Part shown: positions 1 through 64,000 of the stretch, piece by piece
Layout of the letters: each line of letters starts with the position of its first letter
Numbering within the stretch: the first letter of the stretch is position 1
Notes under the pieces: model-generated
Seen by the model: only the letters and a program-made list of their open reading frames with translations
The model's database searches: none
What the model was told of the DNA's origin: nothing
Program-made: the position numbers and the translations under genes
Source of the DNA: Methylobacterium sp. AMS5
Lineage (GTDB): Bacteria; Pseudomonadota; Alphaproteobacteria; Rhizobiales; Beijerinckiaceae
Reading direction: 5' to 3'
DNA: 64,000 nucleotides
Assembly (NCBI RefSeq): GCF_001542815.1
Contig: NZ_CP006992.1
Span: 3,787,501 to 3,851,500 of the forward strand

Positions 1-700
1 TCGGCATCGGGGTCGAGCCGGTATGGGCGGACTGGCCCTCCAGGGCCACCTCGTACCAGCGCATGCCCTGCACGCCCTGAACGACACCCACGGCACACCC
101 TTCCGCCTCAAGGATCGGCCCCTGCTCGATATGGAGTTCGAACATCGCGCCGAACGGCACGGAGCCCGGTGCCGCCACGCCGCGATAGCCGATGGCGTCG
201 AGCGCTGCGCCGAAGCGGGTTCCCGCCGCGTCCTCACGGGCCTCGGCCCAGTCGCCGGTATAGATGCCCGCATAGACCCCGGAGCCGAGCATGGCGGGGG
301 CGAAGCGCGCGCCCTCCTCGTTGGTCCAGTTCACCAGCAGCAGCGGCGCCTCGGTGACGTAGGCGGCCCCGTCCAGGGTGCGGAGCACCTCAAGCCCGGC
401 GAGCACGCCGAGCACGCCGTCGAACCTGCCGCCGGTGGGCTGGGTGTCGAGGTGGCTGCCGAATGCGATGGGCTTCAGGTCCGGGTTCCGGCCGGGGCGC
501 AGGGCGAACATGTTGCCCACCGCATCCACCGTGAGGGTGCAGCCGAGCGCCTCGACCTGGACCCGGAGCCAGTCGCGCACTTGGCGGTCCTCGTCGCTCA
601 GAGTCAGGCGGGCGATGCCGCCGTCGGATGTGGCACCGATGGCGGCGGTCTCGGTCAGGGTATCCCAGAGGCGCTCGGCGTTGATGGTGAGGTTCGACAT
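1..700 (-). CDS. Zn-dependent N-carbamoyl amino-acid amidohydrolase (probable beta-ureidopropionase), 3' end outside window
   Basis: M20-family hydrolase of the hydantoinase/carbamoylase type, removing the carbamoyl group of N-carbamoyl amino acids to give the amino acid, CO2 and ammonia. The translation starts MSNLTINAERLWDTL and shows family hallmarks: the metal-binding GSHLDTQPTGGRFDGVLGV segment, the NEEGARF motif (bridging and catalytic Glu) and ELHIEQGPILE. About 233 residues are visible of a family length near 410. It ends at the window edge, not by truncation. It lies 23 bp upstream of livF, in the same direction and probably co-transcribed. The nearby beta-alanine aminotransferase and semialdehyde dehydrogenase suggest N-carbamoyl-beta-alanine as substrate, but an L-carbamoylase or allantoate amidohydrolase cannot be excluded. 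Confidence 0.85.
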   Translation of the reverse strand, partial: MSNLTINAERLWDTLTETAAIGATSDGGIARLTLSDEDRQVRDWLRVQVEALGCTLTVDAVGNMFALRPGRNPDLKPIAFGSHLDTQPTGGRFDGVLGVLAGLEVLRTLDGAAYVTEAPLLLVNWTNEEGARFAPAMLGSGVYAGIYTGDWAEAREDAAGTRFGAALDAIGYRGVAAPGSVPFGAMFELHIEQGPILEAEGCAVGVVQGVQGMRWYEVALEGQSAHTGSTPMP

Positions 701-723
701 GGATGTCCTGGGTTCGCTGCTGT

Positions 724-1437
724 TCACGCCGCCTTGACGCCGAGGAAGCGGTCGCGCGCCGCCTCGTCGGCCATGAATTCGGAATTGGCGGCCGCGTAGG
801 CGACGCGGCCGAGTTCGAGGATGTAGTGGCGGTCGGCCAGCGCGGTGCAGACGGCCAGATTCTGCTCCACCAGCAGAATCGGCACGCCCGCCGCCCGGAT
901 GGCACGGATCTGCGTCACGATCTCCTCCACGATGACGGGGGCGAGGCCCTCCACCGGCTCGTCGAGCATGAGGAGCTTCGGCCCGCTCAGGAGCGCGCGG
1001 GCGATCGACAGCATCTGCTGCTCGCCTCCCGAGAGCTGCGCGCCCCCGTTGCGGCGGCGCTCCTCCAGGCGCGGGAACATCGCGAAGATGTCCTTGCGCG
1101 CCCAGGGCGAGCCCTTGCGCTCGGCGATGGCCAGGTTCTCCTCGACGCTGAGCAAGCTGAAGATGCCGCGATCCTCCGGAACGAGGGTGAGGCCGGCCCG
1201 GGCGATGCGGTGGGCGGTCCAGCCGGCGACCTCGGTTCCCTGAAAGCGCACGCTGCCCCCGCGCGGGGTGATGAGGCCGCATATGGCCTTCAGGGTCGAG
1301 GTCTTGCCGGCGCCGTTGCGCCCGAGCAGGCAGACGATCTCGCCGTCCCGCACCTCCAGGCTGACGCCCTGGAGGATATGGCTCTTGCCGTAGAAGCCCT
1401 GGACCCCGTCCAGGCCGAGGGCGAGGGGGCCGCTCAT
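724..1437 (-). CDS. livF: Branched-chain-type ABC transporter ATPase (LivF class)
   Basis: ATP-hydrolysing subunit of a hydrophobic amino-acid/amide importer (HAAT family), 237 residues. Walker A GRNGAGKT is at residues 39-46, the signature LSGGEQQ at 135-141 and Walker B LLMLDEP at 155-161. The start ATG overlaps the end of the upstream ATPase gene by 4 bp, typical of translational coupling in liv/urt operons. It is the fifth gene of the importer and is followed by the carbamoylase gene, so the solute may be a pyrimidine catabolite or ureido compound instead of leucine. The HAAT family is known to include amide and urea importers. Substrate is inference. Confidence 0.9.
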   Translation of the reverse strand: MSGPLALGLDGVQGFYGKSHILQGVSLEVRDGEIVCLLGRNGAGKTSTLKAICGLITPRGGSVRFQGTEVAGWTAHRIARAGLTLVPEDRGIFSLLSVEENLAIAERKGSPWARKDIFAMFPRLEERRRNGGAQLSGGEQQMLSIARALLSGPKLLMLDEPVEGLAPVIVEEIVTQIRAIRAAGVPILLVEQNLAVCTALADRHYILELGRVAYAAANSEFMADEAARDRFLGVKAA

Positions 1438-2204
1438 GACACGAGGTCTCCGGTGATCATGTTGCCGAGATACGCCCGGCGCACCTCCGGGTCGTCGCGG
1501 ACCCGGCCCGGCGGCCCCTCCACCAGCACGCGGCCGGCCCGCATCACCGTGACCGTGTCGGAGATGTTCATCACAATGCCCATGTTGTGCTCGATGAAGA
1601 GCACGGTGTGGTCGCGTCCGAGGTCGCGAATCAGCACCGTCATCGCCGCGATGTCGTCGATGCCCATGCCGGAGGTCGGCTCGTCGAGGAGGATGACCTT
1701 CGGCGCCGCCGCCATCGCCATCCCGACCTCGAGGCGCCGCTGCTGGCCGTGCGACAGTTCGCCGGCCGCGCGCAGGGCCACCCGTGTGAGGTCGAGGCGC
1801 TCCAGCATCGCCTCGGCCATGGCCAGCGCCGGCCGGTTGGCTTCGGCCCGGCGCCAGGGGGGCAGCGCCTGCCAGGGCGTCTTGCCCTGCGCGGCCAGCC
1901 GCAGGTTCTCGCGCACGCTCAGGGTGGGGAACAGGCTGGTGACCTGAAAGGAGCGGGCGAGGCCGAGGCGCACGCGCTCGTGGTCCGACGTGCGGGTGAT
2001 GTCCCGGCCGCCCAACGTGATGCGCCCGCCCGAGGGCGCGATCCGGCCGGTCAGCGCGTGGAACAGGGTGGTCTTGCCGGCCCCGTTCGGCCCGATGATC
2101 GAGTGGACGCTGTTCTCGGCGATGCGAAGGGTTACGTCTTGCAGGGCGACGAAACTGCCGTAGCGGACGCCGAGCGCTTCGGTGGCGAGGAGGGGCGCGC
2201 TCAT
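1434..2204 (-). CDS. livG: Branched-chain-type ABC transporter ATPase (LivG class)
   Basis: Second ATPase of the importer, 256 residues from MSAPLLATEALGVRYGS. Walker A GPNGAGKT is near residues 38-45, the signature appears as LSHGQQRRLEV and Walker B as VILLDEPTSGM, the LivG-type variant. The reading frame is open far upstream, but this ATG overlaps the permease stop by 4 bp and gives the usual family length. It pairs with the LivF-type ATPase at the cytoplasmic face of the two permeases. Confidence 0.9.
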   Translation of the reverse strand: MSAPLLATEALGVRYGSFVALQDVTLRIAENSVHSIIGPNGAGKTTLFHALTGRIAPSGGRITLGGRDITRTSDHERVRLGLARSFQVTSLFPTLSVRENLRLAAQGKTPWQALPPWRRAEANRPALAMAEAMLERLDLTRVALRAAGELSHGQQRRLEVGMAMAAAPKVILLDEPTSGMGIDDIAAMTVLIRDLGRDHTVLFIEHNMGIVMNISDTVTVMRAGRVLVEGPPGRVRDDPEVRRAYLGNMITGDLVS

Positions 2205-3214
2205 CGGGCGACCTCCGGTGCGTGGGCGACGGGGGGGTTCGTTCCGACCGGCCGGGCCGGGTCGTCGGGCGGGGGCGCCCGCGTCACCAGGGCGATGGCG
2301 CGCTCGATCAGGCCCCAGAGGCCGCGCTGGAGGAACAGCGTGATGACGATGAGCAGGAGGCCGAGGGCAAGGAGCCAGCGCGGCCAGATCGCCGAGAGGG
2401 CGTCGGCGGCCAGCAGATAGGCCCCGGCGCCGAGCAGCGAGGCGAACAGATTCGCGCTGCCGCCGATGATCGTCATGATCAGCAAGGTCTCGCTGGTGTG
2501 GTAGTCGATGTTGGAGAGCGGCGCGACGCCGATCAACATCGCGTGGAGCGCGCCGGCAAACGCGGTGACCGCGCCCGAGATCGCGAAGGCCGCGACCTTG
2601 AAGGCCCGCACCGGGTAGCCGATGGCGCCTGCCCGTGCCTCGTTGTCGCGAATGGCGAGCAGGGTTCGGCCGAAGGTCGACAACGCCACCCGCTGGAGTG
2701 CTGCGAAGAGGACGAGAAAGAGCACCGCGACATAGGCGTAGTAGGTCCACGGATCGGTCAGGCGCGTGCCGACCAGGGTCGGGCGCGGGATGTCGAGGAA
2801 GCCGTTGTCGCCCCCCGTGATGCCGCTGAACGTGTAGGCCAGGAAGTAGAACATCTGCGAAAAGGCCAGCGTCAGCATCACGAAGTAGACGCCCTGGCGG
2901 CGGATCGAGACCCAGCCCACCACCGCCGCCACGAGGGCGCCCACCCCCAGCGAAACCGCCAGCATCACGGGGGCCGGTAGCCCGGCCCGGACGAGGCCGA
3001 GGCCGGCGACATAGCTGCCGATCCCGAAGAAGATGCCCTGGCCGAAGGAGAGGAGGCCGGTATAGCCGAGCAGCAGGTTGCAGGCGGCGACCGCCAGCCC
3101 GAAGATCAGGATCTCGCTGGCGAGGGTGCCCGAGCGCATGACGAGCGGCAGGATCAGCACTGCGGCAGTCGCGAGGCCGAACTGGACAAGGGGCCGGTCG
3201 AGGATGGGGATCAT
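2201..3214 (-). CDS. livM: Branched-chain-type ABC transporter permease (LivM class)
   Basis: Inner-membrane permease, 337 residues, starting MIPILDRPLVQFGLA. It has many hydrophobic segments and the LivM signature region GYTGLLSFGQGIFFGIGSY near residues 45-65, then EARAGAIGYPVRAFKVAAFAISG, the segment that contacts the ATPase. The chosen ATG (3212-3214) follows TGAGGAGAAAT on the minus strand, a good ribosome site. An upstream in-frame extension is not needed. It lies 13 bp after livH. Confidence 0.9.
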   Translation of the reverse strand: MIPILDRPLVQFGLATAAVLILPLVMRSGTLASEILIFGLAVAACNLLLGYTGLLSFGQGIFFGIGSYVAGLGLVRAGLPAPVMLAVSLGVGALVAAVVGWVSIRRQGVYFVMLTLAFSQMFYFLAYTFSGITGGDNGFLDIPRPTLVGTRLTDPWTYYAYVAVLFLVLFAALQRVALSTFGRTLLAIRDNEARAGAIGYPVRAFKVAAFAISGAVTAFAGALHAMLIGVAPLSNIDYHTSETLLIMTIIGGSANLFASLLGAGAYLLAADALSAIWPRWLLALGLLLIVITLFLQRGLWGLIERAIALVTRAPPPDDPARPVGTNPPVAHAPEVAR

Positions 3215-3227
3215 GACAGATTTCTCC

Positions 3228-4082
3228 TCAGGCCCGGCCGAGCAGGCCGCGCGGCATCGCCATGATGATGCCGGCCATGCCAAGATAGATCACGAGGCGC
3301 GCGCCCTCGGGCCAGAGCGTCGCCATCAAGCTCTGAGCGACGCCCACCAGGATGCCGGCGGCGAGCGCCCCCGCGTAGCTGCCCATCCCGCCGATCACCA
3401 CCACCACGAAGGCGATCCCGAGCGCCTCGACGCCCATGAAGGGCTCGACGCCCCGCATCGGGGCCGCGAGCGCACCGGCGAGCCCGGCGAGCCCCGCACC
3501 GAGGGCGAAGATGGCCGTGTTGATGCTCAACGTATCGTAGCCGAGCAGCGCCATGTTCTGCGGCGATTCTGAGCCGGCCCGTACGATGGCCCCGAGGCGC
3601 GTCCGATCCAGGAGCCACCACAGGGCGGCGGCGAGAATCGCCGTGAAGCCGATCACGAAGAGCCGGTACTGGGGATAGATGAAGTCGCCGAGGATCATGA
3701 CGCCGCTCAGTTCGTCGGGCGCCGCCACGTTGCCGCCGAGCGGCCCCCAGACGATGATGACGAACTCCTGCACCACGAGGGCGAGCCCGACCGTCACGAG
3801 GATGTGGAAGGTATGAGGCAGCTTGTAGACCCGGCGCAGGAGCAGCCGTTCCGTCACTCCGGCAAGTGCCGCGACGATCACGGCCGCCAAAGGCATCGCT
3901 ACCCAGAAACTCAGACCCCGCTCGACCCCTTCGTAGGCCAGATAGGCGCCGAGCAGGTAGAATGCCCCGTGAGCGAAGTTCACGAATTGCAGCAACCCGA
4001 AGATGATGCTCAATCCTACCGCCAGCAGGAAATAAAGCATCCCGAGGCCGATGCCGTTCAGGATCTGAAAGAGATAGGTCAC
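3228..4082 (-). CDS. livH: Branched-chain-type ABC transporter permease (LivH class)
   Basis: Second inner-membrane permease, about 284 residues. The family hallmark GLLQFVNFAHGAFYLLGAY is near the N-terminus and FVVVVIGGMGSYAGALAAG near the C-terminus. I chose the GTG at 4080-4082 because AGGA sits six bases upstream. An alternative GTG at 4113-4115 adds 11 residues and overlaps the livJ stop as GTGA. Either way the gene is directly coupled to livJ. Confidence 0.87.
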   Translation of the reverse strand: MTYLFQILNGIGLGMLYFLLAVGLSIIFGLLQFVNFAHGAFYLLGAYLAYEGVERGLSFWVAMPLAAVIVAALAGVTERLLLRRVYKLPHTFHILVTVGLALVVQEFVIIVWGPLGGNVAAPDELSGVMILGDFIYPQYRLFVIGFTAILAAALWWLLDRTRLGAIVRAGSESPQNMALLGYDTLSINTAIFALGAGLAGLAGALAAPMRGVEPFMGVEALGIAFVVVVIGGMGSYAGALAAGILVGVAQSLMATLWPEGARLVIYLGMAGIIMAMPRGLLGRA

Positions 4083-4111
4083 GCAAGGTCCTAATGTTTG
4101 GACTTCAGCAC

Positions 4112-5335
4112 TCACCCTTGCTGCATCTTGCAGCCGGCAGATTCGGGAGAAAGGAAGGACTTGCCGGCGGTCACGACGTCGGCAAAGTCGTCCTTATCCT
4201 TCATTGCGGACTTCGCCTTGCCTTTCAGCAGGTAGTAGTCCTTGATGATCTGGTGATCGGCGGCACGAATCTCCTCATGCCCCGTCAATCCGGAATAGCC
4301 GAGGCCCTCCAGAGCTTTGATGACGGCAGGGCTTTCCGCGGAGCCGGCCTTCGCGACGGCGTCGAGAAGCAGCTTGGTGATCTGGTAGGAGCCGGCGAAG
4401 GAGTAGTTCGGCGTCATCTTCGCGCTTTCACGGAGCTTTGACACCAACTCCTTGTTGAGGGGCGAATCGATGCCGTGCCAGTACTGCACTCCGAAGTAGA
4501 CCCCCTCGCACAGATCTGCCCCCAGAGCCTCGAATTGCTCCAGGCCCGAAGCCCAGGCCAGCACAATGGTCATGCGCTTCTTGAGGCCGAAGCTGACGGC
4601 CTGACGGAGCGCATCCGAGGATTGCGAACCGAAATTGAGAAGCAGCAGCACGTCGGGCTTGGCCGCGATGGCATTGGTCAGGTAGCCGCTGAATTCCTTC
4701 TCGGCCAGCGAGTGGTAGCTGTTGCCGACATGCTCGATGCCCTTCTCCTGGAACACCACCTTGGCGGCGCTCAGCAGGCCCTCGCCGAACACGTATTGCG
4801 GCGTGATGGTGTACCAGCGCTTGGCCTGCGGCATCTGCTCGATCAGCGGCCGCACGGTCTGCGCGATGGCCCCGAAGGTCGGCACGCTCCAGCGGAAGGT
4901 GCCGCGGTTGCAGTCCGAACCGGTGATCTCGTCCGCCCCCGCCGTGGTGATGAAGACGCCGTCCGACTTCGTCGCTTCCTTGCCCATCACCAGGGCTTCC
5001 GACGATAGGATGCCGCCGGCGAACAGACGCGTCCCCTGCGCCATGGCCTCCTGCAGCTTGCGAGCGGCCGGTGCCGGCTTGCCCTCGGTGTCGATGTCCG
5101 TGACCACGATCTTGCGCCCGAGCGCCGCGGCAGCCTCCCGGGCGGCAAACGCGGCGCCGAGGGACGCGAATTTGCCGTTGGCGGCGAAAGCTCCGGAGAT
5201 GGGCAGCGGTGCCCCGATGACGAGAGGCCCATCGGCCGCGCGGGCACTTCGCAGCAAACCAGGAAGCGTGACGCCGGAAACGGCGCCGGCACCGACAACC
5301 AAGGAACCCTTGAGAAACGCGCGACGATCTTGCAT
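4112..5335 (-). CDS. livJ: ABC transporter substrate-binding protein (LivJ/amide-binding type)
   Basis: Periplasmic solute receptor of the importer, 407 residues. The N-terminus MQDRRAFLKGSLVVGAGAV is a twin-arginine (RRAFLK) signal ending at SARA, so export by Tat is likely. The mature part has the peripla_BP_6 layout beginning PLVIGAPLPISGAFAANG. It is the first gene of the carbamoylase-associated group and carries the specificity, which cannot be read from sequence. A partly symmetrical element lies 35-59 bp upstream of the start. Confidence 0.88.
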   Translation of the reverse strand: MQDRRAFLKGSLVVGAGAVSGVTLPGLLRSARAADGPLVIGAPLPISGAFAANGKFASLGAAFAAREAAAALGRKIVVTDIDTEGKPAPAARKLQEAMAQGTRLFAGGILSSEALVMGKEATKSDGVFITTAGADEITGSDCNRGTFRWSVPTFGAIAQTVRPLIEQMPQAKRWYTITPQYVFGEGLLSAAKVVFQEKGIEHVGNSYHSLAEKEFSGYLTNAIAAKPDVLLLLNFGSQSSDALRQAVSFGLKKRMTIVLAWASGLEQFEALGADLCEGVYFGVQYWHGIDSPLNKELVSKLRESAKMTPNYSFAGSYQITKLLLDAVAKAGSAESPAVIKALEGLGYSGLTGHEEIRAADHQIIKDYYLLKGKAKSAMKDKDDFADVVTAGKSFLSPESAGCKMQQG

Positions 5336-5369
5336 CCCACCGCCCTCGAACGCTGAATGTCAGCAAACG

Positions 5370-5394
5370 ATCATAACTATACGCATAGAATGAT
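5370..5394. promoter_or_regulatory. Imperfect inverted repeat upstream of livJ
   Basis: The core is ATCAT-AA-CTAT, spacer ACGC, then ATAG-A-ATGAT, centred 47 bp upstream of the livJ start. The position fits an operator or activator site. No regulator can be assigned. The nearest regulator gene is the XRE-cupin protein at 5967-6515. Confidence 0.35.
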
Positions 5395-5761
5395 GTTCGC
5401 CTCATTCCGTCAAGCGGGGGGGGCTATGTATGGCACGTCAGTCGTATGAAATTTGAGCGATTGCTGTGATTTCAGGCGTGACTGCCTTTGTCGGCGGCAA
5501 ATCCGAAAAACTCCGCGTCAAAACAGATATAGCATCCGCTCTGATCAATACAATGCGGGCGTTCCGATTTGCGCCCGAGCCGAACTGCCGTGCTACGGTC
5601 GCGGCAGCCGAAGGCAGCATCGCCTCATCCACTCCGGGATCAGAGGTGCCGGGAAGTTCGAAGTGGTTCGTATTGCTTCAGAGCGTCTCACAATACTCCC
5701 GACCACGGCCGGCTCTCGACTTCGGCGCCACGGTGTAGCAGGCGCTTTTCCGATTGACGCT

Positions 5762-5970
5762 TAGAACCGTATCCGAATTGATTGCATCAGGTCGGCGTCT
5801 TTAGCCTCTTGCTTCGACGCACTTTATTCCGCCGAACCGGCATCCACTTCGTCGGAAAGCGATCTAAAGCATCACCCTGAATATAAGATCAAGGACGATG
5901 CTTCAGTCTCTTTTTTTCGCGTCATCTTTTTCCGAAAGCCGGCAACCACCTTTCGGGACGATGCCTCTAG
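5762..5970. repeat. Dispersed palindromic repeats (family B then family A)
   Basis: 5762-5880 is a degenerate copy of the family with core AGAGCCGTATCCGA...GCATCAGG and a CTTCGTCGGAAAGCG end. 5895-5970 is a copy of the family with core GGCAACCACCTTTCGGGACG. Similar blocks recur near 9.7, 10.1, 19.2, 22.4, 33.6, 49.1, 50.5 and 51.2 kb. The right end CTCTAG supplies the stop codon of the regulator gene at 5967. The rest of the 5336-5966 gap shows no credible gene. Confidence 0.75.
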
Positions 5971-6515
5971 AACGTTGGCGGCGTGCAAGCACTGACCACC
6001 TCGCAGGCGACCGGACCGACGCAGCGGAAGCGGTGAGGACGGCGGCTCTCGAAGAAGTAGGCGTCGCCGGGACCGAGAATCCGGCGCTCGTCGTCCACGA
6101 ACACCTCGAGCCGGCCCGATAGGATGATGCCGCCCTCCTCGCCCTCATGGACGAGGGGCACCCGGCCCGTATCGGCGCCGGGTTCGTAACGTTCCTTGAG
6201 GATCTGCAGCGATCGCCCGAACAACGTATCGCCGACCTGACGGTAGGAGATCGGTCCCTTGCCGATCTCGGTGAGTTCGTCGGCCCGGTAGAAGGCCTTG
6301 CGCGGGCTCTCCGGCTCGACCGCGAAAAACTCGGACAAGCCGATGGGGACGCCGTCGAGGATGCGCTTCAGGGCACCGACGGAAGGGTTCACCCCGTTCG
6401 ACTCGATGAGGGAGATCGTCGAGTTCGGCACACCCGTGCGCTTGGCGAGGGCGCGTTGCGAGAGGCCGTGAAGGCCGCGCACGTAACGCAGCCGTGCACC
6501 AAGATCGATGCTCAT
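5967..6515 (-). CDS. XRE-family transcriptional regulator with C-terminal cupin domain
   Basis: 182-residue regulator. An HTH_XRE domain fills residues about 8-62 (GLSQRALAKRTGVPNSTISLIE), and a small cupin barrel about 105-178 (PLVHEGEEGGIILSGRLEVF, GPGDAYFFESRRPHRF). This is the PuuR/SutR architecture, in which the cupin senses a small ligand. It is divergent from the beta-alanine-type aminotransferase, with a perfect 9-bp inverted repeat between them, so it probably controls amino-acid catabolism here. Its TAG stop lies in the end of a dispersed repeat, so the C-terminus may have been set by the repeat. Confidence 0.88.
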   Translation of the reverse strand: MSIDLGARLRYVRGLHGLSQRALAKRTGVPNSTISLIESNGVNPSVGALKRILDGVPIGLSEFFAVEPESPRKAFYRADELTEIGKGPISYRQVGDTLFGRSLQILKERYEPGADTGRVPLVHEGEEGGIILSGRLEVFVDDERRILGPGDAYFFESRRPHRFRCVGPVACEVVSACTPPTF

Positions 6516-6543
6516 TGAAACCTCACCGAGCCGCAGCGGCGTT

Positions 6544-6572
6544 AGAGATGTTCAGGATTTGCAAACATCTCT
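6544..6572. promoter_or_regulatory. Perfect inverted repeat, likely operator between the regulator and aminotransferase genes
   Basis: AGAGATGTT (6544-6552) and AACATCTCT (6564-6572) are exact reverse complements separated by 11 bp. The site lies 29 bp upstream of the XRE-cupin gene and 110 bp upstream of the aminotransferase. Its symmetry fits binding by a dimeric HTH protein. Confidence 0.55.
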
Positions 6573-6682
6573 CATGGCGATCCAAGCTTTTCAAGGACAT
6601 GGCGCGGCAAAGAAAAGGACTTGTTCGCGATGCGCGATCGGTGCTGTTTTCCGGCCCATCGACGTCAACCCGAAGGATTGCC

Positions 6683-8020
6683 ATGGACCCGCACACAGCC
6701 GCGAACTCACCGAGCCTTGACGCCTACTGGATGCCGTTCACAGCCAATCGCCAGTTCAAGGCGGCACCCCGGATGCTCGCCTCCGCCAAGGACATGCACT
6801 ACACGGCCACAGACGGGCGCAGCGTTCTCGACGGAACCGCCGGCCTCTGGTGCGTCAATGCCGGACACGGACGCCAGGACATCGCCTCGGCGGTGGAGCG
6901 CCAACTCACCACCCTCGATTTCGCGCCCTCGTTCCAGATGGGGCACCCCGCCGCCTTTGACTTCGCCGAGCGACTGGCCGCCATCGCGCCGGGCGGCCCC
7001 GAAGCGAAGCTCGACCGGGTGTTCTTTACCGGTTCGGGGTCGGAATCCGTCGATACCGCCCTCAAGATCGCGCTCGCCTACCAGCGCGCCATCGGCCAGG
7101 GCACGCGCACCAAACTGATCGGGCGCGAGCGCGGCTATCACGGGGTCGGCTTCGGCGGCATCTCGGTGGGCGGCCTCGTCAACAACCGTCGCGTCTTTCC
7201 GCTTCTGCCGGGCGTCGATCACCTGCGCCACACCCACGACCTGGAGCGCAATGCCTTCACCCATGGCCTGCCGGAGCATGGGGCGGACCTCGCGGACGAC
7301 CTCGAGCGCCTCGTCGCCCTTCACGGGGCCGAGACCATCGCAGCCTGCATCGTCGAGCCCGTCGCCGGCTCCACGGGCGTGCTTCTGCCGCCCAAGGGCT
7401 ATCTCGAGCGTCTGCGGGCGATCTGCGACCGGCATGGAATCCTGCTGATCTTCGACGAGGTCATCACCGGGTTCGGCCGCCTCGGCACGCCCTTCGCCAC
7501 GGATTACTTCGGCGTCGTTCCCGACCTCGTCACCACCGCCAAGGGCCTCACGAACGGCGCCCTGCCGATGGGCGCCGTGTTCTGTGCGCGGGCGGTGCAC
7601 GATGCGCTGATGCACGGCCCCGAGGCGGTGATCGAGCTGTTTCACGGCTATACCTATTCGGGTCATCCCGTGGCCTGCGCCGCCGGCCTCGCCACCCTCG
7701 ACATCTACGAGCGGGAAGGCCTGCTGACGCGCGCCGCCGAGCTTGCGGACGCGTGGGCCGGCACGATGCATGGCCTGCGCGCCGCCGGCCACGTCATCGA
7801 CATCCGCACCATCGGCCTCGTCGCCGGAATCGAACTGGCGCCCCGGCCCGGTGCGCCGGGCGCACGGGCCTACGACGTCTTCGTCGATTGCTTCGAACGC
7901 GGCCTGCTCATCCGCGTCACGGGCGACATCATCGCCCTGTCGCCGCCGTTGATCGTGGACCCCGAGCAAATCGACACGATGGCGTCGATTCTCGGCGATG
8001 CCATCGCCCGCGCCGCCTGA
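6683..8020 (+). CDS. Omega-amino acid:pyruvate aminotransferase (beta-alanine type)
   Basis: Class III PLP aminotransferase, 445 residues, transferring the amino group of beta-alanine or a similar omega-amine to pyruvate, giving malonate semialdehyde and L-alanine. [16 protein letters not shown] is typical of the beta-alanine:pyruvate subgroup. The PLP phosphate/ring region is [12 protein letters not shown] (117-128), the cofactor Asp is D258 in [11 protein letters not shown] and the Schiff-base Lys is K287 in [15 protein letters not shown] 6683 follows GAAGGA. The downstream semialdehyde dehydrogenase, 35 bp away, should use its product. Other omega-amines such as putrescine derivatives or taurine remain possible. 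Confidence 0.88.
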
Positions 8021-8055
8021 TCTTTCGTCTGTTTCTACCCTTCGAGGATTCTTCG

Positions 8056-9555
<1,500 letters not shown>

Positions 9556-9611
9556 AGGCGGGTCGGTCATCGAGAACAGGGCGGGCTGCGGAAGATCGGA
9601 GCCCGCGAATG

Positions 9612-9651
9612 CGATCGGCCGGCTGTCGCGACATCGTCAGCCGGCCGATCG
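9612..9651 (+). terminator. Long perfect hairpin after mmsA
   Basis: CGATCGGCCGGCTG (9612-9625) pairs without mismatch with 9638-9651 around a 12-nt loop, 57 bp after the mmsA stop. AAGCAAAAT follows instead of a clean U run. It probably ends the aminotransferase-mmsA transcript. Confidence 0.6.
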
Positions 9652-9737
9652 AAGCAAAATCATGCGTTCGGTGCGCCCCGCACCTGGATCATCGGGGCTG
9701 ATCGTCTCATCAAGCTCGTTCATGGGCATGTCTGAGG

Positions 9738-9822
9738 CGATAGAGCATCGTCCCGAAAGGTGGTTGCCGGCTTTCGGGAAAAAAGCATCGTCCTGGATCA
9801 GGTATCCAGGACGATGCTTTGA
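9738..9822. repeat. Dispersed palindromic repeat, family A
   Basis: It contains CCCGAAAGGTGGTTGCCGG, then a hairpin AAGCATCGTCCTGGAT / ATCCAGGACGATGCTT with a 5-nt loop. It is one of about eight related blocks in the window. Confidence 0.8.
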
Positions 9823-10093
9823 CCTGACGACCATGCCGCGAGAATGCGCCATGGCACGCATCCCCCGGGCAGCCCTCGCAACGCTGCGGACATCGCGTGC
9901 TCGGCCATCGCGCCCAAGACCCGTACTCGCTCGACCCGAGCGCCGTCCGTGCGCCGAAGGGTCTGTCGTAGAGGACGCCACGGCCGAACGTTGCCGCGGC
10001 CTGCCCCGCCCGCGATGGCTCGCGGAGTTCCGCCACGTTCTCCCGTCTGCTCGAAACCCGGCTTGGGCTCGCATCCGACGGAGCGTGCCTTCG

Positions 10094-10196
10094 AGCATCA
10101 TCCCGAAAGGTGGCTGCAGACTTTCGGAAAAGGATGATGCAAAAACAAGAGGATAGAGCATCGTCCTGGATCCTGTATCCAGGACGATGCTCTATC
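10094..10196. repeat. Dispersed palindromic repeat, family A, longest hairpin
   Basis: It contains the GGTGGCTGCAGACTTTCGGA core, a linker with AAAAACAAGAGGATAG, and a perfect 20-bp hairpin (10152-10171 with 10177-10196, 5-nt loop). The block sits 57 bp downstream of the dadA stop, on the facing side. Confidence 0.85.
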
Positions 10197-10252
10197 GCTC
10201 AGGCGAGAGAGCCCGAACTCCTCGGGCCCGACGCAATGACGTCCGTGGGCCG

Positions 10253-11518
10253 TCATACGGCCCTGGCGTAGCGGGCCAGGGCGAAGTCGGCGGCCGGGAT
10301 CGGCGGGGCGCTGCCCGAGACCACGTCGGCGAGCATGCGGCCGGAGCCGCAGGCCATGGTCCAGCCCAAGGTACCGTGACCGGTATTGGTGAAGAGGTTG
10401 GCGAACCGTGTCGGACCAACGATCGGCGTGCCGTCCGGTGTCATCGGCCGCAGGCCCGTCCAGAACGTGCCCGCCGTCGGATCGCCACCCCCCGGGAACA
10501 GATCGCGGACCGAGCGCTCAAGGGTCGCCCGGCGGGGTCCCCGCAGGGTGTGGCTGAAGCCCGCGAGTTCGGCCGTGCCGCCAACCCGGATGCGGTCGCC
10601 CAGGCGCGTGATCCCGACCTTGAAGGTCTCATCCATCACCGTCGAGACGGGAGCCCCCTCGGGGTCCATGACAGGCAGCGTCAGGGAATAGCCCTTCACC
10701 GGATAGACCGGGAGGTCGATCCCGAGGGGCCGCAGCAGCATCGGCGTGTAGCTGCCCATGGCGGCGACGTAGGCGTCGGCGGTGAGCACCTCGCCCGTAG
10801 CGGTGACGATCCCCGTGACGGACCCGCCGGCGTCGCGCAGGCCGGCGATGGCCGTGCCGTAGCGGAAGGTGACGCCGAGCTTCTCGCAGAGTGCGGCGAG
10901 GGAGGTCGTGAAGAGGTAGGCGTCCCCGGTCTCGTCGGCGGGCAGCCGCAGGCCTCCGACGATGGTTGCGCCAACCCTCGCCAGAGCCGGTTCGGCCCGG
11001 ATGCAGCCGGCGACATCGAGAACCTCGTAGGGGACCCCGTAGGCGTCGAGCACCGCCGTGTCATTGCCGACCTGATCGAGCTGCTTGGCCGTACGGAAGA
11101 TCTGGAGCGTGCCCTTCTCGCGGTGGTCGTAGGCGATGCCGGTCTCGGCCCTGAGTTCGCGCAAGGCATCGCGGCTGAACTCGGCGAGGCGGACCATCCG
11201 GCCCTTGTTGCGGGCGTAGGCCTCCTCCGTGCAGTTCGCCAGCATCCGCGCGAGCCAGCCGTAGAGCCGCGGCTCCACCCGGGGCCACATCACCAGGGGC
11301 CGATGGCGCATCATCAGCCATTTCAGCGCCTTGACCGGGATGCCGGGCGCGGCCCAGGGCGCCGAGTAGCCCGGGGAGATCTGGCCCGCATTGGCGAAGC
11401 TGGTCTCCAGGCCGGCGCCGGGCTGGCGATCCAGAACCGTCACCTGATGGCCGGCGCGGGCGAGGTAATAGGCCGAGGTGACGCCGACGACGCCGCCTCC
11501 GAGGATCATGACGTGCAT
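10253..11518 (-). CDS. dadA: D-amino-acid dehydrogenase small subunit
   Basis: FAD-dependent DAO-family dehydrogenase, 421 residues, oxidising D-alanine and other D-amino acids to 2-oxo acids and passing electrons to the quinone pool. The N-terminal dinucleotide fold is [20 protein letters not shown]. DadA-type landmarks follow: [31 protein letters not shown] and the C-terminal [20 protein letters not shown] 11516-11518 is 11 bp after the alr stop, so alr-dadA is one operon. With the upstream racemase it turns L-alanine into pyruvate plus ammonia. Confidence 0.95.
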
Positions 11519-11529
11519 GGATGAGGCCC

Positions 11530-12672
11530 TCAGGCGTCGCGATAGTGGCGGTGGAAGCGATGGCCGAGGCTCGTGAGAACCTCGTACCCGATCGTGCCGG
11601 CGGCGTCGGCCACGGCATCGAGGCTGCGCGCCCGGCCGACGACCTCGATCCAGCTTCCCGGGGCGACGGCGCCGGGGGGGGCATCCGTCGCGTCGATCAC
11701 GATGCTGTCCATCGAGACGCGGCCCAGGATGGGCAGGCGGTGGCCGTCCTGCCAGACCTCGCCGCGGCCCGAGGCGCTGCGCAGGAAGCCGTCCGCATAG
11801 CCGATGGCCACCGTGGCCAAGCGGCTGTCGCGCGCGACGCGGGCCGTGTGGCCGTAGCCCACCGCGGTCCCGGCCGGTACCTGCCGGACCTGCATCACGC
11901 GCGCCGCGAGGCCGACGACGGGCCGCATGGGGTTGGGGCGCCCGGCCTGGGGGGCGATCCCGTAGAGGGCGGCTCCCGGCCGGATGAGATCGTAATGGAA
12001 GTCCGCGCTCAGGAATGTGCCGGAGGAGGCCGCGAGGCTCGCAGGGACCCCGGGCAGGCGGGTGCGGAAGGCGTCGAACACCGTCCGCTGCGCGGCATTC
12101 GCCGGATCGTCCGGTCGGTCGGCGCAGGCGAGATGGCTCATCACAAGGCGCAGGTCGAGGCCGTCGAACCCGCCCGTGTCGAGGCAGGCGGCGGCCTCGT
12201 CCGGGGAGAAGCCGAACCGGGCCATGCCGCTGTCGATCTGCAGGATCGCCGGCAGGCGTCGTCCGAGCCGGGACGCGAGGGCACACCAGGCGGCTCGCTG
12301 CCCGTCGTCGTTCAGGACCGGCGTGAGATCGTGCGCATGGCACTCCCCCTCGGTGCCGGACGGAAGGCCGTGCAGGATCGAGATCCCGGGGGCCGGTCCG
12401 AGAATCCTGCGCAACGCGAGGCCCTCCTCGGCATGGGCGACGAAGAAGGAGCGGCAGCCCGCCCGCGCCAGGGCGGGGGCGACGCGTTCGATCCCCAGAC
12501 CGTAGGCATCCGCCTTGACAACGGCGGCGCACGCCGCCCGCGCAGCCATGGCCCGCAGGGCGCAGTAGTTGGCGGCGAGCGCCGCGAGGTCGACCGTCAG
12601 GACGGCGCTGGCCGTCGCCGGTACGGGAGGTCCAGCGGACGCGATGGGAGCGGTGCGGGCGAGGGCAGGCAA
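11530..12672 (-). CDS. alr: Alanine racemase (catabolic, dad-linked)
   Basis: Fold-type III PLP racemase, 380 residues. The PLP Lys is K53 in [10 protein letters not shown] and the second catalytic base is probably the Tyr of [12 protein letters not shown]. The substrate-entry region is SMDSIVID. It interconverts L- and D-alanine. Pairing with dadA and a divergent Lrp regulator suggests a catabolic (dadX-like) role. Cell-wall supply cannot be excluded, because I cannot see whether a second alr exists elsewhere. Confidence 0.93.
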
Positions 12673-12815
12673 GGCGTCCGTCCGGAACGGGTTGTGGATA
12701 CGGTTACTCTACCGCATGATTCATCGAATTTCTCGTCAAACCGTCGAATAATGCGCTATATTTTACTGATCTATAGGATATAATTCGATCATATTGATTT
12801 TTCTGCGATGAGGCC
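12673..12815. promoter_or_regulatory. AT-rich divergent promoter region between alr and the Lrp-type gene
   Basis: This 143-bp interval is far more AT-rich than its surroundings, especially 12745-12800 (TGCGCTATATTTTACTGATC and following TATA-rich sequence). Lrp/AsnC proteins bind degenerate AT-rich arrays, so control of both genes from here is likely. I did not find one clear palindrome. Confidence 0.5.
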
Positions 12816-13265
12816 ATGGACGACATTGATCGGCGCATCATCCGCATGCTCAGGGCGAACGGCCGCATCAGCAACGCGGACCTCGCGGAGGCCGTGGGCC
12901 TATCGGCGTCCGCCTGCCACCGAAGGGTGGGATTGCTGGAAAGTTCGGGGGTCATACGCGGATACACGGCGCTGATCGAAGCACCGTCCGAGGAGGGCGG
13001 ACTGGTCGTGCTCACGCAGTTCACCCTCGACCGGCAGACCGAGGAGTTCCTTAACCAATTCGAGGCCGCGGTGCGCCGCTGCCCGGAGGTTCAGGATTGT
13101 TATTTGATGACCGGAATCGCCGATTATTTGGTCAAGCTCAAAGTGAGGGATGCGGCCGACTACGAGCGGTTGCACAAGGAGGTGCTTTCTCGGCTTCCCG
13201 GTGTCTCACGCCTACAATCCAGCTTCGCGATCCGGACAATTGTGTCACCGGCGAGCAGGATTTGA
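12816..13265 (+). CDS. Lrp/AsnC-family transcriptional regulator
   Basis: 149 residues with an N-terminal winged HTH (MDDIDRRIIRMLRANGRISN, then LAEAVGLSASACHRRVGLLE) and a C-terminal RAM ligand domain (VQDCYLMTGIADYLVKLKVRD). It is divergent from alr-dadA. Such regulators commonly activate alanine catabolism in response to alanine (DadR/AlaR type). The exact ligand is inference. Confidence 0.9.
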   Translation: MDDIDRRIIRMLRANGRISNADLAEAVGLSASACHRRVGLLESSGVIRGYTALIEAPSEEGGLVVLTQFTLDRQTEEFLNQFEAAVRRCPEVQDCYLMTGIADYLVKLKVRDAADYERLHKEVLSRLPGVSRLQSSFAIRTIVSPASRI

Positions 13266-13952
13266 TCCTGCAGGATTTAAACTTCCTTCGTTTGACGACC
13301 AAAAAATCCCTGATTTAAACTGAGATTAATTCAAACAAAATGGCGATTATGCACTTTGCAAACCGACCGTTATCATGGTCCGTGTTCGACCATGCGAAAG
13401 TTGGCACCAGGCAGAGGGTTCATGGCACCTTGGGACGCAACATCTGGCGCATAGGACAAAATTCCTTGTCGCAGAGGACCGCTGTCACTGCCGCCCGGGG
13501 CATCTGTATTCCCGACCAGTGAGGGTCCCTCAGGAGCCGGGCTGAGGTAAAACGGGAAACCCTCCCGAAGGATGGTGCAGGCCCTGGCCCTCCGAGGCTG
13601 AGCAACGCCCGGGCTTATTAATTCGGCGGGTCCAGGCTGTCCTCGACCTTATGGAGGGTGAGATGAACTGGGTGGATTGGGTGCTGCAGATGGAAGCCTT
13701 CGTCCGCGAGGACGATCAGGAGGGGAGGGCCGGCACCCTCGGGGGGACTGGACCACGCCGACGTCATCTGGGCCGCCTGGTCGAACGACGGGCATACGCC
13801 GGTGATACGGGTCATCCGCGGCCGTGACCTGTCGGGGCCTTACAGTTTGCCGGTAGCGATGGGTCGCGGTGCACAAGGTCGAGATCGCACCTGCCGATAT
13901 ACGATGTCGATTATGCCGCTAATCAACCCGCTAAGTGGTTGAAATAGACGGG
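13266..13952. other. Interval between the Lrp gene and the tRNA with no firm gene
   Basis: The first 120 bp are AT-rich (TTAAACTTCC, AAAAAATCCC, TTAAACTGAG). The remainder is mixed and carries only the weak candidate at 13663. I see no repeat or recognisable coding remnant. Confidence 0.5.
13663..13827 (+). CDS. Possible small protein, 54 residues
   Basis: Short frame MNWVDWVLQMEAFVREDDQ... preceded by GGAGGGTGAG, a strong ribosome site. Its latter half is Arg/Gly-rich and looks like uncharacterised GC-rich sequence. An overlapping minus-strand frame (13618-13815) is about equally open. It is supported only by the ribosome site. Confidence 0.25.
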   Translation: MNWVDWVLQMEAFVREDDQEGRAGTLGGTGPRRRHLGRLVERRAYAGDTGHPRP

Positions 13953-14028
13953 TGGTAGGCCCGGCCGGACTCGAACCGACAACCAGACCGTTATGAGCGG
14001 TCGGCTCTAACCATTGAGCTACAGGCCC
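13953..14028 (-). tRNA. tRNA with CAT anticodon, probably tRNA-Ile2 (lysidine-modified) or elongator tRNA-Met
   Basis: A full 76-nt cloverleaf can be drawn on the minus strand. The acceptor GGGCCTG pairs with CGGGCCT (one G-U at the end), the D arm is GCTC/GAGC, the anticodon stem GACCG/CGGTC encloses loop CTCATAA, the T arm is GTCGG-TTCGAGT-CCGGC, and ACCA is encoded. CAT can be Ile2 or Met. The acceptor and D-arm resemble known tRNA-Ile2 more than initiator Met (no C1-A72 mismatch, no GGG/CCC in the anticodon stem). Confidence 0.93.
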
Positions 14029-14339
14029 GCGCTCTTTGCCTGTCCATTACTGACGCTCAACACTGGCTCTCGAAGACAGGTTGGGCGACAGAAACGACGA
14101 CAGAAACGCCGCTTTTGAGTAGCCGTGCAGGGGGCTTCCGGCAAGCCCTCCACGCATGACCGCTGGCCGCCGAGACCAAGCCGCGCCTCGATCGGACCGG
14201 CCTGATCCGAGCCCCACCATCGACGAACGCTTCGAGGCCAACGCGCACGGGCGCAAAGCGTGTGAACCCGATCGGCCGGTAAGACTGAAGCAACCGGATG
14301 CCCCTATGCCGTCGGCCCCACCATCAGCCGGCAGCCAGG
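14029..14339. other. Interval after the tRNA without a supported gene
   Basis: Several overlapping open frames exist on both strands, but none has a ribosome site or recognisable sequence. No integrase or copy of the tRNA end was seen. Confidence 0.4.
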
Positions 14340-14735
14340 ATGCTCCTTCCCGAACTCGCGCCCGACTCGCTCCCGCCCCAAGCCGCCGAATGGCGCAAAG
14401 CCTTCGGCGCACTCCGTCCGACTGCACCCCCTTGCCGGTATCTCGGCACCACGGCCTGGGCGAACATCCACGAGGCCTGCACCGACTTCATCGAGCGCTT
14501 CGGCGCCGAGGCCGTGCGCCTGGGCTGGACCGCGCCGCAGATCTTCGGCGTCCATCCCGAGCACGGGACGTTGCGCGTGGATTGGTGCGGAGTGATGATC
14601 ACAGGAGGGCAGAAGGCGATCGGCATCGAGCCGAGCCGGATCCTGTTCGGCAATGTGAGCGGCTACCGGAACACGCCCGGCGTACCGACCGGCCTACCGA
14701 TCTGGGAGTTCGCGGCCCGTCGCGGCGGGACATGA
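14340..14735 (+). CDS. Hypothetical protein, 131 residues
   Basis: From ATG 14340 the product MLLPELAPDSLPPQAAEWRK is soluble. It has an AWANIHEACTDFIERFGAEA helix and a VHPEHGTLRVDWCGVMITGG segment. The composition is normal for a real protein, and the opposite strand gives only Arg/Pro-rich translations. I do not recognise the family. It is the first of a run of small genes after the tRNA. Confidence 0.55.
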   Translation: MLLPELAPDSLPPQAAEWRKAFGALRPTAPPCRYLGTTAWANIHEACTDFIERFGAEAVRLGWTAPQIFGVHPEHGTLRVDWCGVMITGGQKAIGIEPSRILFGNVSGYRNTPGVPTGLPIWEFAARRGGT

Positions 14736-14844
14736 CCGACGACGCACCGGACGCGCTCAGTCGAGAGCGACATCGCGCCCCTCGAAGGGCGACGAACGCC
14801 CGCGATGACCTAACCGCCGCTCACGTCCATGGAGCGGCGGCCGG

Positions 14845-15057
14845 CTACCGTGTGGCCGATCCGGAGAATACGTGCGGCTCGGAGGGGCGATTCGTCGAAA
14901 GCGCACTCGGCTCGGCCGTATGGGAACAGGCACCGGCCTGCACCCCGCTTTCGCAGGCCGTCTTCGGCTCGGCATGGCCGAGGCGAGTCGTCGCCGCTGC
15001 ACTCGACAGCACGAGGACGAGGGCAACGAGCAGGCGGTAGAGAGGAAGACCGATCAT
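14845..15057 (-). CDS. Hypothetical small secreted protein
   Basis: 70 residues. MIGLPLYRLLVALVLVLSSA is a plausible signal peptide with cleavage after GHA. The mature part is about 40 residues with two Cys (TACESGVQAGACSH), possibly a disulfide. No family is recognised. Confidence 0.45.
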   Translation of the reverse strand: MIGLPLYRLLVALVLVLSSAAATTRLGHAEPKTACESGVQAGACSHTAEPSALSTNRPSEPHVFSGSATR

Positions 15058-15294
15058 CGTCGTGGCTCGGGCGGGGACGAGACTGAGGGGATCAGCTCGG
15101 CTGCGGGGCGGGCACGCGAATCGCGGCCATCGGGCCGCGGATCGGATCGAAGACGGTGATGGTCATCGCGGATGCTCGTGAACGTGGTTGGATCGACGTG
15201 TCCCGCTAACACCTTTGTCCGCGATGGTTTCCACACCCTGTTCGGATATCGTGAGCCATCCGTTAAGGCTGATCCGTCGGGAAGCGCCGCCGCC

Positions 15295-15396
15295 TCACCA
15301 GGGCAGGAAGCGATCGGAAGCCGGTCGCCCGGCCACCATGAATGCGATCGCACCGATGACGCCTGCGAGCACGACAAAAACCTCGGTCCCGAACAT
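15295..15396 (-). CDS. Possible 33-residue membrane microprotein
   Basis: The frame MFGTEVFVVLAGVIGAIAFM plus a short polar tail (VAGRPASDRFLPW) is preceded on the minus strand by GAGGGGGAAAGC, a strong ribosome site. It would be a single-span membrane peptide with a cytoplasmic or periplasmic tail of 13 residues. It rests on the ribosome site and hydrophobic pattern only. Confidence 0.4.
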   Translation of the reverse strand: MFGTEVFVVLAGVIGAIAFMVAGRPASDRFLPW

Positions 15397-15545
15397 GCTT
15401 TCCCCCTCGGCCCGGCTTGGGCGAGGTGCGTCTGAAGCGAGGTTGAGGCGGCAACGTAGCCCGCAGAGCGTCCTCGTCGTCGCAGTCGGGGTGGGCGGTG
15501 GTAAGAACCTCTCGCGTCGCCCGATGAGCGAACGTAGGTTGTGGC

Positions 15546-15764
15546 ATGCCCGCTGCCCGCTGCGTCCACTACATCGGCTTCAAGGACGACCGCTACTGGA
15601 ACGCCTTCCGGATCTGGGGCGGCCCCACGATGATCCATCGGCGCTGGGACCGCATTGCCAAGCACGACATAGGCCCGGACGACGTGGCGATCTTCGCCGA
15701 CGGCGATGAGCACCAGCCCTTGGCGGACTACAACGCGACCGACATCGACGAGCGATGGCTATGA
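15546..15764 (+). CDS. Hypothetical protein, 72 residues
   Basis: Small acidic protein MPAARCVHYIGFKDDRYWNA..., rich in aromatics, with RIWGGPTMIHRRWDRIAKHD. Composition and codon use are coding-like. It overlaps the next gene by 10 bp, suggesting co-translation. The family is not recognised. Confidence 0.6.
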   Translation: MPAARCVHYIGFKDDRYWNAFRIWGGPTMIHRRWDRIAKHDIGPDDVAIFADGDEHQPLADYNATDIDERWL

Positions 15765-16066
15765 CGAACATCATCCGCCCCAATTTCGGTGGCCGCGACC
15801 GCGAAGCTGAGCCAGCGATGGCGGCCGAGGCGCTCCACATCTACGGGACCGCAGCAGGCTATCTCGTGGCCCTGCTGGAGGACGCAGGCGGGCCCGAAGG
15901 GCGATGCCTCAAGGTCGTCACCGGCTCCGTCGGCGGAAACGTGTTCGAGACCGTCGCCGTAATGCCCGCCACGGACGAAGGACGCATCGATGCCGATATG
16001 GCCGCCATGGCGGTTCTGCGCGCGCTGGAGGTTGTCGAGCAGGGCAGCGGGCCGGCCTCTGCCTGA
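15755..16066 (+). CDS. Hypothetical protein, 103 residues
   Basis: The product MAMTNIIRPNFGGRDREAEP continues with a central LHIYGTAAGYLVALLEDAGG and a C-terminal helix MAAMAVLRALEVVEQG. It overlaps the preceding small gene. A related motif, HVHGAAAGYRVADPENTCGSEGR, can be read at 14820-14890 (+), so a paralogous fragment may lie upstream. Function unknown. Confidence 0.6.
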   Translation: MAMTNIIRPNFGGRDREAEPAMAAEALHIYGTAAGYLVALLEDAGGPEGRCLKVVTGSVGGNVFETVAVMPATDEGRIDADMAAMAVLRALEVVEQGSGPASA

Positions 16067-16149
16067 GGCGCTGCGGGGACAACGGGAGCGTCTTGTCGGC
16101 CCCGCGGCTTTCTCGAAAGGGCCGTCGTCGATGCTCTATCCTACCGACC

Positions 16150-17211
16150 TCACTGCACCGCCTCGATCGCCTTCTGGGCATCCCGATGATCCTGCTCGGA
16201 GGCTTCGGGTGCGTCTTGTCGCGCCGGTGCCTGCGGCGCCCGGCATAGATCGACCCAAATCGGGAAATGATCGGACCCGACATCGTTCAGGCGCTGCATG
16301 TCGCTCAAGAGAAAATGCTCGCTGAAAAAGATGTGGTCGAGGGGCCAGCGTGCAAACGGATATTGCGCATGGAAGGTCGAGAACAGGCCGCGCCCGTGAC
16401 GGGGATCGAGAAGGCCGCTGATGTTCTGGAACAGTCGATTCGTGTGTGACCAGGCCACGTCGTTGAGGTCGCCGGCGACGATGGTCGAACCCTTGGTTTT
16501 CGCGACCTCTCGGGCGACCACGACGAGCTCGGCATCGCGCGGCGCGCTGCTATGGCCCGGATGGGGCGGCCGTGGGTGCAGCCCGTAGAACGTGACCGGC
16601 TCGCCGCTGGGCAGAACCACCGTTGTGCGTAACGACGGAACGTCCTCCTGCAACAGGAAGCGGATTGTCGGATCGCGCAAGGGAAGGCGGGAATAGAACA
16701 GCAGGCCGTAGGTGTTGTCCTGCGGGTGTTCGACGCGATGCGGATAATGCGCGTGCAGCGGAGCCATCGCGGCGTGCCATCCCGCATCGGTTTCGAGCAG
16801 CAACACCAGATCGGGCGCCTTGGCAGCAATGAGATCGAGCGCCGCACCGTACGCGCGGTTCGATTGGAGCACGTTGAGGACGAGGAGGCTGATGCGGTCA
16901 CCCGGACGACACGACTCCGCTGCCTTTGCCTGGGGCGCCGCCACGCGCGTGAACGGCAGGATGTAGCTGGCTTGCAGGGCAAGAGCTGCGACCATGGAGG
17001 CGGCCAGAGTCAGAGCCGTGCCGTCCCGGGAGATCGCGAGAAGCCCGACGCTGCTGACAGCCAGCGCGACCGCGATCTGAAGCCGGGGAAAGTCCAGGCT
17101 GCGGATGATACCAAAGTTCGTCGGAATCAAGGGTAGCAACGTCGCGACAATCAGCAGTAGCGCGACAATTTTCAAGGCGATCGACAAATAATCCAAGTCT
17201 CTTCCAATCAA
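16150..17211 (-). CDS. Membrane-anchored endonuclease/exonuclease/phosphatase-fold protein
   Basis: 353 residues. Three hydrophobic segments lie within residues 1-90. An EEP (DNase I-like) domain follows with LLVLNVLQSN, the metal Glu in LLLLETDAGW, GLHPRPPHP, GDLNDVAW and the terminal GSDHFPIWVDL (catalytic Asp-His). The membrane N-terminus suggests an extracytoplasmic phosphodiesterase acting on lipid headgroups or secreted nucleic acid. The substrate is unknown. The last 25 residues are Ala/Gln/Glu-rich. Confidence 0.8.
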   Translation of the reverse strand: MIGRDLDYLSIALKIVALLLIVATLLPLIPTNFGIIRSLDFPRLQIAVALAVSSVGLLAISRDGTALTLAASMVAALALQASYILPFTRVAAPQAKAAESCRPGDRISLLVLNVLQSNRAYGAALDLIAAKAPDLVLLLETDAGWHAAMAPLHAHYPHRVEHPQDNTYGLLFYSRLPLRDPTIRFLLQEDVPSLRTTVVLPSGEPVTFYGLHPRPPHPGHSSAPRDAELVVVAREVAKTKGSTIVAGDLNDVAWSHTNRLFQNISGLLDPRHGRGLFSTFHAQYPFARWPLDHIFFSEHFLLSDMQRLNDVGSDHFPIWVDLCRAPQAPARQDAPEASEQDHRDAQKAIEAVQ

Positions 17212-17241
17212 TCGGAGCCCGACCCACGCCGATGCAGGCCG

Positions 17242-17952
17242 CTATGCCGGAAGAACCACCACCTTCGTCTTCACCGGGGTTCGCGCGTAGAGATGGATCA
17301 TATCCTGACTGAGCAAGCCGACGCAGCCGCTCGTGATGCCACTTCCGATCGATTCGGGGTCGCTGCTGGCGTAGATCGTGTAGAGCGTGTAGGCGCCGCC
17401 CTGATAGAGGTGCAGGGTGCGGGCACCGAGCGGGTTGTCGAGGCCGCCCGGCATCCCACGGGCGTATTGAGCGGCTTCGGGCTGACGCCGGATCATCTCT
17501 TTAGGCGGCGTCCAAGTCGCCCATTCGGACTTGCGGCCGACATATGCGTCGCCGCTCCACAAGAACCCGTCGCGTCCCACATTGGCGCCGTAGCGGGTGG
17601 CGGATCCGTCGCCCTCGACGCGGTAGACATAGTAGTTGCGCGGATCGACGATGATCGTTCCAGCCGCTTCTTTGGTCTCGTAGCGAACCGTCCGGCGGTA
17701 ATACTTTGGATTGACCTTGCTGATATCGACCGCCGGGATCGGGAATTTCTCGTCCGGCATCGGTCCGTAGACCTTCGCCGCATCGGCAAGCATCGTGCCG
17801 TCGGACGTCACGCAACCACCGAGCCCGAATGCGCCGAGGGTGGCAGCCGAGCCGACCAGAAACGAGCGGCGGCCAAGACGCCGTGACCGGCATCCGAGCA
17901 GAGCGGTCTCGTCCGAACCGCCAGCGTCGGCGTGCCCACCATCGATCGTCAT
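17242..17952 (-). CDS. L,D-transpeptidase (YkuD domain)
   Basis: 236 residues. The N-terminal GRRSFLVGSAATLGAFGLGGC is a twin-arginine signal with a lipobox-like LGGC. The YkuD domain ends with the catalytic SGITSGCVGLLSQDMIHLY, and RTLHLYQGG holds a conserved His. It would cross-link peptidoglycan through diaminopimelate or attach lipoprotein to it. It lies 30 bp upstream of the EEP gene in the same direction, so the two are probably co-transcribed. Confidence 0.88.
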   Translation of the reverse strand: MTIDGGHADAGGSDETALLGCRSRRLGRRSFLVGSAATLGAFGLGGCVTSDGTMLADAAKVYGPMPDEKFPIPAVDISKVNPKYYRRTVRYETKEAAGTIIVDPRNYYVYRVEGDGSATRYGANVGRDGFLWSGDAYVGRKSEWATWTPPKEMIRRQPEAAQYARGMPGGLDNPLGARTLHLYQGGAYTLYTIYASSDPESIGSGITSGCVGLLSQDMIHLYARTPVKTKVVVLPA

Positions 17953-18267
17953 GCTTCAGGGCTTTCCACATCCTGCGGTGCGATGGGGCAATGCATCGGC
18001 ATCAATCCGGCCATCGTAAGGCTAAGCTGAGAGTGCGGCGACTCGGCCCGCCTGGCAAGTGCGGCGCGCCGTCGATCGATGGCCCCGCAACGATGCCGCC
18101 GCTTCGCTCCGAACCGCACACGGCCGGCCCGCGGATGATTCGCTTGGCTCGATGCCCGATGACTGTCACGGGATGCCTCGCTGGCGAACCTTCACGTTGC
18201 AAGCGCTGTCAGTCCGGATGTCGCCGTGCGGAAGCTTCGCGCTAGCTGTAGACCGCGGGCCGCTTTG

Positions 18268-18693
18268 ATGGCTGCGCGTCCTCTCATGCCTGCGAAGGAC
18301 GAGAGGCTCGGGAACGGTGAGGACGCATCCTTGAACGAACAGACCATTCGAAAAGGTCAGCCGGGTGAAGATCCTCGCACCACCGCCGTCCTGATCCTCG
18401 TCGCGATACGCGAGGCCAGCGCTCATCTTGGCAAGCTGCTCCGGCTGGCGCGAACGGAAGTCCGCGGCAACCTCCGTATGCTCGCCCTGCTTGTGCTCCT
18501 GTTCGGCGGGGCGCTCCTGTTGGTGCTCGCCTCGCTGGTCCTGTTTCTGATCGCCTTGCGGGACGCATTGGCTGCGCTGATCGGCGACGACGCGCTGGCG
18601 GCGTTGATCGTGGCCATGCCGTTCGTCGCCGCCACAGCGATTCTGACGCGCCTTGGCTTCAAGTGGATGAGCCTACGCGCGCCGGTCGGCTGA
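18268..18693 (+). CDS. Phage-holin-family/DUF1469-type membrane protein
   Basis: About 141 residues from ATG 18268 (or 135 from ATG 18286). A hydrophilic N-terminal 60 residues precede HLGKLLRLARTEVRGNLRML and two hydrophobic hairpin segments, LALLVLLFGGALLLVLASLV and ALIVAMPFVAATAILTRLGF. This matches the layout of the Actinobacterial holin-X/DUF1469 family, small inner-membrane proteins of uncertain role that often lie near stress genes. The name does not imply a phage origin. Confidence 0.6.
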   Translation: MAARPLMPAKDERLGNGEDASLNEQTIRKGQPGEDPRTTAVLILVAIREASAHLGKLLRLARTEVRGNLRMLALLVLLFGGALLLVLASLVLFLIALRDALAALIGDDALAALIVAMPFVAATAILTRLGFKWMSLRAPVG

Positions 18694-18727
18694 GCTGTCC
18701 GCCGAAGGTGGTTTGCGGATGCCGGCA

Positions 18728-19222
18728 TCAGGCCCAGGCGACCCGGCCGCGGAACGCAAAACCGGCGTAGAACAGGCTGACCCCGGTGAACCCGGTCTCC
18801 CGCAGCAGGGCCTCGCCTTCCTCGGGTGAAAGGATCGGCAGGCGTTCTTCGATCCCAATCCTGGCGCTCTCGGCCTGCGCGCGATCGATGCCGGACCTCC
18901 TAAAGCGCGCACATTCGCTCCTGACGCTCGATCAAGTGGAGTGTCGGGATACAGGTGGCGCCATCGAACGGCCCTTCCGGCGCAGTGTCGATCCGTCCTT
19001 CGTGCAGGTGTGCCCGGTCCGCGAGGTTGCCGAGGGTGAGGCGTGCGAGGTCGAGCATCGCCGCAGACGGATCGACACCGACGAACGACCAACTGGGTTG
19101 GCCCTCGGCGAACACCTTGAGTTCGAGGCCGCCGCCAGCCCCGAGAACCCGCACCTGCGCGTCGTCCGGGGCGCGCTCCGCGAGGCGCAGCATCGCCATG
19201 CGCTGCAGGCCAGCCTCAAGCA
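18728..19222 (-). pseudogene. Broken class I SAM-dependent methyltransferase
   Basis: Reading right to left, frame 1 gives LAERAPDDAQVRVLGAGGGL, then the SAM-binding acidic region FVGVDPSAAMLDLARLTLG and ATCIPTLHLIERQERM, and stops. Frame 2 then gives the normal C-terminus IEERLPILSPEEGEALLRET with FTGVSLFYAGFAFRGRVAWA. The middle segment expected after the ERxER motif is missing and the frame changes near 18890. The N-terminus is cut by a dispersed repeat at 19219. It is therefore an internal deletion plus frameshift plus 5' loss, and no working enzyme is expected. Confidence 0.75.
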
Positions 19223-19270
19223 TCGTCTTTTTTCCAACGCCGGCAACCACCTTTCGGGACGATGCTCTAG
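19219..19270. repeat. Dispersed repeat, family A, inserted at the 5' end of the broken methyltransferase
   Basis: AGCATCGTC, a CGGCAACCACCTTTCGGGAC core and the end ACGATGCTCTAG match the other family-A blocks. The methyltransferase reading frame loses homology exactly here. Confidence 0.75.
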
Positions 19271-19453
19271 CCAGGCACTATGCGCGGTGGGTTGTCCGCG
19301 TATCGGGCAATGGCTTGCGGGCCAGGGAAGGCATCCATGCCGGATGGTCTCACGCTCCCTGATCGTGCAGCGCCTTCATCATGAGGCCCGACAGAAACCC
19401 GGCACCGGCCATCGCGGTTGGCTGAGGCCGTCAGAGCCAATTCGGAGGCGGGA

Positions 19454-19705
19454 GTGCCGCGCCACTTCTTCGACACGCACGACGGCGAGTTTCATCGTGA
19501 CGACGAGGGGGCCGAGCCGGCGGATTATGAGGCGGCACGCAAGGAGGCGATGATCTTCCTGCCTGAAGTCGCGCGCTGGGAAATCCCGAAGGACGGCGAT
19601 CACCGCCCCTTCAGCGTTTTTGTCCGCGATGAAAGCGGGACCATCGTCTACACGGGAAGGCTGACCTATTCCGACATTCGGCTCACCAATGCTGGAAAAC
19701 CCTGA
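19454..19705 (+). CDS. DUF6894-like small protein
   Basis: 83 residues from GTG 19454 (ribosome site GGAGGCGGGA). The product PRHFFDTHDGEFHRDDEGAE continues with YEAARKEAMIFLPEVARWEI and ends FVRDESGTIVYTGRLTYSDI. This is the layout of short proteins common in Methylobacterium and rhizobia (aromatic FF-DG start, mid helix, beta hairpin). Role unknown. An upstream ATG at 19418 is in frame but lacks a ribosome site. Confidence 0.65.
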   Translation: MPRHFFDTHDGEFHRDDEGAEPADYEAARKEAMIFLPEVARWEIPKDGDHRPFSVFVRDESGTIVYTGRLTYSDIRLTNAGKP

Positions 19706-19947
19706 AATCAAGGCAATAGAGGATCGCTCTCAATCGACTCGCGGCAATGTCACCGACGAAATGGACCGTGATCCAAAATAAGACTCGAATCTCCTCGAAA
19801 GAAATCGCATTGTAATACGGTGAATACAAATAATAATTAATTAGTTTTTTCTGGGATTTTGTGGTAATTATCTGTATCCGCCTCGACCTGCAATTTGTAA
19901 TCATTCAAATGGTTGTGGGCATTTTAGTGCTTCTGTCTGGTGAGGTC

Positions 19948-20154
19948 ATGACGCTATCGCCGCGCCTTTATAATGATATATTTCATCACCCATGCCCATC
20001 GTGCGGAGAGAAACACAAGAAGACAGGGCGCTGGTTTGCGATCGTTGCACGATATCAATGCCCAAGATGCAATGTAGAAATAATACTGAGCTACCCTCTA
20101 AAGATTGAAATTTTCAATGCCCACAGCATTCTCAAAGACAAGGGCATGATCTGA
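19948..20154 (+). CDS. Small zinc-ribbon protein in AT-rich DNA
   Basis: 68 residues, MTLSPRLYNDIFHHPCPSCG, with two CxxC knuckles (CPSCGEKH and QCPRCNVEI) spaced for one zinc. TGAGGTC precedes the ATG. The region 19700-20160 is much more AT-rich than neighbours, a sign of recent acquisition. The family is not recognised. The fold would suit nucleic-acid or protein binding. Confidence 0.6.
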   Translation: MTLSPRLYNDIFHHPCPSCGEKHKKTGRWFAIVARYQCPRCNVEIILSYPLKIEIFNAHSILKDKGMI

Positions 20155-20455
20155 AAAATTTTTGGATTATGCTCCATCGCGCGATCGTCGCAGCCGTCCA
20201 ACCCGCCGCCGCACCCCGTCGTTCGACCTTGGCACTGAAAACAACCGGGATCCCAACCACCTGTATAGACCTAAATCTGCGGGGGTACTTCGAAAGTAGT
20301 AGAGAATAACATCCTGATCTAAGCCGCTCTTGAAACTGTCGGGGCAAAATTCTCCGTCGGTCCTTTGAACAGGTGCTGCGGCTCATAGTTTACGGATTAC
20401 CGGCCGGCTCAGATGATGGCTGGCGCGGCGTCATGCGGTGGAAGGCAGGATCCTC
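20155..20455. other. Interval without a supported gene
   Basis: Mixed composition with no convincing frame, hairpin or repeat. It marks the transition from the AT-rich patch back to high-GC sequence. Confidence 0.45.
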
Positions 20456-20695
20456 ATGCCGGACAAAGCAAAGCGCGCCGATCTCGCCCAAAAGGCCCTC
20501 GACGCTTACCTGCACGAACACTCCGGCATCCGACGCTGGTGCTATCCATCCACGTCGGACGATATCGGAGAGAGCGACATCATCGACCTCGTCACCGATC
20601 TGCTGCTGTTGGCAGAGGTGAAAGGTCACGATCCCTGCGCTGTCGTACGCAAGGCCGAAGTGCATCTTCAGGCCGAAGCCGATTTGCGCGGCTGA
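20456..20695 (+). CDS. Hypothetical protein, 79 residues
   Basis: The product MPDKAKRADLAQKALDAYLH continues with DIGESDIIDLVTDLLLLAEV and ends AEVHLQAEADLRG. It is acidic, predicted helical and cytosolic. AGGA lies 5 bp upstream of the ATG. Unknown family. Confidence 0.65.
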   Translation: MPDKAKRADLAQKALDAYLHEHSGIRRWCYPSTSDDIGESDIIDLVTDLLLLAEVKGHDPCAVVRKAEVHLQAEADLRG

Positions 20696-20990
20696 GGTGC
20701 CCCCCGACCCCGGCGCAATCCGTGGCGGGGGCCGGAACGAGACCCTGCTGTCCTTCGACACATCCACGATGTCGGGGTCAGCGGGGCGTCGCGAGTCGCA
20801 CGACCTCGACTGTGCCGCCGATGCCCGCGCCGTCGTCTCGCTCGGGTGCTTGAGGCAGAGTGCCCACCCGTTCCTGCCCTCAGGTCGCCCCCCCCACCGA
20901 GCCTGCCCGCCCGGGGTCGGCCTGCGGCGTCGCGTCCAGGAACAGGCAGCCGGCGTTCGCCTTGCCCCTCCAACGCCCAGGGAGATCGAT

Positions 20991-21446
20991 GTGACACGAT
21001 ACGCCGTAAGCACGCTGGGCACTCTGTGCCTCATGCTGTCCGCCAACCTCGCCCATGCCGAAGGGAAGCCGCTGCCCCCACCGGCCTCTGACGGACAGCC
21101 CGTCATGGAACTGACCATGGAGAAGAAGGATCGCAAGATCGTCTGCTCGCCCGCCGAGCTCCGGTTGCCCGCGAATACGAATGCCGAGCTACGGGTCATC
21201 AACAAAGCCGACCAGCCCGTGACCCTGACCATGGACGGCCAGTTCGAGAACGGCCTCGTGCAGCATGTGGACGGTGACCAAGGCCACTCCGCGAGCGAGA
21301 AGGGCTACACCATCAAGCTGAACGGGAAAGCCACGCTCAAGTTCAGGACGATGGCGGCCGGCGAACATCCCTACGGATGCACGGGTGTGAACAGCCAGAG
21401 CGACCCCTTCGTCGGAAAGTACATTCTCGTTCCGCCGGCCGGCTGA
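20991..21446 (+). CDS. Secreted cupredoxin-like protein
   Basis: 151 residues from GTG 20991 (GGAGATCGAT upstream). The signal peptide ends at ANLAHA. The mature chain has a cupredoxin-like strand order: IVCSPAELRLPANTNAELRV, VTLTMDGQFENG, and the end GEHPYGCTGVNSQSDPFVGK, in which His and Cys could bind copper. The usual Met/His of plastocyanin-type sites is not obvious, so metal binding is uncertain. Confidence 0.65.
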   Translation: MTRYAVSTLGTLCLMLSANLAHAEGKPLPPPASDGQPVMELTMEKKDRKIVCSPAELRLPANTNAELRVINKADQPVTLTMDGQFENGLVQHVDGDQGHSASEKGYTIKLNGKATLKFRTMAAGEHPYGCTGVNSQSDPFVGKYILVPPAG

Positions 21447-21534
21447 AGCGCAGAGGCGATCGAAGAGCCGCGGAACCGAGCCTGCCGCTGAGGTTTGGCT
21501 CGGTATCGCATCTCACCCGCAAGCGAGGAACGCC

Positions 21535-21744
21535 ATGTCGAGCGACACCCAACAGCATCACGAACTCCTCAGCGCCGTCAAAGCGGCTCAGGGCACGCAG
21601 GACGGCTCCTTCGAAAAGGCTGTCACACGCGCTTTCGAACACGTTTTCGAGCACCTGGATCGGCTGAACTCTCACGTCTCGACCGGTGGTTCCGAGGGTG
21701 AAGAGCGGCTGCTCAAGCCCGACGAGTCTCCCACCCTTCGCTGA
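21535..21744 (+). CDS. Hypothetical protein, 69 residues
   Basis: The product MSSDTQQHHELLSAVKAAQG continues FEKAVTRAFEHVFEHLDRLN. It is short, helical and hydrophilic. It sits between two small secreted-protein genes. Unknown function. Confidence 0.5.
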   Translation: MSSDTQQHHELLSAVKAAQGTQDGSFEKAVTRAFEHVFEHLDRLNSHVSTGGSEGEERLLKPDESPTLR

Positions 21745-21903
21745 TATGGTGAGAGATCCCGGCTCTCACGCCGATGCGCAACGTGATCCATTCCCTGTGC
21801 GTCCCTGCCGCATTCTCGCGGGGGGTGTTTCGGGCATTGGCCTGAACGAACCGGGCAACCCGGCGTTGATCCTGCTCAACGACGAACAGGGATGGAAACG
21901 ACC

Positions 21904-22182
21904 ATGCAGACCAAGACAATCGCGCTTGCCGCAGCGCTGACACTGGCGCTTTCGGGGGCCGCTCTGGCTCAAACCGCTGCCGGCGGCGGAAGCGCCGAGG
22001 GCAACATGAACAACCCGGGCAGCGTGAAGAGCAATTCCGAGAAGAGCATGGAGCGCGCAACGGGATCGACGACCGGCAGCACGACCGGAACCCGCATGGC
22101 CCCGGCGGCGCCTGGTGCTGCTGGCGGCACCTCCAGCGGCAGCATGGGCACCGGTTCGGGTGGCGCGGCAAGCGGTCGCTGA
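21904..22182 (+). CDS. Small secreted Gly/Ser/Thr-rich protein
   Basis: 92 residues with a clear signal peptide, MQTKTIALAAALTLALSGAA, cut after ALA. The mature chain is low-complexity: EGNMNNPGSVKSNSEKSMER, then TGSTTGSTTGT and GGTSSGSMGTGSGG. ATG 21904 is preferred over 21892 because GGAAACG gives it a ribosome site. Proteins of this type are frequent in methylobacteria. Function unknown. Confidence 0.65.
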   Translation: MQTKTIALAAALTLALSGAALAQTAAGGGSAEGNMNNPGSVKSNSEKSMERATGSTTGSTTGTRMAPAAPGAAGGTSSGSMGTGSGGAASGR

Positions 22183-22207
22183 CCGATCCACGGCGAGATG
22201 AGCTTGG

Positions 22208-22236
22208 GAGGGTCGGCGTAATGCCGGCCCTCTTTC
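22208..22236 (+). terminator. Rho-independent terminator after the small secreted protein gene
   Basis: GAGGGTCGGC pairs with GCCGGCCCTC (one G-T pair) around GTAAT and is followed by TTTCG, 26 bp after the stop. Confidence 0.75.
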
Positions 22237-22348
22237 GTTGCGATCCCGCCCTCTCTTGGTCGTCTCGGAGTGGTGCTCTGCTCCCCCGCGGTCAGCCGCG
22301 ACCACCCCCGCCAGAAACCGAGTCAGACCTCAAGGCGCGCGTTACGAG

Positions 22349-22459
22349 CTTAGAGCCGTATCCGACCGGATCACATCAGGTCGGATACGGCTCTAAGACC
22401 TTGTTTTGACGCGCATTCTTTCGACGAACCGGTGACCACTTCGCCGGAATGCGCTCTAG
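22349..22459. repeat. Dispersed palindromic repeat, family B, with a perfect 19-bp hairpin
   Basis: 22349-22367 (CTTAGAGCCGTATCCGACC) pairs exactly with 22379-22397 around an 11-nt loop. A second part, GACGAACCGGTGACCACTTC to GCGCTCTAG, follows. Its last bases contain the stop codon of the minus-strand gene at 22456. Confidence 0.85.
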
Positions 22460-22647
22460 CGTTTCGACTTCCTGTCCTCCGGCGTCTCCGGCTTAAAGTC
22501 CTTCGAGGGATCGGGGTTGTCCTCGGGCTTGAGCGTCGCCCCGGGCGTGCCTTTGCCGGGATGCCCCGTCTGCTCGTCGATGCTCCCGAGTGCGCCGCCT
22601 TTGTGCGTCTTGCTGGCGTCTGCACCCGGCTTCTCCGGCTTCCTCAT
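22456..22647 (-). CDS. Hypothetical hydrophilic protein, 63 residues
   Basis: The product MRKPEKPGADASKTHKGGAL continues DEQTGHPGKGTPGATLKPED and ends PETPEDRKSKR. It is strongly charged, Pro/Gly/Lys-rich and probably disordered, like hydrophilin-type stress proteins. The TAG stop lies in the family-B repeat. Confidence 0.6.
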   Translation of the reverse strand: MRKPEKPGADASKTHKGGALGSIDEQTGHPGKGTPGATLKPEDNPDPSKDFKPETPEDRKSKR

Positions 22648-22907
22648 GACGTTCTCCCGTTCGAAGCGCAGAGCGCTTCAGGCCGTAGAACGCGCAGGAG
22701 GCCCGAAGGAGCCGTCCATTCGGCATTATGATGCAGATTTGATCGGCCAGAGCCGGTGGACCGCTCGTCGGGCAATGGTGATGGAACTGAAATCACGGTC
22801 GCCGGAGAGGCCCCGCGAAGCCTCCGATCAGCGACCCGTCCGACTTCGGGACGGCTCGCGATCCCCGAGCGGCTGCCCTATTCTCATCCACCGAACAGGA
22901 GAACGTC

Positions 22908-23114
22908 ATGCGCTACACCGTTCACTGGACCGGACCCTCGGGCCCTTCCAAGGAACCGCACGACCTCGGGGCGAGGGCCGCCGAGCGGGCCATGACCTTT
23001 GCGAGCATGGGCGCCTCGGATGTCTACGTGGAGACCAGCGACGGACGGGTGTTCCGGGCGCCGGCGCAGATGGCCGCCTTGGTTCAGTACGCGCAGACCG
23101 CCGACGCCGAGTAG
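22908..23114 (+). CDS. Hypothetical protein, 68 residues
   Basis: The product MRYTVHWTGPSGPSKEPHDL continues RAAERAMTFASMGASDVYVE, with an alternating strand-helix-strand pattern. A ribosome site (AGGAGAACGTC) precedes the ATG. Unknown family. A shared palindrome separates it from the next, convergent gene. Confidence 0.65.
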   Translation: MRYTVHWTGPSGPSKEPHDLGARAAERAMTFASMGASDVYVETSDGRVFRAPAQMAALVQYAQTADAE

Positions 23115-23142
23115 AGCCGAGGCGGACGGCGGCAATCCCCGT

Positions 23143-23164
23143 GGCCCGCCTCCGGAGGCGGGCC
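23143..23164. terminator. 22-bp perfect palindrome between convergent genes
   Basis: GGCCCGCCTCC/GGAGGCGGGCC is fully self-complementary and sits between stops at 23114 (+) and 23167 (-). It is probably a bidirectional terminator or cruciform. There is no U tract. Confidence 0.5.
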
Positions 23165-23166
23165 GA

Positions 23167-23370
23167 TCATGAGCCGACGAGCTGCCATTCGAAGACGAGC
23201 TGGCGCAGCCGCGCCTGGGCGGCGCGGCGGGCCTCGTCGAAGGTCGCGTAGCTCTGCGCGCCGTAGCGCCTTGGCTCCCCCTTCTCGACGATGGAACAGA
23301 CGAAGCGGCCCGGGAGCCGCCAGCAGGGTCTCACATCGATGGAGTAGGGATGGGCATTCCGGTCAGCCAT
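23167..23370 (-). CDS. Hypothetical protein, 67 residues
   Basis: The product MADRNAHPYSIDVRPCWRLP continues CSIVEKGEPRRYGAQSYATF and a basic helix DEARRAAQARLRQLVFEWQ. A beta hairpin plus helix, resembling small strand-helix proteins of unknown role. The start chosen omits an upstream ORF extension. Confidence 0.6.
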   Translation of the reverse strand: MADRNAHPYSIDVRPCWRLPGRFVCSIVEKGEPRRYGAQSYATFDEARRAAQARLRQLVFEWQLVGS

Positions 23371-23471
23371 GCGGGCATGGTGCCACGCCCTGCGGCAGCG
23401 ACCAAGGCGCGGCGACACCGCGCCGTGTTCACATTTGTCAGCGAGCGAATTTTTGCACCGGATGGGCGACC

Positions 23472-23780
23472 TCAGCTCTCGTCCTGATCCTGCGCGGGGC
23501 GCAGGGAGCGCTCGATCGTCTCCAGAACGGTCGTTGCGAGCGCCGCATCCGGATCGTCGCGGAACAGCACGTCGCGCAGCATGGCGAGGTAGCCTTCAAG
23601 GCGCTCGTCGTAGTGATCGGAATCGATCGAACGCAGCACGCTGGCCAGGAAGCCCACCGCCATCTGGTGGGCCACCTGCTTGGCGCCGAGCTCGGCGAGT
23701 CCTTCGGCGAGGTTCGTCACCGCCGCGTCGTGCCGGGCGCTGACGGCGGCGAGCGCCGTCAGTTGCTGGGTCTGGTCCAT
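23472..23780 (-). CDS. Hypothetical protein, 102 residues
   Basis: The product MDQTQQLTALAAVSARHDAA is all-helical and acidic. It contains LAEGLAELGAKQVAHQMAVG and a C-terminal tail LRPAQDQDES. It lies 68 bp downstream of mntR in the same direction, so it may be co-transcribed. No family is recognised. Confidence 0.6.
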   Translation of the reverse strand: MDQTQQLTALAAVSARHDAAVTNLAEGLAELGAKQVAHQMAVGFLASVLRSIDSDHYDERLEGYLAMLRDVLFRDDPDAALATTVLETIERSLRPAQDQDES

Positions 23781-23848
23781 CGGGTCGGGTCCTCGGAAGC
23801 ACGTCGGGAGATCAGGCGGGAAGCGGGCCGGGCGGTTGGGATCGGAGC

Positions 23849-24349
23849 CTACAGCTTCGCGTCGGCGAAGCGGCGGAACGCGTCCAGCGTCTCGGCGCTG
23901 ACATGGTGCTCGATCCCTTCCGCGTCGCGTCGTGCCGTCTCGGCACTGACGCCCACGGCGCGCAGGAAGCGCTCGACGATGCGGTGGCGTTCCCGCGACT
24001 GCTCGGCCAAAGCCTGCCCCGCCGGGGTGAGGAACACGCCGCGATAGGGCCGCTGCTGCACGAGGCCGTCCTCGGCGAGCCGCTTGAGCATCTTGGCGAC
24101 CGTCGGCTGGGCCACGCCGAGGCGGGCGGCGATATCGACCTGCCGCGCCTCGCCGCCATCGCCGATCAGGTCGGCGATCAACTCGACGTAATCCTCCACC
24201 AGTTCGAGACGGCGCGCCTCGCGGGCCTGACGGAAGCTCTCGACATGGACCTCTGCATCGACGAGCGGCGCATCCGCGCCCGCCGGGTGCACCTCGGGTG
24301 CCGGCTTCTGCCCCATCTCTCGCCCCATCTCTCGCGACGCATCCTGCAT
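23849..24349 (-). CDS. mntR: Manganese-responsive transcriptional regulator MntR (DtxR family)
   Basis: 166 residues from ATG 24349 (in-frame GTG upstream at 24394). A winged helix ([20 protein letters not shown], then [20 protein letters not shown]) is followed by the dimerisation/metal domain with [20 protein letters not shown] and [12 protein letters not shown], which contains the Glu/His ligands of MntR. It binds Mn(II) and represses uptake genes. It is divergent from mntH, with a matching operator at 24604. The 30-residue Glu/His/Met N-terminal extension resembles other alphaproteobacterial MntR proteins. Confidence 0.9.
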
Positions 24350-24603
24350 GAGGCGGCGGGCTCCTCCATTTCGGGCGCGGCCTGATTGGCCCACGCCTCA
24401 TAGGGTCGTCCAGCGCCTTCACGAAACACCCGGCGCACGGACCGCGCCTCGGCAAGGGCAGGGGCAAGAACGGTGGCAAGCGCGACGGCGAGTGCGATCG
24501 ATCCGCCCGGTGTTTCGAAGGTACCGTGCCGACCTGTTTAACCTAAGCGCCCCACGGCCGGGAACCCGGTTGGAAGCCCCTTGATCTCAGCTTCGGCGCA
24601 GCT

Positions 24604-24621
24604 TTATAGCTGATGCTATAA
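24604..24621. promoter_or_regulatory. MntR operator upstream of mntH
   Basis: TTATAGC-TGAT-GCTATAA is a perfect 7-bp inverted repeat with a 4-bp spacer. It matches the known MntR box core ATAGC-N4-GCTAT. It lies 112 bp upstream of mntH and 254 bp from mntR. Confidence 0.75.
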
Positions 24622-24732
24622 GGACGAGCTGTGTGCGGGTGCGAATGGAGCGCCCGGCTCTCCTGCGTCGGTCCGCTCCATCGGGAGCGACGGGCAGGGG
24701 CAATCGGCCCCCCGATACGAATGGAAGCGGTG

Positions 24733-26067
24733 ATGGATCAGGTTCGGCCGGCACCGCCCGGGCAAGCCCCTGCGGAACCGAGCCTCGGCGCGCTCAATGG
24801 CAGCGTGCCGGTGCGGGCGGGCGGGTCCTGGCTGTGGCGGCTCTTCGCCTTCATCGGACCGGGATACATGATCTCGGTCGGCTATATGGACCCGGGCAAC
24901 TGGGCCACCGACATCGCCGGCGGCGCCCAGTTCGGCTACACGCTGCTCTCCGTCATCCTGCTCTCGAACCTGATGGCGATCGTGCTCCAGGCGCTGGCGG
25001 CGCGGCTCGGCATCGCCACCGGCCTCGACCTCGCCCAAGCCTGCCGCGAGCGGACCTCCCGGCCCGTCTCCATCGCCCTGTGGCTGATCTGCGAGGCGGC
25101 GATCATCGCCTGCGACCTCGCCGAGGTGATCGGCACGGCCATCGCCCTCAAGCTCCTGTTCGGCATCCCGCTGACGCTGGGCGCGATCCTCACGGCCCTC
25201 GACGTGTTCGTGGTGCTGCTGCTGCTGCGCCGGGGCTTCCGGGCGCTGGAGGCCTTCGTGATCGGCCTCCTGACGATCATCTTCGTCTGCTTCGGCCTGC
25301 AGATCGCGATGGCGGCCCCCCCGATCCAGGCCGTGCTCGGCGGCTTCGTGCCCTCACGGGAGATCGTGACCAACCCGGCCGCGCTCTACATCGCCATCGG
25401 CATCATCGGCGCGACCGTGATGCCGCATAACCTCTACCTCCACTCCTCGATCGTGCAGACGCGCGCCTATCCCCGCACCGATCAGGGCCGGCGCGAGGCC
25501 CTGCGCTTCGCCGTCACCGACTCGACGGTGGCGCTGATGCTGGCCCTGTTCGTCAACGCCGCGATCCTGATCATGGCCGCCTCCGTGTTCCACGCGGGCG
25601 GGCGCACCGATGTCGAGGAGATCGAGCAGGCCTACGAGCTGCTCTCGCCCTTGCTCGGTGTCGGCCTCGCCTCGACGCTGTTTGCCGTGGCGCTCCTGGC
25701 GTCCGGCCTCAACTCGACGGTGACCGCGACGCTGGCCGGCCAGATCGTGATGGAGGGCTTCCTGCGGCTGCGCCTGCCGCCCTTCGCCCGGCGGCTGGTG
25801 ACGCGGGGCATCGCCATCGTCCCGGTCGTGATCGTCACCGCCCTCTACGGCGAGCAGGGTACGGCCCGGCTCCTCGTGCTGAGCCAGGTGGTGCTCTCGA
25901 TGCAACTGCCCTTCGCGGTGATCCCGCTGGTGCGCTTCGTCTCCGACCGGCGGCTGATGGGCCCGCTCGTGATCCCCGGCTGGCTGAAGGGGCTGTCCTG
26001 GGTCATCGCCGGCATCATCGTCGTGCTGAACGTGAAGCTGTTGGTCGACACGCTCGCCGGCACCTGA
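24733..26067 (+). CDS. mntH: Nramp-family divalent metal (Mn2+) transporter
   Basis: 444 residues from ATG 24733 (GGAAG ribosome site; ATG 24721 also possible). It is an inner-membrane proton-coupled Mn/Fe importer. The TM1 metal motif is DPGN in [15 protein letters not shown] and the TM6 motif is [10 protein letters not shown], both intact. The consensus transport region is near [18 protein letters not shown]. Divergent mntR and the intervening MntR box support control by manganese. Confidence 0.93.
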
Positions 26068-26079
26068 CGCGACGGCGCC

Positions 26080-26970
26080 TCACGCGTCGGCCGCGCGCAG
26101 ATGCGCCACGAAATCCTGCGCGAAGGGCGGCAGTCCCGCCAGATCCCGCAGGCAGAGCTTGAGGTCGCGCGCCGCCCAAGGATCCTCCAGCGGAACGGGC
26201 GCGATGCTCATCGTGCGCTTGGCCCGCCGCGCGGTGGTCTCCGGCACGATGCCGAGGCCGACGCCGCATTCCACGAGGCGGCAGACCGCGTCGAAGCTGC
26301 GCAACTGCACCCGCAGCCGCATCGGCCGGCCGATGCGGGAGGCCTTGGCCGCGAGGAATCGGGTCAGGGCGCTCGGCCGGTCGAGGCCGACGAGGTCGTG
26401 CTCCAGCACCTCTGCGAAGCCGAGGCTGTGGCGACCCGCGAGCGGGTGGCCGGCGGCGACCACCACCACGAAGCGGTCGTGACGGAAGGGGAAGGTCTGG
26501 AGCGTGCCGGTATCGACGGTGCCCGCGACGATGCCGAGATCGGCGGCCCCGTCGGCCACCATGCCGACGATCTCGTCGGATGTCCGCTCCTCGATATCGA
26601 CGCTGACGCCGGTATGCAGGGCGAGGTAGGCGGAGAGCGCCTCGGGCAGGAATTCGGTGAGCGCGTTGGTGTTGGACAGGACCCGGATCTGGCCGACGGC
26701 GCCGCCCGCGAACACGGAAAGATCGCCCTGCAGCCGCTCGATCTGGCCCATGATCTCGCGGGCATGCGCCAGCAGGGTGCGGCCGGCGGGCGTCACCGTC
26801 ACGCCCTGGCGCCCGCGCAGCAGGAGCGCCGCGCCGAGCGACGCCTCCATCGCCCGCACCCGCGCCGAGGCGGCGGCGAGCGCGAGGTTCGCCCGCTCGG
26901 CCCCATGGGTGATCGAACCGGCCTCGACGACGTGGCGGAACAGGTTCAGATCGACGAGATCGAAGCGCAT
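26080..26970 (-). CDS. LysR-family transcriptional regulator
   Basis: 296 residues. The N-terminal HTH is LNLFRHVVEAGSITHGAERA with LALAAASARVRAMEASLGAA, and a LysR substrate-binding domain spans about 90-293 (VGQIRVLSNTNALTEFLPEA). It is divergent from the DASS-type permease at 27147, so probably regulates it in response to the transported acid. It converges on mntH with a 12-bp gap. Confidence 0.9.
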   Translation of the reverse strand: MRFDLVDLNLFRHVVEAGSITHGAERANLALAAASARVRAMEASLGAALLLRGRQGVTVTPAGRTLLAHAREIMGQIERLQGDLSVFAGGAVGQIRVLSNTNALTEFLPEALSAYLALHTGVSVDIEERTSDEIVGMVADGAADLGIVAGTVDTGTLQTFPFRHDRFVVVVAAGHPLAGRHSLGFAEVLEHDLVGLDRPSALTRFLAAKASRIGRPMRLRVQLRSFDAVCRLVECGVGLGIVPETTARRAKRTMSIAPVPLEDPWAARDLKLCLRDLAGLPPFAQDFVAHLRAADA

Positions 26971-27070
26971 GGCAGGGTGAATTCGAAAGAGCGCTCTCTG
27001 CCCCGCATTCGCGTGGGATGGAGCGAGGCTCGGTCATGAAGCCTATCACGAGAGCGTGAGCCAGGCATCG

Positions 27071-27091
27071 GCCTTCGCGAACGGCGAAGGC
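27071..27091. promoter_or_regulatory. Inverted repeat in the LysR-permease intergenic region
   Basis: GCCTTCGC-GAACG-GCGAAGGC has perfect 8-bp arms and lies 56 bp upstream of the permease start. It could be the LysR recognition site or a leader hairpin. Confidence 0.35.
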
Positions 27092-27146
27092 ACCTACCAC
27101 GAAAGCCGAATTGCGAACGCTTCCAATTCGCGTTTGAAGCGCACCC

Positions 27147-28472
27147 ATGAGCGCTGCCACCGCCAGCATCTTCGGGGGACAGGGCACGGTCGTCGCGGCC
27201 GGGGGCCTGCTCGTGCTGTGCATGGGGCTATGGGCGACCGGGCTCGTGGCCGAGATCGTCACGGCGCTGATGTTCTTCGCGCTCGCGATGCTGCTCAAGC
27301 TCGCCCCGCCGCAGACGGTGTTTTCCGGCTTTGCCTCCTCCGCCTTCTGGCTGGTGACGAGCGGCATGGTGGTCGGGCTCGCCATGAATCGCACCGGACT
27401 GGGCGACCGGCTCGCGCGCAGGCTGGCCGCGCGGCTGCCCGCCTCCTATCCGGGGTTCATCGCCGGCCTCGTCGCCTTCTCCTTCGCGCTCGCCTTCGTG
27501 ATGCCGTCCAATCTGGGGCGCATTGCCCTGATGGTGCCGGTGGTCATCGCCCTGTGCGACGCCTTCGGGCTTGAGGCCGGGCGTCCGGGCCGGACGGGAG
27601 CGCTGCTCGCCTTCGGCATCGCCACGCCGATGCTCTCGGCGGCGATCCTGCCCGCCAATGTGCCGAACCTGGTGATGGCCGGCACCGCCGAGACACTGTT
27701 TGATATCCATCTCAGCTATCTCCCGTATCTCTTTCTGCACGCTCCGGTTCTCGGCCTCGTCAAGGGCGCGATTCTGGTCGCCTGCACGATCCTGATCTTT
27801 CCCGATCGCCTCGACGGGAAACGGCCCGAACTGCCGCCGCTGCCCCCGTTATCGGCCGAAGAGCGGCGCCTCTCGGCGATCCTCGCGGTGATGCTGGCGC
27901 TTTGGCTCAGCGACGGCTGGCACGGCATCCCCCCGGCCTGGATCGGGCTCGCGGCCGCGGTGATCTGCCTGTTGCCGGGCACCGGCGTCCTGTCGTCCCA
28001 GAGCTTCGGTGAGATCCCGTTGCGGACCTGCTTCTACGTCGCCGCCCTGTTCGGGCTGACGGCGGTGGTCAACGAGACCGGGCTCGGGGCCGATCTCGGC
28101 CACGCGCTCCTCTCGGTCGCCCCGCTGGAGCCGGGCGCGCCCGCCAAGAATTTCGCGACCCTGACCGGCCTGTCGATCGGCTTCCTGTTCACCGCCACCG
28201 CCAACGGCGCGCCCGCCCTCTACACCGCGCTGGCGGAGGAGTTCTCGCGCGCCAGCGGCTTCGACCTGATGAGCGTGCTGATGGTGCAGGTGGTCGGCTA
28301 CTCGACGCTGTTCCTGCCCTATCAGGCGCCGCCCATCATCATGACGATGGATCTCGGCCGCCTGTCTCTGGCCGACGCGACCAAACTCACGCTCGCCACG
28401 GGCGTCGCCTCGCTCATCGTCGCGATCCCGCTTGCCTATTTTTGGTTCAGGCTGACCGGGAGACTGACATGA
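27147..28472 (+). CDS. SLC13/DASS-family anion (dicarboxylate) permease
   Basis: 441 residues with about 11-12 membrane spans. DASS-like features are FVMPSNLGRIALMVPVVIAL in the first half and FTATANGAPALYTALAEEF plus LPYQAPPIIMTMDLG in the second, resembling the paired SNT/SNP substrate loops in altered form. It probably takes up a di- or tricarboxylate with Na+. The sdh operon follows, consistent with succinate or malate use, but the substrate is inference. Confidence 0.82.
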   Translation: MSAATASIFGGQGTVVAAGGLLVLCMGLWATGLVAEIVTALMFFALAMLLKLAPPQTVFSGFASSAFWLVTSGMVVGLAMNRTGLGDRLARRLAARLPASYPGFIAGLVAFSFALAFVMPSNLGRIALMVPVVIALCDAFGLEAGRPGRTGALLAFGIATPMLSAAILPANVPNLVMAGTAETLFDIHLSYLPYLFLHAPVLGLVKGAILVACTILIFPDRLDGKRPELPPLPPLSAEERRLSAILAVMLALWLSDGWHGIPPAWIGLAAAVICLLPGTGVLSSQSFGEIPLRTCFYVAALFGLTAVVNETGLGADLGHALLSVAPLEPGAPAKNFATLTGLSIGFLFTATANGAPALYTALAEEFSRASGFDLMSVLMVQVVGYSTLFLPYQAPPIIMTMDLGRLSLADATKLTLATGVASLIVAIPLAYFWFRLTGRLT

Positions 28473-28599
28473 GACAGATCCGCGCGATCGTCAGCTTGAC
28501 CAATGCTGCACCGCAGCACCGGCATTGCCGGCCAGAGCCCAGCGCCCTAACCCTTCCCTGGAATTTATCCAGTCTTCGACGCGAGGATCGTGAGCCGCG

Positions 28600-29001
28600 A
28601 TGAACCCTACCGTCAGACCTACGGTCGCCCAGCCGCTCTCGCCCCATCTCCAGATCTACCGCTGGACCTGGACCATGGCGATGTCGGTGTTCCACCGCAT
28701 CACCGGCACGGCGCTCTACGGCGGCACCTTCCTCGTCGCAGTGTGGCTGGTGGCGCTCGCCTCCGGTCCGCGCGCCTACGACACGGTGGCATGGTTCTTC
28801 GGTTCGTGGGCCGGGCGCGCCATCCTGTTCGCCTATACCTGGGTGCTGCTGCACCACATGCTCGGCGGCCTCCGCCACTTCATCTGGGACGCGGGCTACG
28901 GCTTCGACCGCGACCGTCGTCTGGGGCTCGCCCGCGCGACGCTGATCGGCTCCGTCACCCTGACCATCGTGATCTGGGCGATCGCCCTGCTCGTGCGCTG
29001 A
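28600..29001 (+). CDS. sdhC: Succinate dehydrogenase cytochrome b556 subunit
   Basis: 133 residues with three membrane spans. The N-terminal [25 protein letters not shown] motif is diagnostic, and [15 protein letters not shown] carries the haem-b ligand His. It anchors complex II in the membrane and contributes to the quinone site. First gene of the sdh operon. Confidence 0.95.
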
Positions 29002-29009
29002 GGCTTCCC

Positions 29010-29429
29010 ATGTCCCAGGTCGACAACCGCCAGAACACTGCGCTCTCCATGCGCACGCCGCGCGCCCGGGTGAAGGGCCTCGGCGCCTCGGGCCATGGCG
29101 CCGGCCATTTCTGGCTGCAGCGCCTGACCGGCGCCTCGAACGCGCTCTTGATGCTCGCCTTCGTCGTCATCATCGCGCTGATGGCCGGGCGGACCTATCC
29201 GCAGGCGGTCGCGCTGGTGTCGCACCCGCTGGTCGCGATCATCCTGATCCTGGCCGTGGTGTCGGTGACGATCCACATGCGTCTCGGCATGCAGACGGTG
29301 ATCGAAGACTACGTCCACAGCCACGGCCTCAAGTTCGCGGCGCTCATCGCCAACACCTTCTACGCGGTCGCGGTGGCCGCCGCCTGCCTCTACGCGATCC
29401 TCCGCGTGAGCCTGGGCGGCCTCGCCTGA
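29010..29429 (+). CDS. sdhD: Succinate dehydrogenase hydrophobic membrane anchor subunit
   Basis: 139 residues. After a basic N-terminus ([20 protein letters not shown]) come [15 protein letters not shown] and two further spans, including [20 protein letters not shown] with a haem/quinone-site His and the conserved DYVH. It starts 8 bp after sdhC. Confidence 0.93.
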
Positions 29430-29458
29430 TCGTCGTCACGGAACCAAGGATTCACGCC

Positions 29459-31276
29459 ATGGCCTCCAACGGAACGAACGGCGGCGCGCCCGCCTACGCC
29501 ATCATCGACCACACCTTCGACGTGGTGATCGTCGGCGCCGGCGGCGCGGGCCTGCGCGCCACGGTCGGCTGCTCCCAGGCCGGCCTGCGCACCGCCTGCA
29601 TCACGAAAGTCTTCCCGACCCGCTCGCACACGGTGGCGGCGCAGGGCGGCATCTCCGCCTCGCTCGGCAATATGGGGCCGGACGACTGGCGCTGGCACAT
29701 GTACGACACCGTGAAGGGCTCGGACTGGCTCGGCGACCAGGACGCGATCGAGTACCTCGTGAGGAACGCCCCCGCAGCGGTCTACGAGCTGGAGCACTGG
29801 GGCGTGCCGTTCTCCCGCACGGACGAGGGCAAGATCTACCAGCGCCCGTTCGGCGGCATGACCACCGATTACGGCAAGGGCACCGCGCAGCGCACCTGTG
29901 CCGCGGCCGACCGCACCGGCCACGCCATGCTCCACACGCTCTACGGGCAGGCGGTGAAGAACAAGACCCAGTTCTTCATCGAGTATTTCGCACTCGACCT
30001 GATCATGGACGAGGACGGGCGCTGCCGCGGCGTCATCGCCATCGACCAGGCGACCGGCGAGATCCACCGCTTCCGCGCCCAGCAGACCATCCTCGCCACC
30101 GGCGGCTACGGCCGCGCCTACTTCTCGGCAACCTCGGCCCATACCTGCACCGGTGACGGCAATGCCATGGTGCTGCGCGCCGGCCTGCCGCTGCAGGACA
30201 TGGAGTTCGTGCAGTTCCACCCGACCGGCATCTACGGCGCCGGCTGCCTCATCACGGAAGGCGCGCGCGGCGAGGGCGGCTACCTCACCAACTCCGAGGG
30301 CGAGCGCTTCATGGAGCGCTACGCCCCCTCGGCCAAGGACCTCGCCTCCCGCGACGTGGTCTCCCGCTCGATGACCATGGAGATCCGCGACGGCCGCGGC
30401 GTGGGCAAGGATAAGGACCACATCTTCCTGCACCTCGACCATCTCGACCCGAAGATCCTGCACGAGCGCCTGCCCGGCATCTCGGAGAGCGCAAAGATCT
30501 TCGCGGGCGTGGACGTGACCAAGGAGCCGATCCCGGTTCTGCCGACGGTCCACTACAACATGGGCGGCATCCCGACCAACTTCCACGGCGAGGTGCTGAC
30601 CCTCAAGAACGGCAACCCCGACACGGTGGTGCCGGGCCTGATGGCGCTCGGCGAGGCGGCCTGCGTCTCGGTGCACGGGGCCAACCGCCTCGGCTCGAAC
30701 TCGCTGATCGACCTCGTGGTGTTCGGCCGCGCCGCGGGTCTGCGCTGCGCCGACATCGTCGAGCCCGATGCCCGCCAGCCGGAACTGCCAAAGGGCTCGG
30801 CCGACAAGGCGCTCACGCGCCTCGACCGCTTCCGCTATGCCGACGGCGGCACCCCGACCGCGCAGCTGCGCGACCGGATGCAGCGGACGATGCAGAACAA
30901 CTGCGCCGTCTTCCGCACCGGCGAGGTGCTGGAGGAGGGCAAGGGCCTGATCCACGAGGTCTGGCGCGGCGTCTCCGACATCGCCATCACCGACCGTTCG
31001 CTCGTTTGGAACACCGACCTGCTCGAGACCCTGGAATTCGACAACCTGATCGGTCAGGCGGTCGTGACCATGGAATCGGCGGTCAACCGCAAGGAAAGCC
31101 GCGGCGCGCATGCCCGCGAGGACTTCCCCGACCGCGACGACAAGGAGTGGATGAAGCACACGCTCGCGTGGCTCGACCAATCCAAGCACGGCGTCGAGAT
31201 CGATTACCGCCCGGTCCACACCTACACGATGTCGAACGACATCCAGTACATCGAGCCGAAGGCGCGGGTTTACTGA
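29459..31276 (+). CDS. sdhA: Succinate dehydrogenase flavoprotein subunit
   Basis: 605 residues. FAD-binding [18 protein letters not shown] is at about 21-38. [17 protein letters not shown] contains the His that covalently carries FAD. The active-site region includes [20 protein letters not shown], and the C-terminal end is [20 protein letters not shown]. It oxidises succinate to fumarate in complex II. Fully normal length. Confidence 0.97.
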
Positions 31277-31320
31277 TGCAGCCCGCGGCGCAGTCGGTCG
31301 AGAGGGGAGGGGCGGGGACG

Positions 31321-31881
31321 ATGATCCCGGCCTCGCGTCGTCTCGTACGTGCCGTCCTGTCCGCCGCGGCGGGGCTGCTGCTGATCGTATCGGCAGCGGC
31401 GCGGGGACCGGCCTTCGACTTCCCGGCCGAGGTCGCCGGCTTCAGTCGCGGCCCCCGCACGGATTACGAGGCCCGTGCGCCGGGACTCGGCTACTCCATC
31501 GTCTACACGAACGGGCGCTGGAAGGCGGACATCTACGTCTACGATGCCGGTGTGGCGAACATCCCCGACGGAGCCTCCTCGCCTGTTGTCGCCGGACAGC
31601 TCGCGCAGGCGGCCGGCGACGTCAGGACCGCGGTGGCGCAGGGCATCTACCGCGGCAGCGAGGATCGCGGCGCGGTGCGCCTGCCGGGGGAAGCGGGCGC
31701 CCGGCTCACCTGCCGCGCCTTCACCATCGATCACCCGGCCCTCGGCCCCACCGAGAGCCTGCTCTGCCTCACCGGTCTGCGCGGGCAATTCGTGAAGTTC
31801 CGCCTGTCCGGCCCGGCCGCGAAGCAACCTCCGAAGGCGGAGGCCGAGCGGTTCATGACCGGCTGGCTCGACCGGCAATAG
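31321..31881 (+). CDS. Hypothetical exported protein between sdhA and sdhB
   Basis: 186 residues from ATG 31321 (GGGGAGGGGCGG upstream). A second ATG at 31276 overlaps the sdhA stop. A signal-like segment, [17 protein letters not shown], is followed by a soluble domain ([47 protein letters not shown]). No family is recognised. Its position within the operon implies the same expression as complex II, but nothing shows that it is part of the complex. A periplasmic or membrane-attached role is inferred from the N-terminus. Confidence 0.75.
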
Positions 31882-31948
31882 GATCTTCGAAACTCGGAGC
31901 GCGCCGCAAGGCCGCCGCACCCAAAGGCACAGGGACAAGGCACAGGAC

Positions 31949-32773
31949 ATGGCCCAGTTCAATCTTCCCAAGAACTCCCAGGTCACCGAAGGCCGGACCT
32001 GGCCGGCGCCGGACGGCGCCAAGAACCTCCAGACGTTCCGGATCTACCGCTGGAACCCGGATGACGGGAAGAATCCGCGCATCGACACCTACAAGGTCGA
32101 TCGCGACGATTGCGGGCCGATGGTCCTCGACGCCCTGCTCTGGATCAAGAACAAGGTCGATCCGACGCTGGTCTTCCGCCGCTCCTGCCGCGAGGGCATC
32201 TGCGGCTCCTGCGCCATGAACATCGAGGGGCAGAACGCGCTCGCCTGCACCATGGGCATCGACGAGTGCAAGACCCCCGACAACGCCCTGCCGTTCCTGA
32301 CCCGCAAGGACAAGGACGGGGCGGTGCGGATCTACCCGCTGCCGCACATGCCGGTCCTGAAGGACCTCGTGCCGGATCTGACCAACTTCTACGCCCAGCA
32401 CGCGTCGATCGAGCCCTGGCTCCAGACCGAGACGCCTGCGCCCGAGAAGGAGTGGAAGCAGACGCCCGAGGACCGCGCCCGGCTCGACGGCCTCTACGAG
32501 TGCATCCTGTGCGCCTGCTGCACCACGAGCTGCCCGAGCTACTGGTGGAACGGCGACAAGTTCCTCGGTCCGGCCGCCCTGCTTCAGGCCTATCGCTGGC
32601 TGATCGACAGCCGCGACGAGAACACCGGCGAGCGCCTCGACGGGCTGCACGACCCGTTCCGGCTCTACCGCTGCCACACGATCATGAACTGCGCCAACAC
32701 CTGCCCGAAGAACCTCAATCCGGCCAAGGCGATCGCCGAGATCAAGAAGATGATGGTCGAGCGCGAGGTCTGA
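31949..32773 (+). CDS. sdhB: Succinate dehydrogenase iron-sulfur subunit
   Basis: 274 residues. The [2Fe-2S] cluster is in [20 protein letters not shown], and the [4Fe-4S] and [3Fe-4S] ligands are in [15 protein letters not shown] and [20 protein letters not shown]. It passes electrons from SdhA FAD to quinone. The usual alphaproteobacterial length is near 260, so the short N-terminal extension is minor. Confidence 0.97.
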
Positions 32774-32809
32774 TCTCTTCGCCGCAGGACACCCTTCGAG
32801 ACGACATTC

Positions 32810-32847
32810 GAGAGCCGCGCCCCACCCTGGCGCGGCTCTCGCCGTTT
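32810..32847 (+). terminator. Terminator after sdhB
   Basis: GAGAGCCGCGCC and GGCGCGGCTCTC form a perfect 12-bp stem with a 7-nt loop, followed by GCCGTTTCG, 36 bp after the sdhB stop. Confidence 0.75.
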
Positions 32848-33014
32848 CGCCCCCACGGGCGGTGCTGATCGACTGAGGCAGGGCCGCCACACCAGCGCAA
32901 AAACCTGGACGTGTACGGCTTTTCCCCGGCCCGGCGTGCAGCCTGCCTTGCCGCAAGCGCATTTGGCCCTGAGGGCAAGCGCGACCGTTGCGTGTTTGGG
33001 GTGAGGGGTCTTTG

Positions 33015-33575
33015 ATGACGCGTGGGTTCCTGTCGAAAGCCGCCTGTCTCGCGCTGGCCGCGAGCGTCGGCGCCTGCGCCTCCAATCGCTTCGAGGGGCC
33101 CCGCGAGCGTCTGCGGCCCCAGGCGGCGCTCGAACCCGCCACGCCCGCTCTGCCCGCCGGGACGGTGACGAGCGAGCCGCTCGCGCCCCCGCCGGGCGCC
33201 TCCGCCGCGCCGGGCGAGGCGCCGCCCCCGAGCGTCGCCGCGGCTCCCTCGCAGGCGATCGAGCCGCCCCCGCCCGCTCCGCCGCCGGTGGTCGCGACCG
33301 GCCGCTCCTCGGTGGTGGGCTCGTGGAACGCCACCGATGCCGCGGGAAGCTGCAAGGTGTCGCTGTCGAGCACGCCCTCGCTCGACCTCTACAAGGCCTC
33401 GGCCGCGGGTTGCGGCAACAAGGATCTCGCCAAAGTCTCGGCCTGGGATTTCCGCGACGGCGAAGTCTACCTCTACCAGCCCGGCGGCACCGTCACCGCG
33501 CGCCTGCGGCAGGCCGGCGGCGGCCTGGAGGGTGCGCTCTCGAAATCCGGCGCGCAGCTCTCGATGGCGCGATAG
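33015..33575 (+). CDS. Lipoprotein with protease-inhibitor Inh/Omp19 domain
   Basis: 186 residues. The signal peptide LSKAACLALAASVGAC has a lipobox (SVGAC, Cys21). A Pro/Ala-rich linker runs about 40-92. The C-terminal domain about 98-184 (VVGSWNATDAAGSCKVSLSS, then WDFRDGEVYLY) has the AprI/Inh fold signature with two Cys. It probably is an outer-membrane lipoprotein that inhibits proteases, like Brucella Omp19. The TAG stop lies in a family-B repeat. Confidence 0.8.
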   Translation: MTRGFLSKAACLALAASVGACASNRFEGPRERLRPQAALEPATPALPAGTVTSEPLAPPPGASAAPGEAPPPSVAAAPSQAIEPPPPAPPPVVATGRSSVVGSWNATDAAGSCKVSLSSTPSLDLYKASAAGCGNKDLAKVSAWDFRDGEVYLYQPGGTVTARLRQAGGGLEGALSKSGAQLSMAR

Positions 33576-33662
33576 AGCGCTTTCCGACGAAGTGGACGCC
33601 GGTTCGGTGAAAGGAAGCGCGTTATCCGGCCTGATGCGATCCGTTCGGATACGGCTCTGAGG
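33573..33662. repeat. Dispersed repeat, family B
   Basis: TAGAGCGCTTTCCGACGAAG leads to GCCTGATGCGATCCGTTCGG and ATACGGCTCTGAG, the reverse orientation of the blocks at 22.4 and 49.2 kb. Its first bases are the stop codon of the Inh lipoprotein gene. Confidence 0.8.
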
Positions 33663-33672
33663 CGCGCTCCCC

Positions 33673-35445
33673 TCAGGGGTTCACCCGCACGCCGAGCAGC
33701 ACCGTGTGCGCCTCGTAGGTCGAGAGCGGGATGGTGCTGGCCAGCGTCGAGTAGATGTAGCTGCCGCGGAAGGCGAGCCAGCGGTTGAAGCGGTAGTCGA
33801 GCCGGGCGGTGGCGGAGTAACCCCGCTCGCGGATGCGCACGCCGTCATAGTTGGTCGACAGGTAGGCGCCACCCAGCGTGATCGAGAGGTTGCGCAGCAG
33901 GTCGTGCTGCACTTCGAGCGTAGCGGCGTCGGTGAAGGCGCCGCTGGAGCCCGGCACCGCGGTCTCGATCACCCCCGTCTGCTGGTTGAACCGCACCGTG
34001 GTCAGCGGCGAGACCGACCAGACGAGCGCCGCGTTGATGACCGGCGCGTTGATGTCCTGCAGCGTGCGGTCGATGTAGGAGCGGTGCTGCAGGCCGCCCG
34101 AGATCTCCGCCGTCAGCGTGCTGTTGAGCGCCACCGTCGCGCCCGCGGCGAAGGCGATGCCGTCGGAATCGCGGCGCAGGCCGAACTGGTCCACCGGCGT
34201 GTCGTAGACACGGGTGTCGAGGAAGGTCTCGACGAAGGGCGTGATCGCGGGCGAGATCTCGTATCCGGCGCGCAGGCGCAGGCCGTACTGGTTGGCGTCG
34301 CGGTCGCTCTGGATGATCGTGGTGCCGTTGCCGAGCTGCGCATCCTCGAAGACCGAGCGGTCGATCGAGCCGCGCAGCGAGAGCTGCAGCCGGTTGAAAT
34401 TCTCCTGCACGCCCGCGGTCGCGCCGTAGGTGGCGAAGAGCGGCCGGGTCGTCGCCCCCCCGCCCGCGCCGAGATCCGGGCTGCCGATGCGCTGGCTGTC
34501 GAGCAGGAAGCGGGTCTCCAGATCGATCCGGGTGTCGCGGTCGACGTCGATGCGCATCCGGGCGGTGCCCACGGCGTTCGGGCGGCTCGCCTCGGGGTTC
34601 TGCGGATATTCGAGGTAGCTGCCGCGCATCTCGGCGGTGAGTTCGCTCGCCGACCACGCGCTGCGCAGCGCCAGCTCCGCCTCGCTGCGCAGCGTCAGGG
34701 ACGGCCGCAGGCGGGTGCCGCCGATCTGGTCCGGGTTCGAATCGTAGCCGACGCTCTGGGTGAAGGCCGGCAGCAGCGTGAAGGTGCCGAGCCGGATGCC
34801 GAGCGGTGCGTAGGCGGTGTCGGCGGGGATCGGCTGGCGGAGCGCCGTGCCGAGCAGCAGCCCGGTGGCGTTGGGCAGGCCGAGCCCGAGGATCGGCGCC
34901 GGCAGCGGCACGCCGGAGACGGGCGTCTGGATCACCGGGGTGAGGCGCAGATCCGTGATCGTCTGCTGCGTGCGCGTCTGGGTGATCTGGCGGGTCGCCG
35001 AGCCGAGCCGGCGCGGGGGCGCCGCGCGCAGGCGCAAGATCGAGGGCCGGGCGGGGGTGCCCCGCGTCGCGGCGGAGCCGGGCAGGCTCGTCGCGCTGCG
35101 GAAGCGCGGCAGGCGCGCCACACTCGGCTCCTCGCTCTCCTCGGAGGAGGGGACCGGATTCGGGCTCGTGCCGCTGCCGAGGAGGGCGGGGGCGGAGAAG
35201 GCGCCGGAGCCGCGTAGCGCCGTCGGCGCGTCGAAGGCGGAGCGGCGCGGGCGGCCCGCGGTCGTCGGCTCGGAGGCGGTGCGCGAGAGCGCGTTCGACG
35301 CCGTGCTCCGGGCGGGCTCCGCCGGCGACGGGTCGGGCGTCTCCTGCGCCAGCGCGGGGCCCCCGAGCAGGGCGGGGAGCAGCGCCAGAGCGAGCGCCCC
35401 GCGGCGCCCCCCTCGCTTGTCCCCGTTCGGCCGCTCGCGTGACAC
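33673..35445 (-). CDS. Outer-membrane beta-barrel protein (BBP2/exopolysaccharide-biosynthesis-like)
   Basis: 590 residues. The signal peptide ends at GGPALA. Residues about 26-170 are low-complexity (Ser/Pro/Arg/Thr). From about 205 on, alternating amphipathic strands run to the terminus SYIYSTLASTIPLSTYEAHT-VLLGVRVNP. The FTQSVGYDSNPDQIGGTR segment is typical of the BBP2_2 porin-like family linked to capsule or exopolysaccharide export. Function is inferred from topology. It is divergent from kdsD. Confidence 0.8.
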   Translation of the reverse strand: MSRERPNGDKRGGRRGALALALLPALLGGPALAQETPDPSPAEPARSTASNALSRTASEPTTAGRPRRSAFDAPTALRGSGAFSAPALLGSGTSPNPVPSSEESEEPSVARLPRFRSATSLPGSAATRGTPARPSILRLRAAPPRRLGSATRQITQTRTQQTITDLRLTPVIQTPVSGVPLPAPILGLGLPNATGLLLGTALRQPIPADTAYAPLGIRLGTFTLLPAFTQSVGYDSNPDQIGGTRLRPSLTLRSEAELALRSAWSASELTAEMRGSYLEYPQNPEASRPNAVGTARMRIDVDRDTRIDLETRFLLDSQRIGSPDLGAGGGATTRPLFATYGATAGVQENFNRLQLSLRGSIDRSVFEDAQLGNGTTIIQSDRDANQYGLRLRAGYEISPAITPFVETFLDTRVYDTPVDQFGLRRDSDGIAFAAGATVALNSTLTAEISGGLQHRSYIDRTLQDINAPVINAALVWSVSPLTTVRFNQQTGVIETAVPGSSGAFTDAATLEVQHDLLRNLSITLGGAYLSTNYDGVRIRERGYSATARLDYRFNRWLAFRGSYIYSTLASTIPLSTYEAHTVLLGVRVNP

Positions 35446-35687
35446 CGGCAGCGCTCTTTCCCTGAAGATGGGCCCTGGATACGGCCGGCGGCCCGTGGAC
35501 GGGGCGGCGTTCCGTGTCCGGCCGGCGCCCCATGGTTAACGGAGCTACACCGGGCATGGTTAACGCACCGTTGCGGGGCGCCCGCTCGCCCTGTCCCGCC
35601 GTGAGCAGGCGCCGCGCAGCCCCCATGCGGCCACAGTCGCGGGTGAAGAGGGCGGATCAAGAATCGCGAGGGCCCGGCGCCGGGCTT

Positions 35688-35766
35688 AAGAGAGCCTCAC
35701 GAAGCTCCCGATCTCTGGCCGTTCCTTCTCTGGCGATGACGGCGCAGCGGGCGTTTTGTGAGAGAC
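35688..35766 (-). repeat. Dispersed repeat, family C, copy 1
   Basis: On the minus strand it reads TCTCTCACAAAACGCC...CGCCAGAGAAGGAACGG...CAGAGATCGGGAGCTTCGTG. Nearly the same 80 bp occurs at 57061-57143 (+). It overlaps the upstream region of kdsD. Confidence 0.75.
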
Positions 35767-35789
35767 ACGAAGACGGAAACGACAGCTTC

Positions 35790-36812
35790 ATGGCCCTGGC
35801 ACAGCGGATCGAGGACCGGAACCGGACGGATGGGGCGGCGCGGGCGCCCGCCATCGCCTCGGCCCTGCGCACCATCGAGACCGAGCGCGAGGGTCTGGCC
35901 TGCCTGATGGCCGCGATCGATAACGGCCTCGGCGAGCCCTTCGCCCAGGCCGTCGAGCGGATCGGCGCGGCGCGCGGCCGGGTGATCTGCACCGGCATGG
36001 GCAAGTCCGGCCACGTCGCCCGCAAGATCGCGGCGACCTTCGCCTCCACCGGCACGCCGTCGCTCTACGTCCACCCGGCCGAGGCGAGCCACGGCGATCT
36101 CGGCATGATCCAGCCCGACGACGTGGTGCTGGCGCTCTCCTGGTCGGGCGAGACCACGGAACTGGCCGACATCATCGGCTACACCCGGCGCTACCGCGTC
36201 GGCCTCGTGGCGATCACCGCCAACGCCGCCTCGACGCTGGGGCGCGAGGCCGATACCTGCCTCGCGCTCCCGAAGGCCAAGGAGGCCTGCCCGAACGGGC
36301 TGGCGCCGACCACCTCGACGGCGATGCAGCTCGCGCTCGGCGACGCGCTTGCCGTGGCGTTGCTGGAGGCCCGCGGCTTCTCCGCCCGCGACTTCTCCGT
36401 GTTCCATCCCGGCGGCCGGCTCGGCGCCTCGCTGCGGCAGGTGCGCGAGGTCATGCATGGCGGGGCGCATCTGCCCGTGGTGACCCTCGGCACCGCGATG
36501 CGGGCCGCCGTGGCCGAGATCGACGCCAAGGGGTTCGGCTCGGTCCTCGTGGTCGATGCGGCGGGGGCGCTCGCCGGCATCCTCACCGACGGCGACGTGC
36601 GCCGGGCCGTCTTCTCCCGCGAGGGGCTGGACCGCCTGCCGGTCGAGGCGGTGATGACGAAGAACCCCCGCACGATCACGCCCGAGACCCTGCTCGCCAA
36701 GGCGCTGCAGATCCAGGAGGCGATGAAGATCACCGCCCTCGTGGTGGTGGACCAGGGCCGCCCCGTCGGCCTCGTGCACTACCACGACCTGCTGCGCACC
36801 GGCGTCGCCTGA
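35790..36812 (+). CDS. kdsD: Arabinose-5-phosphate isomerase (KpsF/GutQ family)
   Basis: 340 residues. The SIS domain lies at about 45-185 with VICTGMGKSGHVARKIAATF, EASHGDLGMIQPDDVVLALS and SGETTEL, and the CBS pair at about 215-340 (VLVVDAAGALAGILTDGDVR, VVVDQGRPVGLVHYHDLLR). It converts D-ribulose 5-phosphate to D-arabinose 5-phosphate for Kdo in lipopolysaccharide. The frame stays open far upstream. ATG 35790 gives the usual family length plus a short N-terminal extension. Confidence 0.92.
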   Translation: MALAQRIEDRNRTDGAARAPAIASALRTIETEREGLACLMAAIDNGLGEPFAQAVERIGAARGRVICTGMGKSGHVARKIAATFASTGTPSLYVHPAEASHGDLGMIQPDDVVLALSWSGETTELADIIGYTRRYRVGLVAITANAASTLGREADTCLALPKAKEACPNGLAPTTSTAMQLALGDALAVALLEARGFSARDFSVFHPGGRLGASLRQVREVMHGGAHLPVVTLGTAMRAAVAEIDAKGFGSVLVVDAAGALAGILTDGDVRRAVFSREGLDRLPVEAVMTKNPRTITPETLLAKALQIQEAMKITALVVVDQGRPVGLVHYHDLLRTGVA

Positions 36813-36860
36813 GGCGGACGCTCCCGCCCGGCAGGGGCGGGGGCAGGGGCGCGGCGGCGC

Positions 36861-38531
36861 TCAGGCCGCGCGCACGGTGGCGAGGAAGCGGCTCATCTCC
36901 GCCGTGAGATGCTCGGACTGGCGCGAGAGCTCCGAGGCCGAGACCAGAACCTGGCTCGCCGCGGCCCCGGTCTCCTCCGAGGCCTGCGCCACGCCCGAGA
37001 TGTTGCTCGTCACCTCGCCCGCGCCGCTGGCCGCCTGGGCCACGTTGCGCACGATCTCCCGGGTCGCCAGACCCTGCTGCTGCACCGAGACCGCGAGGTG
37101 GGCCGCCGTCGTGTCGATCTCGCGGATGCGGCCGGAGATCGCGTCGATCGCCGCGACGGCCTGATCGGTCACGCCCTGGATCTCGCTGATCTGCCCGGCG
37201 ATCTGCTCGGTGACCCGCGCCGTCTGGTTGGCGAGTTCCTTCACTTCCGCCGCGACGACGGCGAAGCCCCGCCCCGCATCCCCGGCGCGCGCCGCCTCGA
37301 TGGTGGCGTTGAGGGCGAGCAGGTTGGTCTGCCCGGCGATGCTCGAGATCAGCCCGAGCATGTCGCCGATCCGGCCCGAGGTGGCGCGCATCGCCTGCAC
37401 GAGGCGGGCGGTCTGGTTGGCCTCGCCGACGGCGCCCTGGGCCAGTTCGGCCGAGCCGCGCACCTGGCGGCCGATCTCCTCGACGGAGGTGCCGAGTTCT
37501 TCCGCCGCGGCGGCGACCGCATCGACGTTGGAGGCGGCCTCCTCGGCCGCGGCGGCCACGGCGATGGACTGGCCGGCGGTGTGGGACGCGCTCGACGTCA
37601 TCTGCTGGGCGGTCGCCTGAAGCTCGGTCGCCGAGGACGAGACCGCGCCGACGATACCGCCGACGGCGGCCTCGAAGCGGTCGGCGAGCTGCAGCATGCC
37701 GGCGCGGCGCTGTTCCTCGGCCGAGGCGCGGGCGAAGGCGGTCTCCTCCTCGAGCCGGCGGGTCCGGATCAGGTTGTCGCGCGAGACCTCGACGGCGCGG
37801 GCGATCGCGCCGATCTCGTTGGTGCGCGCCAGATGCGGAACCCCGCCCTCCACGTCGCCACCGGCGAGGGCGCGCATGCGCCCGATCAGGCCGTCGATCG
37901 GGCGCGTCACGCCGAGGAGCACGTAGAGGACGCCGACGACGCTGAGGACGAGCGCGAAGGCGCACAGCCCGGCATTCAGCCAGAGGGCGTGTCCGTAGGT
38001 CTCGTCCGCCGCGGCCCGCACGTCGTCCGCCCCCTTGGTGTTGAGGGCGCTGTCCTGGTCGAGCAGGTCCAGGGCGCTCTCGTAGGGCTTGCGCGAGGTC
38101 TGGAACAGCGCGCTCAGCCCCGCCTGGTCCTTGTCCCGCGCGGCGGCGATGAGCTTGGCGCGGAAGCCGAGATACTCGGCCCAGTGCCGCCGATACCCGT
38201 CCCACAGCGCGCGCTCTTCCGGGCTCGCGATCAGCGGCTCGTAGCGCTTGACGACCGCCTCGGCGTCCTGAAGCCGGCGCTCGGAGATCGGGAGCAGCGT
38301 CTCGGTCGGCTCGACGGCGGTCACGAAGCGGGCATCGACGAGCCGCAGGCGCGTGATCCGGTACTTCAGCTCGCCGAGTTCGCGGACGCTGGGCAGCCAG
38401 TTGCTCGAGAGATCGACGACGTTGGCGTTCACCGCGCGCAGCTGCATCGCCCCCACGATCCCCTGCGCGAGGATGGCGAGCGCAAGGAGTCCAATCACAC
38501 CCCTCAGCGCGTACGATACCTTCAGATTCAT
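36861..38531 (-). CDS. Methyl-accepting chemotaxis protein
   Basis: 556 residues. TM1 is about 8-28, then a 4HB_MCP-type periplasmic helix bundle about 30-175, TM2 about 180-205, HAMP ([20 protein letters not shown]) and the cytoplasmic signalling domain. The hairpin tip contains [20 protein letters not shown] and [20 protein letters not shown]. The ligand is unknown. The chosen start [11 protein letters not shown] avoids a 13-residue extension. It is monocistronic. Confidence 0.93.
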
Positions 38532-39635
38532 CGCCCGTCGTGCCCCCACCGGATCGGTCCGGTGAGGCATGATGACTTTCCCGAACTAAATATGGATTAA
38601 ATTCGAAGTCGCCGGCGCAGCCCTCAGTTTCAGCGGGCCGGGCAAAACACGCAATAGAACGCAGGGCCCCGCGCGCCGAACGCCCCTCGGCCCCGCACGG
38701 GCGCCCGCCCAAGCACGAGAGCCCCGGCGGCGCGGGCGGCGCCCCAGGGACGGCTGGCCGATCGGCCGGCGGGTACGCATCGAGCACAAACCCCGAGGGG
38801 GACGCGGGACGCCGCGAAACCTCCGGATGGTTATGTAAGACTTTGCCGGTCTCCCGGCGTCCCGCGGAGGGGCCGCTTCCTTATCACGAGAAGCCGTCCC
38901 TCCGTTTTGGCGTCACGGTCTCTCCACCGGCATCGACCCCGGATCTAGGCGCTGTGGGACCCTCGGCCCGCCTCCCCGCGAGGGGAGAGGGAACCTCGGC
39001 AGACGGCTATGGGCGGACTCGTCCGCACCGGACCTCGTATTGGGCCCGGCTCCGGTTGTTCCTGGGCGCCGACCCGAGACCGGCCTATGGCCCCATCCCG
39101 AGTTGGCGTTGTGTCGCGCACAGCGCCCGAGGCGATGGCGACCGGGCCACCGACGCGGGAACCGCCCCACCTCCCAACGAGCCTCGCCGGCCGGTCACCG
39201 GAAAAGCTCCCCCGGTTGGTCCGGGAGGCGAGTGGCAGGGGTTGTAGGATTTTTTGTCTATGGTGTCAAGGTATTTTTCCCTGAACTGCATGCTACGCCG
39301 CATCAAGCTCCAACGATGCTGTTACGAAGTTCAGTTTCTTGCGGAAAGCTAGCAAATCTATGATTCGGTGCGGGAGCATGGCGCAACCCAACGCATCAGG
39401 TCAGGACATCGCTCTCGGCTTGCTGGAGCGATAGCACGGCATGAATCAGGGTATCTCACCTGTCACCGGCCTGCTCCCCCTGAGACAATGACGCAATACC
39501 AAGCGTGTAAAGTTCTGAATGCTATGGATTTTGCTTCACGGCTCGTTGCAGAGGACGCAACCTAGTGTAAACTCGGCGGACACATGCAAGGTGAACTGCT
39601 GTGCCCTTCGGTGCGAGAAACGTGGCCTTAGCCGT
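38532..39635. other. Long gene-free interval before hamA
   Basis: 38532-39250 is GC-rich with many mutually exclusive frames, all Arg/Pro-rich, and one short hairpin CTCCCC-GCGA-GGGGAG near 38973. From about 39255 the base composition drops abruptly to AT-rich (TTTTTTGTCTATGG), marking the left edge of the Hachiman insert. The last 300 bp should hold the hamA promoter. No integrase, att repeat or tRNA was seen. Confidence 0.6.
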
Positions 39636-40565
39636 ATGACTAGCGTAAAGTTTGACACGCTTATAGACGAGTCTTTGTCAAAAATCACAACTATTTCACA
39701 ACTTCAAAACCTATTGAATAACCGACTACTGAGTCTTGCAAATGACTTCGAAGACGGTAAATGGAGATACAATAGGTTTCAGAGCTATTTATGGGATAAT
39801 ATTGCCCAAACTGCTCTGTCAGAGCAAGAGCGCGCAGCTTTGTACGACCAGAGTCATTCCAGTTTAGTAGCAGCCGCACAGAACTTGAGACTGACGGACA
39901 AAGATGAAATCGGCCAAGGGAGTGAAATCGCAGAAGTCTTTCTCTACGGATTGATGAAAAATCACTACAACGCGCTACCCGTTGTCCCCAAAATTTTCTA
40001 CAAACAAAATGCCAAAGATAATGCAAAGGGAGCTGATAGCGTACATATCGTTCTTAATGCAAACGAAGACGACTTCACTCTGTGGTTTGGTGAGGCTAAA
40101 TTCTACAATTCCATTGCTGACTCTCGGCTAGATTCTATAGTTACTTCGGTATATACCAGCTTAGGCACTGAAAAATTGAAAAAAGAAAATTCGATAATAA
40201 CCAATGTGTCAGACATCAATCATCTAGATATACCTACTGCCCTGAGAGACAAAATTAAGGCCTCATTGAGCAATCAAATTTCAATCGATCTGCTAAAACC
40301 TCGAATTCATGTGCCGATTCTAATATTGCACGAATGCACAAAAACTGCAGGTTGCAATATTCTTTCCCTGGAGTACAAAAAATCAATTGTAGCTCATCAT
40401 ACAGAGAGAGCTGGGTCTTATTTTGTAAAACAAGCGTCAAAATTAACAACTCTACACATGTACGACAAAATCAACTTTCATATTATCTTGTTCCCCGTTC
40501 CAAACAAAAAACTTATCGTTGACGCATTTACTAGCACAGCTGCTTTCTACAAAGGGGTCGTATAA
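39636..40565 (+). CDS. hamA: Hachiman defence protein HamA (DUF1837 nuclease)
   Basis: 309 residues of AT-rich sequence (about 40% GC). The PD-(D/E)xK nuclease core can be read directly: GADSVHIVLN (D134) followed by LWFGEAKFYNSI, with E153 and K155 as catalytic pair. A preceding helix, GQGSEIAEVFLYGLMKNHY, fits the conserved DUF1837 region. In the known Hachiman system HamA is held inactive by HamB and released to degrade DNA when HamB meets damaged or phage DNA. The stop overlaps the hamB start (TAATG). ATG 39636 is supported by homology length. The ORF extends upstream without homology. Confidence 0.88.
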   Translation: MTSVKFDTLIDESLSKITTISQLQNLLNNRLLSLANDFEDGKWRYNRFQSYLWDNIAQTALSEQERAALYDQSHSSLVAAAQNLRLTDKDEIGQGSEIAEVFLYGLMKNHYNALPVVPKIFYKQNAKDNAKGADSVHIVLNANEDDFTLWFGEAKFYNSIADSRLDSIVTSVYTSLGTEKLKKENSIITNVSDINHLDIPTALRDKIKASLSNQISIDLLKPRIHVPILILHECTKTAGCNILSLEYKKSIVAHHTERAGSYFVKQASKLTTLHMYDKINFHIILFPVPNKKLIVDAFTSTAAFYKGVV

Positions 40566-42685
40566 TGGACGTATTTGACGTCTGTTCCGAAATAAACGAT
40601 CTACTCACGGAAGGAAATGACCTTGCAGCTCGCAATCTATTAATAAAACTCCTTAGCACAATTGATAAGCAAAAAGAAAATTATCCACAGGTCCTAAACC
40701 AGCTGATTCGATCGACTGGACTGTTCCCTTATATACAGCTTGAGAATGCATCATGGGACCAAAAGTTTGTCCATAAGGCATTCGCCGTCGACGTGGGGAA
40801 CCGTACTGCGACTCTTCACCGTGAACAATCATCCGTTTTATCCAGACTACTCGGCGGCAAAAGCATCGCGGTAAGCGCGCCTACAAGCTTCGGAAAAAGC
40901 TTTATAATCGATGCATTTATTGCAGCAAAACGCCCAAATATAGTTGTTATTATTGTTCCGACCATCGCCTTAATGGATGAAACCCGACGTCGTTTGTATA
41001 AGAAGTTTTCGCGCGAATATAATATCATCACTGTTACTGATACCCCTCTTGAGCAACGCAATATTCTAATATTCCCTCAAGAGCGAGCATTCGGATATGC
41101 GGATAAATTGCCTAATATAGACCTTCTTGTTATAGACGAATTTTACAAGGCAAGTGTTGCGCACGATAAGGAACGCGCACCATCTCTTATCAAAGCTATT
41201 CTAAAACTTTCCCGTAATGCCAAACAGAGATACTATCTTGCTCCAAATATAAAAAAGCTTGCGGACAATGTTTTCACGCGGGACATGGAATTTATTGAGC
41301 TCCTCGATTTTAACACTGTTTTTCTAGAAAAGCATGACCTTCATAAAGAGATCAAAGGAGACGCTGGCCGGAAAAAAGATGCGCTACTGGAAATTATATC
41401 GAAAAGAACTGAGAAAACCCTAATTTACGCAGGATCATACTCAGAAATAGATAAGATATCGGAGCTGGTTATCAATAATATGGACGTAATCGACAGACCA
41501 CACACAACACACTTCGCGCACTGGCTTCGCGTGAACTATCAATCCGAGTGGTCGGTGGCAGATCTCGCGGAGCGGGGAGTCGGGGTTCATAACGGGCGAA
41601 TGCACCGCTGCCTGAGTCAACTCCAAATACGTCTCTTCGAGCATGAAAAAGGATTTGATAGTATTGCCTCAACTTCTTCGATCATTGAGGGAGTTAACAC
41701 GTCAGCGCAGAATGTAATAGTCTGGAAGAGCAAACTTGGACGCAATAATCTGAAGGATTTTACTTACAAAAATATAATTGGCCGCGGCGGTCGAATGTTT
41801 AAGCATTTTATTGGCCACATTTACTTACTTGATGCTCCTCCCGTCGAAGAAAATACTCAGCTCGACCTTTCATTTCCAGATACAATTCTAGGAAGTCTTG
41901 ATGAAAACCAAGATAAAGACAAACTTACTGAAAAGCAAATAGAAAGGATAGTTGAATACAAAAATCAGATGTCGGATATTATTGGGGGAGAAAATTTTGC
42001 ACTTTTGAGGAAGAAAAATGTTTTACAAGATAGTGATTCAGATTTCTTGCTGACTCTGGCGAGAAATCTAAAATCTAACCCGCAGGATTGGCGCGGATTT
42101 GGATATTTGAATTCTGACAATCCCGCCGATTGGGAAAGAATGCTCTATAAAGTTGTTGGCCTTAAGCCGTCAGCATGGGATTCATCTTGGTCAAATGTTG
42201 TTTCAGCCACCAAATCTTTATCTTTTAATTGGAGTATGGACATACCTCAAATATTAAGCATGCTTTCTCCTCACGGTATCGATATTGAAGACTTCTTCCA
42301 GCTTGAGCGCACAATAAGTTTTAAACTAGCGGCTCTGTTAAATGATGTTAATGAGCTGCATAAAATCATTGTAAACCCATCGATCGACATTGGGGGATTT
42401 GTTGGAAAACTTAGCCATGCTTTTCTACCTCCAGCTGTTTACCATCTTGAAGAGTATGGTCTGCCACGAATGATCTCCAAGAAAATTCATCTTTCTGGGC
42501 TTGTAAATTTCACAAGCGATGAAGTTGACCTTCGTGGTGCACTCAAAATATTTCGAGCAATCGGATTAGATGGGATACTCAAGACTGATGGCTTGAGCAA
42601 ATTTGATAGGTACGTAATTAGATTCTTTTTTGATGGAATACTTCCTGAAAATCCACCGGATTTTGCTGTGCTGGATCAGAAATAG
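40565..42685 (+). CDS. hamB: Hachiman defence helicase HamB
   Basis: 706 residues, superfamily 2 helicase. Walker A is APTSFGKS (105-112), motif Ia VPTIAL (131-136), motif II DEFY (191-194), motif V STSSIIEGVNTSAQNVIVW and motif VI IIGRGGRMFKH near 403-413. These belong to the Ski2-like group. A C-terminal helical region of about 290 residues has no motif that I recognise. It starts one base before hamA ends. Codon use is unlike the GC-rich host, so the pair arrived by transfer. The DEFY box replaces the usual DExH, as seen in several defence helicases. Confidence 0.9.
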   Translation: MDVFDVCSEINDLLTEGNDLAARNLLIKLLSTIDKQKENYPQVLNQLIRSTGLFPYIQLENASWDQKFVHKAFAVDVGNRTATLHREQSSVLSRLLGGKSIAVSAPTSFGKSFIIDAFIAAKRPNIVVIIVPTIALMDETRRRLYKKFSREYNIITVTDTPLEQRNILIFPQERAFGYADKLPNIDLLVIDEFYKASVAHDKERAPSLIKAILKLSRNAKQRYYLAPNIKKLADNVFTRDMEFIELLDFNTVFLEKHDLHKEIKGDAGRKKDALLEIISKRTEKTLIYAGSYSEIDKISELVINNMDVIDRPHTTHFAHWLRVNYQSEWSVADLAERGVGVHNGRMHRCLSQLQIRLFEHEKGFDSIASTSSIIEGVNTSAQNVIVWKSKLGRNNLKDFTYKNIIGRGGRMFKHFIGHIYLLDAPPVEENTQLDLSFPDTILGSLDENQDKDKLTEKQIERIVEYKNQMSDIIGGENFALLRKKNVLQDSDSDFLLTLARNLKSNPQDWRGFGYLNSDNPADWERMLYKVVGLKPSAWDSSWSNVVSATKSLSFNWSMDIPQILSMLSPHGIDIEDFFQLERTISFKLAALLNDVNELHKIIVNPSIDIGGFVGKLSHAFLPPAVYHLEEYGLPRMISKKIHLSGLVNFTSDEVDLRGALKIFRAIGLDGILKTDGLSKFDRYVIRFFFDGILPENPPDFAVLDQK

Positions 42686-42710
42686 TAGAATTATTAACCA
42701 ATAATTACTA
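42684..42710 (+). terminator. AT-rich inverted repeat after hamB
   Basis: AATTATT-AACC-AATAATT, extended outward by TAGT/ACTA with a 2-nt bulge, starts within the hamB stop codon. The stem is AT-rich and thus weak. It may be a terminator of the imported unit. Confidence 0.4.
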
Positions 42711-42781
42711 AAGTCGTCGTCGACTAAATGATTAATTTATTGATAAGATACGATCATGTGAAGCGGGTCTCAAATCTCAAT

Positions 42782-43225
42782 CTAAAAAACAGCCACCAAC
42801 CCCACTCCAACAACCTTCAACACCGCCCCCGCAACCCGCCAAACGCTCGCCGGGTGCACTCGAAACCCGATCCAGCCAAAGTGGTCGAGCACGAGAGAGG
42901 CGAGCACGCCCACGGTGACGATGATGCCCAAAAAACTCGCGGCGCCGAAGGCGGGGGAGGCGTAGAGCCGGGCCAGGATCGGCAGAACACGCAAAAAACC
43001 GCCGAGCCACGCCCATCACGGCACCGGCCCGAGCGGCGGGCCGGTGGGGCGTTCGCGTTTGCCCAGGGCGAGGCCGCCCGCGAGCCCGGCGGCGGTGCCG
43101 ACCGGCAGGGTCAGGAGGGCCGCCGTCACCGGCAGGCCGAGCGCCTTCGACAGCGTCGCGGTCTGTCCCGGCTGGATCGCGTTGGCGAGACCGGCGCGGA
43201 TCGTGAGAGCGTCGCGTGACCCCAT
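42782..43225 (-). pseudogene. DMT/YdcZ (DUF606) family membrane protein with in-frame stop
   Basis: One continuous frame reads AGLANAIQPGQTATLSKALG, then VTAALLTLPVGTAAGLAGGL, then PLGPVP-stop-WAWLGG, and continues ARLYASPAFGAASFLGIIVT to VLKVVGVGLVAVF. Family members have WW where TGA-TGG is found (43016-43018), so a single G-to-A change has made a stop. The N-terminal hydrophobic span also looks weakened. It may be inactive, or two fragments may be made. The Hachiman insert ends about 70-95 bp from its 3' end. Confidence 0.7.
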
Positions 43226-43556
43226 CGCCCGACATCCGGGACGCGGACCGCCCCGTTGCGCGGGTGCGACACCCAGGACCGCCCCGCAAGCCGGGGCGTC
43301 GGGGCCGGCGCGGCGAGCTTTGGTTCGGGGCCTGCGCGCGGATCGACCCGGCCGGCCGCGCGAACGGCGCCTCGGGCCGCCCGTCCCCGCCGGCCTCCGT
43401 CCGGGGCGCGGGGCCGTGACCCCGCCCGCGGGCGCGCGCCCGAACCGCGGCGATGGCCCCTCGACAAAGCGTCGCCGCGGGAAGAAGGGTGGGGCAGGGG
43501 GCCGATGCCGTCGGGGCGCAGACGGCGCTCGGGATCGGCGCGGGGGGCGAGGGCGG

Positions 43557-44321
43557 ATGAGCGAAGCCATCACCATCGAGGATGTTTCGGGGGGCGTCCG
43601 CCTGATCCGCTGGAACCGCCCGGCCAAGAAGAACGCGCTGACCGGGGCGATGTACGACGCCGCCACGGCGGCGCTGACGGGCGCCGACGACGACTCCCAA
43701 AACATCGGGGCGGTGGTGTTTGCCGGGGGGCCCGGCGCCTTCACCGCCGGCAACGATCTGGCCGATTTCTTCGCCGCCGGCACGGCGCCGCGCGCGTCGT
43801 TTGCCGAGATGCCGGCCCTGCGCTTCATCCGGCAGCTCGCCCGCACCCGCACGCCGATGGTCGCGGCGGTGGACGGGCTCGCCATCGGCGTCGGCACGAC
43901 GCTGACGCTGCATTGCGACCTCGTCTATGTCGGGCCGCAGGCGCGCTTCCGCATGCCGTTCGTGGAACTCGGCGTGGTGCCGGAGGCCGCCGCCAGCCAC
44001 CTGCTGCCGCGCCGGATCGGGCTCGCCCGCGCCTCGGCGCTGCTGCTGCTCGGCGAGCCGTTCGACGGCGCGGCGGCGGTCGCGCTCGGGCTCGCCAACG
44101 CCGAACTGCCCTCCGAGGCGCTGGAGGCGCACGCGCTGGCCCAAGCCGCGCGGCTGGCCGCCCTGCCGCGCCGGGCGGTGCAGGCGACCCGCGCGCTGAT
44201 GCGCGGCGATGCGGCGGCGGTCGAGGCGGCGATCGAGGCCGAGGCGCAGGCCTTCGAGGCGGGCCTGCGCGATCCGGAGACGCAAGCGCGGCTCGCCCGC
44301 TTCCTCGCCGGCAAGGCGTGA
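43557..44321 (+). CDS. Enoyl-CoA hydratase/isomerase family protein
   Basis: 254 residues of the crotonase fold. WNRPAKKNALTGAMYDAATA is the start of the domain. The first oxyanion-hole segment is AFTAGNDLADF and the second GLAIGVGTTLTLHCDLVYVG. E at FRMPFVELGVVPEAAAS is in the catalytic position. It hydrates or isomerises an acyl-CoA. The stop overlaps the next SDR start as GTGA, so a three-gene operon with 44318 and 45172 is likely. Confidence 0.88.
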   Translation: MSEAITIEDVSGGVRLIRWNRPAKKNALTGAMYDAATAALTGADDDSQNIGAVVFAGGPGAFTAGNDLADFFAAGTAPRASFAEMPALRFIRQLARTRTPMVAAVDGLAIGVGTTLTLHCDLVYVGPQARFRMPFVELGVVPEAAASHLLPRRIGLARASALLLLGEPFDGAAAVALGLANAELPSEALEAHALAQAARLAALPRRAVQATRALMRGDAAAVEAAIEAEAQAFEAGLRDPETQARLARFLAGKA

Positions 44322-45175
44322 GCGTGCCGCCGGATCTGCGGGGAAAGGTCTGCCTCGTGGCCGGGGCCTCGCGCGGGGTCGGGCGCGGGCTCGCGCGGGG
44401 GCTCGGGGAGGCGGGCGCGACGGTGATCGTCACCGCGCGCTCCTCCGAGACCGGGCGGCGCACCGAGACGCGCCCGGAAGCGATCGAGGACACCGCCCGC
44501 GCCGTCGATGCGGCCGGCGGCGAGGGCCACCATTACCTGTGCGACCACACAAGCGAGCGGGCGGTGGACGAACTCGTGCACTGGGCGCTGCGCCGGTTCG
44601 GGCGGATCGATGTCGCGGCCTCCAGCGTCTGGGGCGGCAACGAGGGCTATGACGGCGAGCGCTACCCCGACGGCGCCGCCTGGGGCACGCCATTCTGGCG
44701 CCGCTCGGCCGAGCCGTTCTCGCAGTTCCTCGGCACGGGGCCCTATCCGGGATTGCTGCTGGCGCGCGCCGTGGCGCCCGCCATGGTCGCCGCGCGCGCC
44801 GGCCTGATCGCCTTCGTCTCCTTCGGCACCGAGGAGGGGTATCTCGGCGATTTCTACTACGACCTCGCCAAGGCGGCGACGAACCGGCTCGCCTTCGCCT
44901 GCGCCGCCGAACTGCGCCCCCACGGCGTCTGCGCGCTCAGCCTGTCGCCGGGCTTCGTCGCCACCGAGCGGGTGCGCGATCTCGGGCAGGAGGCGCTGGC
45001 CACCGAGAGCCCGCTCTATGCCGGCCGGGCGCTCGCGGCGCTCGCCGCCGACCCCTCCGTGCTGGACCGGGCGGGGCGGACGGTCCATGTCGGGGATCTC
45101 GCCCGCGCCTACGGCTTCACCGACGCCGACGGCCGCCAGCCGGAGCGCTTCCGGATCGCAGAGGAGATGCCATGA
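44318..45175 (+). CDS. Short-chain dehydrogenase/reductase
   Basis: 285 residues from GTG 44318. The cofactor motif is GASRGVGRGLARGLGEAGAT. The catalytic Tyr-Lys pair is in FYYDLAKAATNRLAFACAAE and the Ser in IAFVSFGTEEGY. The RAxGG (VDAAGGEGHHYLCDHTSERA) region resembles DHRS1-like SDRs. Substrate unknown. Translationally coupled on both sides (GTGA and ATGA overlaps). Confidence 0.88.
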   Translation: MSVPPDLRGKVCLVAGASRGVGRGLARGLGEAGATVIVTARSSETGRRTETRPEAIEDTARAVDAAGGEGHHYLCDHTSERAVDELVHWALRRFGRIDVAASSVWGGNEGYDGERYPDGAAWGTPFWRRSAEPFSQFLGTGPYPGLLLARAVAPAMVAARAGLIAFVSFGTEEGYLGDFYYDLAKAATNRLAFACAAELRPHGVCALSLSPGFVATERVRDLGQEALATESPLYAGRALAALAADPSVLDRAGRTVHVGDLARAYGFTDADGRQPERFRIAEEMP

Positions 45176-46026
45176 GCCTGGCCGGGAAAACGCTGTTCAT
45201 CACCGGCGCCTCGCGCGGCATCGGCCTCGCCATCGGCCTGCGCGCCGCCCGCGACGGCGCCAACGTCGCGATCGCGGCCAAGACCGCCGAGGCGCATCCG
45301 AAGCTCGAAGGCACGATCTTCACGGCGGCCGAAGCCATCGAGCGGGCCGGGGGCCGGGCGCTGCCGCTCACCGTCGATGTCCGCGACGAGGAGGCGGTGA
45401 AGACGGCGCTGAATGAAACCGCACAACAATTCGGCGGGATCGACATCGTGGTCAACAACGCGAGCGCGATCTCGCTGTCGAACACGCCCAAGACCGAGAT
45501 GAAGCGCTTCGACCTGATGCATCAGATCAATACGCGCGGCACCTACATGGTCAGCAAATACGCGATTCCGCATCTGGAGCGGGCGGAGAACCCGCACATC
45601 CTGATGCTCTCGCCGCCGCTCGACATGGCGGAGAAATGGTTCGCGCCGCATCTGGCCTACTCGATGGCCAAGTTCGGCATGTCGCTCTGCGTGCTCGGGC
45701 TCGCCGGGGAACTCCGGGGCCGGGGCATCGCCGTCAACGCCCTGTGGCCGCGCACCACCATCGCCACGGCGGCGATCCAGAACCTGCTCGGCGGCGACGC
45801 GCTGATGCAGGCGAGCCGCCGGCCCGAGATCGTGGCGGATGCCGCGCACGCCGTGTTCCTGCGGGAGGCCAAGAGCTTCACCGGGCATTTCCTCATCGAC
45901 GACACGGTTCTCGCCGAGGAAGGCGTCACGGACTTTTCAAAATACCGCGTCACAGCAGGCGTTCCGCTTGCGCCGGACTTCTTCGTGCCGGACACAAGCG
46001 TCGCCCCGCCCGGGGCCCTCGACTGA
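45172..46026 (+). CDS. Short-chain dehydrogenase/reductase (HSDL2-like)
   Basis: 284 residues. TGASRGIGLAIGLRAARDGA binds NAD(P), the active site is AYSMAKFGMSLCVLGLAGEL with Ser in ILMLSPPLDM, and NNASAISLSNTPKTEMKRFD matches HSDL2-like SDRs. Members of this group act on fatty acyl or hydroxyl substrates. The adjacent enoyl-CoA hydratase supports a lipid or side-chain oxidation role (inference). Confidence 0.88.
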   Translation: MSLAGKTLFITGASRGIGLAIGLRAARDGANVAIAAKTAEAHPKLEGTIFTAAEAIERAGGRALPLTVDVRDEEAVKTALNETAQQFGGIDIVVNNASAISLSNTPKTEMKRFDLMHQINTRGTYMVSKYAIPHLERAENPHILMLSPPLDMAEKWFAPHLAYSMAKFGMSLCVLGLAGELRGRGIAVNALWPRTTIATAAIQNLLGGDALMQASRRPEIVADAAHAVFLREAKSFTGHFLIDDTVLAEEGVTDFSKYRVTAGVPLAPDFFVPDTSVAPPGALD

Positions 46027-46051
46027 AGCCTCATCCCACAGGTCACATCCG

Positions 46052-47056
46052 TTGATCTTCACCCACAAGCCCGTCGCGGGCGGCTCCCAGACGGTGCTGG
46101 AGCGCCGCTACCTCGAACTGCAGGAGCCGATCTCCGAGGACACGGTCTGGCTCGACCTCGTGCGCCCGACGCGGGAGGAGGAGGTGAAGGTCGAATCCTT
46201 CCTCGGCATCACCGTGCCGAGCCGCGAGGAGATGAAGGACATCGAGCCCTCCGAACTGCTCTACGTCGAGGCCGGCGCCCGCTACATGACGGGCCGCGTG
46301 CTCTCCCGCGTCAGCGATTCCGAGGAGCCGGGCCTGGCCGGTATCACCTTCATCCTGCGCGACAGCCGGCTCATCACCGTGCGCTACGAGGAGCCGCAGG
46401 CGTTCCGGATGTACACCCAGCGCGCCGGAAGGGCGACGGGCAACGGGCCGTCGCGCTCGGTCTCGGGCGAGTCGATCCTGGCCGGGCTGATCGAGGCGGT
46501 GATCGACCGCGCGGCCGACGTGCTCCAGCTCCAGGGCGAGCGCATCGACCGGCTCTCGCGAAAAATCTTCGAGGACAAGGGCGACCCGTCCTCGCGCAAC
46601 AACGCGCTGCAGGACACATTGCGCTCGCTCGGGCGCTACGGCGACCTGATCTCGAAGCAGCGCGAGAGCCTCGTCTCGATGGAGCGCATCCTGCTCTCGC
46701 TCTCGGCCACCTACCGCACGGCCAAGGCCCCGCGCGAGCTGCGCGAGGACGTGCGCTCGACCCTGCGCGACCTGCAATCGCTCGAAGAGCACGCGACCTT
46801 CATCTCGGCCAAGATCCAGTTTCTGCTCGACGCGACGCTCGGCCTCGTGAACCTGGAGCAGAACAACATCATCAAGCTGTTCTCGGTCATGGCGGTGGTG
46901 TTCATGCCGCCCACCCTGATCGCCTCGATCTACGGCATGAACTTCAAGACCATGCCGGAGCTCGACTGGCATTTCGGCTATCCCGCCGCCGTCGGCATGA
47001 TGGTGGTGGCCGCCGTGCTGCCTTACGTGTTCTTCCGCTGGAAGAAGTGGCTGTAG
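46052..47056 (+). CDS. corA: CorA-family divalent cation (Mg2+/Co2+) transporter
   Basis: 334 residues from TTG 46052, since there is no ATG near the conserved start and the domain begins at LERRYLELQEPISEDTVWLD. A long helical cytoplasmic region is followed by two C-terminal spans. The pore motif GMN is in ASIYGMNFKTMPELDW, and the end FFRWKKWL is basic, as usual. It starts 26 bp after the SDR gene. Confidence 0.92.
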   Translation: MIFTHKPVAGGSQTVLERRYLELQEPISEDTVWLDLVRPTREEEVKVESFLGITVPSREEMKDIEPSELLYVEAGARYMTGRVLSRVSDSEEPGLAGITFILRDSRLITVRYEEPQAFRMYTQRAGRATGNGPSRSVSGESILAGLIEAVIDRAADVLQLQGERIDRLSRKIFEDKGDPSSRNNALQDTLRSLGRYGDLISKQRESLVSMERILLSLSATYRTAKAPRELREDVRSTLRDLQSLEEHATFISAKIQFLLDATLGLVNLEQNNIIKLFSVMAVVFMPPTLIASIYGMNFKTMPELDWHFGYPAAVGMMVVAAVLPYVFFRWKKWL

Positions 47057-47173
47057 CCCGCGCCGAACCCTGTGCCGGGGGCGGGTGATCCGGCCTCCGG
47101 GCCGATCCCGGAAACCCCGCCGCCACCGGCCGAGGTTCCCGGAATTTTACGACCTCCCCCCAAGATAATTTTC

Positions 47174-47198
47174 GGACCCTGTCGCCTGAATTCACGTT
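47174..47198 (+). promoter_or_regulatory. Possible EcfG (general stress sigma) promoter
   Basis: GGACC, 16-bp spacer, CGTT closely follows the alphaproteobacterial EcfG consensus GGAAC-N16/17-CGTT (one mismatch). It lies 72 bp upstream of the DUF892 stress gene. Confidence 0.4.
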
Positions 47199-47269
47199 CT
47201 TAAGGTGTCGGCCGACGGTGAGATCACTCCCCCGGCCCCCTTCGTTCAGCAATCAGGAGACGAACTCCC

Positions 47270-47815
47270 ATGGCCACCAAGCAGAAGACCTTGCACGATG
47301 CCTTCTACGAGACGTTGAAGGATGTCTATTACGCGGAAAAGCAATCGGTGCGTGCGCTGAAGAAGGCGACCAAGGCGGCCGAACATGACGAACTCCGCCA
47401 AGCGTTCGAGACCCATGCCGAGGAGAGCGCCAACCAGGTGGAGCGCCTGCAGCAGGTGTTCGAGATCATCGGCAAGCCGGCCCGCGCCAAGACCTGCGAG
47501 GCGATGCAGGGCCTGACCTCCGAGATGGAGGAGGATCTGGAGGATTTCGAGGACAGCCCGGCCGCCGACGCGGTGCTGGCGGCCTGCGCGCAGGCGGTCG
47601 AGCATTACGAGATCGCCCGCTACGGCACGCTCAAGACTTGGGCGACCCAACTCGGCTACGCGGACGCCGCCAAGCTGCTCGACGAGACCCTTCAGGAAGA
47701 GAAGAAGACCGACGAACTACTCTCGCAGATTGCCGAACGGATCAACACCGAGGGTTCCGAGGAAGACGCAGAGACCGGCGAGACGAAGGGCAAGGGACGC
47801 CGCAAGAGCGCCTGA
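47270..47815 (+). CDS. Ferritin-like DUF892/YciE-type stress protein
   Basis: 181 residues. A four-helix YciE-like domain (LHDAFYETLKDVYYAEKQSV, FETHAEESANQVERLQQVFE, HYEIARYGTLKTWATQLG) contains Glu and His positions that form the diiron site in the family. An acidic-then-basic tail ends GKGRRKSA. Such genes are often part of the general stress regulon. Iron binding is not shown here. Confidence 0.85.
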   Translation: MATKQKTLHDAFYETLKDVYYAEKQSVRALKKATKAAEHDELRQAFETHAEESANQVERLQQVFEIIGKPARAKTCEAMQGLTSEMEEDLEDFEDSPAADAVLAACAQAVEHYEIARYGTLKTWATQLGYADAAKLLDETLQEEKKTDELLSQIAERINTEGSEEDAETGETKGKGRRKSA

Positions 47816-47837
47816 CGCTTAGCGCCACGGTCCATGC

Positions 47838-47870
47838 AAAGGGAAGGGCGCCGCAAGGCGCCCTTTCCCC
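47838..47870 (+). terminator. Hairpin after the DUF892 gene
   Basis: GGGAAGGGCGCC-GCAA-GGCGCCCTTTCCC forms a long stem with one internal A-T run, 25 bp after the stop. A weak U run precedes the next, facing gene. Confidence 0.6.
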
Positions 47871-47936
47871 GTCGATAAGGCCCGAGAACCGGACAACCCG
47901 CACCCGGCCGGCGACGCCGCGCCAGGGCCGGAACGG

Positions 47937-47962
47937 TAAGGGGCGCCGAACGGCGCCCCCCT
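47937..47962 (-). terminator. Hairpin after the glycine-zipper gene (minus strand)
   Basis: GGGCGCC-GAAC-GGCGCCC, flanked by AAG/CTT, lies just beyond the 47970 stop and would end the minus-strand transcript. Confidence 0.55.
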
Positions 47963-47969
47963 TCGTGCA

Positions 47970-48251
47970 TCAATACCGATAATTTCGGCTCGGATAGGCC
48001 TGCCCGCCGCCATAACCCGCCCCGCGGGGCTGGACCCGGGAGCCGTAATCGACCTCCCGCCGCGCCCGCCGGTTCGCCAGGGCGCGCCCTGCCAGACAGC
48101 CGGCGACGGCACCGACGACGCCGCGCTCGGCCAGATAGTGCCCGGCGACACCGCCGATGATCGCGCCCTTGATGCAGCCCTTGGCTTCCGCGGTCCCGGC
48201 GCCGAGCCCCGTCATGACCGTCAGCGCCAACGCCGTCGCGAGAATTCGCAT
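47970..48251 (-). CDS. Small exported glycine-zipper-like protein
   Basis: 93 residues. The signal MRILATALALTVMTGLGAGT is cut after AEA. The zipper GAIIGGVAGHYLAERGVVGA continues VAGCLAGRALANRR, then an Arg/Gly/Tyr tail. The GxxxG spacing suits membrane association or self-assembly in the envelope. Small proteins of this type are common in Rhizobiales. Function unknown. Confidence 0.7.
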   Translation of the reverse strand: MRILATALALTVMTGLGAGTAEAKGCIKGAIIGGVAGHYLAERGVVGAVAGCLAGRALANRRARREVDYGSRVQPRGAGYGGGQAYPSRNYRY

Positions 48252-48623
48252 GCTGTTCCTCCCAGGTGGTGGCGGGAGAAACGACGGCGGCGCGATTGGC
48301 GTTCCTTGCGCGCGCCTCGCCGGTCTCGGCGATGGCCGGGAACGAGCGTTCCCGCAGAGGCGCGGCGCAGTTTGTGACGTGTCTCTCCCGGCCGAACAAT
48401 GCCGTAGGACCGAGTGCTCAGGTGCCTGGAGGCTGAGCTTGTGCTCGCACATCGGCACCGGGCGAAGAGGACCCACCGGGTTCGACCCATTGCAAGCCGT
48501 GGGAATGTCCGCACGACGACCTCTGCGACCAGGTCCCGTTTCAAAATCAGGTTGGATGCGATATCGTTTTGCCTGCGCACCCGGCGGAACGGCCCGTCCC
48601 GCATCAATGGAGCTAGTCCACTC

Positions 48624-49100
48624 ATGTTGGACGAATACGGATTTTTCCGTGGCGCTGAACTGGACGAAGGCGCGTTGCCCGCTCTGTATCACTTCGTCTA
48701 CTGCAGCCGCGCCGCCGACGGCGTCGATGACGCGGAGGTCGGCCGTATTGTCGAGTCGGCCCAGCGCCACAATCTCGCGCGCGGCATCACCGGAGTTTTG
48801 GTTTTCGGCAGCGGCATCTTCTTCCAGTGGATTGAGGGGCCGGCCGCCGAGATGCAAAATCTTATCGCGAGCCTGCACGGTGATTCACGCCATCACGATA
48901 TCGTAGCGCTGAGCCAGAGCGAGGAAGAGCGGGAGCGTCTCTATCCGAACTGGGACATGGAGAAGGTCGAGGCCGAGGATATCCGCCTCGTACTACAGGA
49001 CGCCCTCGAGAGCACTGAAGACAAGGACAATATTGCGGCACTGACGCGGATTCTCCAGCAGCTCGACTCCGGCCCTCTCAATTCACTTGGGCGAGGATAG
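48624..49100 (+). CDS. BLUF-domain blue-light sensor (short)
   Basis: 158 residues. The BLUF core (residues about 19-115) has the flavin Tyr in LYHFVYCSR, Asn in RHNLARGITGVLVF, Gln in IFFQWIEGPA and the Trp/Met pair in YPNWDMEKVE, so the photocycle residues are present. No output domain follows, only about 50 helical residues. It signals by protein contact. The stop TAG lies inside the arm of a repeat hairpin. The PpaA-like gene is 454 bp downstream. Confidence 0.9.
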   Translation: MLDEYGFFRGAELDEGALPALYHFVYCSRAADGVDDAEVGRIVESAQRHNLARGITGVLVFGSGIFFQWIEGPAAEMQNLIASLHGDSRHHDIVALSQSEEERERLYPNWDMEKVEAEDIRLVLQDALESTEDKDNIAALTRILQQLDSGPLNSLGRG

Positions 49101-49307
49101 AGCATCGTCCTGGATATCGAATCCAAGGCGATGCTCTATCCTCTTGTTTTTGCATCATCCTTTTCCGAAATCCGGCAACCACCTTTCGGGATGATGCTTG
49201 AGAGCCGTATCCGACCCGATTGCATCAGGCCGGCGTCTCTCGGTCATTGTTTTGGCGCGCATTCCGACGAACCGGTGGCCACTTCGTCGGAATGCGCTCG
49301 AGCCGAA
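49096..49307. repeat. Dispersed repeats, family A followed by family B
   Basis: 49096-49140 is a hairpin with GATAGAGCATCGTCCTGGAT as left arm. The linker contains CTTGTTTTTGCATCATCC and the core CGGCAACCACCTTTCGGGAT. Family B follows: AGAGCCGTATCCGACCC and GACGAACCGGTGGCCACTTC to CGCTCGAG. The hairpin's first five bases are the end of the BLUF gene. Confidence 0.85.
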
Positions 49308-49554
49308 ACAGCACCTGGCAGCCTCCAGCCAACGGATTACTCACATCGTGCCCAAGATGATAATGAGTGCGAACGGAACGAAGAAAAATAATCCTATCTC
49401 TGGCCTGCCGTACGGAACAGTCACAATCCAAAACCAGAACTTTCCGTGAGCTCCTTTACATTCTTCCGGAGAGGCGCTCTGATGTGCTCAAGAGGTGCAC
49501 GGCATCGATCGACAAGCGCCCCCTGCAAAGGAAGAGAGTTCTGGGGAGCGGACC
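49101..49554. other. Interval between the first BLUF gene and the PpaA-like gene
   Basis: The first half is repeats. 49308-49554 holds the probable promoter and leader of the next gene, with AT-rich stretches (GAAAAATAATCC). I see no credible gene. Confidence 0.5.
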
Positions 49555-50469
49555 ATGTCAAACCTCGCTTCGTCCACCGCGGCGTGGACTGACCCGTCGG
49601 CACGTCAAGCCGGTTGGGCCTCAGAGGTTCGGCTTGCCTATGCAAGCAAACGCACGGCCGAGGAGAGCCGCCAGCGCGCGCTCGCTCTCAGCCGCCTTGT
49701 CGAAACAGACATCATCCCTCGTTTGAAGCTGCTTCACCCGCAGCTTGCGCCCGCGGCGAGCGTTCCGCTTGCCAAACCTGATGCGCAGCAGGTCGAAGCC
49801 TTCACGCAGCTCCTCCTCGATTCGAACCTCTCTGCGGCATCGGACGCCGTCAGAAATCATTTAGCCAAAGGCTACTCTACCGAGAGTATGTTCCTTGAAC
49901 TTCTAGCGCCTGCCGCTGCTTTGCTCGGACGCTTATGGGACGAAGATCTCTGCGATTTCATTGAGGTGACTGTGGGCGTCGCTCGCCTTCAGCTCCTCCT
50001 CTCGCAATACAGACCTGAACCAAGGGTTTCATTCCACGACGAACACCGCTCTGCCCTTTTGATGGGAGCGCCCGGCGAGCAGCATACGTTTGGCGTCGCC
50101 CTCGTCGAACAGTTCCTGCAAGTCGCTGGATGGCAGGTCGTGAGCGGCTTGGCGTCCAGCCCTAGCGAGATCTCAAACCTCGTGAGTTCCACGTGGTTCG
50201 ATGTCGTCGGACTAACACTCAGCTGCGAGACGCGCCTCGATCGGCTGACGGCCTCGATCCAGTCGATCCGTGAGGTCTCACGGAACCGTTCTGTCGGCAT
50301 TATGGTGGGCGGCCCCGTCTTCCTCGACAAACCCGAACTCGTCGAGCGTGTCGGAGCGGACGCATCGGCTGTCGATGCGCCGACGGCTGTCCTGCTGGCT
50401 CAGAGACTTCTCGACATCAATCTCGAAAGCAGGCTCCAGCCTGATACCAAGGCCACATCCTACGCGTGA
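49555..50469 (+). CDS. PpaA/AerR-like cobalamin-binding antirepressor
   Basis: 304 residues from ATG 49555 (GGGGAGCGGACC upstream). The N-terminal third is helical. RLWDEDLCDFIEVTVGVARL is the conserved pre-domain helix of PpaA/AppA proteins. The B12-binding fold follows with GAPGEQHTFGVALVEQFLQV, where H177 is the expected cobalamin or haem ligand (E-x-H-x-x-G), then IMVGGPVFLDKPELVERVGA. In purple bacteria such proteins counteract PpsR/CrtJ, the photosynthesis-gene repressor. PpsR is not in this window. The gene sits between two BLUF genes. Confidence 0.85.
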   Translation: MSNLASSTAAWTDPSARQAGWASEVRLAYASKRTAEESRQRALALSRLVETDIIPRLKLLHPQLAPAASVPLAKPDAQQVEAFTQLLLDSNLSAASDAVRNHLAKGYSTESMFLELLAPAAALLGRLWDEDLCDFIEVTVGVARLQLLLSQYRPEPRVSFHDEHRSALLMGAPGEQHTFGVALVEQFLQVAGWQVVSGLASSPSEISNLVSSTWFDVVGLTLSCETRLDRLTASIQSIREVSRNRSVGIMVGGPVFLDKPELVERVGADASAVDAPTAVLLAQRLLDINLESRLQPDTKATSYA

Positions 50470-50485
50470 GTCCAAGATTTCAGAC

Positions 50486-50580
50486 CTAGAGCCGTATCCG
50501 ACCTGATTTCATCAGGCCGGCGCCTCTAGAGCATCGTCCCGAATGGTGGTTGCCGGTTCGTCGGAAAGCGCTCTAACTCG
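50486..50580. repeat. Dispersed repeat, hybrid of families B and A
   Basis: AGAGCCGTATCCGACCTGAT, then GCATCGTCCCGAATGGTGG and the end GTCGGAAAGCGCTCTAA. It lies between the PpaA-like gene and the second BLUF gene. Confidence 0.75.
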
Positions 50581-50596
50581 ATGTGAGGCTGATGCA

Positions 50597-51019
50597 ATGA
50601 ATCTCGTGCAGCTCATCTATGCGTCCCGTCCCTTCGGGTTTGATCAATCTGCCCTGGATAACATCCTCACTCAATCGCAACGCTGCAATACACGAGACGG
50701 ACTGACAGGCGCTCTGATTTGTCGTGGAGACATCTACCTGCAACTTCTGGAAGGCAAGGCAGACGTTATCGATGCGACGTATGCGCGGATCGTCAGAGAT
50801 GACCGTCATCTTGAGATCCATCGCTTATCCTATGCAGCTGCAACCGAGCGTCTTTTTCCGGCCTGGGCCATGCGTAGCGATCCCGCACGCTCTTGGATGT
50901 GGTCCCAGACTGAAGTCGCCAATGGGGCAGCAACTCAGGCATCCCCGGAACACGTGCTTGGGATTTTTCAACGGCTGGCGGCCGAGCCGGATGAACAACC
51001 TCAGCTCACAATCATGTAA
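50597..51019 (+). CDS. BLUF-domain blue-light sensor (second copy)
   Basis: 140 residues. The flavin site has LVQLIYASRPFGFDQ (Tyr), QRCNTRDGLTGALICRG (Asn), DIYLQLLEGKADVIDATYAR (Gln) and LFPAWAMRSDPAR (Trp, Met). A short C-terminal tail follows. It is clearly related to, but well diverged from, the first BLUF protein. The lack of an effector domain and the flanking PpaA-like gene suggest that the two parts of AppA (BLUF and B12-binding) are here separate proteins. Confidence 0.92.
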   Translation: MNLVQLIYASRPFGFDQSALDNILTQSQRCNTRDGLTGALICRGDIYLQLLEGKADVIDATYARIVRDDRHLEIHRLSYAAATERLFPAWAMRSDPARSWMWSQTEVANGAATQASPEHVLGIFQRLAAEPDEQPQLTIM

Positions 51020-51468
51020 TTTGCGATCGGACGGCTTGTATCAATAATCTTGCTTTCGCGCTTTTGAATTAACATGAAATTGTACAATTTTCATCTCAAT
51101 ATCAAGAGCGAATGCGCCAATAATACCCAATGACACTGCGGATCGCTACAGTATCGTCCTGGATATAGGATTCAGGACGATACTCTATCCTCTTGTTTTT
51201 GCATCATCCTTTTCCGAAATCCGGTAATCACCTCTTGGAATGAGGCTCTTGATGTCTGCTTACGGGCAGCTTTCGACGATTTCGGATGACGGGCCTCGGT
51301 CGGATGCGGAACGTCCGCGTCGCGCCGGAAGGCCAAAGTCCAGTTGCCGCCCTTTTCGGGCTCTCGGGGTGTCCGCTTCTCGGCGACACCGCCTCAGCCT
51401 TCGTACAGAACCGGTTTGTGTCATTGACGACCTTTGACGGTACCGCTCAAGCGTGACAGACCGTTGGT
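51020..51468. other. Interval between the second BLUF gene and the ParD-like remnant
   Basis: It includes an AT-rich segment (51050-51125) after the BLUF stop and the repeat. 51246-51468 shows no supported frame. Confidence 0.45.
51149..51245. repeat. Dispersed repeat, family A, degenerate
   Basis: GTATCGTCCTGGATATAGGA and its partly complementary arm, then CTTGTTTTTGCATCATCC and CCGGTAATCACCTCTTGG. More diverged than other copies. Confidence 0.75.
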
Positions 51469-51672
51469 ATGTCGAACACGCCGACCCGCAACGTCTCCCC
51501 CACGGCCGAATTGATCGCCGACATCCACGTTGAAGTTACTTCGGATTACGACTCGAACGCGAGTGAGGTGGTGCGAGCCGGGCTCCGCCTTCGGATCGCG
51601 CGTGACCACACGCGTTCGACGGGTTGCAAGCGAACCCGCGCGGATGATCGTTCAGGTCACCGAGCCGCATGA
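51469..51672 (+). pseudogene. ParD/CopG-type antitoxin remnant
   Basis: The first 45 residues, MSNTPTRNVSPTAELIADIH, then NASEVVRAGLRLRIARDHT, match the ribbon-helix-helix motif of ParD antitoxins (PTRNVxLT...NASEVVRAGLRLLEERE). The usual C-terminal toxin-binding part is replaced by an unrelated frame, and no ParE follows, so this is probably a relict of a type II toxin-antitoxin pair. A functional truncated protein is less likely. Confidence 0.5.
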
Positions 51673-53717
51673 CCGCCTCGAGATCAGCCCCGACATTTCC
51701 ACGGGGTTTCCTCAACGACGTCGTCGCGGTCGAAAGCATCGCGGCCGTGCCCACCATCCTCGATGTGGTCTGTCGCACCACGGGCATGGGCTTCGCCGCC
51801 GTCGCACGTGTCACCGAGGACCACTGGGTCGCCGGCGCCGTCAAGGACGACATCGCCTTCGGCCTCAAGCCCGGTGGCGAGCTGGATCTTGAGACGACCA
51901 TCTGCCACGAGATCCGGCAGAGCGGGGTCCCGGTCATCATCGACCACGTCGCCCATGACCCGGCCTTCTGCGAACATCACACACCCGCCAAGTACGGCTT
52001 CCAGAGCTACATCTCGATGCCCATCGTGCTGCCGGACGGCACGTTCTTCGGCACCCTCTGCGCCATCGATCCGAAGCCCGCCAAGCTCAACACGCCCGCG
52101 GTCGTGGGCATGTTCAAGATGTTCGCCGACCTGATCGGCTTCCACCTCGATGCCAACCAACGCCTTGCATCGCGCACGGCCGAGCGCGACCTCTACGAGA
52201 ACATCGTTCAGTCCTACGCAGAGCCGATCTGCGTCTTCGATCAAGCGTACCGGCTGATCGCCTTCAACAAGGCCCACAACGACGAGTTCTTCCGGGTCAA
52301 CGGCTTCTACACGAAGATCGGCGACGTCTTTCCCGATCTGTTCATTCCGGAGCAGGCCGCCGCGATGCGCGCGAATATGGGCCGCGCGCTGGCGGGCGAG
52401 GCGTACACGGTCGAAGCCGTCTTCGGCCGGGCCGAGTTCGGCCAGCCCTGCTGGGAGATCACCTACACACCCCTACGCGACGCGGCCGGAACGATCGTCG
52501 GCGCCTTCCACCAAGCGCACGACATCAGCGCGCGCCTCAGGGCCGAGGCTGAGCTTCGGGATGCGCAGGACGTGCTGCGGCAGTCGCAGAAGCTGGAGGT
52601 GATCGGCCAGCTCACCGGCGGCGTGGCGCACGATTTCAACAACCTTCTGACAGTCATCAAGTCGTCGACCGACCTCCTCAAGCGGCCGGATCTCGCCGAG
52701 GAAAGGCGCACCCGCTACATCGAGGCGATCTCCACCACGGTGGATCGCGCCGCGAAGCTGACCGGCCAGCTTCTCGCCTTCGCACGGCGGCAGACACTCA
52801 AACCCAAGGTGTTCGCAGCCTGCGGCAGCGTGCGCTCGCTCTCCGAAATGCTGGGTACGCTCACCGATTCTCGCATCACGGTCGTGACCGAGTTGCCGGA
52901 GAACGCCTGCTTCGTGAATGCTGACCCGAGCCAGTTCGACACGGCGCTGGTGAACATGGCGGTGAACGCGCGCGACGCGATGGCGGGTGAGGGGCAGCTC
53001 GCCATTCGCGTGGAGGCCGTCGAGCGGATGCCACCCGTGCGCGCGCACCCCGCGGTACAGGGGCCCTTCGTGGCGGTGTCGATCAGCGACACGGGCAGCG
53101 GCATCGCCAAGGACGTGGTCGAACGGATCTTCGAGCCGTTCTTCACCACCAAAGCGGTCGGGCAAGGCACCGGCCTCGGGCTCAGCCAAGTCTTCGGCTT
53201 TGCCAAGCAGTCACATGGCGAGGTCGTGGTGGACAGCGAGGTCGGACGGGGCACGACCTTCACGCTCTACCTTCCCCGCGTGCCCGGCGAGATCCAGGCG
53301 CCGGAGCCGAGCGAGCCGACGCCCGTGCCGAGCGGTCGCGGCACCTCCGTGCTCGTGGTCGAGGACAACGTCGAGGTCGGCACCTTCGCCACGCAGACCC
53401 TGGCGGAACTCGGCTTCGGCACGGTCTGGGCGGCGAATGCCGCGGAAGCCCTGGCGGAGTTGGCCAAGGACGCGGATCGCTTCGACGTGGTGTTCACGGA
53501 CGTGATGATGCCCGGCATGAACGGCGTCGATCTCGCCCGCGCGATCCAGCGGCTTCACCCCGACCTGCCCGTCGTCCTGACCTCCGGCTACAGCCACGTT
53601 CTGGCCCAGACCGGCACCAACGGGTTCGAGCTTCTGCAGAAGCCCTACTCGGTCGAACAGCTCTCGCGCACCTTGCAGGCGGTTGCCAAACCTGCCCGCC
53701 CGCAAGCGCATCGGTGA
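51669..53717 (+). CDS. Hybrid sensor histidine kinase (GAF-PAS-HisKA-HATPase-REC)
   Basis: 682 residues, no membrane span. GAF is at about 20-160 (CRTTGMGFAAVARVTEDHWV, FGTLCAIDPKPAKLNTP), PAS about 175-295, HisKA with H321 in GVAHDFNNLL, HATPase with NMAVNARDAM and GTGLGLSQVFGFAKQSHGEV, and a C-terminal receiver with D611 in FTDVMMPGMNGVDLA. The GAF lacks the obvious Cys of phytochromes, and the PAS has no LOV Cys motif, so light sensing is not shown. It follows the BLUF cluster. The output partner is unknown. Confidence 0.9.
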   Translation: MTASRSAPTFPRGFLNDVVAVESIAAVPTILDVVCRTTGMGFAAVARVTEDHWVAGAVKDDIAFGLKPGGELDLETTICHEIRQSGVPVIIDHVAHDPAFCEHHTPAKYGFQSYISMPIVLPDGTFFGTLCAIDPKPAKLNTPAVVGMFKMFADLIGFHLDANQRLASRTAERDLYENIVQSYAEPICVFDQAYRLIAFNKAHNDEFFRVNGFYTKIGDVFPDLFIPEQAAAMRANMGRALAGEAYTVEAVFGRAEFGQPCWEITYTPLRDAAGTIVGAFHQAHDISARLRAEAELRDAQDVLRQSQKLEVIGQLTGGVAHDFNNLLTVIKSSTDLLKRPDLAEERRTRYIEAISTTVDRAAKLTGQLLAFARRQTLKPKVFAACGSVRSLSEMLGTLTDSRITVVTELPENACFVNADPSQFDTALVNMAVNARDAMAGEGQLAIRVEAVERMPPVRAHPAVQGPFVAVSISDTGSGIAKDVVERIFEPFFTTKAVGQGTGLGLSQVFGFAKQSHGEVVVDSEVGRGTTFTLYLPRVPGEIQAPEPSEPTPVPSGRGTSVLVVEDNVEVGTFATQTLAELGFGTVWAANAAEALAELAKDADRFDVVFTDVMMPGMNGVDLARAIQRLHPDLPVVLTSGYSHVLAQTGTNGFELLQKPYSVEQLSRTLQAVAKPARPQAHR

Positions 53718-53902
53718 CGGGGAGTGCCGGGCAAGACGCTGCGGCTCAATACTCGGCTTTCCGCCTAACCCGGTCCCTCGACGGCTCAACGACGCTGACG
53801 CGACGACAAGCGGCCACCAAGGAGCAGCAGGAGTGAGCCTGCTCCGGCAAGGATGGGCGCGAGGACGGGCGCCATCTGCATCACCGGGACGTAGAGCCAG
53901 CC

Positions 53903-54088
53903 TTAGGCGAGGATGGGCTCCTCCCTGTCGAGCCCGATCTGCTCCGAGACGGGTCGGCCATGGGCCTCCGGGCGCTTGAGCACGAGAGCGGCGGTCGGCT
54001 CGTCCGAGAGGTCGATCACCCCGGTGAAGAGGCGGGCCCCTCCCGCGAGGAGGGACAGGACGAGCAGCCCCCAGGCAAGCCTGCGCAT
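53903..54088 (-). CDS. Small membrane protein, 61 residues
   Basis: A single N-terminal span MRRLAWGLLVLSLLAGGARL is followed by a polar tail TGVIDLSDEPTAALVLKRPE. GGGAGGTGCG precedes the ATG. It lies 47 bp downstream of the SDR gene on the same strand. No family is recognised. Confidence 0.55.
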   Translation of the reverse strand: MRRLAWGLLVLSLLAGGARLFTGVIDLSDEPTAALVLKRPEAHGRPVSEQIGLDREEPILA

Positions 54089-54135
54089 CGCACCTCCCGC
54101 GGCCGAGACGAGTGGGCGCAAGTCCGAAGCCTCGC

Positions 54136-55056
54136 TCACAGCGAGAACCGCACACCCGTGAGCGTCTCCGAGACCGCCCAGAGCCGCCCCGCCGCCGCGC
54201 GGTCGAGGGCTTGGGCGGCGATCGCGGCGGGCTTTGGATGGCCGCGGGCCTCCCAGACGCCGTCCGGTCCGTAATAGCCGCCGCGCTCCGCCTCCGGCGC
54301 GGTGGCCGCGTAGAGGATCGGCAGGGCGCCTTGCGCCGCCGACTGGCCGATCAACGAGAAGATCACCCGTCCCGCTCGCTGCTGGAACGCGCCGGCCCGG
54401 TCGCCCCGCCGGAACACCTCGGTGCGGGCGAGCCCCGGATGCGCCGCGAGCGAGGCGATGCCCGATCCCGCCGCCTTCAGCCGCCGGTCGAGTTCGAGGG
54501 CGAACATCAGCAGCGCGAGCTTGCTCTGCCGGTAGGCGCGCTGTGCCCCGTAGGTCTCGCGCCAGTGCAGGTCGTCGAACCGGATGCGTCCGCTGCGATG
54601 GGCGAGGCTCGCCACCGAGACCACCCGCGCCAAGGGGCTCAGGGCCGGCCGCAGCAGCCCGGTCAGCGCGAAATGCCCGAGATGGTTCGTGGCGAGTTGC
54701 CGCTCGAAGCCGTCGACGCTCTCCTCGCGCCGGGGCACCGCGGCGATGCCGGCATTGAGCACGAGCCGGTCGATCGCCCACTCCGCCGGCCATTCCGCCG
54801 CGAAGGCGCGCACGGAGGCGAGCGAGGCGGTGTCGATCCGGCGCAGCGACAGCGCGGCGCCGGGATGCGCCCGCCGGATCGCCGCCGCGGCGCGCTCCCC
54901 CTTCTCGAGATCGCGCACCGCCAGGACCACCGCAGCCCCCGCCCCGGCCAGCGCCCGCGCCGTCTCGAACCCGAGCCCGGCGCTCGCTCCCGTCACCACG
55001 GCGCAGCGACCGGCCTGCGAGGGGATGTCGGCAACGGTCCAGGGATGTCTCGCCAT
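54136..55056 (-). CDS. Short-chain dehydrogenase/reductase (retinol-dehydrogenase-like)
   Basis: 306 residues. AVVTGASAGLGFETARALAG binds the nicotinamide cofactor, LVLNAGIAAVPRREESVDGF carries NAG, the catalytic pair is in AQRAYRQSKLALLMFALELD and Ser in VVSVASLAHRSGRI. Resembles the RDH/WWOX-type SDR group. Substrate unknown. Divergent from the fasciclin gene. Confidence 0.9.
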   Translation of the reverse strand: MARHPWTVADIPSQAGRCAVVTGASAGLGFETARALAGAGAAVVLAVRDLEKGERAAAAIRRAHPGAALSLRRIDTASLASVRAFAAEWPAEWAIDRLVLNAGIAAVPRREESVDGFERQLATNHLGHFALTGLLRPALSPLARVVSVASLAHRSGRIRFDDLHWRETYGAQRAYRQSKLALLMFALELDRRLKAAGSGIASLAAHPGLARTEVFRRGDRAGAFQQRAGRVIFSLIGQSAAQGALPILYAATAPEAERGGYYGPDGVWEARGHPKPAAIAAQALDRAAAGRLWAVSETLTGVRFSL

Positions 55057-55178
55057 CGGGCGGCGGTCCTCACGCTTCGAATCGAAAAAAGCCGGGCACG
55101 CGAAACCGATTGCGCGCGGGCTCCGTAATGGGCGGTGTGATCCCCGAACGAAGACGGGGCACGGGCACAGGAGAAACC

Positions 55179-55751
55179 ATGTTCCGTATCCGCAATTCGG
55201 TTATCAAATCGCTGACCCTGGGCGCTGCGCTCGCCCTCGGCCTCGCCGCCGCGCCGACGGCGGCGCTCGCCAAAAATCCGATGGTCGGCGGCGCGCCGAT
55301 GTACGCTTCGAAGACCATCGTCGAGAACGCGGTGAACTCGAAGGACCACACCACGCTGGTGGCGGCGGTGAAGGCGGCGGGTCTCGTCGACACGCTCTCC
55401 GGCCCCGGCCCCTTCACCGTCTTCGCGCCGACCGACGCCGCCTTCGCCAAGCTGCCGCCGGGCACGGTCGAGACCCTGGTACAGCCGCAGAACAAGGCGA
55501 CGCTGACGGGGATCCTGACCTACCACGTCGTGCCGGGCACCTACACGGCCAAGGATCTGATGGCCCTGGCCAAGCGGGGCGGCGGGGAAGCCAGCCTGAA
55601 GACCGTCCAGGGCGAGCCGCTCACGGTGCAGGCCCGGGGCAAGAAGGTGTTCGTGACGGACGCCAAGGGCAACACCGCCACCGTCACCATCGCCAACGTG
55701 ATGCAGTCGAACGGCGTGATCCACGTCATCAACGGCGTGCTTCAGCCCTGA
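55179..55751 (+). CDS. Secreted fasciclin (FAS1) domain protein
   Basis: 190 residues. The signal peptide ends at TAALA. One FAS1 domain has the H1 motif GPFTVFAPTDAAFAKLPPGT, LTYHVVPGTYTAKDL and the H2 motif GVIHVINGVLQP. Such proteins mediate adhesion or matrix interactions in alphaproteobacteria. AGGAGAAACC precedes the ATG. Terminator at 55772. Confidence 0.92.
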   Translation: MFRIRNSVIKSLTLGAALALGLAAAPTAALAKNPMVGGAPMYASKTIVENAVNSKDHTTLVAAVKAAGLVDTLSGPGPFTVFAPTDAAFAKLPPGTVETLVQPQNKATLTGILTYHVVPGTYTAKDLMALAKRGGGEASLKTVQGEPLTVQARGKKVFVTDAKGNTATVTIANVMQSNGVIHVINGVLQP

Positions 55752-55771
55752 TCCACCGCTGAGATGCGCGA

Positions 55772-55803
55772 AGCCTCGGCCCGTCTGGGCCGGGGCTTTT
55801 TCG
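55772..55803 (+). terminator. Rho-independent terminator after the fasciclin gene
   Basis: GCCTCGGCCC-GTCT-GGGCCGGGGC with TTTTTC following, starting 21 bp after the stop. Good stem and U tract. Confidence 0.88.
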
Positions 55804-55867
55804 TTCGGCCCCGATCTCACGGGCTCGACCGGCCGGCCTCCTGATCCCACGCAAAATACCACTTCCG

Positions 55868-55891
55868 GAAACGATGGGTTTCCATCGTTTC
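55868..55891. promoter_or_regulatory. Perfect inverted repeat upstream of the haloperoxidase-type hydrolase
   Basis: GAAACGATGG-GTTT-CCATCGTTTC: 10-bp arms, 4-nt loop, 100 bp upstream of the start at 55991. It is either an operator or an attenuator-like hairpin. No regulator gene adjoins. Confidence 0.45.
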
Positions 55892-55990
55892 ACATTCCCA
55901 AATCCGCGCTCCGGGATCATCCTCGCATCGTCAAGCCACACCCGGAGCCGAAGGCCGCTTCGGACCACCGCACCGTGAGGAGAGGCGAGC

Positions 55991-56827
55991 ATGGCGACGA
56001 TCACCACCGGGGACGGCACCGAGATCTTCTACAAGGATTGGGGGCCCAAGGACGCGCAGCCGATCATGTTCCATCACGGCTGGCCGCTCTCGTCCGACGA
56101 CTGGGACGCGCAGATGCTGTTCTTTGCGCACCAAGGCTTTCGCGTCGTGGCGCATGACCGGCGCGGCCATGGCCGCTCGGCGCAGGTCTCCGAGGGCCAC
56201 GACATGGACCATTACGCCGCCGACGCCGCGGCGGTCGCCGAGCATCTCGATCTCGGGAACGCCGTCCATGTCGGCCATTCCACCGGCGGCGGCGAGGCCG
56301 CGCGCTACGTCGCCCGGCACGGCGAGCCGCAGGGCCGCGTCGCCAAGGCGGTGCTGGTGAGCGCCGTACCGCCGCTGATGCTGAAGACCGAGGCCAACCC
56401 GGAGGGCCTGCCGATCGAGGTCTTCGACGGGTTCCGCAAGGCGCTGGCCGACAACCGCGCCCAGTTCTTCCTCGATGTCGCCGCCGGCCCGTTCTACGGC
56501 TTCAACCGCGACGGCGCGGCGGTCCGAGAGGGCGTGATCCGCAACTGGTGGCGTCAGGGCATGATGGGCTCGGCCAAGGCGCATTACGAGGGCATCAAGG
56601 CGTTCTCGGAAACCGACCAGACCGAGGACCTGCGGGCGATCTCGGTGCCGACGCTGGTGCTCCACGGCGAGGACGACCAGATCGTGCCGATCGTCGCGGC
56701 GGCGCGCAAATCGATCACGCTCCTGCGCAACGGTACGCTGAAGACCTATCCGGGCCTTCCGCACGGCATGCTCACGGTCAACGCGGAGCAACTCAACGCC
56801 GACATCCTCGCCTTCATCCACGGCTGA
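55991..56827 (+). CDS. Alpha/beta hydrolase, non-haem haloperoxidase type
   Basis: 278 residues. Oxyanion region [12 protein letters not shown], nucleophile elbow [14 protein letters not shown] with catalytic Ser, Asp in HGEDDQIVP and His in GLPHGML complete the triad. It is a perhydrolase/esterase in practice, usually acting on small esters or peracids. The start follows GAGGAGAGGCGAGC. Probably monocistronic. Confidence 0.92.
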
Positions 56828-57432
56828 GCGGGGCGCCGGCTCCATACGCTCCCGACGAAGGGAAACCGGCCCGGCTTCGGGCAGCGCGTCGGGTCGGGAT
56901 CATCGAGCCCGGCCTGTCACCCACCGGCGGCATGGTCCGGCAGGGCCTGATCACGGCGAGCGATCAGACCGTCATGGAACCACATCCAAAACTGATCTGG
57001 GGGTGATCGCTCACCTTCGATCGGCTTCTTGCCATTCATTGTGTTAGACAAAAATATAGTATCTCTCACAAAACTTCCGCGGCACCGTGATCGCCAGAGA
57101 AAGAACGGCCAGAGATCGGGAATTTCGTGAGGCCCTCTCAAAGCGACCCGCCGGCCCGGATCACTGCGAAAGGCCTTCTGCCAGCCAGCGACAATCAAGC
57201 GGAACTTGCTGCAAAGGAAATTTGGCACTTCGAAAGTCTCATGCGGCCGGCTCAAGTCCGGGATACCGGCCAGCGCGATCCGCTCGCCGATCTTCTCGTC
57301 GATCCTGGCGTCGGGCGGCGTCTCCTTCGGCGGGACGGCGGCGATCACCAGGCCTTCATGTCCCGGTTTTGCCTCCCGCGCGCCGTGACACGGACGGGCC
57401 GCCTGTACGGATCGGCCCAGACCCGCTACCTT
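56828..57432. other. Interval with family-C repeat and no firm gene
   Basis: 56900-57060 includes an AT-rich segment (GACAAAAATATAGTATCTC). Family C covers 57061-57143. 57144-57432 is an open frame running into the GAF gene but has no recognisable domain. Confidence 0.5.
57061..57143 (+). repeat. Dispersed repeat, family C, copy 2
   Basis: TCTCTCACAAAACTTCC...GATCGCCAGAGAAAGAACGG...CAGAGATCGGGAATTTCGTG matches the minus strand of 35688-35766 with only scattered mismatches. One reading frame of both copies gives MIAREXTARDREXREAL. Confidence 0.75.
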
Positions 57433-57951
57433 ATGCACATGTTAGATGAGAGCTCCCAGGCCAACCCGCATCTGATGCGGACCGCCGAGCTCATGGCCGC
57501 GGCTCAGTCCCTGGAGGACGTCGTCGACGTCCTGGCACGGACGGCCCGTCGGATCGCCGGCTCCGACGGAATCGCCGTCGTGCTGCGGGAGACGGACGTC
57601 TGCGCCTATGTCGCCGAGGATGCGATCGAGCCGCTCTGGAAGGGGTGCCGCTTCCCGCTCGACCTCTGCGTCTCCGGCTGGGCGATGGAGAACCGTGAGA
57701 CGGCCGTCATCCCGGATGTCGGTAGCGATCCCCGCATCCCAGCCGCCGCCTATGCCTACAAGGCGATCCGAAGCCTCGTGATGGTCCCGATCGGTGCGCC
57801 CGAACCGGTGGCCGCACTCGGCGCCTATTGGTGCGCCATGGTCTGGCTCGACGCGGCGACGGTGTCCCGCCTCGAAGCGCTGGCCCGCCAGGCCACGGTG
57901 GCTCTCGCCCGGCTGCGCGCCCCCCAGAGCACCGAACCGGCGGTCTCCTGA
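57433..57951 (+). CDS. GAF-domain protein
   Basis: 172 residues from ATG 57433. A single GAF domain covers nearly all of it: MAAAQSLEDVVDVLARTARR, IAVVLRETDVCAYVAEDAIE, FPLDLCVSGWAMENRETAVI and IRSLVMVPIGAPEPVAALGA. There is no effector domain, so it may be a small stand-alone sensor, or a partner of a kinase. The ligand is unknown. An in-frame upstream extension to 57358 or beyond is possible but not supported. Confidence 0.72.
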   Translation: MHMLDESSQANPHLMRTAELMAAAQSLEDVVDVLARTARRIAGSDGIAVVLRETDVCAYVAEDAIEPLWKGCRFPLDLCVSGWAMENRETAVIPDVGSDPRIPAAAYAYKAIRSLVMVPIGAPEPVAALGAYWCAMVWLDAATVSRLEALARQATVALARLRAPQSTEPAVS

Positions 57952-58012
57952 GGGCCGGCATGGATGACCGGCCGCCCGTTCGGGGATAAGCCTCGTCGAT
58001 CTAGGAGGATGC

Positions 58013-58231
58013 ATGCCGGTTTTCGTTCTCAGAGGCGCCTGCCGTGCACCCGACGGCCAGATCGGGCCGCCGCTGTTCGAAGAGACGATCACGGCGGCCA
58101 GCCCGAGCGAAGCGGTCCGGCTCGCCAACGCGCACGATCTCTCGTCCAAGGACGAGCGGGCGAACGCGCTCTGGCTCGTCGATGCGCAGGGCCTCCTGCA
58201 CTGGTCCCTGCGGCGCGCGGACCGGGATTGA
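58013..58231 (+). CDS. Hypothetical protein, 72 residues
   Basis: The product MPVFVLRGACRAPDGQIGPP continues EETITAASPSEAVRLANAHD and ends LVDAQGLLHWSLRRADRD, a compact beta-alpha-beta pattern. AGGAGG lies 5 bp upstream of the ATG, a strong start. Family unknown. Confidence 0.7.
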   Translation: MPVFVLRGACRAPDGQIGPPLFEETITAASPSEAVRLANAHDLSSKDERANALWLVDAQGLLHWSLRRADRD

Positions 58232-58472
58232 ACGGGGCCGGATCGAGCGGGCCGGCCTCTTTCTCGCAAACGTTGCGATGAGCGGGGGAAAACCAGCCCC
58301 GCCCTGGCTGAATTGGTCATTGCGGGTGCTTTCGTGCTAAGTCCTGAGGAGAAATCCTCGATGGTCCTGCTCGGGGTTGATTGCCGTCCCGCGCCCGACC
58401 TTTCCCGCGTCGGGACGCCGCGCGCCGCCGCCGGGGCTTCACGCGGCGCGAGTTCTCGTCGAAAGATCTTTC

Positions 58473-58706
58473 ATGAGCGACGATATCGACGCCAAGACCC
58501 GCGCCGCCGAGCGCGCGGAACGGGCCGAGCGTATGGCCCGCGAAGGGCAGCAGGCCATGGCCGAGCATCTGGCCGCGGTCAAAGCGGTGGACGAGCGCAC
58601 CGTGCGCCTGCGGGCCCTGCGGCTCGCCAAGGAGGCGGAGGAGGCCGCGGAGCGCGCCGCCAACCCGCCCGCGCCCAAGCGCGGCCGCAAGAAAGCGACG
58701 GCCTGA
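58473..58706 (+). CDS. Hypothetical coiled-coil protein, 77 residues
   Basis: The product MSDDIDAKTRAAERAERAER is Ala/Glu/Arg-rich helix with a basic tail PPAPKRGRKKATA. Probably a single coiled coil. GAAAGATC precedes the ATG. It ends 5 bp before the next gene, so the two could be an operon. Confidence 0.6.
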   Translation: MSDDIDAKTRAAERAERAERMAREGQQAMAEHLAAVKAVDERTVRLRALRLAKEAEEAAERAANPPAPKRGRKKATA

Positions 58707-58711
58707 CCCTC

Positions 58712-58960
58712 ATGGCCATCGACCGTACACGCCGCCCGAGCGACCCGCGCCAGGCCGCCGAAGCCGCCTTCCGCGCGGTGACGACGCGCAAAGCCCCCGA
58801 GGAGACCGCGCCGGCAGCGCCGAGGGCGCCGCTCATTCCCGGCACGCGCGAGACGGTGTCCCTGCGCATCGACCGGGCCGTGCTGGAGCACTACCAGAAG
58901 GATGGCCCGGGCTGGCAGGACCGCATCAACGCCGCCCTCAAGGCCGCCGCAGGTCTTTGA
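58712..58960 (+). CDS. BrnA/CopG-like DNA-binding protein without adjacent toxin
   Basis: 82 residues. A disordered first half is followed by GTRETVSLRIDRAVLEHYQK and GPGWQDRINAALKAAAGL, the C-terminal pattern of BrnA-type (DUF4415) antitoxins. In those the gene normally follows brnT. No BrnT-like gene is present here; the preceding gene is a coiled-coil protein. It may be an orphan antitoxin or a general regulator. Confidence 0.65.
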   Translation: MAIDRTRRPSDPRQAAEAAFRAVTTRKAPEETAPAAPRAPLIPGTRETVSLRIDRAVLEHYQKDGPGWQDRINAALKAAAGL

Positions 58961-59022
58961 GGGCGGAGCTTTGAGGGCGAGCCTCGGCGGATGACCGTGC
59001 CCGGCTTCTCCGCCTTGCGGGG

Positions 59023-59757
59023 ATGGGCGCCGTGAGCGGGCTGGCGGATTGGCCCTCGGCGTGGCTCGGCCTCAGCCCCGACGAGACGACGGCGCTCCTT
59101 CTCTCCCTGCGCGTCGCCCTTGTCGCGACGCTGGCGAGCCTACCGCTGGGCCTGCTGCTGGCGTGGCTGCTGGCGCGGCGGCGCTTCCCCGGCCATGCCC
59201 TGCTCGACGGGCTCGTCCACCTGCCGCTGATCCTGCCGCCGGTGGTGACGGGCTACCTGCTGCTGCTCGCCTTCGGCCGGCGCGGCGTATTCGGCGCGTG
59301 GCTCGCCGAGATCGGCATCGTGTTCTCGTTCCGCTGGACCGGCGCGGCGCTCGCCGGCGCGGTGATGGGCCTGCCGCTGATGGTGCGGGCGATGCGCCTG
59401 TCGATCGAAGCGGTGGACCGCCGGTTGGAACAGGCGGCGGCGACGCTCGGCGCCGCGCCGCCGCTGGTGTTCCTGAGCGTGACCCTGCCGCTCAGCCTGC
59501 CCGGCATCCTCGCGGGCGCAGTGCTCGCCTTCGCCAAGGCGATGGGCGAGTTCGGCGCGACCATCACCTTCGTCTCGAACATCCCCGGCGAGACCCAGAC
59601 CCTGCCCTCGGCGATCTACACGCTGACCCAGGTGCCGGGCGGGGAGGCGGGGGCTTTGCGCCTCACGCTGGTCTCGGTCGCGGTCTCGATGCTGGCGCTG
59701 GTCGCCTCCGAGGGGCTGGCGCGGCGGATGAGCCGGCGGATCGGGACGGGGCGGTAG
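59023..59757 (+). CDS. modB: Molybdate ABC transporter permease
   Basis: 244 residues with five to six membrane spans. LVHLPLILPPVVTGYLLLLA and the EAA-like loop EQAAATLGAAPPLVFLSVTL (followed by PLSLPGILAGAVLAFAKAMG and EFGATITFVSNIPGETQTL) are typical of ModB. The substrate-binding gene modA is not adjacent, and the ATPase gene modC is 1.5 kb downstream. A GTG at 59032 is an alternative start. Confidence 0.88.
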   Translation: MGAVSGLADWPSAWLGLSPDETTALLLSLRVALVATLASLPLGLLLAWLLARRRFPGHALLDGLVHLPLILPPVVTGYLLLLAFGRRGVFGAWLAEIGIVFSFRWTGAALAGAVMGLPLMVRAMRLSIEAVDRRLEQAAATLGAAPPLVFLSVTLPLSLPGILAGAVLAFAKAMGEFGATITFVSNIPGETQTLPSAIYTLTQVPGGEAGALRLTLVSVAVSMLALVASEGLARRMSRRIGTGR

Positions 59758-59996
59758 GCGCTCATTCCCGGATCTAGGTCGTGCCGCCCGTCACGCAGAG
59801 ATCTACGGTTGCCATACGCCATGGCTCGGCAATCGTTGCAATCTACAGTATTACTTTGACATGATACAACTTTTGTAGCAGTTTGCTTAAGCTCGGCCGT
59901 TCACGCCTATCCAAAGGATAACGACGGTGTCGAGCCGATCGAAGACACTCCGCGACGCGAACGCCCATGCTCGCCCCCTCGGCATCGACAAAAGGA

Positions 59997-60356
59997 ATGG
60001 CAGTCACCATCATGCTTTTGGCATGGATGATGACCTCACCCGATGCGTCCGCCAAGTCTATCTGCCGCACATGGGACGGCCCTGAAATATCCGAATACAA
60101 AGAAAAACTCTATCCAATTGCTGTCAGGCTCGCTCGGTCGAGGATCTACGCCCCTCACATAGACCTCGTGACCGTCATCGCCATAACGATCGACAAGAAT
60201 GGCCGACTGATCGCCTCCGAAACAGCGCGGCGATCAAGATCGCCCTGGTTCGACCAGGAAATCCTCCTTGCCTTTCCGGTGGGACTGCGCCTTCCCCCCT
60301 TGCCAGCCTGCGGACCGGAGTCGATCAAGGCCTTTATTCCAATACGCGTTCGTTGA
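59997..60356 (+). CDS. Exported TonB C-terminal-domain-like protein
   Basis: About 119 residues from ATG 59997 (129 from ATG 59967). The signal MAVTIMLLAWMMTSPDASAK precedes a domain with RIYAPHIDLVTVIAITIDKN and GRLIASETARRSRSPWFDQE, then LPPLPACGPESIKAFIPIRV. This is the strand-helix-strand pattern of TonB_C proteins (variations on vxftid-dGxv). It is likely periplasmic. Its place between modB and modC is odd. Confidence 0.6.
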   Translation: MAVTIMLLAWMMTSPDASAKSICRTWDGPEISEYKEKLYPIAVRLARSRIYAPHIDLVTVIAITIDKNGRLIASETARRSRSPWFDQEILLAFPVGLRLPPLPACGPESIKAFIPIRVR

Positions 60357-60527
60357 GCGGTCTGCTTCCCGGGCTCCGCCGTCCTCGGGGGCGAACCGAT
60401 CCCCGCCGAAACGCCGGCGGCTCCCGCGGTGTCCGGCCCCCGATGGCGACGGATGGCCCTGCCGGCATCAGCGAAGCGGCGGCCTCCTTCGAACACCGCG
60501 CCCCACGACCCACCCGCATCGCGCGTC

Positions 60528-61184
60528 TCACGCGTAGGCGTAAGGCCCGCCCCGCTCCAGCGCCCGCCGGTAGGCCGGCCGCGCGTGGATGCGGGCCAGC
60601 CAGTCCGTCAGCCTCGGGCCCGCCCCGGTCCCGCGGGCGGCAAAGGCTTCGAGGGGAAAACTCATCATGATGTCGGCGGCGGTGAAGGCCTCGCCGCAGA
60701 AATACGCGCGCTCGGCCAACTCCGACTCCCAGTAGGCGGCATGGCGGCGCAGCTCCGGATCGACGAACCCGCCGGTGACCTTCCCCGCGATCGCCCGCAC
60801 CAGCGGGCGCAGCAGGGCGGGGCTGCCCGGCGCGAGCCGTGAGAACACGAGCTTGAGGAGCAGCGGCGGCATCGCCGACCCTTCCGCGTAGTGCAGGAAA
60901 TAGGTGTAGCGCGCCCGCTCCGGCGTGTCCGGCGGCGGCACCAGGGCGCCGCCCGCGCGGGCCGTGAGGAATTCGACGATGGCGCCGGTCTCGGCCACGA
61001 CCTGCCCGTCGGCCGCGATCACCGGCGACTTGCCGAGGGGATGCACGGCGCGAAGTTCGCGCGGCGCCAGCATCGTCGCGGGGTCGCGCTCATAGCGCTT
61101 CACGGTGTAGTCGAGCCCCAGCTCTTCGAGCAGCCACAGCACCCGCTGCGAGCGGCTGTTCTCCAGATGGTGGACGGTGATCAT
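60528..61184 (-). CDS. Glutathione S-transferase family protein
   Basis: 218 residues. The N-terminal thioredoxin-like domain MITVHHLENSRSQRVLWLLE continues with VHPLGKSPVIAADGQVVAETG, with the GSH-binding cis-Pro (SPV) and the E-T/S pair. The C-terminal helical domain includes YFCGEAFTAADIMMSFPLEA. Bacterial GST of the beta-like/plant-type group, substrate unknown. It is divergent from modC with a 111-bp gap. Confidence 0.9.
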   Translation of the reverse strand: MITVHHLENSRSQRVLWLLEELGLDYTVKRYERDPATMLAPRELRAVHPLGKSPVIAADGQVVAETGAIVEFLTARAGGALVPPPDTPERARYTYFLHYAEGSAMPPLLLKLVFSRLAPGSPALLRPLVRAIAGKVTGGFVDPELRRHAAYWESELAERAYFCGEAFTAADIMMSFPLEAFAARGTGAGPRLTDWLARIHARPAYRRALERGGPYAYA

Positions 61185-61295
61185 CGCCTGCCTTTTTCGA
61201 TCCTGCGCCGACAACGCGGCAGCGCGCGCATCGGGCCACTTGTCTTCGGATCGGTTTTTCTGAAAAGCCGGCGCAACCGTGCGAGCCGAGGCAGC

Positions 61296-62390
61296 ATGAC
61301 CATCGCCATCGACGTTTCGCTCCGCCGCGACGGCTTCGCGCTCGATGTCGCCTTCACCGCGGGCGCCGGCCTCACCGCCCTGTTCGGGCGCTCGGGCTCG
61401 GGCAAGACCACGGTGATCGACCTGATCGCCGGGCTGGCCCAGCCGCAGCGCGGGCGCATCGCCATCGACGGGACGGTGCTGCTCGACACCGCGCGCGGCA
61501 TCCGCGTGCCGGTGCATCGGCGGCGGATCGGCTGCGTGTTCCAGGAGGCGCGGCTGATGCCGCATCTCAGCGTGCGGCAGAACCTGCGCTTCGGCCGCCT
61601 GTTCTCCCGCGGGGCAGGGGGCCCGAGCCTCGACGCGGTGGCGGACCTGCTCGGCATCGGCCCGCTGCTGGAGCGGCGCCCGGCCGGCCTGTCGGGGGGC
61701 GAGCGGCAGCGGGTGGCGATCGGCCGGGCGCTGCTGGCCCGCCCGCGGCTGCTCCTGATGGACGAGCCGCTCTCGGCCCTCGACGAGGCCCGCAAGCGCG
61801 AGATCCTGCCCTATATCGAGCGCCTGCGCGACGAGGCGGGCCTGCCCATCGTCTATGTCAGCCATTCCGTGGCGGAGGTGGCGCGCCTCGCCTCGACCGT
61901 GGTGGTGCTGGAGGCCGGGCGCGTGGCGGCGAGCGGCCCGGTCGATGCCGTGCTGCGCCGGCCCGACCTGATCCCCGACGGCGCGGAGGCCGGCAGCGTG
62001 CTCGCCATGCGGGTCGAGCGCCACGATCCGGAGGCCGGCCTGACACGCCTGACCGGCCCGGCCGGCCCCCTCGACCTGCCGCTGATCGACGCGCCGCAAG
62101 GCCGCCGCCTCAACCTGCGGGTGCCCGCCCGCGACGTGCTGCTGGCGCTCGCCCGGCCCGAGACCCTGAGCGCCCGCAACGTCCTGCCGGGCCGTGTCGC
62201 CGCCCTTCGGGAGGAGGGGACGGCCTGCCTCGTCGAGGTGACCTGCGGCGGGGCGACGCTCGCCGCCCGCCTCACCCGCGCCTCCGCCCGCGATCTGGGG
62301 CTCACGGTCGGGCGCCCGGTCTTCGCCATCGTGAAGAGCGTGGCGCTCGATGCGGGCGGGGCGCCGGGGGGCGGGCGGATCGAGATTTGA
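61296..62390 (+). CDS. modC: Molybdate ABC transporter ATPase
   Basis: 364 residues. Walker A GRSGSGKT is at 31-38, then the signature LSGGERQRVAIGRALL and Walker B LLLMDEPLSALDEARK. The C-terminal Mop/TOBE domain (about 295-355, LSARNVLPGRVAALREEGTA, LVEVTCGGATLAARLT) is diagnostic for ModC. No modA is adjacent. The pair modB-modC is separated by a TonB-like gene and an opposite-strand GST gene. Confidence 0.93.
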   Translation: MTIAIDVSLRRDGFALDVAFTAGAGLTALFGRSGSGKTTVIDLIAGLAQPQRGRIAIDGTVLLDTARGIRVPVHRRRIGCVFQEARLMPHLSVRQNLRFGRLFSRGAGGPSLDAVADLLGIGPLLERRPAGLSGGERQRVAIGRALLARPRLLLMDEPLSALDEARKREILPYIERLRDEAGLPIVYVSHSVAEVARLASTVVVLEAGRVAASGPVDAVLRRPDLIPDGAEAGSVLAMRVERHDPEAGLTRLTGPAGPLDLPLIDAPQGRRLNLRVPARDVLLALARPETLSARNVLPGRVAALREEGTACLVEVTCGGATLAARLTRASARDLGLTVGRPVFAIVKSVALDAGGAPGGGRIEI

Positions 62391-62498
62391 GGGGAGAGCC
62401 GGCGCACGGAAAACGGATGCTCGTCGCGGGTCAGCCCATCGGAACCGGACAACCCGTCGCAGCCAAGCTGAACTGAGCATCGATGACGATGCGGGCCT

Positions 62499-62678
62499 TC
62501 ACTCGGCCAGTTTCGTCTGGTTGTCGTTCAGAGCCGGAACGTAGGCTTCTGTATTGCGCTGCGCCGACTTTTCTCGCGCCGACAAAATTGCCTTGGCGAT
62601 TGCCGGAGAGCGCCGATTGATCCAGGCCTCTTGACGGGCGCGCGGCTCGCGAGGCGAACGTTGTTGGCGCGACTTCAT
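62499..62678 (-). CDS. Hypothetical protein, 59 residues
   Basis: The product MKSRQQRSPREPRARQEAWI is a small, basic helical protein, ending YVPALNDNQTKLAE. GGTGAGATG precedes the ATG, a fair ribosome site. The larger upstream frame is not supported. Unknown function. Confidence 0.45.
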   Translation of the reverse strand: MKSRQQRSPREPRARQEAWINRRSPAIAKAILSAREKSAQRNTEAYVPALNDNQTKLAE

Positions 62679-62816
62679 CTCACCCCCCTTCACCATACAG
62701 TCCGGTCTTCTAAGAATGCGCGCAGCGGCGGCAACGGCAATTTTTGCGACGATCGCCTCCCAGCCGCTCCGCCAAATCGCCTCGGCGATCCGTGAAAGCG
62801 CGCTATACGCTCGCCC

Positions 62817-63569
62817 ATGGCCCTTGCCGACAGACCGCTCGCCCTCGGCGATCCCGAAATCCCGGACCCCGCCGCCGACCGGCTCAGCCTGTCGGTGCCC
62901 GTGGCCGAGGTCGAACCCGACGACGGCAGCGATGGAGCGGTCGCCACAAGCGGAACCGCCCATCGACACAACGCCGGCGCACCGCCGGAGGACGACTGGT
63001 CGCCCTGGCATCCGGGCGAACTGGCGCGGCGGCTGGACGCGGTGGCGCGGCCCTGGTGCGTCGTCGGCGGCTGGGCCCTCGACCTGTGGCACGGGCACCA
63101 GACCCGCGACCACGAGGATCTCGAATTCACGGTGCTGCGCGACGATGTCGGGGTCTTCCGCCAAGCCCTATCGGACATGACGCTCTACACGGTGGCCGAC
63201 GGTCGCTTCGAGATCCTGCCGGAAGGCGCAGAGCCGCCGCCTCATATTCTCCAGATCTGGTGCTTCGATGCCCGCGCCGCCCGCTGGCGGGTCGATCTGA
63301 TGATCGAGCCGGGCGAGCCGGACGCCTGGGTCTGCCGGCGCTGCCCGGCCATCCGGCATCCCCGCGCGGGGATGGTGGCATCGACGCCCGAGGGCATCCC
63401 CTATCTCAGGCCGGCCGCCGTCCTGCTGTTCAAGGCCAAGCATCGGCGCGACAAGGACGAGGCCGATTTCGAGCGGGCCCTGCCGCATCTGACCCCCGCA
63501 GAACGGCGCTGGCTGCGGGAGGGTCTCGACCGCTTGCATCCCGGACATGCCTGGGCGCAGGCATTGTAG
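62817..63569 (+). CDS. Nucleotidyltransferase-fold protein with a pdxA-derived N-terminus
   Basis: 250 residues. Residues 1-40 (MALADRPLALGDPEIPDPAA, RLSLSVPVAEVEPDD) are an altered copy of the PdxA start, missing about 30 residues between the two GDP motifs. Residues about 62-250 form an aminoglycoside-adenylyltransferase-like domain: WCVVGGWALDLWHGHQTRDH followed by EDLEF, the pol-beta GG...D/E motif, and later RVDLMIEPGEP. It may transfer a nucleotide to a small molecule or be a toxin-like AbiEii-type relative. The chimeric reading frame is intact. A true start downstream is possible. Confidence 0.7.
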   Translation: MALADRPLALGDPEIPDPAADRLSLSVPVAEVEPDDGSDGAVATSGTAHRHNAGAPPEDDWSPWHPGELARRLDAVARPWCVVGGWALDLWHGHQTRDHEDLEFTVLRDDVGVFRQALSDMTLYTVADGRFEILPEGAEPPPHILQIWCFDARAARWRVDLMIEPGEPDAWVCRRCPAIRHPRAGMVASTPEGIPYLRPAAVLLFKAKHRRDKDEADFERALPHLTPAERRWLREGLDRLHPGHAWAQAL

Positions 63570-63592
63570 GCGAAACGCTGTATACGTCCCGC

Positions 63593-64000
63593 ATGGCCTC
63601 CGACGACAGACCGCTCGCCCTGACCCTCGGCGATCCCTCCGGGATCGGGCCGGAGATCGCGCTCGCCGCGTGGCGGCTGCGGGGCGAGCGGGAGGTGCCG
63701 CCGTTCCAGCTCATCGGCGATCCGGATTTTCTGGAGGCCACCGCCTACCGGCTCGGCCTGTCGGTGCCGGTGGCCGAGGTCGAGTCCGACGATGCCTGCG
63801 AGGTGTTTCCCCGCGCCCTGCCGGTGCTACCGCTGCCGAGCGGGGCCAAGGTGATCGCCACCCCCGGCGCGCCGGATTCGGCCAATGCCGGCGCGATCGT
63901 CGAGTCGATCACCGCCGCCGTCGATCTGGTGCGCTCCGGCGCGGCCTCGGCCGTGGTGACCAACCCCATCGCCAAGTTCGTGCTGACGCGGGTCGGCTTC
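63593..64000 (+). CDS. pdxA: 4-hydroxythreonine-4-phosphate dehydrogenase, 3' end outside window
   Basis: 136 residues visible of about 340. MASDDRPLALTLGDPSGIGP is the diagnostic N-terminus (GDPxGIGPE), followed by FQLIGDPDFLEATAYRLGLS and the metal/substrate region GAIVESITAAVDLV and VVTNPIAKFVL. It works in the DXP-dependent pyridoxal phosphate pathway. The gene ends at the window edge, not by mutation. Its 5' end is partly duplicated upstream. Confidence 0.92.
   Translation, partial: MASDDRPLALTLGDPSGIGPEIALAAWRLRGEREVPPFQLIGDPDFLEATAYRLGLSVPVAEVESDDACEVFPRALPVLPLPSGAKVIATPGAPDSANAGAIVESITAAVDLVRSGAASAVVTNPIAKFVLTRVGF

Follow-up and report, generated by a model that had tools for sequence, protein, structure and literature searches.

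In the window studied here (the whole 64,000-nucleotide stretch analyzed, from a pink, methanol-using, phototrophic Methylobacterium species), two genes for stand-alone BLUF proteins, B1 and B2, surround a gene for a PpaA-like B12-binding protein, P, and a GAF-PAS hybrid kinase gene follows. Do these genes form a single light-and-B12 sensing system, and if so, which of them belong to it and what does it control? A preliminary description had read the locus as a split AppA in which light and B12 or redox signals are integrated among the three proteins. Its account of the gene content was confirmed by Pfam matches and coordinates (Table 1), and the host genome also carries PpsR and reaction-centre genes.

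Table 1. Features of the locus in window coordinates. Pfam cut-offs were 25 bits for BLUF and 32.1 bits for the B12-binding domain.
Feature	Position	Strand	Basis
Conserved leader upstream of B1, own promoter region	48490..48623	+	TATCCTGC-like block
B1, stand-alone BLUF protein, 158 aa	48624..49100	+	Pfam PF04940, 88.7 bits
Palindromic dispersed repeat inserted in the B1-P spacer, outside the set	49093..49280 (limits approximate)	.	Alignment of relatives
TTTACA-N17-TCTGATG, a promoter-like element 100 nt upstream of P	49455..49484	+	Conservation
P, PpaA/AerR-type paralogue, putative cobalamin-binding regulator, 304 aa, ExHxxG with H177	49555..50469	+	PF02310, 42.8 bits
Dispersed repeat inserted in the P-B2 spacer, outside the set	50486..50572	.	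Extra relative to three relatives, whose spacer is 40-46 bp
B2, stand-alone BLUF protein, 140 aa	50597..51019	+	PF04940, 89.7 bits
Hybrid kinase, GAF-PAS-HisKA-HATPase-REC, neighbor outside the set	51669..53717	+	Pfam (GAF, PAS_4, HisKA, HATPase_c, response regulator)

Identity of the three genes

B1, P, and B2 are separate genes, each with its own start and stop, and none is a BLUF-SCHIC fusion of the AppA kind. All three are under purifying selection, with dN/dS values between the window and genome G052 of 0.07 for B1, 0.18 for P, and 0.14 for B2. The claim that the flavin-site residues and the cobalamin-ligand H177 are present also held: both BLUF proteins of the window have the Tyr, Ser, Asn, Gln, Trp, and Met positions that we take to be the photoactive ones, and H177 of P sits in PGEQHTFG, an ExHxxG motif. 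The photoactive residues are retained in 29 of 30 B1 copies (window counted; the exception is G080) and in all 19 B2 copies, and FAD is the predicted chromophore of both proteins. By Pfam, each consists of a BLUF domain alone, and neither has the LOV domain of an LdaP-type light antirepressor. Cyclase or Tll0078-type BLUFs scored above AppA in their profiles, and by this measure neither B1 nor B2 is specifically AppA-like.

P matched the AerR structure 7te2 over both the cap and the Rossmann fold (E = 1e-15), and profile scores of 88.8 bits for AerR and 40.7 bits for AppA place it nearer to AerR. The AerR cobalamin motif, given as E143-x-H145-x-x-G148 in the pertinent part of PMC6199135, is found in 39/39 P copies, as is the cap W; the cap F is found in 38. 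AppA, as characterized in the relevant section of PMC9144470, has neither this W/F cap nor ExHxxG, and its row in our P alignment shows L and R at the cap columns and no His at the AerR-type His column. P does not have a haem-type SCHIC pocket, which would show a shifted His and no W/F cap. The same section of PMC9144470 models a T, a Q, and S109 of AerR at the contact with CrtJ; T and Q are each retained in 38/39 P copies, and the third position, S109, is Ala in 36/39. The PpsR of the host carries all six linker residues named there.

The sole PpsR over the cut-off (C1:5357995-5359317) adjoins the other ppaA, and this ordinary ppaA-ppsR pair lies ~1.5 Mb from P. Because P is not linked upstream of ppsR, we call it a PpaA/AerR-type paralogue and not PpaA itself. 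The genome thus has a second PpaA in P, whose type is that of B12-binding AerR rather than AppA's haem type; P is predicted to bind cobalamin and may bind PpsR and act as an antirepressor.

Distribution and coupling across genomes

Among 111 Methylobacterium genomes, the P paralogue (at least 213 bits) was found in 34, B1 orthologues in 29, and B2 orthologues in 18, each of these 18 also having P. P occurred without B1 in 8 of its 34 genomes, and B1 without P in 3 of its 29. On an rpoB tree of 108 genomes (G073, G077, and G078, absent from the P, B1, and B2 lists, had no accepted rpoB match and were omitted), the minimum numbers of changes were 26 for P, 20 for B1, and 15 for B2. In 20 independent pairs differing in P, B1 was concordant in ~13.9, discordant in none, and did not differ in 6.1 (median p = 1.2e-4); in 12 pairs differing in B2, P was concordant in ~9.8 and discordant in none (p = 0.002).

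Of the 26 genomes carrying both P and B1, 20 have them adjoining or with B2 alone between them, and four arrangements occur. Such adjacency is far from chance, since the same three orthologues adjoin in many genomes. The preliminary description would have failed had the order been confined to one strain, but the set recurs across the genus; its expectation of conserved gene order stood for membership, which is retained, and not for order, which varies among loci. The genes also co-occur where they are apart: in draft assemblies, P was present in 6/9 genomes with an unlinked B1, and both P and B1 were present in 3/3 with an unlinked B2. Outer neighbors of the P/B1 loci are common to close relatives only, and no neighbor besides B1 and B2 was widely recurrent around P (simple gene picking, up to ~7 kb per side). 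The window genome takes conflicting positions in the P and rpoB trees. The close relatives G060 and G014 do not carry the set. Six of 39 copies (G055, G079, and four G096 copies) were omitted from the P trees; alignment A3 omits 6/30 B1 copies (L080, with a stop codon in range, and L051, L054, L055, L067, and L076 by choice), and alignment A1 omits 1/19 B2 copies (L055).

Plasmid carriage was considered and rejected: thirteen plasmid records contain a P relative, and a close P occurs in one of them, a 2.8-Mb record of M. bullatum, with B1 ~260 bp away. No BLUF protein is annotated in the P-relative regions of three other records (H2, H4, and H6). B1, P, and B2 are evolutionarily coupled, being gained and lost together and moving as a group, and this association is well supported.

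Outside the genus, PpaA stands beside B1 in one of five B1 genomes. In this genome, G183, the B1 orthologue (70% identical) is preceded by a second PpaA at a distance of 184 bp. This PpaA has lost both the modeled contact T and Q. An AU test rejected uniting it with the P clade (p = 2.4e-4), although the grouping was picked after the tree was seen and the tree has long branches. Of the other four, G215 and G238 have a second PpaA away from B1, and a single PpaA was found in each of G216 and G426. The G183 gene appears to be a separate PpaA duplicate recruited beside B1.

Spacers and upstream elements

The B1-P and P-B2 spacers measure 454 and 127 bp in the window and 249-254 and 40-46 bp in the seven other B1-P-B2 loci; the window's are wider because dispersed repeats inserted. 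The B1-P repeat has no counterpart in the corresponding spacer of three aligned relatives, and the 236 kb of genome examined contain six near-full copies of its first 101 bases (itself counted) as well as partial copies. An RNA element in the P leader was considered and rejected: the lone strong Rfam match, RF02600, scored 50.4 bits (cut-off 59.8) and overlies a dispersed repeat. Between positions 48000 and 52000, no cobalamin riboswitch matched in Rfam with E ≤ 1.

As for P's promoter-like element, 33/37 P copies are preceded by CTTTACA at a distance of 70-109 nt; two more have CTTTGACA and two have neither, with two G096 copies omitted from this count for want of upstream sequence. Three ppsR-linked ppaA genes, examined for comparison, do not have the element. 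A TATCCTGC-like block, picked after the alignment was seen, stands 60-63 nt upstream of B1 in 21 of 29 other copies. By arrangement, it accompanies 9/9 unlinked B1 genes, 11/12 that come first in their locus, and 1/1 in P-B1 order, but 0/7 in P-B2-B1 order.

We took TGTN12ACA to be the consensus of a PpsR-type box. Exact matches upstream numbered one among 41 regions of P or ppaA (38 from P, 3 ppsR-linked), none among 29 B1 regions, and none among 18 B2 regions, which is not above the 2.4, 1.1, and 0.75 expected by chance; no exact box lies near the window's B1, P, or B2.

Function of the set and comparison with known systems

We lean, by a modest degree, toward B1-P-B2 being a horizontally mobile light-and-B12 sensing set of phototrophic Methylobacterium in which a BLUF-gated P serves as an extra PpsR antirepressor. 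P, a duplicated PpaA/AerR antirepressor, would bind cobalamin and dock its PpsR-facing cap helix on the linker helix of the host PpsR, while B1 and B2 would sense blue light via FAD and act in trans on P, either by itself or in complex with PpsR, much as AppA's BLUF domain acts in cis on its own C-terminal domain. The outcome would be additional light-gated tuning of photosynthesis gene repression alongside the ordinary ppaA-ppsR pair. In support we count the joint gain and loss, the repeated adjacency, the co-occurrence of unlinked genes, the G183 pairing, the T and Q retained in P, and the six linker residues of the host PpsR. The genomes show gene content, intact motifs, and purifying selection as well, whereas chromophore binding, physical contact, PpsR as the target, and the direction of the response are what we infer. 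Light-gated PpsR antirepressors are known elsewhere, namely AppA and LdaP (the latter in the part of PMC10890935 concerned). The presence of PpsR in 34/34 P genomes is uninformative because 108 of all 111 genomes have it. Counting against BLUF-gated antirepression are the missing enrichment of PpsR-type boxes, the S109-to-Ala change in P, the G183 PpaA without T and Q, the genomes with P or B1 alone, and the single PpaA-B1 adjacency outside the genus.

Several of these points would also fit a genuine light-and-B12 module aimed at another target, such as a different PAS-type, stress, or pigment regulator. P's private promoter-like element, missing from the ppsR-linked ppaA genes compared, also favors such retargeting. 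We nevertheless regard it as unlikely, given that P retains the contact T and Q almost throughout and no neighbor besides B1 and B2 recurs widely in the flanks of up to ~7 kb per side. That the three genes are linked passengers of a mobile segment, not working together, is more doubtful still. Their patchy, mobile distribution, differing contexts, and the tree conflict over the window genome agree with this, and linkage alone could yield co-inheritance without any interaction. However, membership persists despite differing gene orders and also where the genes are unlinked, the B1 leader block is missing in every locus where B1 follows P-B2, and a PpaA was apparently recruited separately in G183.

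The hybrid kinase was rejected as a member of the set. It comes directly after the three genes in the same orientation, and a 62% relative sits ~3.7 kb from P in G088, so it might be the output of BLUF and P signaling; yet a 649 bp gap containing a dispersed repeat separates it from B2, and within flanks of up to 7 kb the other 37 P loci had weaker matches (33-42%) in four cases and none in 33. G088 is therefore the single case of a close relative among 38 other P loci, and we find such a role hardly credible. Descent from an ancestral AppA fusion broken into genes is close to negligible: the same two kinds of domain are adjacent, but P has the AerR-type cap and ExHxxG missing in AppA, the BLUF profiles are not AppA-specific, and the best 120 of 1307 P homologues include no BLUF-fused protein. 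"Split AppA" survives as an analogy only. The proposal of three-gene integration is supported in part, by a coupled set, intact chromophore residues, and a host with PpsR and reaction-centre genes, and loses its AppA ancestry and its kinase.

A bolder version of BLUF-gated antirepression, which we offer tentatively and consider on balance improbable, is that the logic of AppA arose anew, in trans, as a flavin-plus-cobalamin BLUF-PpaA complex controlling PpsR, movable within Methylobacterium and with PpaA recruited independently in another genus. A 22% identical BLUF protein of Rhodovulum sulfidophilum has been called an AppA orthologue (PMC3738892), and an AppA homologue is mentioned for Porphyrobacter (PMC10674011). 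AppA itself, with flavin light sensing and PpaA-like output in one protein, is known from few species, such as R. sphaeroides. If our favored reading is correct, the light-sensor-plus-PpaA design recurs in unfused, movable genes whose PpaA-like partner is of the B12 and not the haem type, which would help account for the tuning of bacteriochlorophyll to light and B12 in aerobic phototrophic Methylobacterium. The set probably helps light and B12 set the amount of photosynthesis machinery, and B1, B2, and P are parts that can be mixed in vitro for studying how BLUF and PpaA-type domains communicate.

PixD (Slr1694), Tll0078, and BlrB resemble B1 and B2 as stand-alone BLUF proteins with short C-terminal parts, and their partners differ. 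No PpaA-type partner is described in the portion of the literature on such short BLUF proteins represented here. In Dinoroseobacter shibae, separate blue-light and B12-dependent antirepressors, LdaP and PpaA, act on one PpsR, although LdaP is a LOV protein, unlike B1 and B2; in its sections on these regulators, PMC10890935 does not describe BLUF genes grouped with an additional PpaA. The PpaA/AerR proteins of purple bacteria share with P the ExHxxG motif, the W/F cap, and two of three modeled PpsR-contact residues, and P differs in its separation from ppsR, its own promoter-like element, and its BLUF neighbors. The upper ligand of LAerR is His10, and the first 60 residues of the window's P contain no His. 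AppA of Rhodobacter (Cereibacter) sphaeroides joins a BLUF blue-light sensor to a PpaA-like domain acting on PpsR. AppA is a single fusion with a haem-binding SCHIC domain (PMC9144470, in the section cited above), whereas the window's set consists of separate genes, with two BLUF proteins and a PpaA-like protein bearing AerR-type cobalamin motifs.

Gene content of the window and its host genome

The window occupies C1:3787501-3851500 (C1 being the contig that carries it) in a 5.6-Mb genome where we found reaction-centre genes and four BLUF genes. One PpsR, the photosynthesis-gene repressor, scored above cut-off, and it is directly preceded by another PpaA-type gene. P, the PpaA/AerR-type cobalamin-binding paralogue between the stand-alone BLUF genes B1 and B2, is therefore a second PpaA-type gene rather than the usual one, ~1.5 Mb from ppsR.

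Coordinates of the features, counted from the start of the window unless prefixed with C1
Feature	Position	Strand	Source
B1, BLUF, 158 aa	48624-49100	+	Pfam/gene coordinates
P, B12-binding, 304 aa	49555-50469	+	Pfam/gene coordinates
B2, BLUF, 140 aa	50597-51019	+	Pfam/gene coordinates
Hybrid kinase	51669-53717	+	Pfam/gene coordinates
Promoter-like CTTTACA-N17-TCTGATG element	49455-49484		Conserved in other P loci
Dispersed palindromic repeat copies	49098-49198, 51147-51247, 10094-10194, 5865-5964, others		Sequence comparison
Other PpaA-type gene and ppsR, together	C1:5357110-5359317		Search of window genome

The preliminary description had claimed intact flavin sites and an intact cobalamin ligand, H177, in line with our comparison. 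Both B1 and B2 have the Tyr, Ser, Asn, Gln, Trp, and Met anticipated of a BLUF protein, at the positions that we take from the BLUF literature to be those that matter. In P, H177 lies within PGEQHTFG, which fits the ExHxxG motif given for AerR (PMC6199135). Across every comparison with finite dS, dN/dS ranged from 0.07 to 0.32. Predicted flavin binding by B1 and B2 and predicted cobalamin binding by P follow from these intact motifs of characterised families. Elsewhere, a degenerate B1 (locus L067 in genome G080, 8215-8523) has lost the flavin-site Tyr, Gln, and Met, and its neighbour is a P with an intact motif.

In profile searches, B1 scored best against photoactivated cyclases (65 bits; AppA, the fused BLUF and PpaA-like protein, 56) and B2 against Tll0078 (64.5 bits; AppA 47); at the sequence level, neither is specifically AppA-like. 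Relatives of B1 are plentiful (1232 of 1310 candidates at E ≤1e-6), and LOV and BLUF proteins are described as abundant in Methylobacterium (PMC4844311).

Shared distribution and varied linkage in the genus

P, B1, and B2 are evolutionarily coupled. Among 111 genus genomes, 34 have a P-like paralogue (≥213 bits), 29 a B1 orthologue, and 18 a B2 orthologue. Matches for P were sorted by score in a list that stops among the low scores, so the high-score end is complete at the 213-bit cut-off; the first match below it (G072, 203.8 bits) is ppsR-linked. P is also present in 26 of the 29 B1 genomes and in all 18 B2 genomes, 17 of which also have B1; B1 is missing only from G093, an assembly of 4.2 Mb that is fragmented. 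Counter to co-occurrence, eight genomes have P without B1 and three have B1 without P (G062, G082, and G086). PpsR was found in 108 of the 111 genomes, and at that rate its presence in all 34 P genomes is uninformative.

On an rpoB tree of 108 genomes (a quick tree, with 52 of 105 inner branches starred), the minimum number of state changes was 26 for P, 20 for B1, and 15 for B2. Across 20 independent pairs differing in P, B1 differed in the same way in ~13.9, in the opposite way in 0, and not at all in 6.1 (median p 1.2e-4). Where 12 independent pairs differed in B2, P followed in ~9.8 (p 0.002) and B1 in ~8.8 (p 0.004), with 0 opposite for either gene.

Because linked genes are co-inherited anyway, the functional argument rests on varied gene order and on unlinked cases. 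The BLUF-P-BLUF order of the preliminary description is not restricted to one strain: B1-P-B2 was seen in eight genomes, window genome counted. P-B2-B1 occurs in six genomes (seven loci), B1-P in five, P-B1 in one, and P-B2 in G093, where B1 was not found. B1, P, and B2 each lie on separate contigs in G068, G072, and G108, as do P and B1 in G058 and G090, and in G013 P and B1 are ~0.7 Mb apart on one contig. P is present in 6 of the 9 genomes with an unlinked B1 compared to 34 of 111 overall (p ~0.03 by hand, kinship uncorrected); most are draft assemblies, and in G068, G072, and G090 P sits near the edge of its contig.

Only close relatives have outer neighbours in common around the set (B1, P, and B2). 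Spacers in other B1-P-B2 loci measure 249-254 and 40-46 bp, and the window gaps are wider because dispersed repeats inserted. One dispersed repeat, palindromic and ~100 bp long, has six near-full and several partial copies in the 236 kb of window genome examined. It matches the Brucella sRNA family RF02600 of Rfam just below cut-off, and the family may thus have members that are copies of a repeat element. Genome G096 has four P copies (L081, L083, L084, and L085), each terminating ≤13 bp from a contig end, which suggests that its assembly is interrupted at P by a repeated or mobile element.

Probable horizontal transfer and occurrence outside the genus

Within the window genome's 14-genome rpoB clade, B1, P, and B2 are present in the window genome only, and its P shares 85-87% identity with copies in seven genomes of another rpoB clade, including M. 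bullatum and M. goesingense. This lone carriage and likeness between sequences point to horizontal acquisition of the set as a unit.

In the wider sample of 397 family genomes, a B1 orthologue (71-78%) was found in five genomes outside the genus. In G183 (82% complete), B1 is preceded, 184 bp away and on its own strand, by a second PpaA-type gene, and the other PpaA gene of that genome sits before ppsR. The B1-adjacent copy clusters with the genome's own PpaA (support 99/99), and an AU test rejected its placement inside the P clade (p 2.4e-4), for a group picked after the tree was seen and with long branches present. Therefore, a PpaA copy was probably placed beside B1 more than once. G215 and G238 have a second PpaA away from B1; in G216 and G426, we found one PpaA each and no second.

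At L242 in G238 (5770-7981), a B2 relative (57%) and a fragment that aligns to just the final 39 B1 residues are 1.7 kb apart. They may be what is left of a decayed set; G238 has a full-length B1 at another location. Two PpsR-type genes lie ~3-4 kb apart in each of three family genomes (L238, L240, and L244). Plasmids of two Methylobacterium strains (L092 and L093) each bear a further PpaA-type gene that is more distantly related, with a hypothetical gene of 222 bp coming next after a gap of 100-110 bp.

Upstream elements and a putative PpsR co-regulator

The promoter-like element lies ~100 nt upstream of P and is kept, in similar form, in 33 of 37 copies whatever their surroundings. A TATCCTGC-like block, selected once the alignment had been seen, lies 60-63 nt upstream of B1 in 21 of 29 other copies. 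It occurs in 9/9 unlinked, 11/12 B1-first, and the single P-B1 locus, and in 0/7 P-B2-B1 loci, a pattern that would follow from P-B2-B1 being a single operon at those loci. A PpsR-type box was not enriched upstream of P, B1, or B2.

The best-supported reading is that B1, P, and B2, as separate parts, would together act as a light-gated, B12-dependent co-regulator of PpsR, the putative target from family knowledge and contact residues. The listed titles and abstract openings in the BLUF/PpaA/PpsR/AerR/Methylobacterium literature, most subscription papers being outside this scope, revealed no such gene set. AerR T105, S109, and Q112 have been modelled against linker residues of CrtJ (PpsR), six of which are called universally conserved (PMC9144470). 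Across 39 P copies, the T105 and Q112 equivalents are each kept in 38, and the S109 equivalent is Ala in 36. All six linker residues are present in the PpsR of the window genome; the pattern is missing from one of eight loci tested (L240).

The upper ligand of LAerR is His10 (PMC6199135); residues 1-60 of the window P contain no counterpart, in an N-terminal region that aligns weakly. P matched the AerR structure 7te2 at E 1e-15 vs. 4.7e-5 for AppA (4heh), and by profile AerR scored 88.8 bits vs. 40.7 for AppA. Together with ExHxxG, P carries equivalents of the two residues, W and F, with which SAerR caps B12 (PMC9144470). By contrast, the columns where P has W, F, and the ExHxxG His show Leu and Arg in AppA, which lacks the His there.
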